From contig CM055111.1 in NCBI GenBank assembly GCA_029204225.1, forward strand, positions 18,889,015-18,953,014: a stretch of 64,000 bases of DNA, given 5' to 3'. Of this stretch, positions 1 through 64,000 are shown piece by piece. This DNA is from Diphasiastrum complanatum. Taxonomy: Eukaryota; Streptophyta; Lycopodiopsida; Lycopodiales; Lycopodiaceae. The notes below the pieces were generated by a model. The model was not told where the DNA came from. It did not search any database and worked only from the letters and a program-made list of their open reading frames with translations. The stretch's first letter is position 1. Each line of letters starts with the position of its first letter. Both the position numbers and the translations under genes were made by a program.

Positions 1-126
1 GAATAAGTATTTTCCTATATAGAAAATTTTTAATAGAAAAGAATTAGTTTTCCTATATAGATAAATAGCTTCCTTTGATCAGTTGCAATATAGTAGCCAA
101 CTCTACTTGTCCCAAAGCATTAAGCA
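1..126. repeat. Copy of an AT-rich repeat also at 8867-8992
   Basis: This opening stretch matches 8867-8992 almost base for base, including repeated TTTTCCTATATAG motifs. In this copy it runs straight into a copia reverse transcriptase fragment at about 130. In the other copy it is the end of a palindrome-rich cluster. It is probably the edge of a small repeat element, but no terminal repeats or target duplication are visible because the window begins inside it. Confidence 0.7.
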
Positions 127-129
127 TGA

Positions 130-1035
130 GAATTAGGCGAAGAGGTCTACATGGATCAACCCCCAGGATATGTCTCGAATTCACTTCTTGACTATGCATG
201 CAGAATGCATAGAAACATCTATAGTCTAAAACAATCAGCCCGACAATGGTACAAGAAGAAAGATCAAGCCCTGAAATCATTAGGATTCAAGCCTCTCTTG
301 GCTGATTCCAATGTATATGTCAGAGTTACAGATGGGCAGATTATCATTGTGGCTGTGTATGTGGATGACACTCTGATAAGTGAGTAGCTAATTGCTGAAG
401 TAAAGGCAGACATCTCGAAACATTTCGAGATCGTGGATCTGGGAGAAGCCAGGTGTTACCTAGGCTTGCAAATCGAAAGGGACTATGAGGGAGGTAAGTT
501 ATACCTTCACCCAGAAGATCCTAGAGGACTTTGGGATGCTGAACTGCAAAGGAGCGAACACTCCAATGCTCGCAGGGACGGTGCTGACGAATGATGATTG
601 TCCAAAGATTGAGAAAGAGAGAGAACAAATGCATCTCACACCTTAGAGGAAGCTAATAGGATCACTGATGTACCTTGCTGACAACATACGTCCTGATACT
701 GCTTATGCAGTATTCAGGATGAGCCAATTCTGCACGAATCCAGGCTCAACACATTGGAAGATTGCAAAATGAATTTTGCAATATCTTCAATTAACGAGGG
801 ATTATGGCTTGTGTTATTGTCTTGGTGCATGCTTCAGGCTACTTTCCTATAGCGACGCTAGCTGGGCATCTCTCAAGGATGACTGTAAAAGCGTCTCAGG
901 AGGATGCACCATCGCATCAGGAGCAGCAGGTCTCTGAGTCAGCAAGAAGCAGACCGTTGTAGCCCATCATCCTGTGAAGCAAAATATGTTGCCAATGCAC
1001 TGCATGGATTTGAATGCAGTGGTTGAAAAAGCAGG
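130..1035 (+). pseudogene. Ty1/copia RT-RNase H remnant
   Basis: This is the C-terminal half of a copia polyprotein, translated from about 130. Visible RT motifs are QPPGY, a degenerate YSLKQSARQWYKK (usually YGLKQAPRQW) and the catalytic YVDD followed by TLIS. An in-frame TAG follows at 385-387, and the frame resumes with the FEIVDLGEA..YLGLQI block typical of copia RT. RNase H follows with LIGSLMYL, RPD, HWK and the YSDASWA segment near 845. Several stops and a frameshift make it dead. It belongs with the LTR remnant just downstream, so it is the 3' end of an element truncated on its left. Confidence 0.88.
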
Positions 1036-1065
1036 GGAAGTTCAATATAGATAATTTCTCTTGTT

Positions 1066-1296
1066 GTGTCTGATCGAGTATGCAAATGCTTCTGTTGTTA
1101 ATCGTGTGTCTGAGTTTTTTTTTTCTCGTTCATTCTAATTCCGCACCTTGGTTGAAACTATGTTGAATGATGCATTAATTTTATAAACGTAGATCAGCAG
1201 AGCAGCCTAACTACATTCTAGAGGATTGTAGGAGTGATTCAGATGGCAGTGTCTAGTGATCGCATCTAAACTCCATCCGAGTCGCAAGAGAACTGT
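1066..1296 (+). repeat. LTR fragment, copia family 1
   Basis: The sequence matches the inner and 3' part of the LTRs at 44648-45550 and 57332-58288, including the shared stretch around 'TTATAAACGTAGATCAGCAG' and the GGAGTGATTCA block near the LTR end. It follows directly on the RNase H remnant, as a 3' LTR should. It lacks the LTR start and diverges at about 1297, so it is incomplete. Confidence 0.7.
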
Positions 1297-1523
1297 GGTT
1301 CCTTCGTGGAAGCTTCGCGACTGCAAAACCCAAATCGCGATACACAAACCTGATTCCTCATCAAGAATGTTGCACAAAACATCGCGAGTTCTAACCTAAA
1401 TATGAATTTACAAAGTGCAAGTAGGGCTTTACATGAATTTAGACACCATAACACATTTACATGTACAATATAAACAATAATTTTGGATAATGTGGGATCA
1501 TGAGGCTCCACATATCCCCTTCC

Positions 1524-3200
1524 TCAGCTATGCAGTGGCTCGCAAACAAATTGCTTACAATCTTCTTTGTCACTTCCTATTGGCTGGCTTTCTATGGAAA
1601 ATAGCTTTTGCTCGGGCTTCATTTCATTCATTGACTTGCCTTTTGTAGCAAGGTAGTAATTGTTCTTCTGGTTGTAATCTTCCTGAAATGATAAATTCGA
1701 ATAACCTCCCATTCCTTGATTTTCCAATGGTGCAAGAGGGTTGTCGATCAATGTGTTATTTTCAAGATAAGTGTACCAACTATCCTCAGACAAGATTTCA
1801 GACATCTCAGCAGAAGGGACAATTAGTGAGAGGACTGCATATGTATATTCTGGGAATTTTTCTTTAATGTACAATTGTTGAATGGACAAAAGGGCATATG
1901 AAATGAGAGAACCAATATTTACATAATTGTAAGTATAGTATGGTTTGGTTATTGGGTTAGTAAATCGAAGTATATCATCTGCTTTAACTTCCTTCAAATA
2001 ATGAGAATAATTAGCTTCCCAATCTGTGTAGATTTGCCACAGATCAGGGAATAATAGCTGACTAGAGAACTTGGAAGGAGTTGGATCAGGGCTAGGAACT
2101 ACTCAATTAACATCAAAAATGTTAATTGGGTCTAGCTTATTCCGATACTCATCCAAAGCTGGAAAAATATTGTTTTCAAATGTTTTTAGATATTCTAGGA
2201 TATATATATGCAAAGATCCTATAACAACATGGATATTGTTAGTTTGCACATTGAGCTTATTCTGAACAATGGCAAGAGCAAAGATACCTTTTTGGTGCAT
2301 TGTTAGTTTGGCCCAAAAAGTGTTTAGGCTAGAAAAAATCCAAGGTCTTTCCCATTGTTCTTTTGTATAACCAAAAAGTTTTGGTAAAAGAAGGTAATCC
2401 ATTCTCCACTGGAGTTCTGGACTATTAAAAGGTAGAAGAAAAAATGTTAGTTCTTGTTGGAATGTCTGAAATTCTGTCTTTAGTAGTGAATACACTACCT
2501 TGTTCTTCCTCTCGACAGCTCCACTGTGTGATGCTTCAGCCTGCTACGAAATGATTGCTAGAGTTGCTGGTTGGTCTAAAGAAGCTATGTCACTGGTTGC
2601 TTTTGGCCTCACAACATCCTCAGGGTCAATCTGCATGTCTTGATCTTTCTGGATTTGCTTAAAAACAATATTTGTCTAGATGGCCTTCTCTGATGTATCT
2701 TTATCTGGCTCATCCATCTGCATAGACTAGTCTTGGCGCTGGACATGTTTTTTATCTTCAAAATTCTGGATTTGGCTTGATTGAAACTTAGCCTCTTCCA
2801 GTTCTTCTTTCAATTTCTCATATGAAACCATCTAGGGTTGCAAATATTGCAGCTGGAAGGTCTGGATAATTTTTTCTTGAATACCTTACAAGTTGTTGGG
2901 CCGATCCTGTATCTCCCATGAGATACACAAGCTCCCAATGTGACTTCGGCACTTATCCGCCATAGAATTGTCTCTTTGGCTTGTTTGATTTGGTTGCCTT
3001 TCCTTAGCAGAGTCTGTAGAATTCTATAGCTAGGCAACAGAGTCCTGAAGCTGCTTTGATTTGCTTGGGCACTCTCCTTGTTGGTAATGGCATTGCTGAG
3101 TTTGTCGCTCAGCTCCTCGTTACTACTCTGCAAAGTAGCTCGTGCAACATCTGACTCAGAGCTCAAGAAGACACGGGGTCTCTTGGCCGGGATACGTCCA
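1524..3200 (-). pseudogene. Unrecognised decayed protein, coiled coil plus C-terminal domain
   Basis: On the minus strand a continuous but broken reading frame runs from about 2822 to 1524, with stops at several points (including two adjacent ones near 2103). The first part (about 3170-2770) is glutamate, lysine and glutamine rich with heptad-like spacing (NEELSDKLSNA, then YEKLKEELEEAKF), a likely coiled coil spread over two frames. The second part (about 2500-1524) is aromatic-rich: PELQWRMDYLLLPKLFGYT, then KPYYTYNYVNIGSLISYALL and an acidic tail. I do not recognise this domain. It lies immediately downstream of the H3-like segment on the same strand and could be the rest of one fused gene, or a separate neighbour. 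It could also be the structural protein of an unknown mobile element. Confidence 0.5.
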
Positions 3201-3216
3201 GGAGGAAGGGAGACAG

Positions 3217-3708
3217 CTAGCCTTCGAGATCCAGCCTTCTTGGGGACAACTTGCTTCTCTTCGTCCTAGAGGTAGTAGGCACGTTGGTTCTATCCAGAGG
3301 CAGGTCTCTAGAGGTGCTGGCATTATCAACATGCAGACCAGAATATCTGTCCCGAAGCCTTTTGAGAATGAAGAAATCCTTTGGCATGATGGTGACACGC
3401 TTACCATGCACTACCAAAAGACAAGTATCCTCAAAAAACTAGGACAGAAAATCTTCTGCAACACCCTGCAAGGTCTGCATGGCTGTCACGGCAAAACAAA
3501 TATCCAAGCCAAGTGACAGAGTGACATTCCATACAGATCAGCTAAAAGGAGCTCTAGGGATTAACAATTCAGTTGATCTCTGGAGTTTTCTGATCTCCCT
3601 CAGCCAGACCTGCTTCCTGCCACGCCTACACCGAATACCAGGGGGAACACGAGAATGGGATGGCTGTATAGTGGTGATGGCACGGGCGGTGGATTTGGTC
3701 CTGGCCAT
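3217..3708 (-). pseudogene. Histone H3-like fold, decayed, possible fusion N-terminus
   Basis: Reading from an ATG at 3708, the product begins MARTKSTARA, the H3 N-terminus. It keeps WLREIRKLQRSTELLI (H3 alphaN/alpha1), then a diverged alpha2 (AMQTLQGVAEDFL..FFEDT) and the near-invariant GKRVTIMPKDF of loop 2/alpha3. Two in-frame stops interrupt it: TGA at 3540-3538 (codon 57, where H3 has Arg after LPFQ) and TAG at 3441-3439 (codon 90, where H3 has Gly before LFEDT). The tail has lost the canonical K9/K14/K18/K27 spacing. After the fold the frame continues about 35 residues past the normal H3 end. The positions of the stops and the otherwise perfect register suggest a recently inactivated, divergent H3 variant. 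A CENH3-like origin is possible but unproven. Upstream is a TATA box and a G-box cluster. Confidence 0.8.
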
Positions 3709-4017
3709 CATTCTCGGAAGAAGAAAATTAACAGAAAGAAGTTTGAACAAAACAAAAGTGGATCAAAACAAAAAACTTTGCAATGAAAGGGCGCTTGAGA
3801 TCGATACCAGCACTTAATATCGGTTTCGAGCACAAGATCTACAAAGACTGTTTGCAAAAAGGAGATGCACGCTCGAAAGCGATATTGCACAGCAGGCAGT
3901 ATCAGACTCGAGTGCACTGTGAGAGGACGAAAGCTTGAATTATGAAAGAGCGCACTTGAGAGCGATATCGAGAGCTAAAAGCAAAAATTTTGCGGAAAAA
4001 AATGAAAATTCCGAGGA

Positions 4018-4025
4018 CTTATATA
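4018..4025 (-). promoter_or_regulatory. TATA box for the H3-like gene
   Basis: TATATAAG on the minus strand lies about 310 bp upstream of the H3-like ATG, just inside a dense G-box cluster. The placement fits a promoter with a 5' leader of about 280 bases. The leader carries repeated GCGCTTGAGA-GCGATAT-type motifs. Confidence 0.5.
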
Positions 4026-4039
4026 TACGAAATTTTTGC

Positions 4040-4277
4040 ACGTGTAAAAAAAAGGTCGAGACATGTGTCATCAGATGATTAGACCACGTGGAATGTCTGT
4101 ACTAACAATGATGAGCCAAGTATGAGGCCACGTGGGCTGAGACACGTGTGCGAATCCCTAATCGACACGTGTCATTCATGCACGTGATAGATGTTAGATC
4201 AATCATACTAGGTACGGCGCATTTATTTTGGCTAATCACAAGTTGATACGTGTTCCTTCGCCAGTCCTCCACACGTG
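4040..4277. promoter_or_regulatory. Seven G-boxes (CACGTG) between divergent TATA boxes
   Basis: CACGTG occurs at 4040, 4085, 4129, 4143, 4166, 4181 and 4272. This palindrome is the core of plant G-box/ABRE elements bound by bZIP and bHLH factors. Seven in 240 bases is far above chance. A minus-strand TATA box lies at 4018-4025 and a plus-strand TATAAATA at 4289-4296, so the layout looks bidirectional. Confidence 0.55.
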
Positions 4278-4288
4278 CAATTTTTTTT

Positions 4289-4296
4289 TATAAATA
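4289..4296 (+). promoter_or_regulatory. Plus-strand TATA box and leader-like sequence
   Basis: TATAAATA follows the G-box cluster. The next 350 bases resemble a plant 5' leader: they are pyrimidine-rich and contain 'CTAGGGTTTGCGC'. I find no convincing coding sequence downstream before the second G-box copy at 4657, so the transcript may be non-coding or the gene lost. Confidence 0.35.
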
Positions 4297-4656
4297 TGTC
4301 TTTTTGGGCTCAGATTTTCACGCAAATTCATGATTGCATTGTCGGATATCGATTTCAAATGCGACGCTTGCTCTCATTACATCTTGTTGGCTAATATGCG
4401 CTTGGATCCGATAATACATCGTCCAGTTTCGCTTTGGAGCGCGTCTCGCAACCCTTTTCTTTTCTGCTCGTTTTCCTTGCGCTCGGATCCGATACTCCAA
4501 CTTCAAATATCTCTCTCGAGCGCACGTTGATTTGATGTGCTTGTCGGACCTAGGGTTTGCGCCTGAGAGCGATATTTGGAACTTCAGTTCTGTTATTTTT
4601 GTTTAAAATGCTAATTTTGAATCTAGTTTGCTTTCTTTTTTTAATGAATTTTTGCA

Positions 4657-4920
4657 AATTTTTGCACGTGTGAAAAGACGTCCGAGACACGTGTCGTCAG
4701 ATGACTAGACCATGTGGAAATTCCATACTGATAATGATGACCCAATTATGAGGACACGTGGGCTGAGACACGTGCACGAATCCCTTATCAACATGTGTCA
4801 TTCTCGCACGTGACAGATGTCAGATCAATCATTCAAAGTACGACACATTTATTTTGGCCAATCACATATCGACACGTGTTGCTTTGCCGGATATCGATTT
4901 CAAGCGCGCCGCTTCAGTCA
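4657..4920. repeat. Second copy of the G-box region
   Basis: This is a diverged direct repeat of 4030-4370. It keeps six CACGTG sites (4665, 4688, 4755, 4769, 4807, 4873), while a seventh has mutated to CATGTG. Relative to the first copy it has lost the stretch between the last G-box and the GGATATCGATTTCAA segment. It runs into a copia RNase H tail at about 4925. Confidence 0.75.
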
Positions 4921-4924
4921 GAGT

Positions 4925-5137
4925 GGCATTCAGCTAGCAAAGAATCTAGTGTTCCATACGAGAACCAAACACATTGAGATTTAGTATCACTTTATACGTG
5001 CGAGGCTGTTGAGTCGTGAAATTCATGTTATTCATTGTAGTATGAACGAACAACTAGCTGATATTTTCAATAAGCCAGTTGTTAGAAAAAAGTTTGATAA
5101 GTTAAAATCAAAGCTTTATGTACTTAAAGTTTGTTGA
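4925..5137 (+). pseudogene. Copia RNase H C-terminus
   Basis: The translation reads TRTKHIEI, a stop, YHFIR, then REIHVIHCSMNEQLADIFNKPV and VVRKKFDKLKSKL, ending at a TGA at 5135-5137. This is the conserved C-terminal end of copia RNase H (KHIDI.YHFIR...LADI.TK). Only this end is present, and its upstream neighbour is the unrelated G-box repeat. Confidence 0.82.
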
Positions 5138-5182
5138 CTTTAAAACTATGTATATGACTGTATAGAAAGTAAACTCTACTTT

Positions 5183-5450
5183 AAGGGAGAGAGTTAAAAA
5201 TAAAGTAGAATCACCGTGTTACTGTACTGTGGGTCCTATCAGTAGATAAGGATCAGTTGGCTTCGCCACGAGGTGATGGGACACGCGTCCTGTCAACGGC
5301 AACCTAGGTCATGCATGGGTTGCATGAGTGAAGGACTATATGTATAGTGTATTTTCATTTTGAGAAATACAGTTGCTACGTGAGCTAGGTGTGGAGAGTG
5401 TTTTCTGTCTGTGTTAATGTGTAGCATGACCTCTGTTCCTATTCAAAGCA
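5183..5450 (+). repeat. Probable 3' LTR after the RNase H tail
   Basis: A purine run (GGGAGAGA, 5183-5190) 45 bases after the RNase H stop looks like a polypurine tract. The following 260 bases are LTR-like but match no other LTR in the window, so the ends are uncertain. Confidence 0.35.
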
Positions 5451-5913
5451 AATTCTAAGTGAAACATTATGTTATAATGAGCTAGAGGCTTCCTTGGATC
5501 CTAATGACAACATTGCAATTGTACCTAATCCAAGTCCACACATATCAAAACAACAAGTTGGTAATGGTCGTAATCGAAACAAGATGAGACGAAAATCAAG
5601 TTTGTTCGATTTGTATGTCATTGAAAGTTTTGATAGTGATGCAACTGGGATGACATACAATATTATGATTTCAAATGGATTAATAGAAAATCAAACAAAA
5701 ATACACCAAATGTAAGCAAATATATTATGTTTACTTGAGATTAAAAGGCTTCGATGTGAATGAAGAGATGTTTATTTACCAACCAATACTAAGTTAACAA
5801 GAGTTGTTCTATGTGATGTCAAGGTCTTGACATCTTAAGGTTGTTGGTTGTTAATCAAACGACTATGTCTGCTCCTCTTTTTGAATTCAAGCTTAATAAA
5901 TAGAATTTCAAAC
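5451..5913 (+). other. No recognised gene; one small ORF
   Basis: An open frame of 74 codons at 5494-5715 (DPNDNIAIVPNPSPH, then NKMRRKSSLFDLYVIESF) has no family I recognise. Its composition would suit a transposon linker region, but nothing supports that directly. The rest is AT-rich without visible signals. Confidence 0.2.
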
Positions 5914-6300
5914 TTCATTGGGTTGTTTGAATGCAACTTAGAAATGTAGAATATGATTACAAATGATGTTATATTTATGCTATTTCACATCTCTATAATA
6001 TGCAACATTATCAATACAAATATATATTTGTAAATGAGTCTAACTGTGCAATTCATTTTCAACAAACAAAATATCCAACAATTTGGAGATTGTTAAAATA
6101 TGTGATTTAGCAAATCATAAGCTCGCATAACTCGCACACATTTACTTGCAAAGTGTCAAGTCCCAAGCCCAAGTAAGTCTCTCTCTCCAAGGACACACAC
6201 TTGCAACCGTAACCCAAATTCTCCACAATTTTCTACCTATTATGAAATTAGAGTTTTGATTAACAAAGAGATTACTAAGTCCATATCGAATGCAATTTTT

Positions 6301-7183
6301 TGAAATAACAATGTTCACAATATCACAACCTTTTTTGCACATACCCTTTCATACAAAAATTTGTGCAAATTGTCACTACAATTTTTTGAAATTTTAAAAT
6401 AAACAAAATACTTCTCGCTTATTTGACAATAGGGAAGGGCCTTTCTTTATGCCTAGGCGGAAGAGCATTGCAAAACTCCTCTCCACCCCAAAAAAAATCC
6501 CCATACCATAACAATATAAATACTTTAAAATAACCATGCTTGTACAAAACTTACTTGTAATAGAAAAGCATAAACGTAGCATACAATCTGATGCTAAAAA
6601 GACGTATGCTTCACAAAAAGACTCAATTAGTTTGCGCGAACACGTCTTGCTGGGAATGAAAGCAATGGATAACCTCTTGTGACATTTTCTCTCTTATTCT
6701 CGTGCATTATTCTTAATCTCGTTTTGTTAAAATCTTAAAGTTGGAGCTAAGTAGGGCTATGATTCGGCTCGGCACAATTCTGTACAGCGTGTAAACAAGT
6801 TTGATAGATTATAAATGGATTGAAGGAGAGAACTGCTCTTCGTTGAGATTCAACATCACTGCCTTACTCGGAACTCCATAGCGGCATTGTTGGACACCCA
6901 TCATCATATTATTGTTTACGAATATGGCAGGCTCTTATAACTTCGGTTGTGCCTAGAGGGGATTGACTACACAGAAGCAGATAAAGAGTTCAGGTTAACC
7001 TGTGACAGAATAGGAAATTGGATCTTAAAGCTAGTGGAAATGGAAAGAGAACTTGGAGACAATTTCCTGCCCTGCAAGACATCCTAACAACCTTCGAGCT
7101 CGTAGTCGAGCTTTTATTGGCATATTGCTGAGAAAGTCATTTTGTCAGAAAGCTAACACCGCTTCTAATTTTATCTATTTTAT
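6301..7183. other. Block-A copy-1-specific segment, no gene recognised
   Basis: This segment is absent from block A copy 2, where the flanks join at GCAATTTTTG|TTAC. No target duplication or terminal repeats are apparent, so deletion from copy 2 is as likely as insertion here. A frame around 6850-7085 reads HHHIIVYEY then GIDYTEADKEF with one stop, faintly like part of a protein kinase, but too little to call. Confidence 0.3.
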
Positions 7184-7399
7184 GCTACTTTTATTTTAAA
7201 GAGGCTTTGGCCCCTCACATCTTGCGAGCACGGGCCGCACGTATGATGGTTTGGCCCCGGTGCCCTCCTGACCACACGTTTTCTTTTTTTAAACTGCCTG
7301 CCTGAACGCCACGTGTCCAAGTAGACAGTTTATATCCCATAAGCATTTCTACAAGGTAAGGGGAGGAAATATATACAGAAACCCACCTAATCGCTAGCA

Positions 7400-7720
7400 T
7401 GTGTGTGTGTGTGTGCATGGGTGCCCGGCGCCACCCGCCCTGCCCAACGCCACTGCCCGGCGCCACCTGCAGGCTGCCCGGCGCCACCCGTCCTGTCCGA
7501 GACTGCGGCTCGGTGCCGTGGGTGCCCGTGGCCTGGGGCTGCCTGTCGAAAACCCTCAAGCCAGCCACACCTCAAATTTTGGCGGGCACCCCCTTGCGGA
7601 CACCCGTCAGCCGCTGGGGGGCACCGGGGCCAAAACCCTCCCACGTGCGGGCCGTGCTCGTAAGTCCCAGGGGGTTAAAGCGGCCCGGATATCCACCCAC
7701 ACACACGTGAGCAGGGAAGG
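7400..7720. other. GC-rich island with CCCGGCGCCACC motifs
   Basis: A strongly GC-rich stretch in an AT-rich window. The motif CCCGGCGCCACC is repeated and follows a short GT tract at 7399-7415. A related island is at 39960-40310 in block A copy 2. Open frames exist in all phases, as expected for GC-rich DNA, and none resembles a protein. It could be a CpG island or LTR-like promoter carried by the block. Confidence 0.45.
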
Positions 7721-8061
7721 TAACGGGAATGTACGTAACCAACCAAACCCAACCACCACACCCGGGGGCCTATTACTTCTATGTATTTAACTGAACTACG
7801 CAATATTTCGCGAACAGATTTTTGAGCACTCATTCGCCAATATCATAGACATGCTCTTCAGTGCCTAGAAAAGATGGAGATCCAACATCTACTACCGGAT
7901 TATGAACTCTGGTACTGTATTGTGGAGGTTTGAAAGAGTTAGTAAATACGGATAGACAATCCGTGTTCTTCTGAATCATGAATCATGAAATCTACGTCTT
8001 TAACAAGCCTCTCGGTTTGAGCAGTATAGAATGGAGATTTTAGTTGAGATATCGACATGAC

Positions 8062-8718
8062 TCATGGAAGATGATCAGCACTGAGGAGGGTCGATACCAG
8101 GACATTTTTCATCAAATAGCCATGATCCGGTCTGGAAAGATTCTGGCGAAAATTCAGGTGGCCATTTTCTGTCTTCTGTATCTTAAGGCCCATATCTATT
8201 TGGTACAGTTGAAAGCGATTGGTAGGTTTTTGAGATGTCATTTTGTTGGTCCACATAGTTGCTAGTAGAACCATCGGTCCTCCCAAAAGTTCAAGACTGT
8301 TTGCAGATTTGTGTCGGAGAAGTGTAGAGAAAAGTGCACCCCAGACTGGAATAGTCATGTAAATGAAAGTGGTGACGGATGCATTCACACCACGCAGAGC
8401 TCGTATTTCCAACCAGCTGCATAGTCCACCATAGACGAGACCATAGTACATCAATGGAAACCATGGTAAAGGTTGGGCTAGCATTGTGGAATCTAAGCCC
8501 CAATCACTGGAACTGGTGCGTAGATTGCATATCTCCCAAAAAGCACTGAGAACAGTTAATACGGCTAACTGAACGACATTTAAACGCTTTGCATTCAATG
8601 CTTTACCAATTTTGAGGACTTCTGCTCGAAATTTTTGCAGAGCGGAAGTTAAAGAACTGGCGAAAACCCATGAATTTCCACCTTGAGCGCGATATATACA
8701 CAAGGAACTTTTGATCAT
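8062..8718 (-). CDS. EamA/DMT transporter, C-terminal part (partial)
   Basis: A 218-codon open frame, most of which reads as the C-terminal EamA repeat of a drug/metabolite transporter, an integral membrane carrier; in plants several relatives are plastid-targeted. Four hydrophobic segments are visible: VVQLAVLTVLSAFW (about residue 48), PLPWFPLMYYGLVYGGLCSW (about 83), TTFIYMTIPVWGALFSTLL (about 115) and LLGGPMVLLATMW (about 144). The core pattern G-x-CSW-x-EIRALR...PVWGALF is diagnostic of the family. The last 60 residues show no family match and may be read-through. The 5' half of the gene is missing: the frame begins against a palindrome-rich repeat at 8718. It is either a last exon whose upstream exons lie outside the window or, more likely, a truncated gene copy. 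It lies between blocks A and B and is absent from the second copy of the duplication. Confidence 0.7.
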   Translation of the reverse strand: MIKSSLCIYRAQGGNSWVFASSLTSALQKFRAEVLKIGKALNAKRLNVVQLAVLTVLSAFWEICNLRTSSSDWGLDSTMLAQPLPWFPLMYYGLVYGGLCSWLEIRALRGVNASVTTFIYMTIPVWGALFSTLLRHKSANSLELLGGPMVLLATMWTNKMTSQKPTNRFQLYQIDMGLKIQKTENGHLNFRQNLSRPDHGYLMKNVLVSTLLSADHLP

Positions 8719-8930
8719 TCCTATATAGGAAAAAAAAAGAGTTTTCCTAGAACGAAATACACATAACTAGGAACTGTGCATTCACTAGGAAAAATAAAAC
8801 AGTTCCTAGATTGACAATATAGGAAAACTTTTCCTATATAGGAAAATTTTGACCAAGAATTTCCTAGAATAAGTATTTTCCTATATAGAAAATTTTTAAC
8901 AGAAAAGAATTAGTTTTCCTATATAGATAA
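8718..8930. repeat. Cluster of TTCCTATATAGGAA palindromes
   Basis: Perfect 14-bp palindromes TTCCTATATAGGAA lie at 8718-8731 and 8831-8844. About eight further TTCCTA or TAGGAA half sites occur within 210 bases, and partial versions follow at 8876 and 8911. The repeat abuts the truncated end of the transporter frame. The structure could be the subterminal repeats of a small DNA transposon or a cruciform-forming element. Confidence 0.55.
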
Positions 8931-8992
8931 ATAGCTTCCTTTGTTCAGTTGCAATATAGTAGCCAACTCTAATTGTCCCAAAGCATTAAATA

Positions 8993-9377
8993 TGTTAAAT
9001 ATGGTGTCAGCTGTTGTTTGGTGGGGATAATCATATGGACTTCTCTCTGAAAAAAAACACACTTAGGAAACGCAAATTCCCAACTTAAACTATTAAAAAG
9101 CTCGCAGGCAAACCAGAACCGAGATGAGAATTCCCAACTAAAACAAAAATAAAGAAGAAGAAGGGCGAAGTTTAGAAAGAACAAACGATCTTGTATATAA
9201 TGACGTAGACAGTGAGAGTGACCTCAAAGCAAATGGTGGGCTGAAGCATCGCATCTCGAAATGGCACAAATCACAGTCATGAGTTTATTCAAACAAAACT
9301 AAGAGATACAGTCAATATTCCTTGCAGCAGCTTATAATGTAGAACTGAAGAAAGCCATTCATCAGTCGGTTAGACGC
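8993..9377. other. No gene recognised
   Basis: AT-rich sequence without convincing coding potential. It leads into the LTR-like 257-bp tandem repeat. Confidence 0.3.
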
Positions 9378-9891
9378 TATAAGTCTGAATTAAGCGCAAC
9401 TACTGATGAGCAACCACAATAGCAATCTCTAATCAACTCTAAAGAAATGAGCTGGAATACTCAAGAGTGTCCAAGCCCGCAGGCTTGAGAGAGAACGCTA
9501 ACTATTCAGTACTTGATTCATTATAATGTAGAAATATGAGCAGCTATTTATACTAAGCAAATGTGGCAACGTCCAATTGTAGGACAACTAATCAGGTCGT
9601 AGATCATAATGGCTAGTGGGCCATAGTGACTAAATATAAGTCTGAATTAAGCGCAACTACTGGTAACCATAACCACAATAGAAATCTCTAATCAGCTCTA
9701 AAGAAATGAGCTAGAATACTCAAGAGTGTCCAAGCCCACAGGCTTGAGAGAGAACGCTAACTATTCAATACTTGATTCATTATAATGTAGAAATATGAGC
9801 AGCTATTTATGCTAAGCAAATGCGGCAACATCCAATAGTAGGACAACTAATTAGGTCGTAGATCATAATGGCTAGTGGGCCATAGTGAGTT
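9378..9891 (-). repeat. 257-bp tandem duplication of an LTR-like promoter segment
   Basis: Two adjacent copies (9378-9634 and 9635-9891) align with few differences. Read on the minus strand, each carries a TATAAATAGCTG-type TATA box and a CTCTCTCAAGCCTG segment. A third relative is at 26600-26870 on the plus strand. The arrangement suggests a retroelement LTR whose promoter part was tandemly duplicated. Confidence 0.7.
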
Positions 9892-10332
9892 GGCATCCAT
9901 CTGGATCTTCCTAGAAATCTACTTGCTATAAAATTAGGGCAAGTCTGTAGCTTTAAAAAAAATTGAACAATAAATTGTCTTTCAACCGACACGAAATTTG
10001 TCGTTCACTGCCAATCAAACGACACAAAATTTGTTGATGATGACACTAAATGTTGGAGCCACCTGTGATTCATTTTTGAGTAATTATGTGGACTGTGTAA
10101 AAACATGAAGAAAGCTACAGGTCTGGATAAAAATTGGACGAAGATTAAGAAGTCGATGTAGGAGAATAATCCAACACCTCATGCAACCTGGAATAGCAAT
10201 TGCCCTCCTATTCTTGCGTTATAGCAGTCAAACACCATGCAAGTGCTCCCATGTACAATTATAGGTCTGGGCCCACATATGATTATAAATTACTTTACTG
10301 GTCAAGCCCGGAATGACGAGGCATAACTAATA
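9892..10332. other. No gene recognised
   Basis: Spacer between the tandem repeat and block B. No coding frame, RNA gene or repeat end that I can support. Confidence 0.3.
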
Positions 10333-12163
10333 GGCATAGCCGTGCTAAAATTTTGCATGTACAAAGTTGTTTTTCTAATATATGGTTACCTAGTGTATTT
10401 GCAAAGAAACCGGTTATTCAAAAGAGCCCTAGTCATGAATGTTGTAGCAGCCGATTTTGAGAAAAGAACCGACAAGTTTATGAATAGTAGATAATGTTTG
10501 ATAACAGAGAAAATATATCTACTGTAAGTAGGCATCAAAATCATTCACAGATTACACACCATAGACATAATGTCGCAACTTTTTTTTTTGTTTACAACAA
10601 CATTTTCAAGCACTTTTGTTTCCCAAATCAGCACGTCGATGCAAGAGAGGTAATCATGTCGTACGAGGAACTAGCTACTGCTCATTCTATATCTGTTTGT
10701 GTGACAATGTGTGTCTGCTACTTTGTGACTAACACTGACGCATTAAAAAAAAAAACCAGCACATCTCCCACGTTCATCCTGTTTATATAGCAACAGAGAG
10801 AAGGGAGTTTATAACTAATCATTTGATTACAAGAAATTGTTTAAGCTCATTCTAACGATTTCCAATTGTGCGTTGTCGTTGTCGTCGTCCGTGGAGTCTG
10901 TTCTCCATGTTGGTACTTCGTTGATCTTGCATGGTACTTAGGTCATGAAGATCCACCACTTTTGTAGCCATCTGTGAGTCGTATGTGACCGTAATCATTT
11001 CCTTGCAGTGTCTCTGCGGTCGTGAAGGTTCTTCGGAGCCTGAGACCTTTGGCAAGCAACCGCAGATAGACCGTAGTAGGGGCTTATGCGGTGCTCAGGC
11101 GGTTCGTCTCTTCAAGAGGGGAGAAACATTGTAAATCGTTAGTGTGAACTTTGTGGTGGCCTTCAGTCATCTTCCTTTGTGGACTGCTTTGTGTTTGTTT
11201 CATAGGTGACTGCAATCTCCAACTTGGAGATGGCCTTTGGTTTACTTTGCATTGGACCATAGGCTAGACTCTTTTAAAGTTGTTTGCATTGCAGTTATGG
11301 TTATTTTCAATTTCTGCCTGTTGGAAGTTCCCATGTATTTCTGTAGGTTTTGGTTCATAAGCTAGCAATGCTTTGTGGGTAGAAACTTCGTGTTTCTTCA
11401 AGTTCTAACCATGGCGGTTTGAAGGCAAAGAAACAAGTTGGTGAGCTTTGTTCAATGTCAAAGTTAGAAAGTTTGTCTTATTATAGATCTAGATGCATTT
11501 TCATTTAATACATTTGGATGTGCATTGTAAGAGTGCTTTGAGTAATGGAGGAGCAAAGATGTTTGTGACTTGCATTGAACTTGCATTGGTAACTTTAGTA
11601 GATATTTTTTAACTTATCTTCTAAAGAGTGAGGATTTCATACTTGATGTCTTTCTCAAGTTCAATAACGTTGTGGAGAGTCAATTCAACAATGAAGATCA
11701 AGTGCTTAAAGTTGGCAAATGAGACCTATCAACAAAGTTCAAAGATGTTTGTGTGGCACATGGGATCAAGAGGGAGCTTTCAAACTCAAAGGTTATACAT
11801 AGTCTGGAAGAGAGGAAGATCAATCTTTTTGAAAGAGCCAAATCCATGAGGGTGAATGCAATCTTCATAAGTCTTCTGGGGTGAAGCTTTGATGTATGCT
11901 AAGTTTGTTTTCATAAGGTACTCAAATGAAGATTTATATGGTTGGTAAGAAGCCAAGTTTGGAGCATTTGAAGATCTTTGGTAGTACTTGCTATGTCAAC
12001 TCATCTTTTGGATTCTTGAAGGGAATATGTATTGGCTATAGTGAAGTAATGAAAATTTATAGGGTTTACATTCCTAAGTCAAAGAAAGTTCACATTTATA
12101 AGGATGTTGTCTTTGAAGAGGAGATTGTGGAGAAGATTGATGTTCTTGATGTTGATCAATCTA
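10333..12163. repeat. Duplicated block B, copy 1
   Basis: This 1831-bp block matches 41820-43648 in the same orientation, with scattered substitutions only. Its right end is a copia integrase remnant that stops at 12163, where an opposite-strand copia fragment begins. Its left 1.3 kb has no recognised coding content. Confidence 0.88.
11628..12163 (+). pseudogene. Copia integrase remnant within block B
   Basis: The frames read FLKFNNVVESQF, then HGIKRELSN and LEERKINLFERAKSM, a decayed integrase core with the region around the catalytic Asp and Glu lost. Then comes VGKKPSLEHLKIFGSTCYV and GICIGYSEVMKIYRVY, the well-kept integrase C-terminal block. Stops and frameshifts are frequent in the first half. 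The second copy of block B carries the same remnant and extends further. Confidence 0.75.
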
Positions 12164-12512
12164 AGGACGGAGTTGGCAATGGACCACAAAGATCGCTATG
12201 TAGAAGATCCAATACATGCTTTGTTTTGATGGAATGTGATTTGGGAAACTTGCTTCTAGAGAGTTTGCCATAGATGCATGATTCACAAAAGAAAGATTTC
12301 CTATCCAATGAAAAAGAGAAATACAATCCATCAACTAAATTATTACAACGCATATAAGAAAGTGATCTTGTATTTACATGTCCAAATCGACTATGCCACA
12401 GAATAGCACTATCGTTTACATTTTCATGAGAGATGGTAGCTAATGCAACTAAGTTAAAGAGCACGTAAAGATTTCCGACTCTAGTGCATGTGGTCAGAGT
12501 AGTATCTTCATC
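12156..12512 (-). pseudogene. GAG-pre-integrase fragment of the outer copia (3' piece)
   Basis: The minus strand reads TRVGNLYVL, LWHSRFGHVN and CESCIYGKLSRSKFP, the His2Cys2 zinc-binding GAG-pre-integrase module, then LLHSDLCGP with the first integrase Asp, where it is cut off. It is the continuation of the gag-protease fragment at 15726-16843: removing the 12513-15725 insertion and one copy of the 5-bp target duplication joins the two in frame. Confidence 0.85.
12508..12512. repeat. Target site duplication, inner copia (left)
   Basis: TCATC on the plus strand (GATGA in the sense of both elements) is repeated at 15726-15730 and flanks the 12513-15725 insertion. Confidence 0.8.
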
Positions 12513-13390
12513 TGAAGCGAAAAAATCGCGAAGCAAAACAATCGGGAATGAAATCAATTCAAATGGAGTTCGGATATGATTGCTAGTCACTGCCTACTAT
12601 ATCATTCCTGCAATCCTCCAGAATGTAGACAGACACTGTTGACCTACATTCTAAATTAATTCAGCATTCAACAAGATTGAACCAATGTGTGGAATAGATA
12701 AAACAAGTGAATGAGATACACGAACAATAGCAGACAATATTCAATCGAGATCAGACAAAATTCAGAATGATATGTGCATAACAGCTATAACATTGTCTAC
12801 TGATCCTCTTGGTTTCAAGCATTGTGTGACAGACCCACATAGCACAGTGGCATGACAGAAGCAATGGTCTCCCACGAACAGTGTCTCGCTTACTAGCGGA
12901 CTTCTTGGATCTCCGTGGATCCTGCTTACAAAATTGTCTCGCTCACTAGAGGACTTTTCTGTTCTATATTTTGTCTATCTGTGTTTGTGTATATTTGATG
13001 CATCTAGCAATTGCATATATTCAAAGTAACATATTTGACTAGATAGATTAAAAAATCTATAACTAATCTTAGATTACTAGAGCGGTGGATTAGGCATGTC
13101 CTAACGCTCTTCTGTTGATGTCACAATATCATATCAGAGATTAGTACTTCATGGTACTTGTTTGATCTTCTTGGTCCTTTGGAACGCAAAGGTTTCATGT
13201 CGCGAAGAGTTTCGTATTGTTTTGTGTCATTTGACCTTCTCCTATTCTGTCGCGAACATTTTTCTTTTGCGTCGTTTGACCTTCTCCTGTTGTTCGTGTT
13301 GTTCACGAACATTTTTTTTTCATGTCTTTTCATCAGATTGGGAGTCAAGAGCTAGTAGAGCTTAGGTAACAGAAACATTTTGTTTCTTCA
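12513..13390 (-). repeat. 3' LTR of the inner copia
   Basis: 878 bp, similar along its whole length to 14842-15725. It starts (minus strand) TGAAGAAACAAAATG and ends TTTTTTCGCTTCA. Confidence 0.85.
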
Positions 13391-13868
13391 TCTCAAAGCG
13401 TGATAGCTTGATGACTCCAAGACTTCTCCTATGTTTCTCGAACAAACCTTTGTCTAAGGCCTTTGTGAAGATGTCAACAACCGCCTTCTTCGTTCCAATG
13501 AAAGTAGTCTGCAGCTTCTTCTTTTCGATCAGATCCCTTATCAAGTGGTACTTGATTGCAATGTGTTTCTTTCTTGATTGAAACACGGGATCCTTTGTCA
13601 GGTGTATTGTGGATGTATTTTCCATCTGCAAAATCAGAGGTTCATTTCTCGTTTCACCTAGTTCATCAAAGAACTATTTGAGCCAACTGATTTCATTGGC
13701 CATCTTTGTTGTTGTTACGTATTCTGCTTTGCCAAATGATTGAGCCACGATGGTTTGCTTTTTGATGACCTAGAGAATTGCTGCTCCTGCTATGATGGTG
13801 CATCCTCCTGAGAAACTTTTGTAGTCGTCCTTGAGAGATGCCCAACTAGCATCACTATATGAAAGCAT
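13391..13868 (-). pseudogene. Inner copia RNase H
   Basis: The minus strand reads LSYSDASWASLKDDYKS, a degenerate active-site region, KQTIVAQS, GKAEYVTTT, then HLTKDPVFQSRKKHIAIKYH and DIFTKALDKGLFEKHR, ending at the 3' LTR. This is the complete C-terminal half of copia RNase H. One in-frame stop falls after WLK. Upstream it is fused directly to the gag zinc knuckle by an internal deletion. Confidence 0.85.
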
Positions 13869-14733
13869 CTGGAACCATGCATCACAAGAATAACACGATA
13901 CACTCGATTTTCGGATTTAGCCAACATGAATCGATAGTATGTCCTTCGCATTTGCATCTCACGCATGTCTTCTTGTCGCCATTCTGCTATTTTGGCTTCT
14001 CTTTGTTTTTTCATTTGCCTCTGTTGGCTCCTTCTGCTTGCTGGTCTCGATCATGCTTTCGGTCTGACTCCCTCTTAGGCTTGAACTACTTCTTCGTCTT
14101 CTCCTTGTTGTTGTAAAGAGCTTGGTCAGAAGCATCCTTGTGATCAAGATGCTCACGATCTTCGACTTCTTCTTGAATCTTGATCATTGTCTTTTAGAGT
14201 GTCATAGCTAGATCCTTTGCTAGCAGCGTTTGGGTTGTCTGGAAGGATCTTGGTAAAGCTCTTAATAGATAGGTGAGCTGTTTCTCTGCTAATACTGCAT
14301 TCTCTGCTATGGAATTGTGTAATGAAAGGATTAGATCCTTCATCTTTCTGATAGAGGAGGTGAGGTCTTTGCCATCCCATTGCAGGTTTGTCAGCTGATC
14401 TTCAAGAAACGTGAACTGATTGTGTGATTTTGTCTGAAATTTTGTGAGTAAAGTATCTCACATCTCTCTTGCATTGGAGAGTGTAGCGAGGTCAAGAGTT
14501 AGGCTATCCTCAATGGATGATGACAACACGGCTACTGCCTTGTCGTTCTTCTCTCTCCATTCACGTACATCTTTGCTTGTAATTGTAGGCATCTCCTCGA
14601 TTCCATCCACCTAGGGAAATAATCATTCTCCCTTTAGTATAAGAGAGGTCTTGACCTTCCATGCTAGGAAGTTAGATCCTGATGAATCAAGGATTGTGCA
14701 GATCTTTGATTGTATACTGCTTATTGAAGCCAT
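13869..14733 (-). pseudogene. Inner copia gag with CCHC knuckle
   Basis: From an ATG at 14733 the translation reads MASISSIQSKI, DSSGSNFLAWKVK, then REWREKNDKAVAVLSSSIEDSLTLDL and LEDQLTNLQWDGKD, a UBN2-type copia gag. It ends in a CVRCKCEGHTIDSC zinc knuckle (C-x2-C-x4-H-x4-C) near 13960. A few stops and frame breaks occur. The gag at 45664-46590 is its close relative. Confidence 0.82.
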
Positions 14734-14841
14734 TGTTGTGAACTATGTTCTCACTTGTTAATGGTTTTTCGTCATGAATGCTTTGCCTCATGGATCTCAT
14801 AGTTTTGTGGCTATGTCAGACTATGACAAGCTCTGATATCA

Positions 14842-15725
14842 AAGAGCGAAAAAATCGTGAATCGAAAACAAAACATGAAGTGAAACAATCGCGAATGAAA
14901 TCAATTCGGATGGTTGTTGGTCATTGCCTACTATATCATTCCTACAATTCACCAGAATGTAGACAGACATTGTTGACCTATGTTATAAATTAATTCAGCA
15001 TTCAACAAGATTGAACCAATGTGTGGAATAGATAAAACAAGTGAATGAGATACGTGAACAATAGCAAACAATAATTCAATCAAGATTAGACAAAATTCAG
15101 AATGATATGTGCATAGTTGATACAACGTTGTCTATTGATCCTCTTGGTTTCAAGCACTGTGTGATAGACCCACACAGTGCATTGGCGTGACAAAAGCGAT
15201 GTTCTCCCATGAATAGTGTCTCGCTTACTAGCGGACTTCTTGGATCTCCATGGATCCTGCTTACAAAATTGTCTCGCTCACTAGCGGACTTTTCTGTTCT
15301 ATATTTTGTCTATCTGTGTCTGTGTATATTTGATGCATCTAGCAATTGCATATATTTAGAGAAACATTTTTGACTAGATAGACTAAACAATCTATAACTA
15401 ATCATAGATTACAAGAGCAATGGATTAGACACGTCCTAACGCTCTTTTGTTGATGTCACGATATCATATCATGGAGTAGTACTTCATGGTACTTGTTTGG
15501 TCTTCCTGGTCCTTTGGAGCGCGAAGGGTTTTGTGTCGCAAAGAGTTTTGTGTCATTTCACGTCGTTTGACCTTCTTCTATTGTGTCGCAAACATTTTCC
15601 TTTCATGTCGTTTGACCTTCTCCTATTGTTCATGTTGTTCACGAACATTTCGTTTTCATATCTTTCATCAAATTGGGAGTCAAGAGCTAGTAGAGCTTTG
15701 GTAACAGAAACATTTTGTTTCTTCA
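14842..15725 (-). repeat. 5' LTR of the inner copia
   Basis: 884 bp. On the minus strand it starts TGAAG at 15725 and ends next to the primer-binding site at 14841-14830. Its last bases (CTCTT) differ from the CTTCA end of the other LTR. Confidence 0.82.
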
Positions 15726-16843
15726 TCATCGAAGATTGTATACTGTTCAGATGAGAAAGTAACAGTGTAGTCCTCATCACTCATTTTAGAAACTGACAAT
15801 AGGTTCTTTGACAACTGAGGTATGTGAAGAACATTGGTGACATAAATAGAAAGATCATTGTTGAAAGTGATTTTGACTATCCCTTTGCTTTCCACGCGTA
15901 TGGTGCTTGAATCTCCGAGGTAGATGAATTGATCTCTGTTGTAAGCTGCATACTCGATAAACCATTCCTTGCGACAGGTCATGTGTTGGGTAGCATCACT
16001 ATCCAAGTACCAGCTATCGTGGTCTTTGTTGCCACTGTTGCAAGCCATTAATAGGTGTGTATCTTGTTCCTTAAATTTTGTCGCATTGGAGGAGTTTGGC
16101 TACTGTTGTTGTTGCTTATTTGCCTCATTGTAGATGCGGATGCGACACTCCTTGATGTTGTGATTGGCTCTCTTGCAATATCTATAGAAGAGCTTCTTGC
16201 GTGATCCACTGTTCTCACCTTGAGTGTGAGGGTTCTACTGTTGCTGCTGCTGCACTTGATTCTTGGCCTTGGAATAGTCTTTCTTCTTGGTGTACAGGGC
16301 CATGGATTTGTCTTTGATGGATAGTTCACTGGTCTTTCTCCGCATTTCTTCTTGAAGAAGATGACGGATCACCTTTTGAAGAGTGAGGTCGGGTTGTGTG
16401 GAGATCATCACCACAAAGTATTCATATGACTTTGGAAGAGAAGAAAGCAAGGTGATAACGACATCATCATCTTAAATGGCACATCCTACAACTGATAACT
16501 GATGCAATACAGATTTGAAGTTATTGATGTGAGAAGTGATGGCAGTAGAATCAGACATGCTAAGAGTAAAAAACTTCCTTCTAAGATGTAATCTAGTGGT
16601 TACATCATGAGTCTCATAGATATTTGATAACAAATCTAATATATCATCTTTGATCTTTCATGTCTTTGCTTGATCACCATCTTCTGGTATTAGGTCAGAA
16701 CCTTCTACTAGATTCCAAAAATCTCTATCTATCAACATCATCCGAAGTTTTAACTTCCAGATGTAGAAGTTAAATCCATTGAACTTGTCAATATTTCTAG
16801 CTTCGTTGGATGATGAAAACAAAGAGCTACCAATGTGAGACAA
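15726..16843 (-). pseudogene. Outer copia gag-protease (5' piece)
   Basis: From an ATG at 16843 the product reads MSHIGSSLF, then IDKFNGFNFYIWKLKLRMML (gag N-terminus), SLPKSYEYFVV (UBN2 core) and a knuckle region (YCKRANHNIKECR) that has lost its first Cys. Protease follows with DSWYLDSDATQHM, in which the usual DSG catalytic triplet is DSD. The protein runs to the insertion point of the inner copia at 15726 and resumes at 12512. Stops and frameshifts separate gag from protease. The substituted active site suggests inactivity before or soon after the nested insertion. Confidence 0.85.
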
Positions 16844-16896
16844 ATTAACAGTAATACAAATAGAACAAACTTAATCTCTCAATTTATTTGAGCTAT

Positions 16897-16908
16897 GCTC
16901 TTATACCA
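16897..16908 (-). other. Primer-binding site of the outer copia
   Basis: TGGTATAAGAGC on the minus strand is one base off the initiator tRNA-Met complement TGGTATCAGAGC. It lies three bases inside the LTR end at 16912. Confidence 0.7.
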
Positions 16909-16911
16909 ATC

Positions 16912-17451
16912 TGATGGGGCAAGGAAGAATGGAGAACCCGAGCGAAGAAGAGAGCAAGAATATTTGCGGAATAGCTCTCCCTCTACAATCAGCTGCTAGA
17001 TGCAAAAATAGTCTAGTAGATTGTTTATGCTAGGTTAGTCATAGCTTAATCGTTCTATTGTCCAACATGATCTTAAAAATTAACTTATACTCACAAAAAC
17101 ATAATGCGTACAGTCCACCGAAGAGATTAGAAATAGTTTGAGGTATTACTATAGATCAAATTTCAATGAGAAGTTTAGTTCAAAAAATAGTTTGAAAGAG
17201 CAGTATGAAAGTGCAAGTTCCTCAGACGTCAAAGACAGCCACTGTCTGATCAAAAACTGAAGAGTTGTAGACATCCGGGTTCTGATCCGAGTGAGTGAAC
17301 AAATTTTATCAAACAACAATGAAGTGCATTCAAATCACAACAAGCGTTCATCTACGTTATACACAGATAGAAGAGCATATAGTTGTTATATTATACTAGA
17401 GCACAACAAATGACTGTTACAACCAGAATGATGCTGTAACTGGGAGGCTCA
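16912..17451 (-). repeat. 5' LTR of the outer copia, family 3
   Basis: 540 bp, bounded on the minus strand by TGAGCCTCCCAG at 17451 and CCCCATCA at 16912. It is related over its length to the LTR at 30170-30806. It is followed inward by the primer-binding site and gag, which fixes the orientation. Confidence 0.8.
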
Positions 17452-18522
17452 AAATCATTCATCTCATGGATGGAGCATCAAGTAGATTGTGCTGGGATAA
17501 TCCATTTATAGATTGCATCCATGTATTAACTACAATAAATGTTTGTCATCTAATTAGGCAAGCCGTTGTACTTGGAAGTATTTGGCTTGTGTGACAACTA
17601 TACATTGTGCACACGGTCAACGAATCAGGGAATGTTGATGTGGATGAGGACGTCGCAATTCTCTCACTTCACAGATTCGGGAAGTGTCTGGGAACGTTCC
17701 TCATTGAAAATAGACGACCTTTGGGACTTTCTCTCTCTTCACATTTTTTCGCAAAAAGCCGAAGGTGAAGGTGCCCATAAAAAGGTGAAGGTGTCTTTAA
17801 AACAGTTTAACTCATGAAAATAGATGACGTTTGGGAATTTTCTCTCTCTTCGCATTTTTGGAAAAATGTGAAAAAGCTGAAGGTGTTAAAAACAATTGAA
17901 TTTTGAACTGTGCATAAGTTAAACTTTTGAACTATGCAATTGTCGCATTTCAGGAAAATGCAAAAACACCAAAGCTGTTGAAAACATAGTTCATTTTTGC
18001 AGATTGTTGCGACACTTAGTGTATTTCTGCAGACTGTTGTGACAGTGTAATTCTGCAAACTGTTGAAAACATAGTGTATTTCTACAGACTTGTTCTAAAT
18101 GCTAATTCGTGGAAGTCATTGAATATGGCCAGGTCTTCAATGACTTCAAGTTATTGAACTTAACATCTGAATTTGAAATTATGATAGGATTGGTTACCCT
18201 TTGCTGGAGATCAACCAGAAGCCCATTTGTAGACGTTCTTCAAATAGTTTGGCTGTCTAAGTTATGAATTCTGCAAGTATCAGATGAGCAAACGTACAAC
18301 CAAAGTTGGTTTCACCTGACCCTATATAAATGATCCATAAACGTGCAGGAAGAATCTTGAAATAGAAAATAGTCATTCACCAAGGAGGCACTGTGGGCTT
18401 AAATTCCAATGGAGAGAACCCACCAACCGTCTTGTAGTTAGCAGTGAGTCTCAGGGGTCAGTTAGCACCCCTGAGAGGGGGGATGCTAAATATCTGCCAA
18501 AAGAAGCTTAGTATCATCAGGT
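17452..18522. other. No gene recognised; short local duplications
   Basis: Two diverged copies of a roughly 90-base segment (17705-17795 and 17815-17890) share AAAATAGA-GACGTTTGGGA and TTCTCTCTCTTCGCA. Around 17990-18090 a TGTATTTCTGCAGACTGTTG motif is repeated three times. I see no coding or RNA gene. Confidence 0.4.
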
Positions 18523-18525
18523 AAG

Positions 18526-18900
18526 TCATAGCCTGGGGAACTGATTATTCTTAAAGATATTGGTGACAATTTTGCACAATTTATGCCTCATAAAGCCTTT
18601 CTTTTGAAAAACATTGATCAACGTTTGTACTTTCTCAATGAAAATGTTTTGATCACTACAACAGTACATTGCTGCAATGACCTGTGAAATAACGACCTTG
18701 CATGAATTGAAAATAGGCATGTTTGATGAAAGATGAATATATTGGCAGATCGAAAAGGGTAGTGTTTTCCTTTTATCATTTTTAGACATTAGAAAATTGC
18801 CCGTATTTGACTCAAATTTAGTAATAATGTTTAACAAGTTGGCAATATTGTTTTCAACATTGTTTTTAGTGCTCTTCAACAAGACAAATGAATGTTCCAA
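18526..18900 (-). pseudogene. Unrecognised 124-codon frame, faintly like a Penelope-type RT end
   Basis: The frame reads coherently: NNIANLLNIITKFESNTGNFLM, then KRKTLPFSICQYIHLSS and QTLINVFQKKGFMRHKL. The succession 'basic-x-LPFSIxxxI...F...VQTLINVFQKKGF' resembles the end of Penelope-like reverse transcriptases (RSIPYS..LRI...F..L...L..RGY). There is no catalytic motif in this part, and no GIY-YIG module is seen nearby. It may equally be a fragment of an unrelated gene. Confidence 0.25.
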
Positions 18901-19230
18901 GTGAAATACTTACATATTATTGGAGAATGATATTTTCTAGTGATCTTTGCACCTAGTAAAATTCCTATAAAAAAGTGGCTAGGTCATTAGGAGAAGCCAT
19001 AATTTAGATCTGATTTTTGTAAATGTGGGTGGCATTGGGTCAGCCATATTATCAGGTGGTGGTGAACTAGGTGGACTAGGAGGATCAGGATCTAGACTAC
19101 GCTTTGATGAACTTATAAGATATAACATTGGTTTATAATTTTGTTATTGTTATATTTTTTCTAAAATACAAGAGATAAAAGTTTGAGATAGCATTTTTTT
19201 CTTCAATCTAAATATATCATTTGGAATTCC

Positions 19231-19562
19231 TTGCAGAATACCATCGAAATAAATTCCTTTACAATGAGACATGGAGGACTTCACGAGGGATCAGCTGTTG
19301 GGCAAAAGGAATCATCGTTCGCCCATTACTTGAAAAGTTTTGTAAATAGAAAAATTTGTATATATTATTCAAGTTATAGTCCATTTTTTGCCACTGTTAT
19401 AATGGCAATTAAGGCCTTATCTATTTGCTTAGGAGGCCATAATTACTCAAGAGGAACATTCAAAATTGTTTTTGTTAAGAGGGATCTAGCCATTAATATA
19501 TTGGGTTATGTGCTTGGAAATACAAGAAAAAGATCATCTTCAATGGCCCTTTATTCAGCTTA
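19231..19562 (+). other. Unrecognised open frame joined to copia
   Basis: About 110 codons (SFTMRHGGLHEGSAVGQKE, then ICIYYSSYSPFF and SICLGGHNYSRGTFKIVFV) open into the copia RT remnant at 19563. I recognise no family. It probably marks the truncation point of the copia element. Confidence 0.25.
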
Positions 19563-20810
19563 CATTATTTGGAGGAGGAGATCTACATGAGGCAACCCGA
19601 GGGCTTCATCAAGCAAAAGCATGAAGAAAAGGTGTGTTTTTTGAAGAAGAGCCTTTATGGGCTCAAGCAAGCACCTAGAGCATGGTCCTCTAGGCTAAAC
19701 TCTTTTCTCATGTCCATCAATTTTGTATTGAGTGCATATGATCCATCATTGTATATAAGAGTTCATGACGATAAGATCATTATTCTTGTATTGTATGTAG
19801 ATGACATTATTTTGAGTGGTAATGATCTAGATGGAATTAGAGATGTAAAAATTACTTTGTCAAAAGAGTTTAAAATGGTAGATCTCGGCCTATTAAGCTT
19901 CATTTTAGGAATAGAAGTTATTAGAGGATGTGATTTTAGCTTCATTTGTCAATCTAAGTATGCTACATCCATCCTAGATAGATTTGGAATAAAGAATTGT
20001 AAAGGCATTGATACCCCAATGGAGCAACATGTAAAAGCATCTATTGATGGTGATGAAGCATCCTTTGAGGACATCACTTTGTATAGAAGTCTTATAGGCT
20101 CCTTAACATATTTGACTATAACTGCACCTGATCTTAGTTACAGTGTTGGAAAGTTAAGTCAATTCATGCAAAGTCCTTTAGTTTCACATTGGAAGATGGC
20201 CAAAAGAGTTCTTAGATATATCTCATCTACTACAAATTTTGGCATATTGTATAGAGGGACTAATATTGGCTTAAGAGCCTATAGTGACTCGGATTTTGCA
20301 GGTGACAAAGTGGATAGGAAATCAACAAGTGTTTTTGCCACCTTTCTATGTGAGGGATTAGTATCATGGCTTTCCAAAAAACAAGATACAGTCTCCATAT
20401 CTTCCATAGAATCCAAATACAAGGCCTTGACATCAACATGCAAGGAGGTCTTGTGGCTCAAAAGGCTATTGGTGGAGCTACATGTCATAAAGGAGGAGAT
20501 CCCAATCATCTATTGTGACAACCAATCATCCCAATCACTTGCCACTAATCCTACATTCCATGCAAGGAGCAAGCACATCGAGATTGCTCATCATTTTGTG
20601 AGGGAGAAAGTGCAAGCCAAAGAGATCAAGCTCCAACATGTGCCATCATCAAGTTGCTTGGCTGATTTGTTTACTGAATCTTTACCTAAAGATTCATTTG
20701 TCAAGCTTAGATTTTCAATTGAAGTGATTTTTAAAAGCATTATTGTTTCCAAGGCTAGATTTGAGGAGGAGTGTGAAAAATTGCCAACTTTGGCAAATGT
20801 AGCCATGTAG
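19563..20810 (+). CDS. Copia RT C-terminus and RNase H, open frame (5' truncated)
   Basis: An uninterrupted frame of about 415 codons. RT motifs: LEEEIYMRQPEGF, LYGLKQAPRAW, catalytic YVDDIIL, then KEFKMVDLG and LGIEVIRG. RNase H: YRSLIGSLTYL, AYSDSDFAGDKVDRKSTSV, LVSWLSKKQDTVSISSIESKY (ESEY in active enzymes), IYCDNQSS and HIEIAHHFVREKV. The frame runs through a polypurine tract (GAGGAGGAG, 20763-20771) and 39 bases into the 3' LTR before stopping. Everything upstream of mid-RT is missing, so it is not an autonomous gene, but the absence of stops implies a fairly young element. Confidence 0.88.
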   Translation, partial: HYLEEEIYMRQPEGFIKQKHEEKVCFLKKSLYGLKQAPRAWSSRLNSFLMSINFVLSAYDPSLYIRVHDDKIIILVLYVDDIILSGNDLDGIRDVKITLSKEFKMVDLGLLSFILGIEVIRGCDFSFICQSKYATSILDRFGIKNCKGIDTPMEQHVKASIDGDEASFEDITLYRSLIGSLTYLTITAPDLSYSVGKLSQFMQSPLVSHWKMAKRVLRYISSTTNFGILYRGTNIGLRAYSDSDFAGDKVDRKSTSVFATFLCEGLVSWLSKKQDTVSISSIESKYKALTSTCKEVLWLKRLLVELHVIKEEIPIIYCDNQSSQSLATNPTFHARSKHIEIAHHFVREKVQAKEIKLQHVPSSSCLADLFTESLPKDSFVKLRFSIEVIFKSIIVSKARFEEECEKLPTLANVAM

Positions 20811-21415
20811 CATATTGTACATTTTTGTCTATAATTGGATTCCACACATGTATGGCCAGAGTGCCATGTGGCAATCTACTCCTAAAGTAGGCTAGCTCGA
20901 GTCAAAAGAAGTGGTTGTGTCTATTTAATAGAGATCCCTACTTTATAGGATCTAGACCTTGATTTATGATGAGATTTGGACCAACTAGCTATCTATCAAG
21001 CATGACTCTAGGAAATAGGCTAGGGTTTCATTTTAGGGCAAAAAGGTTGAGATAACCTCCTTATTGCATGCTAGAAATTCACCTAACTTTACAAAGGAAG
21101 TGAGTTTTGCTATGTATTCCATCTCTCCATAGTGAGAAGATAGATTATTTTTGGAGCACATTGGCAATTTCAGATTTGCTCTCTATGTAAATTTTTTTTC
21201 TTTGCTCCAAATGAAACCAACACTTAGTACACATCAAACACTGTCTATAGGCCGTACAACATGCTTCTCTTCACACATGTGGGCTCGGATCTATGTTCTT
21301 GATCTTAAATTTGATTTTCAATGCTTGTTATTTGTCAAATTGCCAATCTAGATCAAGATTTTGTTGACTAGCTTTGGACCAAATTTGAAAAATCATTTCC
21401 TAGACAATTAAGAAC
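20772..21415 (+). repeat. 3' LTR of the RT-RNase H element, family 2 (truncated)
   Basis: The LTR starts TGTGAAAAATTGCC directly after the polypurine tract. It shares its start with 25170 and its body with 41262-41718 (GGCTAGGGTTTCATTTTAGG, TATGTATTCCA). It breaks off at about 21415 against an opposite-strand gag fragment. Confidence 0.78.
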
Positions 21416-21419
21416 AATC

Positions 21420-21867
21420 TATACAAGCTCTCCATCTTGAATATTCTCTCCAATGGAAGCCAACTCCCTATTTAGAGACTTGATTCTAAGCACATAATCA
21501 GGTGCACTCTCCTCACTTCTCTTCATGCTTTGCAAAATTTGATTTCTAAGCATAAGTACTCTAGAAGTGTTACTAGATTCATAGATTGATTTTAAATAAT
21601 TCCAAGCCTCTTTAGCACTTGTACATAATGATTGTTCTCTCAAAAGCTCATTGCTCAAATTCATCCTCACACAATGAAGTTCAAGCCTAAATCTCTTTTT
21701 GTATCTCACTAACTCATGTGCACCTAGAGGTTCATCTTCATCCTCAATCAAGTACTCATAAAGTCTTGGAGCACCAATAGTGACTCCATCCTAACCTTCC
21801 AAATAGCATAATTAGTAGAATTCAATCTCTCACTAGCTTCTAGAAGGTATACTCCAATAGATCCCAT
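21420..21867 (-). pseudogene. Copia gag fragment (UBN2 type), inverted neighbour
   Basis: From an ATG at 21867 the minus strand reads MGSIGVYLLEASERLNSTNY, then WKVRMESLLVLQDF. After one frameshift it reads ELHCVRMNLSNELL, AKEAWNYLKSIYES and RVLMLRNQILQSMKRS, the UBN2 gag core. It closely parallels the gag of the complete element at 35532. Its primer-binding site and a scrap of LTR lie to the right. Confidence 0.85.
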
Positions 21868-22382
21868 CTTACTACAAGAAATAGATTTGATTAACTTTGA
21901 AACTCACAAAGGTCTCACACTTGTAGTGTTTCACTCAAATTAAATTTCTAATCCAACAAATGGACTTATAATCTCAGTTCTATCACTCCCTCACATCTCT
22001 CTCACACGTCTGGATGTACTTTCAAGTCCTGTAAGTGACTTTAATAGGACTTTATTTCAGCCTTGATTATTTAGATTTCATGAATCAAATTCAAATATAA
22101 TCAATGGCACTCAAACTTGGTAGTTTATTCTAGGATTTCCACTAATAATCACATCAAGATCTCTCAAATTGAGTTTTTAATGATCAAATGAATATCATAC
22201 ATTAAATGCAGGTTCAGAGATGCTCACACGTGTGAACAATATGGATTTTGAATCCTACAAACTTTGGAATCAAATCCCCTCACCAAACCTTAGCTTCTAG
22301 CTCGCCCTCACAAAACTAGTTTTTAGCACCAATACTTGCTAAAAATGAATTTGATTTGATCAATGATTCAAGCCCTTTACTT

Positions 22383-22395
22383 GGATCTGATACCA
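22383..22395 (-). other. Primer-binding site of the inverted gag fragment
   Basis: TGGTATCAGATCC on the minus strand matches the start of the initiator tRNA-Met complement. LTR family 2 (ending GTACTTTCACA) lies directly beside it from 22396 to about 22430. Confidence 0.75.
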
Positions 22396-22800
22396 TGTGA
22401 AAGTACAGTACTTTTTGGACCATAAATGGGAGCATGTCAAAGTTCTTCCACACTTGTGCTTTTTGCATTCGAGTACTTCTCCTATTCTCTTGTGTTACTT
22501 AAACAATATCTTTTCAAATACAATAAGTGATATCGGATTCTTTGCAAGTGTGATTGGATACGGATATCCTTGCTTTAGCACCTCCAATTGATGGCTTACT
22601 AGGAACATTTCCTGACTTTCCAGACAGTTTCTCACTTTTTTCAATTGTGACATTTCCTTTATGTAGTCATGTTTTTGAAAGAACTTCTTCCAACTTTTTG
22701 ATAGTTGATTTAGACAGGGACTCTAGTTTTGTATTCCAAGCAAATAGAATGTGAAGATTAATAAGTTTCTCAATCACATGTACCTCACATGTACCTCAAC
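22396..22800. other. LTR scrap, then no gene recognised
   Basis: The first 35 bases are the end of a family 2 LTR (minus strand). The rest shows no coding or repeat signal I can support. Confidence 0.35.
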
Positions 22801-24330
22801 ATGCAATGTGCATATATGAACATATTTCAGTGGAATTGGCAAAACACCTTTTAGATTTGGATCTTCTACTTCTCTTGTTGGGCCATTGTTTGCTCATCCC
22901 AAACTCATATCGTAGCAATTCTTCACGCACTAAATACAAAGATGCTTTGATGTTGTCCCATGAGAGACATTATACATACATTTTAGTGTTTTTAAATAAC
23001 TTGCAAGATGCCATTGGATTTGAAAACATCCATGATTTTCCACTGTAAGTTTCTGACCCTCCAAATGTCCCTTTATAATTTCGCCATAATTTGTACGTGA
23101 AAATATCCATGAGAGAACATTATGATCCTCTTTCAAAACCTGTAGAAAAGCAAGTAATGTATGCTGCATTAATCATGTATTCAAAAATAGAAGTGTACCT
23201 AAACAAATTGAATAGAAATATGTCAAATGTACCTAGAATGCAACTATCCACCATATGCGATTTTCTGATTGAACACTGAATGTGCTATCATTGGTATCTG
23301 ATATTTTGTTCATCAAAGTGACACTCACCCGTTTTAGCTTTTGACCTTTGATGATTCCAGATTTGTCTAGTTTTATCACAATAATCAACTTTCCATTTGT
23401 TTGATATTCATGTAGTTCATAGAATCAAATAATGTATTTTAAGACATTTTCGACATCAAGGAAAATATTGTTGCAATCGTTGTATTAAGCTCACCACTTT
23501 CAAATTTGTATAAATCATTTATATGAAATGGTCGGCCAACAACCTTGAACATTCTCTTGTTGGAATAATTTCTTGCTAATGTTACTCGATATGGACGAGG
23601 AAGATAAGTTTTCTTAATTTCCACTTGAGAGAATGCTTCTTGAATTATTCTGAAAAATGTAGAATAAGCATTTTGCTAATTCCAGCCTGATCACGTGCAC
23701 CTTGTATCACATTTGCATCCAAATAAGTTTGATTCTTACTCAAAACTATCTGTGTAATTTCATTTTCCATTTTTTGAATCGATCATTTTCCATCATTGCT
23801 CTTGTTGACTTTCTTGGGAGAACATGACGTAAAGATTCTCCAATGCATGATCAATTTTTGAAATAGTCCTTTGCAACCAAGCATGATCTGCAACACACAT
23901 ATCAAAGCCATATGATGTTTAGTCAACAATAAAATTGATAATGCAATTGAAACAAACCAAAATTAAATAAAAATATACAAATGAAGTAAAAAATTTATAA
24001 TCTAACATACTTGAATGTTCAAATTCTTTTCTTCTGATTGCCGCTATGTAAAGATAAACCATCAATGTTCCTCTTCGTTACTCTTTTTCGTTTCTTTTTC
24101 ATCACTGTCTTTCTTGATCATTTCCACATCAACAATTGATTTTAAACTTTCAGATCGCAACTTCTCCAATGATTTTGACATATCTTGGTTTTTGATCTCT
24201 AAAGACTTGTTATTGTAGTATTCAACTCCGACATAACATGCTTGAGTGCAATGTTTTCATTACTAGAGTGTTGCACATAATATTGCAATTGTTCATTAGC
24301 AAATTGCAAATGTTGATTGAGACTCAACAA
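22801..24330 (-). pseudogene. Decayed unknown gene with coiled coil and DLK..C-x2-C segment
   Basis: Successive minus-strand frames give protein-like stretches in a sensible order with stops and frameshifts between them. First a coiled coil: NEQLQYYVQHSSNENIALKH, then KNQDMSKSLEKLRSESLKS. Next ITQIVLSKNQTYLDANVIQG, then KTYLPRPYRVTLARNYSNKR. Next a region around 23400 (YIIRFYELHEYQTNGKLIIV). Finally a WHLASYLKTLKCMYNVSHG segment ending in a C-x2-C. The last part recalls a motif (D-L-K-x-L...G...C-x2-C) found in poorly characterised transposase-like proteins. I cannot assign a family. Confidence 0.35.
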
Positions 24331-24681
24331 TTTGCATCATAAACTGGTATCTGGATCTTCTGGATAAATTGATCTATATGTGAGAAATTTCAACTAGTTT
24401 TGCTATTTTGGTCATATTTATATGTTTGGCAATTGAGGCCAATTTTCATATTAGACTTAGAGTTTGACTTTTCAAAGTTATATTAGTCTAAATTCAGTTG
24501 AATAAATACTTTTTGAAAGTGTGGGAAAGTGTAGTACACGAGTTTTAGTAGATTCAAATTTGAGTAGTAGAGACATTGAATATAGTCACATAAATAGTAG
24601 GGTTTTTTTATTATGGAGGGAAACCAAAGTTTGAAATTAGGTTTGGATCTACTATAAAAGGATGTAGCTCGTGGAAAGAGA

Positions 24682-25169
<488 letters not shown>

Positions 25170-25765
25170 TGTGAAAAATAGCCTATTTTGTCAAATCTAG
25201 CTATGTAGAACTTTGTAAATATTGTGTATAATTGGGTTGCACACTCCTAATGTAGGTTAGGTCAATTCAAGAGAGTTGGTAATGTCTATTTGGTTCTCAT
25301 CCCTACTTTATAGGACCTACACCTGAGTTTAAGGTGAAAATTTGGCCAACTAGCTACCTACCAAGCATAAGTCTAGGATCTAGGCTAGAGTTTCATTTTA
25401 GGGCAAGAAGGGTGAGTTAACTTTCTTATTACATGCTGGAAATCCACCTGACTTCAAGAAGGAAGTCAAATTTGCTATGTATTCCAAGCTCCCATAGTGA
25501 GAAGAGAGAAAACGTTATGGAGCTCATTGGCAATCTCAAGCTAGTTCACTATGTACATTGAGTTTTTGTGATCAAATGAAACCAAATCAATTTCTACTTG
25601 TTTCTTAGTTTTAAGGCCATACTACAGGCTGTAGTACACACATGTGGACTCGGATTTGGGTCTTTGATCTTGTTTATTGATTATCCATATTTGTTGTGTG
25701 TCAAATTGGTAATCTAGATCAAGATTTATTTTCTAGTTTTTTGATGCATTGTTAAGCAAGCACAT
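25170..25765 (+). repeat. Solo or truncated LTR, copia family 2
   Basis: It begins TGTGAAAAATAGCC, as at 20772, and follows that LTR through shared landmarks (TATAATTGG, TACTTTATAGGA, GCTAGAGTTTCATTTTAGGG, CTCATTGGCAATCTC). No gag or pol lies beside it. It ends near the GCATTGTTAAGCAAGCACAT landmark, short of the CTTTCACA end seen at 41718, so it is truncated. Confidence 0.75.
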
Positions 25766-26599
25766 TTAATAATTATTTTGAAACCTATGTTCCTTCAAAC
25801 CTAAGTTCCTATAAGCACATCTATAGGCTTAACCAATGTAAAACATAAAGGTTGTGCCTTGTGATTGCACAACAGTGTGGAACTAGGAAAATATCTGCAG
25901 AAACACATATGAATGAGTGAGATCTAGTAGACAACATGAGCATCATATGATCAAACTCTGAGTAGCATTACTGTTGATGTATTGATTTTTTATACATGTT
26001 ATAAAACATGTACAAAGGCAAACAGTTTTATTTTCTGAAGATATAGCTTAGTAGACTTAAGAAAGAGCCAAATCTATAGTAACAGGCACTCATCCGACTG
26101 GATTAATAATTCACAAATTGGTGGAAAAACATGGTTCAACAAAGTTAGCAACACCTTAAACTATCACAAAATATTATGCATATCTAAATGGTCAACTATT
26201 CCTTAACTTACAGAAAAAGCTAGATCATCTTCCATGAGGTCCTTTGCCAGTCCAAAATCTCCTGCAAGATCTTCAAGAAGCCTTTAGATACTAATTCTAC
26301 AAGCTGTGATACTAAGATACTATACTTATCACTATCAGCCTTAATTTTGTGATAACTCAAAACCACATGCAAATAAATTTCATGGAAATCTCGCAGCTTA
26401 TAAGTGGCCATATTCAGATTACAACAAATGGAGATCCCTGAATGTTAGCTATTGCATTAGAAATATATACGTTATATTGAATAATCTACTTTTGCCTAAC
26501 AGACTATGAGAAGCTACAACTTACATTCTACATGAAATTGAAGATATGCATATATTACGGCCAATTTTCACCACTTATCAACAATCAATGACAAGGAAC
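25766..26599. other. No gene recognised
   Basis: AT-rich, no coding frame or repeat end that I can support. Confidence 0.3.
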
Positions 26600-26870
26600 C
26601 GGATGGATGCCAATTGATACCAACCAATTGACGATCACAATTGGTGACCTAATTTCTTAGTATAAATAGCTGTTCATATTCATACAGTGTCATTATCAAT
26701 CAAAAGAAGCATTTTGAATAGTTAGCTCTCTCTCTCTCTCTCAAGCCTGCGAGCTTGAACAATCCTGAGCATTCTAGCTCACTTCTTAGAGTTGTTTTAG
26801 AGATTGCTATTGCACTACTGTTTATCAGCATTGCACTTAATTCAAACTTTCATTTTAGTCGCTCAGAGAT
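26600..26870 (+). repeat. LTR-like promoter segment related to the 257-bp tandem repeat
   Basis: It carries TATAAATAGCTG at 26661, a short CT tract at 26728-26743, TCAAGCCTGCGAGCTTG and a GCACTTAATTCAAAC end. All have counterparts in reverse orientation at 9378-9891. It is probably a solo LTR. Confidence 0.6.
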
Positions 26871-27417
26871 AACATAGAGTATGCGGCTTTCGATCTGCAA
26901 CTTATTGTACTCATTTACATCTTTTTTGGTTTCATACTGAATCAATACTATCTTTTATTGCGTTCAACTTCGTCTCAGAATGTATGCGTTTCTGTAGTTC
27001 TTCGCGACTAATTATTTGTCTTGTGATTCGTGACTGATTTTTTGTCGAGCGTTTCGCGACAAATTAATTGTTTGGCTACATAATCACTACACATGTTAGA
27101 ATTTGTCAATTTTCACTTGAATGACACTGAAAGAATATGTGCGATTTGCAATTGGATTATTGGACCAGTTCCAACCAGAATATGATGAGAGGATACCATC
27201 TACATGCACACAATGCAAAGGCCTTAGGATTCGGACAAGGAGGACTGTCAACGATCATATTTAGGCCAATGGAGTGCACACAGAGAATCCAAGAGTATGA
27301 GAGGTAAACTCTGTAAAGTTTTTTTTGGAAATGCTTTAATCTTTGACACTTATGACACTTCAAGTATAGTTTGGCCAATAAATATTGAGCGATAGGATGA
27401 GTGCCACGATACTTTAA
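26871..27417. other. No gene recognised
   Basis: TTCGCGAC-type motifs recur around 27000-27060 (TTCGCGACTAATTA, TTTCGCGACAAATTA). No coding content is visible. Confidence 0.3.
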
Positions 27418-27641
27418 GTTAATCTCTCACTTGCTTCTAAAAGAAAAAATCCAAATAGAATAATTAGATGAAGTTAATCTCTCACTTGCTTCTAAAAGGA
27501 AAATCCAAATAGAATAATTAGATGAAGTTAATCTCTCACTTGCTTCTAAAAGGAAAAATCCAAATAGAATGATTAGATGAAGTTAATCTCTCACTTGCTT
27601 CTAGAAGAAAAAATCCAAATAGAATGATTAGATGTAGTTAA
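27418..27641. repeat. Four 55-bp tandem repeats
   Basis: Units start at 27418, 27473, 27527 and 27582 (periods 55, 54 and 55 bases), with a partial fifth at 27637. Each contains AATCTCTCACTTGCTTCTA and ATCCAAATAGAAT. Copies differ by only a few bases, so the array is recent. Confidence 0.93.
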
Positions 27642-27684
27642 TCTTGATTTCCATATCCAATCACCCATAATAGACTCATTCACG

Positions 27685-29645
<1,961 letters not shown>

Positions 29646-30169
29646 TCAACAAGCAAAGATTGGATATTTAGTAGCCCGTTGGAGGAGCATGTGCTTGTGA
29701 AAGAAGTCAACTTGCTTACCTTTTTCATCATAAGTGAGTCTCAAAGGTTGTTGCCTTTGCCTTGATGTCATCCTTGGCTTTTGATTTGTAGTAGGCTCTT
29801 CAACATCAACATCCAAAGTATCATCTAAAACGTCTGCCAAGACCTCTAATTAGGATTGAGCGTCAAGAACACAATAAGAGAGTGCAGTGGACAAAACCGT
29901 CCCAACCAAACCTAGACCGTCCGATCTAGCCCCCAAGCACTAGGGAGTATGGCAAATCTCTAAGATAGAAAGCGCTTACCAATCCGATAGCATAACGACC
30001 GTAGACTCTAAATACTCACCTCACTATATCCAATAGATATACCTTTCCTTGAAGATGGATCCTCCTTGGTCCTTTCATCAAGTTGACACTCGACCTCCTC
30101 TTGAATAGCATCTCAAAAGGTGTCCTTCCATCCAAAATAATACTCGGCCACCTATTGCACAAGAAATTT
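29646..30169 (-). pseudogene. Copia integrase C-terminus and linker fragment
   Basis: The minus strand reads EYYFGWKDT, then RTKEDPSSRKGISIGYSE (integrase C-terminal block in a second frame), then RQRQQPLRLTYDEKGKQVDF, the linker before reverse transcriptase. The same linker is seen at 43740-43790 (SRLPYDEKGKQVEG). Stops and frame changes are frequent. The LTR beginning at 30170 interrupts it. Confidence 0.65.
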
Positions 30170-30806
30170 ATGGGGCAAGGGAGATAGAAGAATGTGAACG
30201 GATAAGAGAGCATGAATATTGCAAAACAGCTCTCCCGTTACAATCAGTTGCTAGATGCAAAAACAATCTAATAGAAAGCTTATGCAAATTATAATAACAG
30301 CTTAAGTATTCTAATTTGCCAACAGGATCTTAAAAATTAGTTCATACTCACAAAAATGAGAGTACAGTCCACCGAAGAGATTAGAAATGGTTTGTGTGTG
30401 GTATTACTGGAAAATGGGTTCAATGTGAAGTTTGGTTATGAAATAGATGGAAAGAGCAATATGATATTGTGAGTTTCTTTGGAATCAAAGACAACCATCA
30501 TCTAATCAGAAATTGAGGAGTCGTAGACGTCCGTGTTCTGAAATAGATGGAAAGAGCAGTACGATATCGCGAGTTTCCTAGGCATCAAACACAACCATCG
30601 TCTAATCAGAAATTGAGGAGCCATAGACGTCCGTGTTCTGATCAGAGTGAGTAAACAAGTGCGATCAAACAACAATAAAGTGCATTCAATCACAACAAGC
30701 ATTCATCTACGTTATACATAGATAGAAAAGCATGTTGCTGCTATATTACACTGAAGCACAATAATATAGCAATTACAACCAAAATGACGGCGTATCTGGG
30801 AGGCTC
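30170..30806 (-). repeat. 3' LTR, copia family 3, with internal 100-bp duplication
   Basis: It is related over its length to 16912-17451 and ends (minus-strand start) with TGAGCCTCCCAG at 30806. A 100-bp segment is tandemly duplicated (30440-30539 and 30540-30639), which explains its extra length. It lies downstream of the minus-strand RT remnant, as a 3' LTR should. Confidence 0.78.
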
Positions 30807-30929
30807 AAATAATATGTCTAATGGACATAGCGTCTCATAATCTATGCTCGGATGATATATTTATGTCCAGAGTCAAGTGAAAAGTGACTTGGTTTGTAGC
30901 TGGCCATTCCATACTTTTTCAGCACATTG

Positions 30930-32880
30930 TTGAGATATCATTGCTGACTGATGAAAATCAATCTGTTGGGTCAATCTCGTTGGATTTGGATTTGGATTTC
31001 GAGACAGTAGTGGGCTCGACCCATGTCACTCATTTTATACTCCTGGGATAGCATGCATTTCGATCCCTTCATCAGATTCAGATCACTACTGAATAGAAGT
31101 GTATCATCTACATAGAGAGTAATGATGATGAAGTAATCTGATACAGACTTGAAGTAGGCATTCGAGTCTGTTGAGTTTGAAATAAAACCATTCTCGATCA
31201 AAAATACATTGATTTTTTGGAACCAAGCTCTAGGTGACTGTTTCAACCCGTAGAGTGCCTTGTGAATTTTGCATACAAGGTGCTCCTTGCCCCTGAGCTT
31301 GTATCCTTCTGACTATGACATGTAGATCTCCTCTTCGATAGTACTATTGAGGAAGGTAGTCTAGGCATCCATTTGGTGGACTTCAAGATTAGTTGTAGCT
31401 GCAAAGGAGAGTAGTAGATGGATCAAAGCATGCTTAATGACAAGGCTGAAGGTCTCTAGATCATCCAGATCTAAAATCTGGGAGTAGTCTTTGGCGACAA
31501 GTCTAGCCTTGTATCGATTTAATTTTCCTTCAGCATCATACTTCGCTTTGAATATCCATTTGTATGGAATCAGATTTCGATCCTTTGACAGCTCGGTAAT
31601 AGTCCATGTTTGATTCTTGATGAGATAATCAAATTCAGTGTCCATTTTGGTTTGCACTAGTCAGCATCAGGTGTCGACATTGCCTTTGAAACAATGTTTG
31701 GTTCCTGCACAAAGTAATAGGCTGGATCATCCATGAATAAGGATGGAGGATGTCTGGATCAGTTCGATCTTCTAGGTTGAACTTCGATCCTCTGAGATGG
31801 TTCGATTTGTCGAGGGTCTATCACTTTGTCGGAGTCAGAGGCGAGTTGTTAATCAATGCTGAGTTCCAAATTGTTGGCTCTGGGATAGGAAATCGATGGA
31901 GCTTTTCCTTTGTGGTCGATGAATTGGTCTTCCACAAAAATGACATCTCTACTAGTGAATTCCTTCTTGGTATCCAGATTGTAAAGCTTCTATGCCTTGT
32001 GGTCTGGGGAATAGCTGATGAAAATCATTTTTCTACTCTTGTCATCTAGCTTTTTTCTTAGATCTTCAGGGATCTGAACGAAAGAGATGCATCCAAACAC
32101 TCAAATACTTTTGAATGATGGTTTCGATCCTGTCCACACCTCATAAGGTGTCTTGCCATTCAAGGTTTTGGTAATGGATCAATTTTACAAATAGACAACT
32201 GAAGTAATAGCTTTTGCCCAAATTTTCTTTGGAAGAGAGGCATGGGCCATCATGCTCTTGGCACTTTTGATGAGTGTCTGATTCTTCTGTTCAACTATAC
32301 CATTGGACTGGTTGTATTTTTGATGTATTTCACTGGCCTTGTAGCACTCCTTAAATTTTGTGGAGATATACTCCCCCCCTCCATCTGTGCATAGAGAATT
32401 GATCTTCCTCTGGGTCTGGTTTTCTGCAAACACCTTGAACTACTTGAAGAATTTGAATGCTTCGAATTTGTTCTTCAAAAAGTAAATAGCAGTCCTTCGT
32501 GAGAAGTCATCGATGAAGGTTAGGAAATAGAGAGCTCTCCCTGTCGAAGCAGTCTGCATCAGGCCACAAATGTCGCTATGTACAAGGCCAAGCAAGCCTT
32601 TGGAAGTATAAACTGAATCTGAAGTGAAAGGGCTTCTAGCATGCTTGTTGATAATACAACTTTCGCACGGAGAAGTTGGCTTGCTGATAGACAACAGATC
32701 TTGTACTAGACTCTGAGCAGACATTTGCTGAATACTATTGAAATTAAGGTGGCCAAGTCTAAAATGCCACAACATATCAGTTGATTCGGAAGTGGTTGTG
32801 TGAAGTCTTGACTGTTAGAAGAGTAGCAGTGGCTAAGTTTGTAAAGATAGCTACTTCTTCTTCCAAAGGCTAGAACCTTA
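30930..32880 (-). pseudogene. Copia GAG-pre-integrase, integrase and RT remnant, family 3
   Basis: In order on the minus strand: MLWHFRLGHLN and CESCIINKHARSPF (His2Cys2 zinc module); HSDICG (integrase Asp), LCTDGGGEY (second Asp) and NGIVEQKNQTL (Glu, with a changed surrounding); then RT with YKWIFKAKYDAEG, RYKARLVAKDYSQ, LYGLKQSPRAWF and YVDDTLLF. At least six stops and a short deletion between integrase and RT break it. RNase H is missing before the LTR at 30806. The catalytic residues survive, so decay is moderate. Confidence 0.88.
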
Positions 32881-33059
32881 TGGTGTCAAAAAGGGATCTA
32901 TCTTCAATAAAACCATATTGACTCTTGGAAAAGTGGGAGGAGAGGAGAAGAGAGGGGCAATCCTTGCTACGATCTTGTAAGAGGTGTTTAGCATAGTTAG
33001 AGGGTGGTAATGAGATATTCTAGTGGGTATCTCAGAGATTTTTTTAAGGGTCATCATCT

Positions 33060-33955
33060 GAAGATGCAGACAATTATTTGTCTCAATTTGAATCTATTAC
33101 TATAGCAAATAAAAAACATACAGACAAGGACAAAGTTAAAATTTTTCCAGGTCTTCTGCGGAAGCAGGTTAAGATTTGGTACAGTCAATTAGTACCGGAA
33201 ACGGTTAAAACTTGGAATGCTTTAAGAGCAGCTTTCCTTAAGCAGTTTAGGGAGATAGGATATTATAGAGACAGAGACGTTCGTTGTGAATTTCTTTGTC
33301 ATAAACCCACTAGATACACCACCGTATTCAATATTAATTAGAAGACTGTTCCTAATGGATTTTATTATATTAAGAACTACAAGAGAATCATTGTATAAAG
33401 TATTATTAGGATGACCATGGCTCTACCAGGCCGATGTCATTGCCCACTGGAAGAAGAAGGAGATTACCTTCAGAGATCAGATAGAGACACCGACGGGGAA
33501 AAGTCATAAAAGAATTATGATATCCTGGGAAAAAGATAAGTACGTGAGACACCTACATCATCCTCGAGCTATACTTCGGAGGATGAAGGGCTTCAGTCCA
33601 TAAGGATTGAGGAAGGGGAGAGGTTTGTCACACTAAGTATACCTGCATATAGTAATGAAGTAGAATATATAGATAGAGGAGATTGTGGAGTCCCATAAAT
33701 TAGTGCTGTTATAGGAGATCATACTATAGATAGAATACTTATAGACTCAGGATCCAGTATCAACTTAATAACAGAAAAAATGGTTAAGGAATTAGGACTA
33801 GAAAAATAGATACAGCCTATTACATACCATGAAATCCTTTTAGCAAACGCATCCAAATGCATACCAGTAGGTGAGCTAAAAGGTATTAGTGTAGTTATAG
33901 AGACATAGATGTTCATTATAAATTTCTTTGTCATAAACCCAATAGATACACCACC
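33060..33955 (+). pseudogene. Ty3/gypsy gag-protease remnant (5' piece)
   Basis: The frame reads KVKIFPGLLRKQVKIWYSQL, then TVKTWNALRAAFLKQFREIG, the retrotransposon gag signature (W-Y...TW..L...F...F). About 300 bases on, the retropepsin reads DRILIDSGSSINLITEKMV. A fragment of the protease region (VINPIDTPPY on the DNA level) is duplicated into the gag end near 33264-33335. Several stops mark it as dead. The young copia at 33961 is inserted into it. Confidence 0.8.
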
Positions 33956-33960
33956 GTATT
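33956..33960. repeat. Target site duplication (left) of the young copia-like element
   Basis: GTATT precedes the 5' LTR and recurs at 39049-39053 after the 3' LTR. The gypsy sequence continues across it. Confidence 0.92.
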
Positions 33961-34780
33961 TGTGAGAAACTAACAAAAATCTAGCTTGGTATTTTTTATG
34001 ATAGAAGTTTGTAAGTGAATCTCACATGTGTGGAGGATGTTCCCACGTGTGGAGAATTGTAAAGTAAATCAAAATGTTTGATATAGGGGTCTCATAGAAT
34101 TTCATAGTCAAGCATTTAGGTGTAGGATGTTGATAGGGTCAAATTTGGCATAGATGGCAAATTATCCATTTCCACTTGTTATGCCAATATTGAGCCAAAA
34201 TAGAGCCAAACTTGTGCCAATTAGAGTGTAGACAAGTGTCATGCTTTTGTTTGATGAAGCTTAAGAGGTCCAATAGGATTTAGAGGTGGAACCTTGTGAG
34301 GTCCAATAGAAAATTGGGGTGTGCTTGAATATAGTCCAATAGAATTTAGAGGTGCATGGATCAATGGTCCAATAGGATTAAGAGGTGGCAAAGTGTGATC
34401 CAATCATAGTTAAGCATAGTGGTAGCTCATGAATCTATTAGTATCATTGTACTCCTCCTTTTGGATCTTATTGATTTTGAGATTGAGTGGATTTTGAGTG
34501 TCATTGAATTTCTAGCTTTCTCTCTCTACCCGAGAGCTCATGATGGTTTTTCTCTCTCTACCCAAGGAGAGCAGCTTGTTTTTACTTAGAATACTTTTGG
34601 AACACTTCCCACACGTGTGAGTGAGAGTTGTAAGTGATTGAATGCATGTAGTAGTGTGTTTTTGCCATAGAATCAAAGATAGATCTTGAATCTCAATCTA
34701 GTCTTGATCCTGGTGCATCTACACACCTTAGGAGATCACAAGTACATGTAGTGGACAATCCACACGTGTGAAATTCAACA
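33961..34780 (+). repeat. 5' LTR, 820 bp
   Basis: It starts TGTGAGAAAC and ends TGTGAAATTCAACA, with TGT...ACA termini. It contains several CACGTGTG motifs near both ends. It is immediately followed by TGGTATCAGAGCC. Confidence 0.95.
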
Positions 34781-34792
34781 TGGTATCAGAGC
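34781..34792 (+). other. Primer-binding site, initiator tRNA-Met
   Basis: TGGTATCAGAGC is the canonical copia primer-binding site, directly abutting the LTR. Confidence 0.95.
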
Positions 34793-35531
34793 CTAAGGTT
34801 ACCATGCATTTTGATCCATTTGAGTGAAAACTATTCATCAATCTTGAGTTAGAAATTGTCAAGGCCCATTTTCCTGGCTATCTTGTTCAATTTTGGATCA
34901 AAGAGATCAAAAGGACATTGATTGGGTCTGATCTGGTACTGTACGGAATCAGGTGCTCAGACACGTGTGAGGAACATCCAATTTCAGTTTGGGAGTTCTC
35001 TTTCATGTTTGATCCAAAAATCTTGCTAGATAGCTTGTTTTGAAGCTATTTTTGTCTAGTTTCTAATCAATCAGTTTCATTCCATTTGGTTGAGCCAATC
35101 AAAAGTTATAAGCTTTTGAAGAGGGTTAGGTAGGGCACCTAGACCTGGGTGGACACATTTGGTTTGGTCAAAAGATTGCTTGTTTGATCCAAAATCACAG
35201 TTGAATGCTTACCAATCTCATCTATATGTGATCTAGGCACTGTTTTGAGATCTTAGCCATTTTGTTTCATGCAGTATCATTGTATTTGAGTCAAATTTGG
35301 TTTCTTAGTGTATTTCACACGTGCTAAGAGTGTTTGATCCTAACTTTGCCCATACTCCATCATTTGATGTGAAGTAGATCTAGTTTTGGAGAGATTGAGA
35401 TAGCTAGTGAAAATCATCTCACAATTTGTTGCAAGATCTTGCATAGGAGATGGTAGCACACCATTATTGGATCCTATAGTGAGAGAGAAGCAACATTTTT
35501 TGTTCATCACTTTTATTTATTTCCACTTTAC

Positions 35532-37133
35532 ATGACTTCAATGAGTTCATACTTGTTGCAACCAAGTGACAGATTGTCTACTTCCAATTATTCAATATGG
35601 AAGTTGAGGATGGAGTCCATCTTGATACTCCAAGATGTGATGGACATTGTACTTGGGATTGAGGAGGAGCCTCAATTCCTTCAAGAAGTACAAAAATACA
35701 AGAAGAGAGCTAGGATGGCTCTCCACTACATTAAGATGAATGTCTCTAATGAGATATTGAGGGAGATTGGTGATTGTTCTACATCCAAGGAAGCTTGGGA
35801 TTGTCTCAAGTCCATCTATGAGGCTAAGAACACCTCTAGGCTCCTCACTCTTAGAAATCAAATATTCCAAAGTAGTCAAAAGAGTGATGAGAGTGCATCT
35901 AATTATGTTTTGAGAGTCAAGGATATTCATAGGGAGCTTGCATGTATTGGTGAATCAATCAATCAAAGTGAGCTAGTCCAAGTCATTCTCAATGGCTTGA
36001 GAGATGAATATGACAACCTTGTCCAATCCTATGCCATTAAGGAGGAGCTACCAAGTTTGGAGGCCCTTCAAAGTGTGCTTATTTCTGAAGAATCAAGACA
36101 AGAGTACAAACTCTTGAGGATGGACAAGCTATCACTCAATCATGATGATGGCAAAGTTCTATTTGCCAAAGAGAGGAGTAAGAAGCAACACCATCACTTC
36201 TCTAATGACAAAGCTAAAGACCAAGATGAAGATGAGGAGGGGGATACCTCTCATGCTTCTACTTCAAATCTCAAGAAGAAGAAGATCAAGTGCTTTTATT
36301 GTGGCAAGAAAGGCCATTATGCCACCAATTGCTTCAAGAAGAAGAATCAACTCAATCAAGCCAACATCACCAATGAGAAAGAAGACTATATTGCAAGTGA
36401 TGGAGAAGGCTCTCTTATGGCATCAAGCTTCTCCTCTTCCACCTTCAACAAGGATGACTCATGGTATATTGATAGTGGAGCATCTTCACATATGTGTGGC
36501 TCCAAGCACTCTTTTTCATCTATTATGCCTTATGATGGAGTCAAGAAGACCATATACTTTGCAAGTAAGCATGAGTGCAATATTGAAGGAGTAGGGATTA
36601 TTCCCTTGAAGGTTGCATCTTCTAAAGATCTCTTTCTCAACAATGTTCTTTTTGTCCCAAAGCTTACAAAGAACATCTTAAGTGTTGGCCAACTTCTTGA
36701 TAGTGGCTTTGATGTCAATTTCAATATTGACAATTGTGTGATTAAGAAGGATGGTGAGATCCTTGCATATGGATCAAGATTTGAAGGCATCTACAAATTG
36801 GATCCAAGTGAGAGTGCAAACTCTCTTGATGTTTCTTATATTTCCAATATTTCAAAGGAGGAGGATTACACAAGATGCACATATCTTCTCTCTTCAAGTA
36901 TTACGGTGTATGATTATTCCTTATTATTCAAAGCATATGTTGAGAAGAAATTCTCATTGAAGATCAAAGCTTTGAGGAGTATTGGAGATCTTGAAGGAAT
37001 AGCACCATATGAAGTTTTATTCAAGATGAAGCCTAAGGTTGATCACCTTAGTGAACTTGGTAGTGCTTGCTTTGCACATATTCCCTTGGAAACAAGAAGG
37101 AAGGATGATCCAAGCTCATGGATCATGATTTGA
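35532..37133 (+). CDS. Gag-protease with truncated integrase
   Basis: A 533-codon frame. Gag of the UBN2 type covers roughly residues 1-220 (NYSIWKLRMESILILQD, then ALHYIKMNVSNEILR and TSRLLTLRNQIFQS). A CCHC knuckle is at residues 254-267 (CFYCGKKGHYATNC). Protease has its catalytic DSGAS at residues 314-318 inside DSWYIDSGASSHM, with LFVPKLTKNILSVGQL after it. The zinc module and D-D-E core of integrase are gone: FKAYVEKKFSLKIKALRS joins directly to GIAPYEVLFKMKPKVDHL. The frame ends at a TGA where relatives have the Gly of FIGYSSN. Reading past it continues in frame into the next CDS, so the stop looks like a point mutation (GGA to TGA) in an 857-codon polyprotein. The start at 35532 is the first ATG of the frame, 740 bases after the primer-binding site. 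Confidence 0.9.
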   Translation: MTSMSSYLLQPSDRLSTSNYSIWKLRMESILILQDVMDIVLGIEEEPQFLQEVQKYKKRARMALHYIKMNVSNEILREIGDCSTSKEAWDCLKSIYEAKNTSRLLTLRNQIFQSSQKSDESASNYVLRVKDIHRELACIGESINQSELVQVILNGLRDEYDNLVQSYAIKEELPSLEALQSVLISEESRQEYKLLRMDKLSLNHDDGKVLFAKERSKKQHHHFSNDKAKDQDEDEEGDTSHASTSNLKKKKIKCFYCGKKGHYATNCFKKKNQLNQANITNEKEDYIASDGEGSLMASSFSSSTFNKDDSWYIDSGASSHMCGSKHSFSSIMPYDGVKKTIYFASKHECNIEGVGIIPLKVASSKDLFLNNVLFVPKLTKNILSVGQLLDSGFDVNFNIDNCVIKKDGEILAYGSRFEGIYKLDPSESANSLDVSYISNISKEEDYTRCTYLLSSSITVYDYSLLFKAYVEKKFSLKIKALRSIGDLEGIAPYEVLFKMKPKVDHLSELGSACFAHIPLETRRKDDPSSWIMI

Positions 37134-37184
37134 TACTCATCCAACAAGGAAGCCTTTAGTGTCTTTACACTCTCTATTTCAAAT

Positions 37185-38102
37185 GTGATCGTGAATAGAG
37201 ATGTCATATTGCATGAAGATTCAATCTTGGAAGTGGCCGAGATCAAGGCTTCTCAAGAAGCATCACAAGTTGTCTTTTTTGAAGGTATTCAAGTTATGAT
37301 GGGGCCAATGTGTGAGGAAGAGCTTCTTCTTCATATGATTTCAAGAAGATCTTCAAGATGCATGGCCGAGTCTTTATGGCTCACCTTACATGGCAAAGAG
37401 GGGCATCTTTCATGTTGTATCTACTACAACACATTCATATATGCTTCTCTTCCTTTGCTTGAAATGCTATCTTGCTTCATTGAATTTTTTGGATCTCAAA
37501 GTTCAAGAAAAGCTATACTAGTTTTGTATGATGCTTATGGTATGGACATGTTTCTTGTCATTATTGACTTAGATGTGTTTCCAATACTTTTTGAAAGCAA
37601 GATATTGTATTGTCAAAAGTATGCTCTTGGTTCTAGTAAGAACAAGATTGAGCTTGGTACTCACTTTTTTGAAAATCATGTTTTCACATGTTTTGAGGCA
37701 AATTGTAAACTCCTCTTGAGATTAAGTGAAGCATCCAAAGTGGACACTTACATCCTTGAGAGAGTAACTAGCCTAAAAAAGATCAAGATAGTCTTTGATA
37801 TCAAGATTAGATCCATCATGGATATAGTTCATTGTATGTGGACTAGTCAAGCTAGAAAGCATAATCTTGATTTTCATCATTGTTTCACATCTTATGATCT
37901 TGATCTCCATGATCCTTATGAGGCTTGGAAGCCTCAGATTTTTCTATTTATGGTGCATCCATCATGCAAGTGGAACTTTCAAGGCAAAGATCATCATCAA
38001 GCATGGAGGAAGCCCATGATAATAGTGGCATGTTGGTGGAGCACTCTTCAAAGGCATTGGCAAGAGATCTCTACCAAAGAGACCTTATCATGGATATGGT
38101 GA
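37185..38102 (+). CDS. X domain: unknown protein replacing RT-RNase H
   Basis: A 305-codon open frame in the same phase as the gag-protease frame, separated by one TGA and 17 codons. Its first 15 or so residues (VNRDVILHEDSILEVAE) are the copia integrase tail. The remaining 265 match nothing I know. The sequence is rich in Cys, Ile and Leu and includes hydrophobic stretches (YASLPLLEMLSCFIEFF; YGMDMFLVIIDLDVFPILF) and a conserved-looking block (CFEANCKLLLRLSEASKVDTYI). It ends KETLSWIW and stop. No RT motif (YVDD, LKQAPRAW) or RNase H motif is present. A homologue at 40641-41142 aligns over about 100 residues and ends with the same LSWIW-stop. After the stop, LADLHFLCIPKDPL resembles the end of copia RNase H, so the domain sits where RT-RNase H was. 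Function is unknown; it may be a captured host fragment or a rapidly evolved remnant. Confidence 0.7.
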   Translation: MIVNRDVILHEDSILEVAEIKASQEASQVVFFEGIQVMMGPMCEEELLLHMISRRSSRCMAESLWLTLHGKEGHLSCCIYYNTFIYASLPLLEMLSCFIEFFGSQSSRKAILVLYDAYGMDMFLVIIDLDVFPILFESKILYCQKYALGSSKNKIELGTHFFENHVFTCFEANCKLLLRLSEASKVDTYILERVTSLKKIKIVFDIKIRSIMDIVHCMWTSQARKHNLDFHHCFTSYDLDLHDPYEAWKPQIFLFMVHPSCKWNFQGKDHHQAWRKPMIIVACWWSTLQRHWQEISTKETLSWIW

Positions 38103-38219
38103 GGGTGCTGCTATGATGGATCCCTTGGCTGATCTTCACTTCTTATGCATACCAAAGGATCCACTCAAAAAGATTTACAAACTTCTCAAGTGATCTAGTA
38201 CCTTTCCAAGCTATTTTTT

Positions 38220-38228
38220 GAGGAGGAG
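38220..38228 (+). other. Polypurine tract
   Basis: GAGGAGGAG immediately upstream of the 3' LTR. It is identical to the tract at 20763-20771. Confidence 0.9.
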
Positions 38229-39048
38229 TGTGAGAAATTGGCAAAAATCTAGCTTGGTATTTTTTATGATAGAAGTTTGTAAGTGAATCTCACATGTGTG
38301 GAGGATGTTCCCACGTGTGGAGAATTGTAAAGTAAATCAAAATGTTTGATATAGGGGTCTCATAGAATTTCATAGTCAAGCATTTAGGTGTAGGATGTTG
38401 ATAGGGTCAAATTTGGCATAGATGGCAAATTATCCATTTCCACTTGTAATGCCAATATTGAGCCAAAATAGAGCCAAACTTGTGCCAATTAGAGTGTAGA
38501 CAAGTGTCATGCTTTTGTTTGATGAAGCTTAAGAGGTCCAATAGGATTTAGAGGTGGAACCTTGTGAGGTCCAATAGAAAATTGAGGTGTGCTTGAATAT
38601 AGTTCAATAGAATTTAGAGGTGCATGGATCAATGGTCCAATAGGATTAAGAGGTGGCAAAGTGTGATCCAATCATAGTTAAGCATAGTGGTAGCTCATGA
38701 ATCTATTAGTATCATTGTACTCCTCCTTTTGGATCTAATTGATTTTGAGATTGAGTGGATTTTGAGTGTCATTGAATTTCTAGCTTTCTCTCTCTACCCG
38801 AGAGCTCATGATGGTTTTTCTCTCTCTACCCGAGGAGAGCAGCTTTTTTTTACTTAGAATACTTTTGGAACACTTCCCACACGTGTGAGTGAGAGTTGGA
38901 AGTGATTGAATGCATGTAGTAGTGTGTTTTTGCCATAGAATCAAAGATAGATCTTGAATCTCAATCTAGTCTTGATCTTGGTGCATCTACACACCTTAGG
39001 AGATCACAAGTACATGTAATGGACAATCCACACGTGTGAAATTTAACA
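38229..39048 (+). repeat. 3' LTR, 820 bp
   Basis: It aligns end to end without gaps to 33961-34780, with about 13 substitutions. It starts TGTGAGAAATTGGC and ends TGTGAAATTTAACA. Confidence 0.95.
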
Positions 39049-39340
39049 GTATTCAATATTATTTGGAAGACTGCGGCTAAATCAAGCAGATGCTATTATA
39101 AACTGGTCTACCAAACAAATATTTTTTCCAGGCGTTCTCACAGCTAGTCCAATAGGTGGTCACCTTTTGAGATGAGGTGAGCAGACCTACTGAATCCTAG
39201 ATCAATTTCATAGAATGCTATGAGCTTGATGAGGATGAGGAAATACCAACAACATCTGAGTCGAGGGAAGTTTTGGGTGAAACCAAAGCAAACCTAACCG
39301 AAGGGATGGTAGATAAAATATATTATGTAGAAATAAAAAT
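39049..39340 (+). pseudogene. Ty3/gypsy remnant (3' piece)
   Basis: It begins with the GTATT duplication and continues the interrupted gypsy protease: LRLNQADAIINWSTKQIFF follows the protease as in gypsy polyproteins. Beyond about 39150 the frames are broken, and it joins block A copy 2 at 39344. Confidence 0.7.
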
Positions 39341-39343
39341 TAT

Positions 39344-40640
39344 TTCATTGGGTTGTTTGAATGCAACTTAGAATTGTAAAATAGGGTTACAAATGATGTT
39401 ATATTTATGCTATTTCACATCTTTATAATATGCAACATTATCAATACAAATATATATTCGTAAATGAGTCTAACTGTGCAATTGATTTTCAACAAACAAA
39501 ATATCCAACAATTTGGAAATTGTTAAAATATGTGATTTAGCAAATCATAAGCTCGCATAACTCGCACACATTTACTTGCAAAGTGTCGAGTCCCAAGCCC
39601 AAGGAAGTCTCTCTCTCCAAGGACACACACTTGCAAGTGTAACCCAGATTCTCCACAATTTTCTACCTATTATGAAATTAGAGTTTCGATTAACAAAGAG
39701 ATTATTAAGTCCATATCGAAAGCAATTTTTGTTACTTTTATTTTAAAGAGGCTTTGGCCCCATGCATCTTGCGAGCACGGGCCGCACGTATGGCGGTTTG
39801 GCCCCAGTGCCCTCCTGACAACACGTTTTCTTTTTTTTTGTTTTTTTTTAAAACTGGCTGCCTGAACGCCATGTGTCCAGGTAGCCAATTTATATCCCAT
39901 AAGCATTTCTACAAGGTAAGGGGAGGGAATATATACAGAAATGCACCTAATCGCTAGCATGTATGTGTGTGTGTGTGCCTAGGTGCCCGGCGCCACCCGC
40001 CCTGCCCGACGCCACCTGCAGGCTGTCCGGCGCCACCCGCCCTGTCCGAGACCACGGCTCGGCGCCGTGGGTGCCCGTGGCCTGGGGCTGCCTGTCGAAA
40101 ACCTTCATGCCAGCCACACCTCAAATTTTGGCGGGCACCCCCCTACGGACACCCGTCAGTCGCTGGGGGGCGCACCGGCGCCAAACCCCTCCCACGCGTG
40201 GGGGCCGTGCTCGTAAGTCCCAGCGGGTTAAAGCGGCCCGGATATCCACCCACACGGGGGCAGGGAAGGTAATGGGAATGTACGTAACCAACCCAACCCA
40301 ACCACCACACCCGGGGGCCTATTACTTCTATGTATTTAACTGAACTACGCAATATTTCACGAACAGATTTTTGAGCACTCATTCGCCAATATCATGGACA
40401 TGCTCTTCAGTGCCCAGAAAGATGGAGATCCAACATCTACTGCCGGATTATGAACTCTGGTATTGTATTGTGGAGGTTTGAAAGAGTTTGTAAAGACGGA
40501 TAGACAATCAGTGTTCTTCTGAATCATGAATCATGAAATCTACGTCTTTAACAAGCCTCTCGGTTTGAGCAGTATAGAACGGAGATTTTATTTGAGATAT
40601 CAACATGACTCATGGAAGATGATCAGCACTGAGGAGGGTC
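39344..40640. repeat. Duplicated block A, copy 2
   Basis: It is colinear with 5914-8095 apart from the missing 883 bases (6301-7183). It includes the second GC-rich island (39960-40310) with the same CCCGGCGCCACC motifs. It ends at GAGGAGGGTCG, where the X-domain fragment begins. Confidence 0.85.
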
Positions 40641-41142
40641 GTTGTTTGATCAAATGAGTGCTCTCATATTTAGGAAGATCAAGAATGAGTTAATCACTCA
40701 TTGTTTTGAAACATGTGTTTTTTCTTTTGGAGAGGCAAATTGTAAGCTTCTTATGAGAATAAGTGAAACATCCTCGAAGGACACTTATATCCATAAGCAA
40801 GTATGTAGCCTCATGAAGTTCAAGATCACTTGTAATTACAAAATTAGGAAAATCATGCTTACTTTTGATGGTTTGTGGACTAGTCATTTTAGCATGATAG
40901 ATCTTGGTAATAGTGGCAAGTACATGTTTTGTGATCTTGATCAATGTGACTTTCACAAGACATGGAGACATCAGATTTCCTTCAAAGAGAAGCATCAAGA
41001 TCAAGGAGGAGAAAGTTTCAAGTTCATGCCTCTTCACTCAACATGGAAGAAATCAAGTGCAAAGGTGCAAGGAAAAATCAAGACTCTTCAATTCATCTTG
41101 GAGGAGATCAAGATCAAAGAAGCTCTATCTTGGATATGGTGA
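40641..41142 (+). pseudogene. X-domain homologue (partial copia-like element)
   Basis: The frame reads FRKIKNELITHCFETCVF, then GEANCKLLMRISETSSKDTY and FKITCNYKIRKIM, ending KEALSWIW and stop. It aligns with the C-terminal two thirds of the X domain at 37185-38102. In the best block most differences are third-position or conservative (for example AAA/AAG, CTC/CTT, TTG/ATG), as expected for coding constraint. No gag precedes it. A family 2 LTR piece follows at 41262. It is 5'-truncated at the block A boundary. Confidence 0.65.
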
Positions 41143-41261
41143 TAGATCATGTCATCATCTTTAGGGGCCCATTAGTCATTTTCTAAACCTGAATATGATT
41201 CATTTCTGATGTTAAGATTAGGTCTTAGAATTGTATATAAATACATTATTGTTTCCAAGGC

Positions 41262-41718
41262 TAGATCTAGGATCTAGGCTAGGGTTTCATTTTAGGACAA
41301 GAAGGGTGAGTTAACTTCCTTATTACATGTTGGAAATCCATCTAACTTCAAGAAGGAATTAAATTGCTATGTATTCCAAGCTCCCATAGTGAGAAGATAG
41401 AAATTTTTTGGAGCTCATTGGCAATCTCAAGCTAGTTCACTATGTACATTGACTTTTTGTGATCCAAATGAAACCAAATTAATTTCTACTTGTTTCTTAG
41501 GTTTAAGGTTGTACTATAGCCTGTACTACACACGTTTGGACTCGGATTTGGGTCTTTGATCTTGTTTATTGATAATCCATACTTGTTATGTGTCAAATTG
41601 CTAATCCTGATCAAGATTTATTGTCTAATTTTTTATGCATTGTTAAGCAAGCACATAATCTCTCTTGTAGATCTTCTAAGATCCATTTTTGGTCCTTATA
41701 AAGTATTGTACTTTCACA
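41262..41718 (+). repeat. LTR 3' part, copia family 2
   Basis: It joins the family at GGATCTAGGCTAGGGTTTCA and continues to GTATTGTACTTTCACA, the LTR end also seen (inverted) at 22396. The start of the LTR is missing. The following bases GGTCCCAGCC are not a primer-binding site, so this is a 3' LTR or a recombinant scrap. Confidence 0.72.
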
Positions 41719-41819
41719 GGTCCCAGCCCGGCCTTAATGAGGCTAGAGAAAAGTTTGCGGCTGTAGAAAAGGTCTGTAAAAATGTTTTGCGGCTTTTTAG
41801 CCAGTTGTAAAAATAGTCA

Positions 41820-43648
41820 GCATAGCCGTGCTAAAATTTCGCATGTACAAAGTTGTTTTTCTAATATATGGTTACCTAGTGTATTTGCAGAGAAACCGGT
41901 TATTCAAAAGAGCCCTAGTCATGAATGTTGTAGCAGCCGATTTCGAGAAAAGAACCGACAAGTTTATGAACAGTAGATAATGTTTGATAACAGAGAAAAT
42001 ATATCTACTTTAAATAGGCATCAAAATCATTCACAGATTACACACCATAGACATAATGTCGCAACTTTTTTTTTTTGTTTACAACAACATTTTCAAGCAC
42101 TTTTGTTTCCCAAATCAGCACGTCGGTGCACGAGAGGTAATCATGTCGTACGAGGAACTAGCTACTGCTCATTCTATATCTGTTTGTGTGACAATGTGTG
42201 TCTGCTACTTTGTGACTAACACTGACGCATTAAAAAAAAAAACCAGCACATCTCCCACGTTCATCATGTTTATGAAGGAACAGAGAGAAGGGAGTTTATG
42301 CTAATCATTTGATTACAAGAAATTGTTTAAGCTCATTCTAACGATTTCCAATTGTGCGTTGTCGTTGTCGTCGTCCGTGGAGTCTGTTCTCCATGTTGGT
42401 ACTTCGTTAATCTTGCATGGTACTTAGGTCATGAAGATCCGCCACTTTTGTAGCCATCTGTGAGTCGTATGTGACCGTAATCATTTCCTTGTAGTGTCTC
42501 TGCGGTCGTGAAGGTTCTTCGGAGCCTGAGACCTTTGGCAAGCAACCGCAGATAGACCGTAGTAGGGGCTTATGCGGTGCTCAGGCGGTTCGTCTCTTCA
42601 AGAGGGGAGAAACATTGTAAATCGTTAGTGTGAAATTTGTGGTGGCCTTCAGTCATCTTCCTTTGTGGACTGCTTTGTGTTTGTTTCATAGGTGACTGCA
42701 ATCTCCAACTTGGAGATGGCCTTTGGTTTACTTTGCATTGGACCATAGGCTAGACTCTTTTAAAGTTGTTTGCATTGCAGTTATGGTTATTTTCAGTTTC
42801 TGCCTGTTGGTAGTTCCCATGTATTTCTGCAGGTTTTGGTTCATAAGCTAGCAATGCTTTGTGGGTAGAAACTTCGTGTTTCTTCAAGTTCTAACCATGG
42901 TGGTTTGAAGGCAAAGAAACAAGTTGGTGAGCTTTGTTCAATATCAAAGTTAGAAAGTTTGTCTTATTATAGATCTAGATGCATTTTCATTTAATACATT
43001 TGGATGTGCATTGTAAGAGTGCTTTGAGTAATGGAGGAGCAAAGATGTTTGTGACTTGCATTGAACTTGCATTGGTGACTTTAGTAGATATTTTTTAACT
43101 TATCTTCTAAAGAGTGAGGATTTCATACTTGATGTCTTTCTCAAGTTCAAAAACGTTGTGGAGAGTCAATTCAACAGTGAAGCTCAAGTGCTTAAAGTTG
43201 GCAAATGAGACCTATCAACAAAGTTCAAAGATGTTTGTGTAGCACATGGGATCAAGAGGGAGCTTTCAAACTCAAAGGTTATACATAGTCTGGAAGAGAG
43301 GAAGATCAATCTTTTGAAAGAGCCAAATCCATGAGGGTGAATGCAATCTTCATAAGTCTTCTGGGGTGAAGCTTTGATGTATGCTAAGTTTGTTTTCATT
43401 AGGTACTCAAATGAAGACTTATATGGTTGGTAAGAAGCCAAGTTTGGAGCATTTGAAGGTCTTTGGAAGTACTTGCTATGTCAACTCATCTTTTGGATTC
43501 TTGAAGGGAATATGTATTGGATATAATGAAGTAATGAAAGCTTATAGGGTTTACATTCCTAAGTCAAAGAAAGTTCACATTTCTAAGGATGTTGTCTTTG
43601 AAGAGGAGATTGTGGAGAAGATTGATGTTGTTGATGTTGATCAATCTA
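41820..43648. repeat. Duplicated block B, copy 2
   Basis: 1829 bp, colinear with 10333-12163. The copia integrase remnant at its right end continues past the block boundary here, showing that this copy keeps the original right flank and copy 1 was cut. Confidence 0.88.
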
Positions 43649-43830
43649 GCATTTTTGATGGTGATAAAGATGGTTCTTTGGATGGTGATGGTGGAGATGC
43701 ATCTCCAAGTCAAGTTCTAAGAAGATCCTCAAGGGAAAGACCAAAGCCATCTAGGCTTCCATATGATGAGAAAGGCAAGCAAGTTGAAGGTACAAACTTT
43801 GCTTTACTATTACGTCCATGTCCAGTATGA
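43090..43830 (+). pseudogene. Copia integrase C-terminus and linker
   Basis: The last 450 bases form an open frame: VGKKPSLEHLKVFGSTCYV, GICIGYNEVMKAYRVYIP and KKVHISKDVVFEEE (integrase tail). Then comes a Ser-rich linker (SPSQVLRRSSRERPKPSRL) leading to PYDEKGKQVEG, the stretch before reverse transcriptase. No reverse transcriptase follows. The upstream integrase core (43090-43380) is frameshifted, as in block B copy 1. Confidence 0.8.
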
Positions 43831-44642
43831 GGGATTTAGAATAATTCCTTACATGGATGGCCAGTCATTCCAGTGTATGTGGTTATTAGTTATGCCTTGT
43901 CATTTTGGGCTTGGCCGATAAAGTAATTAATAATCATATGAGGGCCTAGACCTATAATTAGACATATGAGCACTTGCATGGTATTTGACTGCTATAATAC
44001 CTAAATAGAAGGTCAATTGCTTATTCTGGTTACATGTGGATCCTAACAGAAATATTCTCTCCTCTTTGGAGAGAATATATACTAGTGGAAATTTGCCCAT
44101 CTACCTATTGGATTTTTTTATCCTTGAAGCCAGGAGCCCCTCCTCTCTTGCATTCGTTCACCATGGCATGGGGGTGAAGTGATTAGGGTATTGACTAGCC
44201 ATTTCCTATTGGTTGGGTGGTTTTTCTCCACAGGTATCCTTTTGGTTGCATGCAACAGAATCTAGTCAGATCTTCACTAGGCGATCCTTACATTTACTCA
44301 CATGCTTTGGTTCATCTTCTTGTGTAGATGAGGCTATGCAAGTGGATGGTGGCTTTCATGGAATGGAAGCAAATAATGGATCTGGAAAAGAGGTCTTAGT
44401 CAAGGACTTTTATTGTCAAGAGTAAGATCAAGAGGTTGATCTTGAAGGGCTTCAATAACACAAAAGGAAAGGTGGAAATTCGGAGCTAGTCAAGAGCATC
44501 AAAGGGAAGTCAAGTGGAAAAGATAATTTAAATATGTTTTGTAGGTGTTTGAAGACTCAAGTAAGGTCAAAGGAGCAAAAAGGAAGTGTTGTTCAAGTTT
44601 ACTTTACTTGTTTTATCTCATGTTTGAGCAATTTCATGTGAA
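43831..44642. other. No gene recognised; one strong hairpin
   Basis: The region between the integrase remnant and the family 1 element. A perfect 11-bp hairpin (ATATTCTCTCC, loop TCTTT, GGAGAGAATAT) is at 44052-44078. A frame at 44213-44425 is open but unrecognised. Confidence 0.35.
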
Positions 44643-44647
44643 TGTGC

Positions 44648-45550
44648 TCAAGAAACAAAACATTTCTATTTACAAAGCTTTGCTAGCTTTCAGCCCTCTG
44701 CCTGAAGAAAATGTTCGCGAATACGAAAGTCAAGAGACACAAAGCACGAAAGTTGTGAACGAGAATCTTTTGTGGTCCAGCACAAGAAAGTCAGACAATA
44801 TAGACGAAACCAACGACGCGACACAAAAGAACGTCGCGAAATCTTTTCTGCCCTCATGCTCCATGAAGGACCAGCAAGGTCACACAGGTACCCAGAAGTA
44901 CAGATGTCTAATATGATGGCATGACGTTAGGAGGTACATTCTACATCGTGGCTAATCTGCCACTCTTGTAATTTTTTGATTAGTTGTACATTTAATTACT
45001 CTAATCTAAAAGGTTACACAGAGCGACTATATACTTACTGGATGATACTTGATAGAGAGAGCATATACAGATATACAGAGATGTATGAAGTAGTCTGATG
45101 CTAGTAAGCAATCAAGACAAAAAATACAGAATTGAAGTCCGCCTGCGTGCGAGACAAGTTCATGTGATCAGGATCCACAAATATCCACAAGTCCGCTAGT
45201 AAGCGAGACATCCACTCGTGAGAAAACTGTATTTCTCTCATGCCAATGCACTACGTGGATCTGCATGTAGTGCTTGAAGAATCAGAGAAAAATCAATAGA
45301 TGATCTTGTAGCCATTGTGCACATGCAAATGTATCTGCTGTTATTCGTATGTCTAAGTCTCTCATTCATTTAATTCTGTAGTTTGTTGAAACTTTGTTGA
45401 ACGCTACATTTATTTATAAACGTAGATCAACAGTGTCTGACTACATTCTGGAGGACTGTAGGAGTGATTCAGCTGGCAGTGACCAACGATCGCATCTGAA
45501 CTCCCTCCGAATCACATTGAATCATTTGCGACTCATTCAATCTTTCATCA
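44648..45550 (+). repeat. 5' LTR, family 1
   Basis: It starts TCAAGAAACAAAACATTTC (TGAAGAAAC in the copies at 12.5-15.7 kb) and ends CTTTCATCA one base before the primer-binding site. Landmarks shared with 57332-58288 include GCTTTGCTAGCTTTCAGCC and GCGACTATATACTTACT. Confidence 0.85.
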
Positions 45551-45551
45551 G

Positions 45552-45563
45552 TGGTATCAGAGC
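45552..45563 (+). other. Primer-binding site, initiator tRNA-Met
   Basis: TGGTATCAGAGC, a perfect match to the canonical copia site. Confidence 0.92.
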
Positions 45564-45663
45564 CTATCTATTGTCATAATCTGACATAGCCAAGAAGCTA
45601 TCAGATCCAGAAGGCCAAGCATTCAGACGAACAACCATCAACAACTAAAAAGACTTCAGAAGC

Positions 45664-46589
45664 AATGACTTCAGTCAGCAGCATACAGAACAAGATCTAT
45701 ACAATTCTTGATTCTTCAGGATCTAACTTTCTAGTCTGGAAAGTTAAAACATCACTGATACTCAAGGGCGAAGGTTTATTCCCCTAGGTGGATGGCACAG
45801 AAGAGATGCCTATGACATTAGGCAAAGAGCTACGCGAGTGGAGGGAGAAAAATGACAAGGCAGTAGCCTTGCTATCTTCATCCATTGAAAATAGTCTCAC
45901 ACTTGACCTGGCTATACTCTCCAAAGCTAAGGAGATGTGGGATGCATTGCTCACGAGATTTCAAATGAAATCAAGAAGTCAAATCATGATGCTAGAAGAT
46001 CAGCTGACAAATCTATAGTGGGATGGGAAAGACCAGACTTATTTTGTAAGGAAGATGAAAGATCTATTTCTATCACTACATAACTCTGGAGCAGAGAATG
46101 CAGTGTCAGCTGAGAAGTAGCTCACTTACTTGTTGAGAGCCTTACCCAGATCATTCCTGACAACGAGGACCCTGCTCGCGAAAGATCCTACCATGAACCT
46201 CGAAAAGGCGATTGTCGAGATTCGAGAGGAAGTCGAGGCGAGAGAACATCTTGATCACAAAAACCAGGCCCTCTACGACAACAAAGAAAAATCCAAGAAA
46301 CAATTTATGCCTAAGAGGGAGTCGAATTAGAGGCAAGATCATGATCAGCAAGCAAAGGGGACCAACAAAGGCAACTGGAAGAGCAAAGGGGAGTCGAAGC
46401 AGCAAGGTGGAGAAAAGAAGACTTGCGTGAGATGCAGAAGAGATGGGCACATGGTTGATACATGATGGCTCAATCCAAAAATTAACTGTATCCACTGCCA
46501 CAAGAAGGGTCATGCAGCCGTGGATTGCCGGCAGAACCTGAGAAACAACTTAGCATAGAATAGACAAGAGAACAGCAACAGTTCATCCT
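45664..46589 (+). pseudogene. Copia gag with two zinc knuckles
   Basis: From an ATG at 45664: MTSVSSIQNKIYTILDSSG, NFLVWKVKTSLILKGE, then LREWREKNDKAVALLSSSIE and ALPRSFLTTRTLL (UBN2 gag). Two knuckles follow, CVRCRRDGHMVDT (its final Cys lost, a TGA next to the site) and CIHCHKKGHAAVDC. About six in-frame stops (mostly TAG) break the frame, so it is inactive. Confidence 0.87.
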
Positions 46590-47168
46590 ATGTCGGGCGA
46601 AGAAAGATCAAATAGAAACTGTTCGACTGCCTATATCTGTGAAGACGTGTGTGCAGCGTCAACATCTGACACACATGAGGTGATCCTAGATTCAGGATCC
46701 ACCTCACACTTTATGACATCAAGACGAATCATGTCTGATTTCAGAAGTGCAGATCCTTCAAGTTTCATAGTTCTTGGAGATGGATCTAAACATCAAGTGA
46801 ACGATATTGGTTCATTGTGGCTCAACACCAATGGCAGAGACAGACGACTCGAAGACATTTTGTTCATGCCTACACTGCAGCAAGACTTGCTTTCTGTAGC
46901 AAGAATAGCAGATGCAGAAATGGGTGTGACACTTTTAGATGAAGCATGCAACGTGGTTGACGCCAGTACTAGTACTTTGGTCGCTCAAGGCAGAAGAAAA
47001 AGTAATCTATATCATCTGAAGGTATGCCTACCTGCAGATCAGGTACATCAGACTCATGATGACTCGCCATACACTCTGTGGAACAGGAGACTCTGCCACA
47101 TGAACTCAATGGCACTTTACCAAGCAAGCCATCATGGAGCAATAACAGGGGTTGTCTCAGTCATTTAA
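46590..47168 (+). pseudogene. Copia protease and GAG-pre-integrase
   Basis: An open stretch of 192 codons. Protease shows the catalytic DSGSTSHFM, then FIVLGDGSKHQV and FMPTLQQDLLSVARI. The pre-integrase module shows LWNRRLCHMN, with the usual GH changed to CH. A stop ends it before the Cys-x2-Cys half of the zinc module. Confidence 0.85.
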
Positions 47169-48215
47169 AAGAAACACTCTATAATGCCATCTGAAAAAAG
47201 TGGACCTTGAATGGATCCAAAGATGTCACACACTCCATTCATCAAAGACTCCTACAGAACAACCAAGATTCTGGAGTTAGTGCATTCTGACATCTGTGGG
47301 CCTTTCAATATGATCTCAGTAGGAGGTTCAAAATATTATATAACCTTCATTGATAATTATAGTAAATTCGCTAGCGTATTATATTCAAAATAAATCTGAA
47401 GCACTTGATAATTTCATAGAATACGTGAATTGTACTGAGAGATGTACAGACGACAAGGTTAAGCATATCAGAACATATCGAGGTGGCAAATACATCTCGA
47501 ATCGCTTTACTGACTTCTACAATGATTGTGACATCATTCATAGAAGGACTGCAGCCTACACACCACATCACAATGGTGTTGTAGAAAGAAAGAACAGGAC
47601 CCTGATGGAAGCTGTCAGATGCATGATGGCCTACTCGAAGGCTCCAAGGGTACTGTGGGCTGAAGCAGTAGCTACAGCCGCATACATCTAGAACAAGACA
47701 GACAAGTCTGGTGTCCCTCACACGACACCACACGAGTTATGGTGGGGTAGAAAGCCCAACCTGTCTCACATCCAAATCTTTGGCTGTGTAGCTTATGCAC
47801 ATATTCCTAATAAGCTTCGAAAGAAGCTTGATGAGAAAGCCGAGCAGGGATTTGTAGTAGGTTATGACAACAATTCGTCATACTACAGAGTCTACATGCC
47901 AGACACGAACACTTTGAAGACAGTGAAAGTTGTCAGATTTAATGAGAGCAGAACAATGGCCAATGACGATCCTGTCAGCTATGAAGTTTTGGAGAGACAG
48001 TACTATGACCTGTCACCAATGACAGAGGGAGTAGAGGACGAACACAAAAATGAAAATTTTCGAGTCGTCTCCCATTCGAACGATGAATTAGAAGAAGAAA
48101 GATTTGAGAGACAACTTACTGCTACAGTTCCTGTAAACCAAGATGGTTCCGGACCCAGCAGAGTAGACAAAGGCAAAGGTATTGTTGTCCCAGGAAGATC
48201 TCCTAGAAGGTAAAG
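47169..48215 (+). pseudogene. Copia integrase
   Basis: In order: LVHSDICGPF (first Asp), SKYYITFIDNYSKFASV, a frameshift near 47385, HIRTYRGGKYIS where active enzymes have TDRGGEY (second Asp lost), then HHNGVVERKNRTLMEA with the catalytic Glu and RKPNLSHIQIFGCVAYAH (C-terminal block). A stop at 47689-47691 interrupts NKTDKS. The acidic linker region ends with GRSPRR and a stop at 48211-48213. Loss of the second Asp would by itself abolish activity. Confidence 0.87.
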
Positions 48216-48344
48216 AGCACCAGCAAGATACATGCTAGCACAACTACATATATGTGTGTTTTGCCACGTGATGCTGCCACACGAACCCGATACTTAGCCA
48301 AAATTTTGACATTTTTCTTATGCGTGGCACTGCCACGCGTGGCA

Positions 48345-49128
48345 TATCCATGCTAAAATTTTTTCGAGGACTCTGCCGGTGAAATCCATTAGTTTGTTGT
48401 AAATTAGTTTGTTGTAAATTTTTTTTTATCTATTATGAATAATAAGTTAGTAAAAAACAACTTTATGATACATTTAAAAGCAAATAAATTTTTTTTTATA
48501 TTTTGAATAGGTGTACACTTATAATAAAATGTGGACTAAAAATTAAATGATCATAATCTCAAATTATTATGCTCTGACAAATTAAAGTTACTATCAGTTG
48601 AATATTACATGTTATCTTATGTATTTATAGACATTATGATGTGTTTCTATATTGAAAAAAAAAAATTAATCAAAATTTGACAATTTTTTCAATATGGTAT
48701 TGATAGGTAAAAATATAAGCGTGAGCTTAATATGCATGTGAGAGGATGCTAAGTACCTTACATTTGAGAGCTGCGTGGTAGCTTGTTAAGCTAATTTGTT
48801 GATAAAACAATTGCAATGTTATACACCTTTGTGTGTTTGCAAAGATCAATGAATAGTCGAACAATATTGTGGCAAAGTGTATTATTATCTCAAAGAAGAT
48901 GTTTTTTAATTATAATATATAAATAATCAACACATATATCTTTTAATTAGTTCACACATCTATTAATATTGATAAATTTTTATAATTATAAGTGATTGCG
49001 AGATGCGTTTGAAATGAAACTTTAGAAATGCAACATCGTAGAAAAATATAATAATTTTAATTTGAAAACAATATATATTGAGCACAATGGATCATTTTAT
49101 GACAAAATATTTGTGACATGTACAAACT
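48345..49128. other. CACTA 3' flank without genes
   Basis: Very AT-rich sequence between the left subterminal palindromes and the end of the transposase gene. No coding content. Confidence 0.4.
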
Positions 49129-52100
49129 TTATTTATCATCGCAAGATTCAAATTCATCAACCAATACATCTTGCAACTCATCTCCGCTAAGATGATTTTT
49201 ATCATCACTATCGAAATCAAAACCTCTCTCAATATTGTCCTCATGCAAAGAATCATTGTTGTCCTCTTCATCATCTGAGTTGTCGGAATCATGAGAATCA
49301 ATTCTTGGGTTTTCAATATTTATAAAACTCGAAGGTATATGTACATCTTCATCAGATATACTTGTGTTGTCCAAATTTAGATCTTCCATTTCATTCTCAA
49401 CATATGCATTTTCGAATACATGTCTCGAGCATGGTTTAATTTGAACAACATACCACCAATCTTTGTTTAGTCGATCTGGTTGAAAAAATACCTGCACATT
49501 TAGCAATGTTAGGATTAGATATTTGTTATGCTCACATTTTAATTCACAATAAATAGATGTAATGAAAAAAGTAGTGTAAATGATTAATATAATATTGATC
49601 ACAATTGATCACAATTGACAAAAAGAAAAAAATGTGAAATTCATGCACACCTGTTCACAATGACGAGGCAACACCAACGTGTCTGAAAAGTCCATGCTTA
49701 ATGTCTTGGTTGAATCGATAGCAAAAAATCCACTACGATCGTTTTTTACAGTTGCATTTGATCCTCTATAGTTGATCTTGAACCATTTCACGTCAAACAA
49801 CAAATATTTACCCATTCACCAAAACACACCTCATATATGGCTTGTATGGTTCCTACACACTCAAGCTCTCTAGAAATTGGACTCTGATCTCGAGCACTAC
49901 TTTGACTTTCTTGATGGAAGGATGTCATCACACCACAATCATAAGTTCGTCGTTTCATATCAATTGATTCAATGCGATGATGATGACCACATGCCCACAT
50001 TGCACTATACTTTCGATACCGTCACATGTTGATTATAATTAAAACAATAATCAATCATCGTACAAATCAAAATTGTTCACTTAAAAAAAATAGAGTTATA
50101 GACAAACCTTCCAATCACATCCTCTTGCAAATCCTCATTCTGTGTCAGATATGAATTGTCCCTTTGATCTTGCTTGCTGGAGTGTGTCAACCATTCAGTC
50201 TATAGTGCATTGGTTGGGCAATGGCTCAAGATCATGCGAAGGTGTAGCTTGACCTCTACGCCTATTGCATCAGTGTCAATTTCTAGTCAATACCCTCTTT
50301 TTTTTTTCTTCTTCATATAATTCCAACCATTTATCCATTACTCCTGAATTATATAGCATGAAGGTTGAAATTTTTTCTCTCACACTGGGTGTCATTTTTT
50401 TAAGACTACCCATACCTTGAGGTTCTTTACCTTTCACCTCATTGCTTTCCTCATCATGCCATAGTCGTGGAGCAGATGGATCTATTTGAAACAAAACTTC
50501 AGTAACATAAAATAGAGATTCTTGCACTAACCATCCCTCTGACATGCTTCCCTCTGGCCTTGCCTTCTGACGCACAAAATCTTTCAACACTTTCATGAAT
50601 CTCTCCAAGAAAAACATCCACCTACATAAAATTTTAACACATCAATGAGAACATTCTGTTATTTATATTTTGAGAAAATCACACTACATTTATTGAAACT
50701 ACTAAAATCAAATTCAAGTGTATTATATCTTGAGTGCACAAGACCGGCAATACCAACTTCTTGGACCAAGTGCACAAGCAGATGCACCTGTATGTCTAGG
50801 ATAGAAGTTGGAAAATCCCTCTCAAGCATATATACACCCTCCACCATATCTTCTTGTTTTGTTTGCACGTCTATCTCACGAATCTCCTTACCACACATCC
50901 ATCTATAACATGTTTGTAGTATAACTAGATTTTAGTACGTTCATATTATTTTATCGAACTTGTATTAGAAAAAAACAAAATTTCATAAGATATCGATGTA
51001 AATAAAAAGAATCAAGTACTTGACAACGGATGCTAATTTGTAAATGGCATCACGAAGTTGATCAGTTAGACAGCCACGAATGCACATTGGAAATATGTAC
51101 TCGACCATCTTCAACCAATTGTGAGATTTTAGACCATGGAGTTTTCCTTCAGTTGTGAATGATGTTCGTAGTGAACAAGCAAAACCCGTTGGTGTTCTCA
51201 TCTCTCAAATGACTGACCGTACGTACTTATACTCTTCTTTCGTAAAAATCCAAGGGGCTCTTGGAATACTATAGGTATCTCCATCAGTACATAATTTTGG
51301 CCGATACTCTTTTTTTGTTTTTGATTCTTGTAGATCATGCTTGGCAGAAATACTGTCTTTGTCGCCCACCAAGTGTTTCCATACTGATTCACCCACATTT
51401 TTGAATATCTGCATAGGATCAAGCAAGTAATTGATCAAAAAGTTATTCCAATATGGTAAACAATGAAAGATGGATAGTCTTTTCATACCATTGATTGGCT
51501 TAGTCTCAGATTCAATCCAAAGTTTGTGCCAATCGGCCACGGACATTCTCTTTGGAGGCATCCTTGTTTCTGATCTTCCTCCAAAGCTTCTTCTATGAGC
51601 ATTTCTAAATGGATGATTTTCATCATGCAAGTACTTGCGATGATTTTCATACACAACTTTGTTTAAATGCCGTGAGTGGCGAGCATCAATATTTGGTCCA
51701 CAAATGAGACACGCGTGATATCCAAAAGTTGTAAAACCTAAAAGAATCAAATCCAATTCGTGTTATAAATAGAATTCTTTTAAAGCATAAATATTTTATG
51801 CATAAAGAATAAATATACAAACATTACAAATGATTTCATTTTATAGTCACCTGAACAATCGCCCAATCCTGGATAGTCATGCATAGTCCACATTAACATC
51901 GCACGCAACAAAAATGTTTTGTCTTGAAGTGGACGTGAGATGTCATATGCTTGGACTCCCTTCCATAGTAGTTCTAGTTCCTCAATCAATGGTGCAAAGT
52001 AGATATCCATATTTTTTACTATGTTTTCCAGGAATTAGAAGTGCTAGTATGAGATATCCTTTTTTGATGCTTAGCCAAGGTGGAATGTTATAGTTGACCA

Positions 52101-52330
52101 ACACCACTGGCCAAGTAGACCACGTGCTTGACATTTTTCCAAAGGGGTTAACCCCGTCTGTTGCAAGTCCAAATATTATATTTCTTGTTTCACTTGCGAA
52201 ACATGGATATTCTTTGTCAATGTGTTTCCATGCAGGAGAGTCTGAGGGTACTCTCATGATCTCATCCGAAGAACGATGACTAGCATGCCAATTCACAAGT
52301 TCTGCAAGAGACTTGCAATGAAACATAGGA
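49129..52330 (-). pseudogene. TNP2-like CACTA transposase gene, 5' truncated
   Basis: The gene has several exons. Exon 1 (to 51851) gives LVNWHASHRSSDEIMR, SPAWKHIDKEYPCF, then FGLATDGVNPFGKMSS and WPVVLVNYNIPPW, the TNP2 transposase signature. A +1 slip in an A run near 52016 shifts the frame before PLIEELELLWKGVQAYD and MLMWTMHDYPGLGD. Exon 2 (from 51737) reads TTFGYHACLICGP, CPPKR-like RMPPKRMSVADWH, and a TGA at 51207-51205 ahead of MRTPTGFACSL. Exons at 50902 and about 50620 read FPTSILDIQVHLLVHLVQE and LERFMKVLKDFVRQKARPEG, the DUF4218 region. Further 3', VKWFKINYRG, FFQPDRLNKDWWYVVQ and an acidic tail form the DUF4216 region, ending at 49129. The N-terminal third, upstream of 52330, is replaced by an unrelated repeat. 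The frameshift, stop and truncation make it inactive. Confidence 0.85.
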
Positions 52331-52389
52331 AGAAGAGGAGATTCTACACAAGGTATGTGAGGTGATGTGGGATGGATGTTGAATTTGAT

Positions 52390-55040
52390 ACTTACATGTG
52401 AAACAACTCTATTTTGGTCCCTATTGCTTGACATAGCCCATTGAATAATCATAATTAACTAGCATCAAAGTTCAAATTTAATGCCTAACGTGTGGTTTTG
52501 ATGTTGATCACTCAACATGGCTGATGAAGGGATTAGACTCAACTAGTTTCAAATCTACTGTAACTGAGATCTAATGACTTAAAAGATCTAGTAGAAGAGT
52601 TAGCATATGGTTGCTTTCGAGCCTTTGAGAATAGCCTCCTTTGCTTAAATCTGTTTACAATGCAAGTATCATAATAGAGCAAACACCTTCCTTAAAATGA
52701 ACATCTAAACCACTATCCATTAGTTGCCCAACATCAAGCAAGCTCCTAGTAAGATTAGAAACATAGAGTACATTTTCTATATCCAATCTTTTAGAGGATC
52801 CAAGACTTAAAGAGATCCAAGACTAGCCTCACTCTCAATCCACCATGTGTCATTGGAGTAGCTCTTGCTTGTTGGTGTAGATGCCATCAAGGATAAATCA
52901 ACTTCATCCTCATAATCCTCAATGGTAAGGTTGTCTTGCTTACTCTCATCTTGTGCATTCTTCTGTTTGTCACTGGGATGCAAAGTGCCTTCCACAAAAG
53001 AAGCACTTTTGTTTGGCTTTGTCTTTCTTCTTTCCTTTAGAGCTTAATTCTTGATCATCATCACTTTTGCCATGCTTTGGATTTTCTTCTTGGACTTCCA
53101 TTATGCAATACATTTAGCTTGATTGTTTTTTTATCACTTATCAATGGAATTGACCCCTATCATACAATATAGCTCAAATTTATTGTCTATCACTTGAGAT
53201 AAGACATTGAGTGATCAAGTTAGAGTAATTTCGAGTTTATGACTTTCATGTAACTTTGAATGTTGTGCTTACATGTGAGACAACTCAATTCTGGTCCTGA
53301 TTACTCATCATTGTTCTTTTAGTGATCATAATTGACCAACATCACATCGAATAGCTCAATCTTGGGGTCTATCAATGTAAATAGCCCCATTTTGGTGTCT
53401 CTATCACTCAAGAAAGTCAAAATTTTCTACCTAACATATGATTTTGTTGCTTATCACTTGACATGGCTCTATCAAGTGACTAGACTCAACAAGTAATATA
53501 TTAAGACAACTCAAGTTCAACCCCTTGTCAAACCCCTATTACACGTGATGACTTAAATTTTATGTCTATGCGTGGTTTTGTTGCTTATCACTCGACACAG
53601 CTCATCAAGTGATCAAACTCAACCAATCCCAAGTCTAATTTACTAAGATAGCTCATATCAAATGAGATAACTAAAATTTGATGTGTATATTTTGGAATAG
53701 CTCACTTTTGGTGCATATCACTAAAGGTTTCTCATAAAGTGACCAAATTTGAGAAATTGTGTGCTCATGAAGTAGATTGAAGTCAATTCCCATCACTTTA
53801 GATAGTTCAAATCTAATGTCCAATACAAGATCTTGGTCCTTATCACTTGACATAGAAGATCGAGTGACTGAACTTGGTCAATCTATGATTTGGAACAATC
53901 AATTTTGGCCCCTGATAGATTGAATCTAGTCCTTGGGCAGGATGATTAGTTTGTTGCTTGGAAGGACAAGAGAGCAATAGTTTTATTTTAAGAAGAGATT
54001 ACGGCAGCAGAGATCTAATATAAGAGCATGAGCACTTCAACAGATGGACATTTCAAATGCTCAATTTTTTCTTGTACCCTATCACCATCTCAAGAAAAAT
54101 CCATTTTACGCTCTCAATGATCTTCTGAAATCAAATTCAACTGTGATACAATCAATTAGTCATGGCGATCCTGTTAGCATTGCTGGTAGCACCTCTGCAC
54201 AAGACCACAACCAAGTATTTCACAAACAAAGATGTTTGATCCATTCCTCAATGCTAGCAATCATCTAACAACGTCCACCGAGTTATTTCCTTTCCATCCA
54301 CTCAACACAAAATCCAAAAATACCCCACCACATTCCCTTGCACTCTTGTCAATTGCTCTCATCTCCATCCATCAACAATCCCTTAACGAAAAAAACCCAC
54401 CTCCAATATCTCCTCGGATTCCACCCACAAAGATTTCAGATCTCTTCTATCCTTAATCTTCCTTCAACTGGCTTTAACCGCATAGCACACAACCATGTTC
54501 CTCGAAATCTATTAGCTCATTGGTACAATACCTCATGGAAGTGGTAGTATATCTAGCGTCCCTCAGTGTATTACAAAAAAGAAGAAGGAAGATTGCACCC
54601 AGCTTAACACATGTTTTTTTATTTTTAAAAAAGATTCCGACCCAGTACGTTCTGACCTAAAAGGGTCGAAAAGGGTTTCTAAGGGACACATATATAAATA
54701 TGTCTATCAATGTAAATAGCCCCATTTTGGTGTCTCTATCACTCGAGAAAGTCAAAATTTGCTACCTAACATATGATTTTGTTGCTTATTACTTGACATG
54801 GCTCTATCAAGTGACTAGACTCAACAAGTAATATATTAAGACAACTCAAGTTCAACCCCTTGTCAAACCCCTATTACACGTGATGACTTAAATTTTATGT
54901 CTACGTGGTTTTGTTGCTTATCACTCGACATGGCTCATCAAGTGATCAGACTCAACCAATCCCAGGTCTAGTATACTGAGATAGCTCATATCACATGAGA
55001 TAAAGGTCGGAAAGGGTTTCTAAGGGACACATATATAACA
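52390..55040. repeat. Repeat array with TCAAGTGA units, replacing the transposase 5' end
   Basis: The motif 'CACTTGACATGGCT...TCAAGTGA..AGACTCAA' recurs in diverged form near 52510, 53455, 53590, 53750, 53840, 54790 and 54920. One 320-base stretch (53367-53690) is nearly identical to 54703-55000. A 35-base AAAGGGTTTCTAAGGGACAC segment flanks that copy on both sides (54664 and 55005). No coding content I can support; a frame at 54044-54268 is open but unrecognised. Confidence 0.6.
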
Positions 55041-55584
55041 AATTAATTAATACTTTATAAACTAAATAATGTTCACAACTTATATGCACCATCAAACCAC
55101 ATATTTACATTTGTCATTTTTTTTAAATCACAAAATTCTTTGTGTTTGATCATCTCTATCTCATTGTGTATGGAATGATTGTTTATTGTTTATGTTTTTC
55201 TATTTCATCTTGTATAAATTTGTTGTAAATATATACAAACAATAAAAAACAAACAAAACATCAATTTAAGATGATAAAAACATACCTCATCTATTGTTTG
55301 GATGATCTTTAATTCCTTCTAAGATGCATCTCTTTTTTTTCTCTATAAAAGCAAACAACGAAAACCAAATCATTTTTAGATTACAAATCAATCAACAAAA
55401 TGATAATTGCTAGAATACAAATCAAAGAATCATTGTTAAATTAAAAATCATTAATCATTGTTACATCAATCTCACCATGTTCAAGATACTATGAAAATGC
55501 ACTTTATGACTCAAATGTAATCTATCAAAATTTAGAATGCATAATATATCTCATGAATAAACAATGACAAACTAACAAACAAAA

Positions 55585-55587
<3 letters not shown>

Positions 55588-55654
<67 letters not shown>

Positions 55655-55659
55655 CTCTC
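55588..55659. repeat. (CT)n microsatellite
   Basis: About 72 bases of CT with one interruption (CG) near the end. The AACAAACAAAATTATCTC flank is repeated before the next microsatellite, so the two tracts and their flanks arose by local duplication. Confidence 0.95.
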
Positions 55660-55837
55660 AAATGCTTTTCTTCAAAATTTAGAATGCCTAACATACCTTA
55701 TGCATTTGCTTGGATTGTCTCCTTTCCTTCAAAATTGCATAGCTTTCTTCTACAAAAGCCAACAATAAACAATCATTCACTAACCAATCAATAAACAAAT
55801 TAATAAACAATGAAAAATTAACAAACAAAACTATCTC

Positions 55838-55840
<3 letters not shown>

Positions 55841-55926
<86 letters not shown>
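55841..55926. repeat. (TC)n microsatellite
   Basis: About 86 bases of TC, the partner of 55588-55659. Confidence 0.95.
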
Positions 55927-55928
<2 letters not shown>

Positions 55929-56040
55929 CAAAGCTCTTCTTCACAAAATCTATTTGGAAATGCAGTCGAGGCCCCCACTTTTTTCATTTCGTGGGTTTTT
56001 TTTTTGTCCCTAAAAAGAATTGCAAAAACGTTTGCCATTA

Positions 56041-56990
56041 GGGCCCTTTTTGGACTCAAAAAGGGCCTCTTCACTAATTATAATTAGTGTTAATGACGAC
56101 ATGTGTACCAATAAGAGAGTGACAAGTGAGATGGAATGGTCCATATGACATGGCACATCCAATGGTGTAAAATAGATCTCCAAATTCTAACCCTCCTCTA
56201 ACTCTACTTGCTCAACCCATAGTAATGATGATTTGACAAGGCACAAATTTAAATTTTAAATACCAATATAACCATTTTTTAAGGCCTTCAAAATTCATCT
56301 TTTTAAGCTTAGAATGAGTGAAAGGGGGGCCCGATATTTCCTTGGGCCACCATTTTGAAAAAAAAAATTGAAAAAAAAAGGGGGAGGGGGATGGGAGTAA
56401 ATCGCCCTCAGCGTGCTCCTGCCCACTTGGAGCCGCTGAGCCGGGTGGGAGCGCGATGAGCGCGCGCTCCCAAGTCTTCCCCCTCCCTCTTTGACAGGAC
56501 AACGAGGGAGGGGGGGTGTTAGGTGTGGCCCTCCGGGCCACGCGATTCAACGAGGGCCAGCAGCCCGGAGGGGTGGGTGGGGCGCGACTGGCCAGCTGGC
56601 CCCGAGGGAGAGAGAGAGAGAGCGAGGGGCCCGGGGGGGGGGGGGGGGGGTGATGTACTCCCATCCCCCTCCCCCTTTTTTTTCAATTTTTTTTTTCAAA
56701 ATGGGGGCCCAAGGAAATATCAGGCCTCCTTTTCACTCATTATAAGCTTAAAAAGATGAATTTTGAAGGCCTTAAAAAAATAGATGCTATATTGGATTTA
56801 AATTTTGGCTACAAATTTTTTGTCCTTGTTATATTATGTTAGGCCTAAGTGAAGCCTACTAACATAGAAGTTAACCCATGATAAACTCAGGGTGAACTGC
56901 CACATAGGATGATTAATGAGTTAATTAATCCTAATTAGCAAACATGTTTAGGCAAGGAAGAGGCCCTTTTTGAGTTCAAAAAGGGCCCAA
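56041..56990. repeat. Nested inverted repeats with GC-rich centre
   Basis: Inner arms at about 56263-56400 and 56655-56795 pair over about 140 bases (AAGGCCTTCAAAATTCAT against ATGAATTTTGAAGGCCTT). They enclose a GC-rich loop with a run of about 20 G. Outer arms contain the palindrome GGCCCTTTTTGA-TCAAAAAGGGCC-type at 56043-56069 and 56963-56990. The whole could fold on itself and looks like a foldback or MITE-type insertion within the CACTA right end. Confidence 0.7.
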
Positions 56991-57204
56991 ATTGGCATGG
57001 CATGGCAGAACTTCACTTGCTAGAAAAATTTGCCACGCATGGCAAACTTCAGAAAAATTTTCAGAATTTTTGCCACGCGTGGCAAAATTTAACTTTTGGT
57101 AAAAAAAACTACCACGCGTGGCAATTTTCTAGATTATTTAAGCGTGGCAGTGCCACGCGGATTTAAAATTTGAATCGCTCCGAGCCCCCTCCCCACAAAT
57201 CGGT

Positions 57205-57331
57205 TCAGAGGAAGAGCCGATGACGGAATTGGCAAAGGCAATTCCTGGGTGAATTGGGTGAAACAAGTAACGAGCCTTTGGTCTTGAAGATGGATAACAC
57301 CTTTGCAATACATCTGACGAAAGATCTCGTG
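57205..57331 (+). pseudogene. Copia RNase H scrap before the 3' LTR
   Basis: The frame reads RNWQRQFLGELGETSNEPL, then LKMDNTFAIHLTKDLVQ, matching the RNase H of the inner copia at 13560-13690. It then jumps directly into the LTR, so the last 50 residues of RNase H and the first bases of the LTR are deleted. Confidence 0.8.
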
Positions 57332-58288
57332 CAAAATGTTTCTATTTACAAAGCTTTGCTAGCTTTCAGCCGTCTGCCTGACGAAAGTGTTCGCGAACAC
57401 GAAAGTCAAGAGACACGCAGCACGAAAGATTCGCGAACACTTGACGAGAAGACACGAACACAAAAGATTTGCGGACGAGAATCTTTTGCAGTCCATCACG
57501 AGAAAGTCAGACGACGGAGACGAAACCAACGATGCGACACGAAAAAATGTCACGAAACCTTTTCTGCCCTCACGCTCCATAAAGGACCAGCAAGGTCACA
57601 CAAGTACCCAGAAGTACAGATGTCTGATCTGATGGCATGACGTCAGCAGATACACTCTAAGTCGCGACTAATCCGTCACTCTTGTATTTTTTGAATTAGT
57701 TGTAGATTTAATTACTCTAATCTAAAAGTTTACACAGAGCGACTATATACTTACTAGATGATACTTGATAGAGAGGGCATATACAGATATACAAAGATGT
57801 ATGAAGTAGTCTGATGCTAGTAAGCAATCAAAATGAAAAATATAGAACAGAAGTCTGTGTGCATGCAAGACACGTTCTTGTGATCAGGATCCACATAGAT
57901 CTACAAGTCCGCTAGTAAGCGAGATCCACTCATGAGAGGACTATATTTCTGTCATTCCAACACACTGCGTGCATGCAGTGCTTGAAGAATCAGAGAAAAA
58001 TCAATAGAAGATCTTGTAGCCATTGTGCACATGTCACTTTTATGATGTATGATCTTGAATGCAAATGTATCTGATGTTATTCGTATGTCTGATTCTCTCA
58101 TTCATTTAATTTTGCACCTTGGTTGAAACTTTGTTGAATGCTTCATTAATTTATAAACGTAGATTAGCAATGCCTGACTATATTCTGGAGGACTGTAGAG
58201 TGATTCAAATGGCAGTGACCAGCGATCGCATCTGAACTCCATCTGATTCGCATTAAATCATTTGCGACTCATCCAATCTCTTCCATCA
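57332..58288 (+). repeat. 3' LTR, family 1
   Basis: It is related along its length to 44648-45550, with a few insertions. It ends CTTCCATCA and is followed by TGTGC (58289-58293), the match to 44643-44647. Confidence 0.85.
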
Positions 58289-58293
58289 TGTGC

Positions 58294-59257
58294 GCAAATT
58301 GTCAAGATATGGTGAAACTAGTTACCTTGTCTTGCATCATTTTGATGTTGAAGTTATACTAGCCTTCTTGGCTAGTTTTCCTAATGGAAATGAAGCTAAG
58401 GGAGGATCATTATATCACTCATTCATAGTCAAGTCATCAACTGATGATGATATCTTGTGGCAAGATGGCAATCATTAGAGGAGTTTTCAATTCCAAAAGG
58501 GCTGTATAAGAAATCGTGCCTTAGTAAGAGAATGTTAGAGAGAGAATGATAAAATGACCGGATTTTTTTCTCATTTTCTTAGTTTTTGGTGCTGCCCACC
58601 GTCTAAGTTGTGTGGTTGGCTCATTTTTTGAAGTATATTAACAGTGCACATAAAACAAAACACGCTGCCAAGAAACAAAGCACGCGCCACAACCGGGAGA
58701 AATTCCCTCCAAAATTTCATGTGTAAAGGATCGAAGTTTTATATAAATAGAACCTCTAGCCTTTTAGATTTCTCCAGTCATGTTGTCACACTCATTTGCA
58801 TGTCAGCTTGTCGAATACTTGTGAGTCATCCTGAGAATGACTTTGAGGAGCCTTGTAAGGAAGTTTTAGCAATGTGGACTCCTTTTGTAGCTTTTTATTG
58901 ATGTTATATGCCTTATTCTTGTAGGTGCTATGATTGCTTTTCGCAGAGTTCATGTTTATTGTTATTCTGCTCCCTCTTAGATTAATAGTTAATATTGTTG
59001 TAGATAATGTACTGATGTTTCCAGCTTCTTGGTTGAGTAAGATGTTCCCTTTGTTATTAGATTAACCACTCCGTTGTTTAGGATTAAGGGTTTGGAAGAC
59101 AAGGCTTAACCTTTTAGAGGTTCAAATCCTCTTCCCTTAAATTATTAAAATAAGAGAGAACTTGAAGTTGGGTCTGAATTTTGCTTTTATGTTTTTTCAA
59201 ATTTGAAAATGCAAATTAAAAAGAGCTCAATTATGAAATGAAAATGCAAGCTTTTAA
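58294..59257. other. No gene recognised
   Basis: Open frames at 58290-58478 (YGETSYLVLHHFDVEVILAFL) and 58644-58901 are unrecognised. A tRNA-like T arm (AGAGG TTCAAAT CCTCT) at 59116-59132 has no matching acceptor or D arm. Confidence 0.25.
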
Positions 59258-60039
59258 TTTTTATAGAATTATAATCAAGATACAAACATTCCATCATATT
59301 CTACGCAAAGAGTAGATCAATTTTGCTTTTGGCCTCATCTCTATCAAAGTTTAGATAAGAAAGTTATGGTAGATCAAAGATTAAAGTACAAAATAAGCTT
59401 TTGATGATGCAACACTTGATTATGTGGAATATCTCCACCACGCGAGGATCTGCATTCTAGAAAAAAAAACTTGTCTATTCTCATGTCATGGCGATATGCC
59501 ACATCATCATATTCTATGCAAAGAGTACTTCAATTTTGCTTTTGACCTCATCTCTATCAAAGTTCAGATAAGAAAGTAATGGTAGATCAAAGATTTATAA
59601 TACAAGATAAGCATTTCATGATATGGCATTTTTTATGATGTGGCATTTGATGATGTGGAATATCTTCACCACGCGAGGATCTGCATTATGGTAAAAAACA
59701 CGTGTATTCTCACGTCATGGCGATATGCCACAGCATCAAAATCTTTGATTAGCCATAACTTTTTTATTTGAACTCGGATCGAGATGAAGTAAAAAGCAAA
59801 AATGATCTACTCTTCACGTAGAATCCATTGGAATATCTCCACCATGTGAGAATCTGCATTCTGGTAAAAACAAACTGGTCTATTCTCGCATCATGGCGAT
59901 ATGCCACATCATCAAATTCTTTATTAGCCATAACTTTCTTATACGAACTCGGATGGAGATGAGGTAAAAAGCAAAAATGATCTACTCTTCACGTAGAATA
60001 CATTGGAATGAACACATATTGATTATGATTCTATAAAAA
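59258..60039. repeat. Multi-arm foldback: L-c-L-c-R-c-R
   Basis: Arm L1 (59258-59382) is the reverse complement of R2 (59915-60039) over 125 bases. Shorter L2 (59506-59595) pairs with R1 (59741-59832). Between them three copies of a unit 'GTGGAATATCTCCACCACGC...GGCGATATGCCACATCATC' lie at 59424, 59654 and 59828 in the same orientation. No coding content. This resembles a foldback transposon with internal direct repeats. Confidence 0.8.
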
Positions 60040-60481
60040 TATCAAAAATGTCTAGAAAATCTATTGTTGTTCTACTCATTTGTAGTTTAATGGCTGATGT
60101 TGTTGTAGATGATGTTTTGCAGCTTCTTGTAGGTTGGCCCTCTTTAGAACATGTAAGTTTGTTTAACTATGCTTTTCTCAAAATATATTACTACTAACCA
60201 TAAGTTTTAAGAGTCGGGCAGTTAGGAGTCTTGCGGGCAACAAGTATTGTCGAATCACAACTCTAGACCCTGCCCAGCGGGAGTTTTGAAATGTTCAAAA
60301 TATTACCGGAAAACTCCAAATTTTTTCAGACCGACAAACAACGTTACGTTCCTTCACATGTGTAAAAACTTTATCGGGCCACATGTACATTGAATAGTTG
60401 AATAGTCAATAAAAGCATCTTGACAAACATCCCTTTTGGTGCTTGGAACTCCTCTAATGGGAGGCTCATTCATGGATTTTC
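60040..60481. other. No gene recognised
   Basis: The start (TTGTTGTAGATGATGTT, CAGCTTCTTG) resembles 58995-59030 on the far side of the foldback. Otherwise no signal. Confidence 0.3.
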
Positions 60482-60805
60482 TTGGTGGCCCACATTTCAA
60501 GGAAGGACAAAGATGGAGGAGATATGCAAACATTGGTTGATTACTCACAATTATTGTTTGTTTGCTATTATTTTCTAGAAAGTTCAAAGTTGGAAGTATG
60601 GAGGAATCATTGTATTTACATTCTATTTGGTTCTTCATATTCTAGTTACATCTTGATATGTAAAATTGATGTAAGAAATAGTGAAGCATCCAATGTGGAT
60701 ACTATTTTCTATATCAATTATGAAGGCTATTATAAAACCATAGAAAGAAGGTCTATACTTAGAATGGATATCATTCTATCAAAGTTGTGTGGTAGAACTA
60801 GTTGA
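60482..60805 (+). pseudogene. Possible X-domain remnant of a third copia-like element
   Basis: A frame of 107 codons ends just before a purine-rich stretch and an LTR-like start. The segment NSEASNVDTIFYI resembles LSEASKVDTYILE of the X domain, and the surrounding bases AGTGAAGCATCCAA-GTGGA match. Beyond that the similarity is weak. The position, directly upstream of a TGTGAAAAATTG LTR start, is the same as in 37185-38102. Confidence 0.4.
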
Positions 60806-60813
60806 AGAGAGTG

Positions 60814-61200
60814 TGTGAAAAATTGTCAACTAGTTTAAGATTTTTCATGTTGAGTTTATTTGGCAATTTTGAGGAATATGTATTTTAATCTTAGAGCTAT
60901 ATAGACTTTATAAAGTTGATAAGGGCTAAGAATAGTGTATTTATAATTTTTGGCAACTTAGGCAAGTTGATAAGGTCGAATTTGGACCTACTCTAATTGG
61001 TTAGTATAGATGCATTGAATCTAGTCATGTTAGATTTAGGGTTTGGAAGAGATCTAGAACCTTCCATAAGTTGATAAGCTTGAGTAAGAGCATCCAAATA
61101 GGACAAAAGACTATTATAAATAGGCTACAAGCGTGGGAGCATTTCATCTCTCTCATTCTTCTCTCATTCATTCTTATGGAATATCTCTTTGGGGTTCTAC
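60814..61200 (+). repeat. LTR-like sequence beginning TGTGAAAAATTG
   Basis: It shares the first 12 bases with family 2 but then differs, so it is a separate family. A TATAAATAGG stretch near 61115 and 'CTCTCTCATTCTTCTC' after it look like an LTR promoter and leader. The 3' end is not clear. Confidence 0.45.
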
Positions 61201-61829
61201 ATCCATTTTTTGCATTTTGGTGATGATATAATAATGGATTATTGTGTATAAACTGCTATTTTTCTTATATGTATGAGGTCCCACGTGTGAGTATTGTTGT
61301 TGTACGACTGTTGCACGGACTGGAACAATAAATCAACTTACATAAGTGATTTTGACAAGTTCTTGTTGAGTTTACGTCTTTTACATGTAGTAGATGCAAT
61401 ATTTCTGCGTTGTAAAAATCTTGATTTCTCAAAAAAATTATGTATGCAATTCATGTTCGCCACATTGTGTGAACATAAGATAATTGTAAAATTTGGCCAC
61501 CATATTATGGAAAGTGAAATTGGTCACCTACTTTCTTGACATATGATGAAATCTTTATGAAACTTGAAAATGACCTCACATGAGAAAAAATGTTTGTTTA
61601 TCGGCAAAAAATTTGGGACGCAAGATTTTGAAGGCAAATTTTTTTAAAAACCTATAAACAAATTGGAGGGAAACCTAATTTAAAAATTTCAGCCATGAAT
61701 AAAGGATTTCATCATTATCCTTTAAATTTTATGCTTGAGAAAGATCCTTTTATTTTACACTTAGTAAGATCACTCTTTAGTTACAACTTCACTTGACAAA
61801 CTCACCATAATTTTATGATGAAATTATGT
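61201..61829. other. No gene recognised
   Basis: AT-rich. An open frame at 61294-61539 (SDFDKFLLSLRLLHVVDAIFL, then LCMQFMFATLCEH) is unrecognised. Confidence 0.25.
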
Positions 61830-62010
61830 TGCTAAAATGAATTTTTTTTTTTGCATACATATTAAGCAACTAGTTACAACATATACAACTTGGCAATGCC
61901 ATTTACAAAGCTAGCCTCCTTAGATGTTACTACATAGCATAGTGGTCGGGATTCAAGACTTCACCTTTTTGGTGGCAATCAACAACTCTACCGAGTACAC
62001 CCCAGTGTGA
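61830..62010 (-). repeat. Possible tRNA-derived SINE
   Basis: Read on the minus strand there is a TACTCGGTAGAGTTG stretch like a pol III box A and, 30 bases on, GTCTTGAATCCCGACC like box B. A T run on the plus strand at 61838-61851 would be the A tail of the minus-strand element. The two boxes match the consensus only partly. Confidence 0.3.
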
Positions 62011-63010
62011 CGGGCAGATCCTTTTTTAATACCTAAAGGATAAAGTAAGCTTAAATAACTCCAATTTCAAAATCTTGGATGCCACATGTAGTAGAAGCTC
62101 CTAGAAGCAACGGGTTTTTGTGTGTGAGGCTTCTTCCAATTCTTTTTGATAGACTCTCTAATTCAATACGAATCTTCTCGGACTCCTCTTTTTTGGCTGC
62201 AAAGGGCCACGACGCTAAGACCTCGGGCTCCAGCCTCCGACGCGGACCGACCTCTCACATAAGAAATATTTAGGGAGTCGGTTTCCTAATTTCCTTTCAT
62301 GAGTCCAAGTGAGAGGACTACTGTCTAAGCACCAACGCCACGCAGCTGCCTCACGGACGGTGTTATATGCTTGCACAGGTCACGTCAGATATTATTATTA
62401 TTGCTATTCAGTCATTCGCTATTCCTATTCTCGAATCTCCACCGGCTATTCTCGCCCTTGTTCAGAATTGCACGACTGGGCCCTGCAGCAATGCCTGCCA
62501 TCAGTTTTTTCGCCCTTTTTGTGGAAGAATATTTCGGATCCCATGGGATTCGGGAATCGCATACGAGGAGACTCGTGAGACACAGTCAGAGCCGACTCTG
62601 AACTCTGGACTTTTGTGCTACGTGCAACACAAGCCTTCTTGCTTGATCGAGAATATAATAAGATCAGACATACATGTATAGTTATTGCTGGATCGATCTT
62701 GAAACCTGTATAAGTGTAGATCGTCGCAGGACATTGTGAATGCTTTCATACAGTACATACAAAGCTTAGATATTTTGCATGACTTCTTGTTTCAACAGAT
62801 CAAGTCATCGCTTGATAATTGACTAAATATCAGACATTTTATCACTGGCAGATAAAAAAAACAACTAGCTCATCAAAGGTTGATCTCCAAAATACATCCA
62901 ACTGACTGTATAATAAGTGAAGAACACGTAGGGCTTGTTCCTAGAGTTGTAAAGCAGATTAATTCTTTATGCGGGAAAAGTTTGAAGCACTCAATTTGGC
63001 TCTGCTGTCA
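62011..63010. other. No gene recognised upstream of the 63-kb exon
   Basis: Open frames at 62309-62681 overlap in all three phases. One (IIIIAIQSFAIPILESPPA, then CTTGPCSNACHQFF) is Cys-containing, but I cannot assign it. Codon use and spacing give no support for a real gene. Confidence 0.25.
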
Positions 63011-63016
63011 TATAAG
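63011..63016 (+). promoter_or_regulatory. Possible TATA box
   Basis: TATAAG lies 47 bases before the ATG at 63058. Confidence 0.3.
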
Positions 63017-63057
63017 CTGCACGTCGAACGAGTTTGGGTGCTTTTAAGAAGTAGGGA

Positions 63058-63669
63058 ATGTTTCTGCAATTAAATGCCGTGACTTTTGCTCCAAAACATT
63101 ATTTTCGACGCACTTCAATATCTGGCACTCGACTTAAGTGTTCAGTTCGAGATCTTGCTATACAATGTCTCGTACGAAGAAAAAGAATAAATAACGTTTC
63201 GTCTTATACATCAGCTTCTAGCTCTACACGTGTTCTTGATAGTTACTCTGTGTACAATGACAGGCCGTGTGTGGCAAACAGGAAATGTGTTGTAGCTTCT
63301 CGTCTCCACCAAGCACAATATCCTATACTCAACTACTCTTGCCACAGATCTAATTCCCTTGCAAGATTGTCGAAGAAATTTACCTATGTCGCAGCCGATG
63401 TAGATCGCAGATGGAGTTATATGGGTTCGATAGATTGCTGCAAACGACCGCAATGTAGATGTGTATGTCTTAGATTTGACATAGAAAAACACATCTTGAA
63501 GGCAAGACAAAAGAAAGATAATAGATCCCGTGTGAAAGAGGACGATAGTAGAAGTCTGGTAAACAAGACAATTCACGATCCCGAAAACGAATGCCCATAC
63601 GCAGCAGTGGACCAAGCACCTCACAATCCAAATCCCTCAAATTACATCGGCGCCATCCGTCCACAGCTA
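63058..63669 (+). CDS. Probable first exon, unknown gene with plastid-transit-like N-terminus
   Basis: An open frame of 204 codons to a perfect splice donor (CTA|GTAAGT at 63670). The start is MFLQLNAVTFAPKHYFRR, with about 70 residues rich in Ser, Arg and Lys and nearly devoid of acids (NNVSSYTSASSSTRVLD), as in chloroplast transit peptides. Then follow FTYVAADVDRRWSYMGSIDC, a Cys-rich bit (CCKRPQCRCVC), a basic stretch (KARQKKDNRSRVKEDDSR) and NKTIHDPENECPYAAVDQAP. I recognise no family. The opposite strand carries an open frame too (63211-63624), but the donor and start context favour the plus strand. Without the donor the frame would run on to a stop at 63727-63729. The gene continues beyond the window. 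Confidence 0.45.
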
Positions 63670-64000
63670 GTAAGTACAAATGCATTTGAAATTTCAATCC
63701 AATTTGATCGAATGCCCAAGTCTGATTGATCTGCCTTTGATCCGTCTTCTAGCTAAAACGTTATGTACTATTTCTTCACATGTATATTTTATGTCTTTAC
63801 TCGCATGATGATTGAGTCTTTACCTAGAACGTTATGTAGTAATTTTTACCTGCATATTTCCATTTGATGCGAGGTTAATGAAAGTCTACGAGGTGTTGAA
63901 TTAGTGAACAGATGATCCGACTTTTAGCATAACTGTTTGTTCCACTACATTATATTCATGTTTTCTTCCAAAATTGTTCACGCTTCATAGTTGATATTGG
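63670..64000 (+). other. Probable first intron
   Basis: It begins GTAAGT and is AT-rich with a pyrimidine bias (TTTTTACC, TGTTTTCTTCC). No acceptor followed by a convincing exon is seen before the window ends. Confidence 0.35.

Follow-up and report, generated by a model that had tools for sequence, protein, structure and literature searches.

The 64,000-nucleotide stretch of Diphasiastrum complanatum contig CM055111.1 analyzed here (the window) carries a member of a pol-defective, gag-coding copia retrotransposon family that is probably trans-mobilized by a putative helper. In place of RT-RNase H, the element has an open stretch, X, which we consider most likely, with some reserve, to be a degenerate remnant of pol that has been kept in frame. 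Between the two copia families that bear X, gag is under strong purifying selection, whereas X keeps its frame and hardly keeps its residues. The features concerned are as follows (window coordinates).

33956-33960, no strand: target-site duplication GTATT, left copy
33961-34780, plus strand: 5' LTR, 820 bp, TG...CA, 13 mismatches to the 3' LTR
34781-34793, plus strand: primer-binding site TGGTATCAGAGCC, directly 3' of the 5' LTR
35532-37130, plus strand: frame 1, with gag, CCHC knuckle, protease region, and integrase remnant
35610-36104, plus strand: gag (Pfam Retrotran_gag_2, 1.4e-28)
36285-36335, plus strand: CCHC knuckle
36462-36710, plus strand: protease region (Pfam Pol_BBD, 2.9e-24)
37023-37130, plus strand: integrase remnant that includes one half of an SH3-like domain (Pfam SH3_retrovirus and similarity to pol)
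37131-37133, plus strand: TGA, private to the window copy in comparison with 20 other copies
37134-38102, plus strand: frame 2 carrying X, 322 codons and stop
37344-37451, plus strand: X segment that aligns collinearly with the linker between integrase and RT in autonomous copia
37452-37646, plus strand: part of X occupying the place of the RT N-terminus
37647-38099, plus strand: X core, ~150 residues, with relatives among X and X2 elements only
38113-38193, plus strand: RNase H tail, in a frame different from that of X
38220-38228, plus strand: polypurine tract GAGGAGGAG, directly 5' of the 3' LTR
38229-39048, plus strand: 3' LTR, 820 bp
39049-39053, no strand: target-site duplication GTATT, right copy
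40642-41142, plus strand: X2, the X domain belonging to a second copia family and truncated on its 5' side by another repeat

The LTRs are 98.4% identical over 820 bp, with 13 mismatches and no gaps. Paired TG...CA LTRs, a short target duplication, a primer-binding site (which we take to be of the initiator Met tRNA type), a polypurine tract, and a copia-type gag assign the element to Ty1/copia. Its structural completeness, as described in a first-pass annotation made from the sequence alone (LTRs, GTATT duplication, primer-binding site, polypurine tract, gag, knuckle, and protease), was confirmed in the window. Since neither an integrase core nor RT-RNase H was found in it by Pfam or by comparison with pol, the element is a copia derivative and not an autonomous member. 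The integrase remnant matched the first half of SH3_retrovirus at 2e-05 (24.9 bits, below the cut-off of 27). The long frame broken by a single TGA was likewise found as described, running from 35532 to 37130 and, after the TGA, through 322 open codons to 38102; the five remaining frames across these codons contain 15 to 29 stops each. The TGA is present in the window copy, and its description is refined by the finding that this position is a stop in 0 of 20 other copies. Position 37230, which had been taken as the start of a new domain, is not a boundary because 37344-37451 is still similar to the linker between integrase and RT.

The 1.745-Gb genome contains 1,523 exact matches to the C-terminal codons of X/X2, and the reversed control gave 0. 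Of 21 copies tried (window included), 18 were datable and had LTR distances of 0 to 0.0225; LTRs were identical in two of the 17 dated copies other than the window's. These distances and the missing integrase core and RT bear out the view of a young, non-autonomous element. The presence of an open X in many copies also held: 119 of 124 scored copies, ranked by X match, had no stop in X, and frames of 840 codons or more were reported for 60 of 81 copies ranked by gag-protease-integrase, with X left out. Yet only 6 of 40 sites picked by an 8-codon tag were fully open, as were 4 of 17 fetched main-motif sites. Among the 20 best X matches fetched, 17 cover the whole gag-to-X frame, and 11 of these have it open throughout. 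With a gag-protease frame kept in many copies that lack pol, the family is gag-coding non-autonomous (semi-autonomous). Even when many copies share it, a long open frame alone is no proof of a functional domain.

Selection on residues was compared between X and gag. Seven X pairs gave omega values of 0.83, 0.74, 0.68, 0.67, 0.60, 0.58, and 0.55 (p 0.54 to 0.007), nominally significantly below 1 in three of them (p 0.019, 0.017, and 0.007). For gag, omega was 0.11 and 0.07, with two further fits saturated and p <1e-19 in all four; RT gave 0.26, and so did the X2 linker against L059, an autonomous copia element of the same genome. Differences by codon position were nearly flat in X against the X2 element L053 (108/110/109), in contrast to the third-position excess in gag (136/97/197 against L053, 108/95/162 for L043, and 110/82/161 for L050) and in RT (21/16/52). 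A slight third-position excess was seen in the X pairs with L073 (23/22/28), L080 (69/64/80), L081 (98/88/108), and L091 (118/110/129); together with the three nominally significant omega values, it suggests that weak constraint on residues is possible. The first-pass annotation had proposed that the lineage keeps X as a domain for a purpose and expected dN/dS well below 1. That expectation failed: preservation was seen for the open frame and could not be demonstrated for the sequence of X. Because of the omega values and codon positions, a new conserved domain was rejected as the main reading. A real but fast-evolving domain, acting in the particle and helping the element to use its helper, is an unlikely form of the same proposal. 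It could account for the shared open frame of X and X2, the same placement of X in two families, conserved stretches such as EANCKL and LSWIW, and the three low p values, but not readily for near-neutral substitution beside a strongly constrained gag.

The frame itself was kept. Between X and X2, with the X2 copies and relatives chosen partly because they were open, no stop was found at 38% divergence, whereas 1,200 unconstrained simulations gave a mean of ~9 and never 0. The pair with L073 showed 0 stops in 73 changes, where 3.3 were expected (P 0.026). The absence of stops between X and X2 speaks against X being decayed pol that is open by chance or youth, its frame free of selection. Such an origin would fit the small share of fully open main-motif sites and the 20 best X copies, whose few changes (38 replacement and 6 silent) give no sign of purifying selection; we regard it as very improbable.

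Comparison with autonomous pol linked the first half of X to ordinary pol. The linker stretch of X (37344-37451) scored 43, a value attained in 2 of 1000 shuffles; the relatives L073, L077, L087, and L081 were matched by 0 of 1000 shuffles each, and L091 showed no similarity there (490/1000). Against linker plus pol, X scored 64, with a maximum of 59 in 500 shuffles, and tblastn aligned residues 173-393 of autonomous pol to window positions 36996-37646 in one match (E 2.75e-17), integrase part included. In a test with RT only, X was not significant (396/1000), and the aligned stretch of L091 was (0/1000). Linker similarity is therefore found in X itself, and collinearity with the RT start is significant in the relative L091 only. 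A match of X to a broken RT, named in the first-pass annotation as evidence against its own proposal, was thus borne out in part: the first half of X lines up with the linker and, in L091, with the RT start, but without the linker the window's own X has no significant similarity to RT. This collinearity with pol also weighs against a working domain. A leftover is more likely than a new working domain because the frame is kept while the amino acids drift almost freely.

The last ~150 residues, the X core, had no in-order match to RT-RNase H, and captured sequence is therefore possible there. X as RT in another frame was rejected, since aligning it to the window's RT with frameshifts allowed gave little beyond shuffles (scores reached by 8 and 11 of 150 dinucleotide shuffles and by 61 and 37 of 150 codon shuffles), whereas RT into which six indels and up to 45% mutations had been introduced scored clearly higher. 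X and X2 had no match to RT in protein frames, nor did X match either of two RTs when profiles were compared with profiles. Twelve DNA comparisons with RT had as their best two 5/200 (X, plus strand) and 7/200 (X2, minus strand). A permissive plus-strand DNA comparison, in which X reached z 4 and X2 z 3.5, was set aside for its near-global scoring and inclusion of the RNase H tail, and an RT profile match to X at 3e-37 was discarded as circular because the profile contained the window's own X fragment.

The HMM and structure searches proposed for X yielded no credible family or fold. For the window's X, Pfam gave no match at E<=10 and PDB nothing better than E 0.85; its predicted structure, from a two-row alignment, had a mean pLDDT of 37.3. 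X showed neither RVT_2 at E<=10 nor a YVDD motif, and the same held for six pieces of X2 and ten from older relatives. HMG_CoA_synt_C (E 0.03 in an X2 piece, and 0.11), zf-RING_16 (0.15), and YMF19_C (0.12) were judged chance family matches, and a designed repeat protein (E 0.023, an X2 piece) was no credible structure match. These results are a further point against a real domain. Viral and bacterial collections gave no confirmed X relative. A degenerate motif for third X families hit 37 sites, versus 10 in the control, and none of the 12 fetched was an X relative.

The second family places X in a wider setting. X2 is 42% identical to X over 166 aa (E 1e-23) and sits, as X does, where RT-RNase H should be. 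The X2 element L053 has ~74% DNA identity to an autonomous element in the linker; the similarity breaks off where X2 begins and returns, again at ~74%, from the RNase H tail into the LTR. L053 also has a 62-base RT piece, and blastn finds no match between this piece and the RNase H tail. The polypurine tract and LTR start are common to the window element, L059, and X2 elements L043 and L053. Synonymous divergence between the families is 0.68-1.23 for X (27 copies) and 2.35-3.66 for gag (11 copies; saturated in 10 more). The lower value in X implies that X was exchanged or entered after the gag split and did not simply descend in place, which counts against the pol-remnant reading. Both this difference and the break in L053, as well as the unmatched core, would suit a core taken up a single time from other DNA and then spread among copia families by recombination, with the frame as filler. 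We find this doubtful, slightly less probable than a real domain: drifted pol is simpler because the stretch before the core is collinear pol, and no source was found (host genes were not searched by name).

On the preferred reading, the element would make its own Gag and protease, pack its RNA, and borrow RT and integrase from an autonomous copia element. X would be what remains of pol, a partly recognizable linker and RT start too diverged for an enzyme, whose frame stays open while residues drift near-neutrally. Any reason for keeping the frame is conjecture. An open frame that ends 126 bases short of the 3' LTR might keep the 3' UTR of gag mRNA short; alternatively, it might keep Gag-protease joined to a C-terminal extension. 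Tentatively, X may serve as frame-only filler: by placing the stop close to the 3' LTR it would let gag mRNA escape decay, and the module would have moved from one copia family to another. If true, retrotransposon selection would keep a frame open for ~1,000 bases regardless of the encoded product. Non-autonomous elements are usually described as losing or eroding coding parts; here, the open frame is kept and the protein sequence hardly, so that the family separates two normally tied features. The presence in a single genome of two families, older relatives, and >1,000 tagged copies would permit a direct test of whether retroelement frames can be under selection for mRNA stability instead of for protein.

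TR-GAG elements have terminal repeats and a gag frame and lack pol. The window element resembles them in having gag without pol, and adds protease, an integrase remnant, and X in the same frame. The wheat elements RLG_Sabrina_SA and RLG_WHAM are described, in the portion of the source consulted, as semi-autonomous, with an intact Gag-protease frame, missing RT and integrase, and many copies, and are proposed to belong to a complex that includes an autonomous element (PMC9744471). They are gypsy elements, whereas the window element is copia; some Sabrina derivatives also have short frames lacking known relatives, but according to that portion these replace gag-protease, whereas X replaces pol in phase with gag (PMC9744471). 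RLG_Quinta is a non-autonomous partner of RLG_Cereba, with Quinta giving gag and Cereba the rest, an argument that in the sections consulted rests partly on conserved LTR, primer-binding site, and polypurine tract motifs (PMC11302176). It is a centromeric gypsy element for which those sections mention no in-frame extra domain, unlike the copia element with X (PMC11302176). L059 has RT and RNase H in a reported frame of 1,345 codons and the window element is without both; the two have the linker and RNase H tail in common, and their polypurine tract and LTR start agree at 23 of 24 bases.

The element at 33961-39048 carries X in an open stretch of its coding frame (37134-38102), downstream of gag, protease and an integrase remnant. 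Its features were as follows.

33961-39048, complete copia-type element, with target duplication GTATT on either side
Immediately 3' of the 5' LTR, primer-binding site
35532-37130 (frame), gag (copia), CCHC knuckle, Pol_BBD protease region, and start of the integrase SH3-like tail (Pfam; the SH3-like match is below the Pfam cut-off)
Ending at 38102, open frame of 322 codons after a TGA
3' of X, RNase H tail, in a frame that differs from the X frame
Immediately 5' of the 3' LTR, GAGGAGGAG

The two LTRs (820 bp each) had 13 differences between them. The remaining five frames over the X stretch contained 15 to 29 stops. The TGA between the frames was private to this copy, with a stop there in none of 20 other copies, and the X-frame stop (38102) lay 126 bases upstream of the 3' LTR (38229).

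The C-terminal codons of X and its relative X2 were represented by a 24-base tag, which had 1,523 exact sites in the 1.745-Gb genome; the reversed control had none. LTR dating was tried for 21 copies, including the window's, and two long LTR matches were obtained in 18. LTR distances for these 18 ranged from 0 (two copies) to 0.0225, with 0.0161 for the window copy. Two X-family copies, L017 and L018 (C14:15.13 and 14.92 Mb), were flanked by identical bases left and right, which points to a probable segmental duplication, rather than a separate insertion, for one of them.

Openness of X in other copies was judged from three samples, each differently biased. In the sample ranked by X protein, X was without a stop in 119 of 124 scored copies, and the reported frame was at least 840 codons in 69 of the 124. 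When ranking was by gag-protease-integrase without X, the reported frame reached 840 codons or more in 60 of 81 copies, as counted by a tool that reads through stops; the gag match of 10 of these 60 contained a stop, and 50 of 81 thus combined a long frame with a stop-free gag match. In the sample picked by an 8-codon tag, all 290 X codons were open in six of 40 fetched sites (four of 17 in the main-motif subset). X was open in all 20 of the best X copies fetched, and the whole frame was open in 11 of the 17 covering copies among these 20 best matches (one assessed only from codon 38).

A relative of X was found at 40642-41139 in the window, with 42% identity over 166 residues and one 3-base indel. 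This relative, X2, was assigned to another copia family, in which 40 of 1,996 candidates were scored (95-100% identity). The frame order in less damaged X2 copies was the integrase-RT linker of copia pol, a short RT piece, and X2. DNA of one such copy, L053, matched L059, an autonomous copia of the same genome, at ~74% identity over two stretches, one in the linker and one that begins at the RNase H tail and extends into the LTR. Upstream of X2, L053 also matched a 62-base piece of RT, and blastn gave no match between that piece and the RNase H tail. Another copy, L032, matched L059 in the linker and RT piece, and in the RNase H tail by tblastx only. The layouts of the X and X2 elements indicate that X sits where RT-RNase H belongs in both families. 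Of the 40 X2 matches that were scored, 14 (L029-L042, C20:16.9-19.2 Mb and 38.6-39.1 Mb) were on the window's contig, the window's own included; these were 97-100% identical, and the other 26 were at most 97%. This contig region may multiply blocks of DNA, besides single insertions.

X of the copy L014 and X2 of L053 had 189 differences in 165 codons and zero stops on either side. Unconstrained simulation of the same pair gave ~9 stops, and zero stops never occurred in 1,200 runs (four settings). The relative L073 had 73 differences and zero stops (P = 0.026). Within the set of copies compared, the X frame is kept open. Many individual X copies in the 8-codon-tag sample were broken, as expected of single copies once inserted.

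Constraint on the residues was estimated with a codon model, using X alignments that derive from protein matches and are thus biased towards low omega. For X of L014 compared with relatives, omega was 0.83 against L073 (P = 0.54 for omega = 1), 0.74 against L089 (P = 0.32), 0.68 against L087 (P = 0.07), 0.67 against L077 (P = 0.05), 0.60 against L091 (P = 0.02), and 0.58 and 0.55 against X2 of L053 (P = 0.02) and L032 (P = 0.007). The X core (last ~150 residues) alone gave 0.59 against L053 (P = 0.05). Gag-protease omega between the two families was 0.11 (L043) and 0.07 (L050), with saturated fits for L052 and L053 and P < 1e-19 in all four pairs. Omega was 0.26 both for RT-RNase H of two autonomous copies (P = 2e-8) and for the linker of L053 versus L059 (P = 0.002, 45 codons).

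Differences at codon positions 1/2/3 were 108/110/109 for X versus L053, 136/97/197, 108/95/162, and 110/82/161 for gag, and 21/16/52 for RT. A slight third-position excess was seen in some X pairs (L080, 69/64/80; L081, 98/88/108; L091, 118/110/129) and was absent in others (L077, 70/60/67; L087, 55/58/60). By a counting method, 14 of 17 X pairs fell at 0.48-0.86, and the other three (0.24, 1.02, and 1.52) rested on few changes. The mean was 0.55 over 27 X2 copies; for gag, where 10 of 21 copies were saturated, the value was 0.19 over the other 11. The simulated neutral value at the fitting transition rate was 0.80 (SD, 0.18), and a fraction of 0.057 of neutral simulations was at or below 0.55. 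No purifying signal was found in variation within the X family, which had few variants.

The origin of X was examined by comparison with pol. Autonomous pol residues 173-393 matched 36996-37646 in a single tblastn stretch (E = 2.75e-17), running from integrase into the first part of X. X alone scored 64 against pol (maximum over 500 shuffles, 59). Against the linker only, X scored 43, equalled in 2 of 1,000 shuffles; L073, L077, L087, and L081 were each equalled in none of 1,000, and L091 in 490. Against RT-RNase H only, X scored 37 (equalled in 396 of 1,000 shuffles), and L077, L087, and L081 were reached by 589, 156, and 444 per 1,000. The whole L091 piece scored 65 against RT-RNase H (1 of 1,000), and its 56 residues that align with X past the linker were equalled in none of 1,000, with 51 gapless columns. 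L091 was one among several relatives tried, so the evidence for an RT start is good, not overwhelming. C-terminal pieces also showed a CKW-F-K match to the RT start, out of order (L077, 0; L087, 2; L073, 12 of 1,000 shuffles). The motif SCKWYFQIK in L077:21-281 and L087:21-365 (minus strand) resembles the RT start CKWVFRLK and is not in order with the linker match of these pieces. This match aside, the last 150 X residues matched only X2. X, pieces of X2, and pieces of older relatives had no RVT_2 match at E ≤ 10, and NCBIfam gave none. The best family match (HMG_CoA_synt_C, E = 0.03) and best structure match (a designed repeat protein, E = 0.023), both to X2 pieces, were regarded as chance.

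Synonymous divergence between the families was 0.68-1.23 in X and 2.35-3.66 in gag (11 copies; saturated in 10 more), indicating that the common ancestry of X is younger than that of gag. Judging from these sequences, X was either swapped between the families or came into both from one source. We propose that the element supplies its own Gag and protease and would rely on an autonomous copia for RT and integrase. The window element and L059 have 23 of 24 bases of the PPT and LTR start in common, which is compatible with, rather than proof of, a helper of the L059 kind. X would represent the polyprotein's pol end in eroded form, and with a stop earlier than 38102 the gag mRNA would have a long 3' UTR. 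Long 3' UTRs make plant mRNAs prone to nonsense-mediated decay; a limited literature search found no report of this in a plant retrotransposon. To our knowledge, from a similarly limited search, this X family has not been reported. Among wheat gypsy families, gag-protease elements without pol are known and termed semi-autonomous (PMC9744471); the proposed roles are gag supply for RLG_Quinta and supply of all needed proteins for RLG_Cereba (PMC11302176). Unlike these gypsy elements, as far as those sources describe them, the X family is a copia variant with a probable pol remnant in frame.

Other features were also present in the window.

10334-12163 and 41820-43648, 1.83-kb repeat, 97.8% identical, overlapping a copia SH3-like coding stretch
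51205-52458, minus strand, tnp2-type transposase in two pieces
8062-8766, minus strand, EamA-type transporter gene fragment
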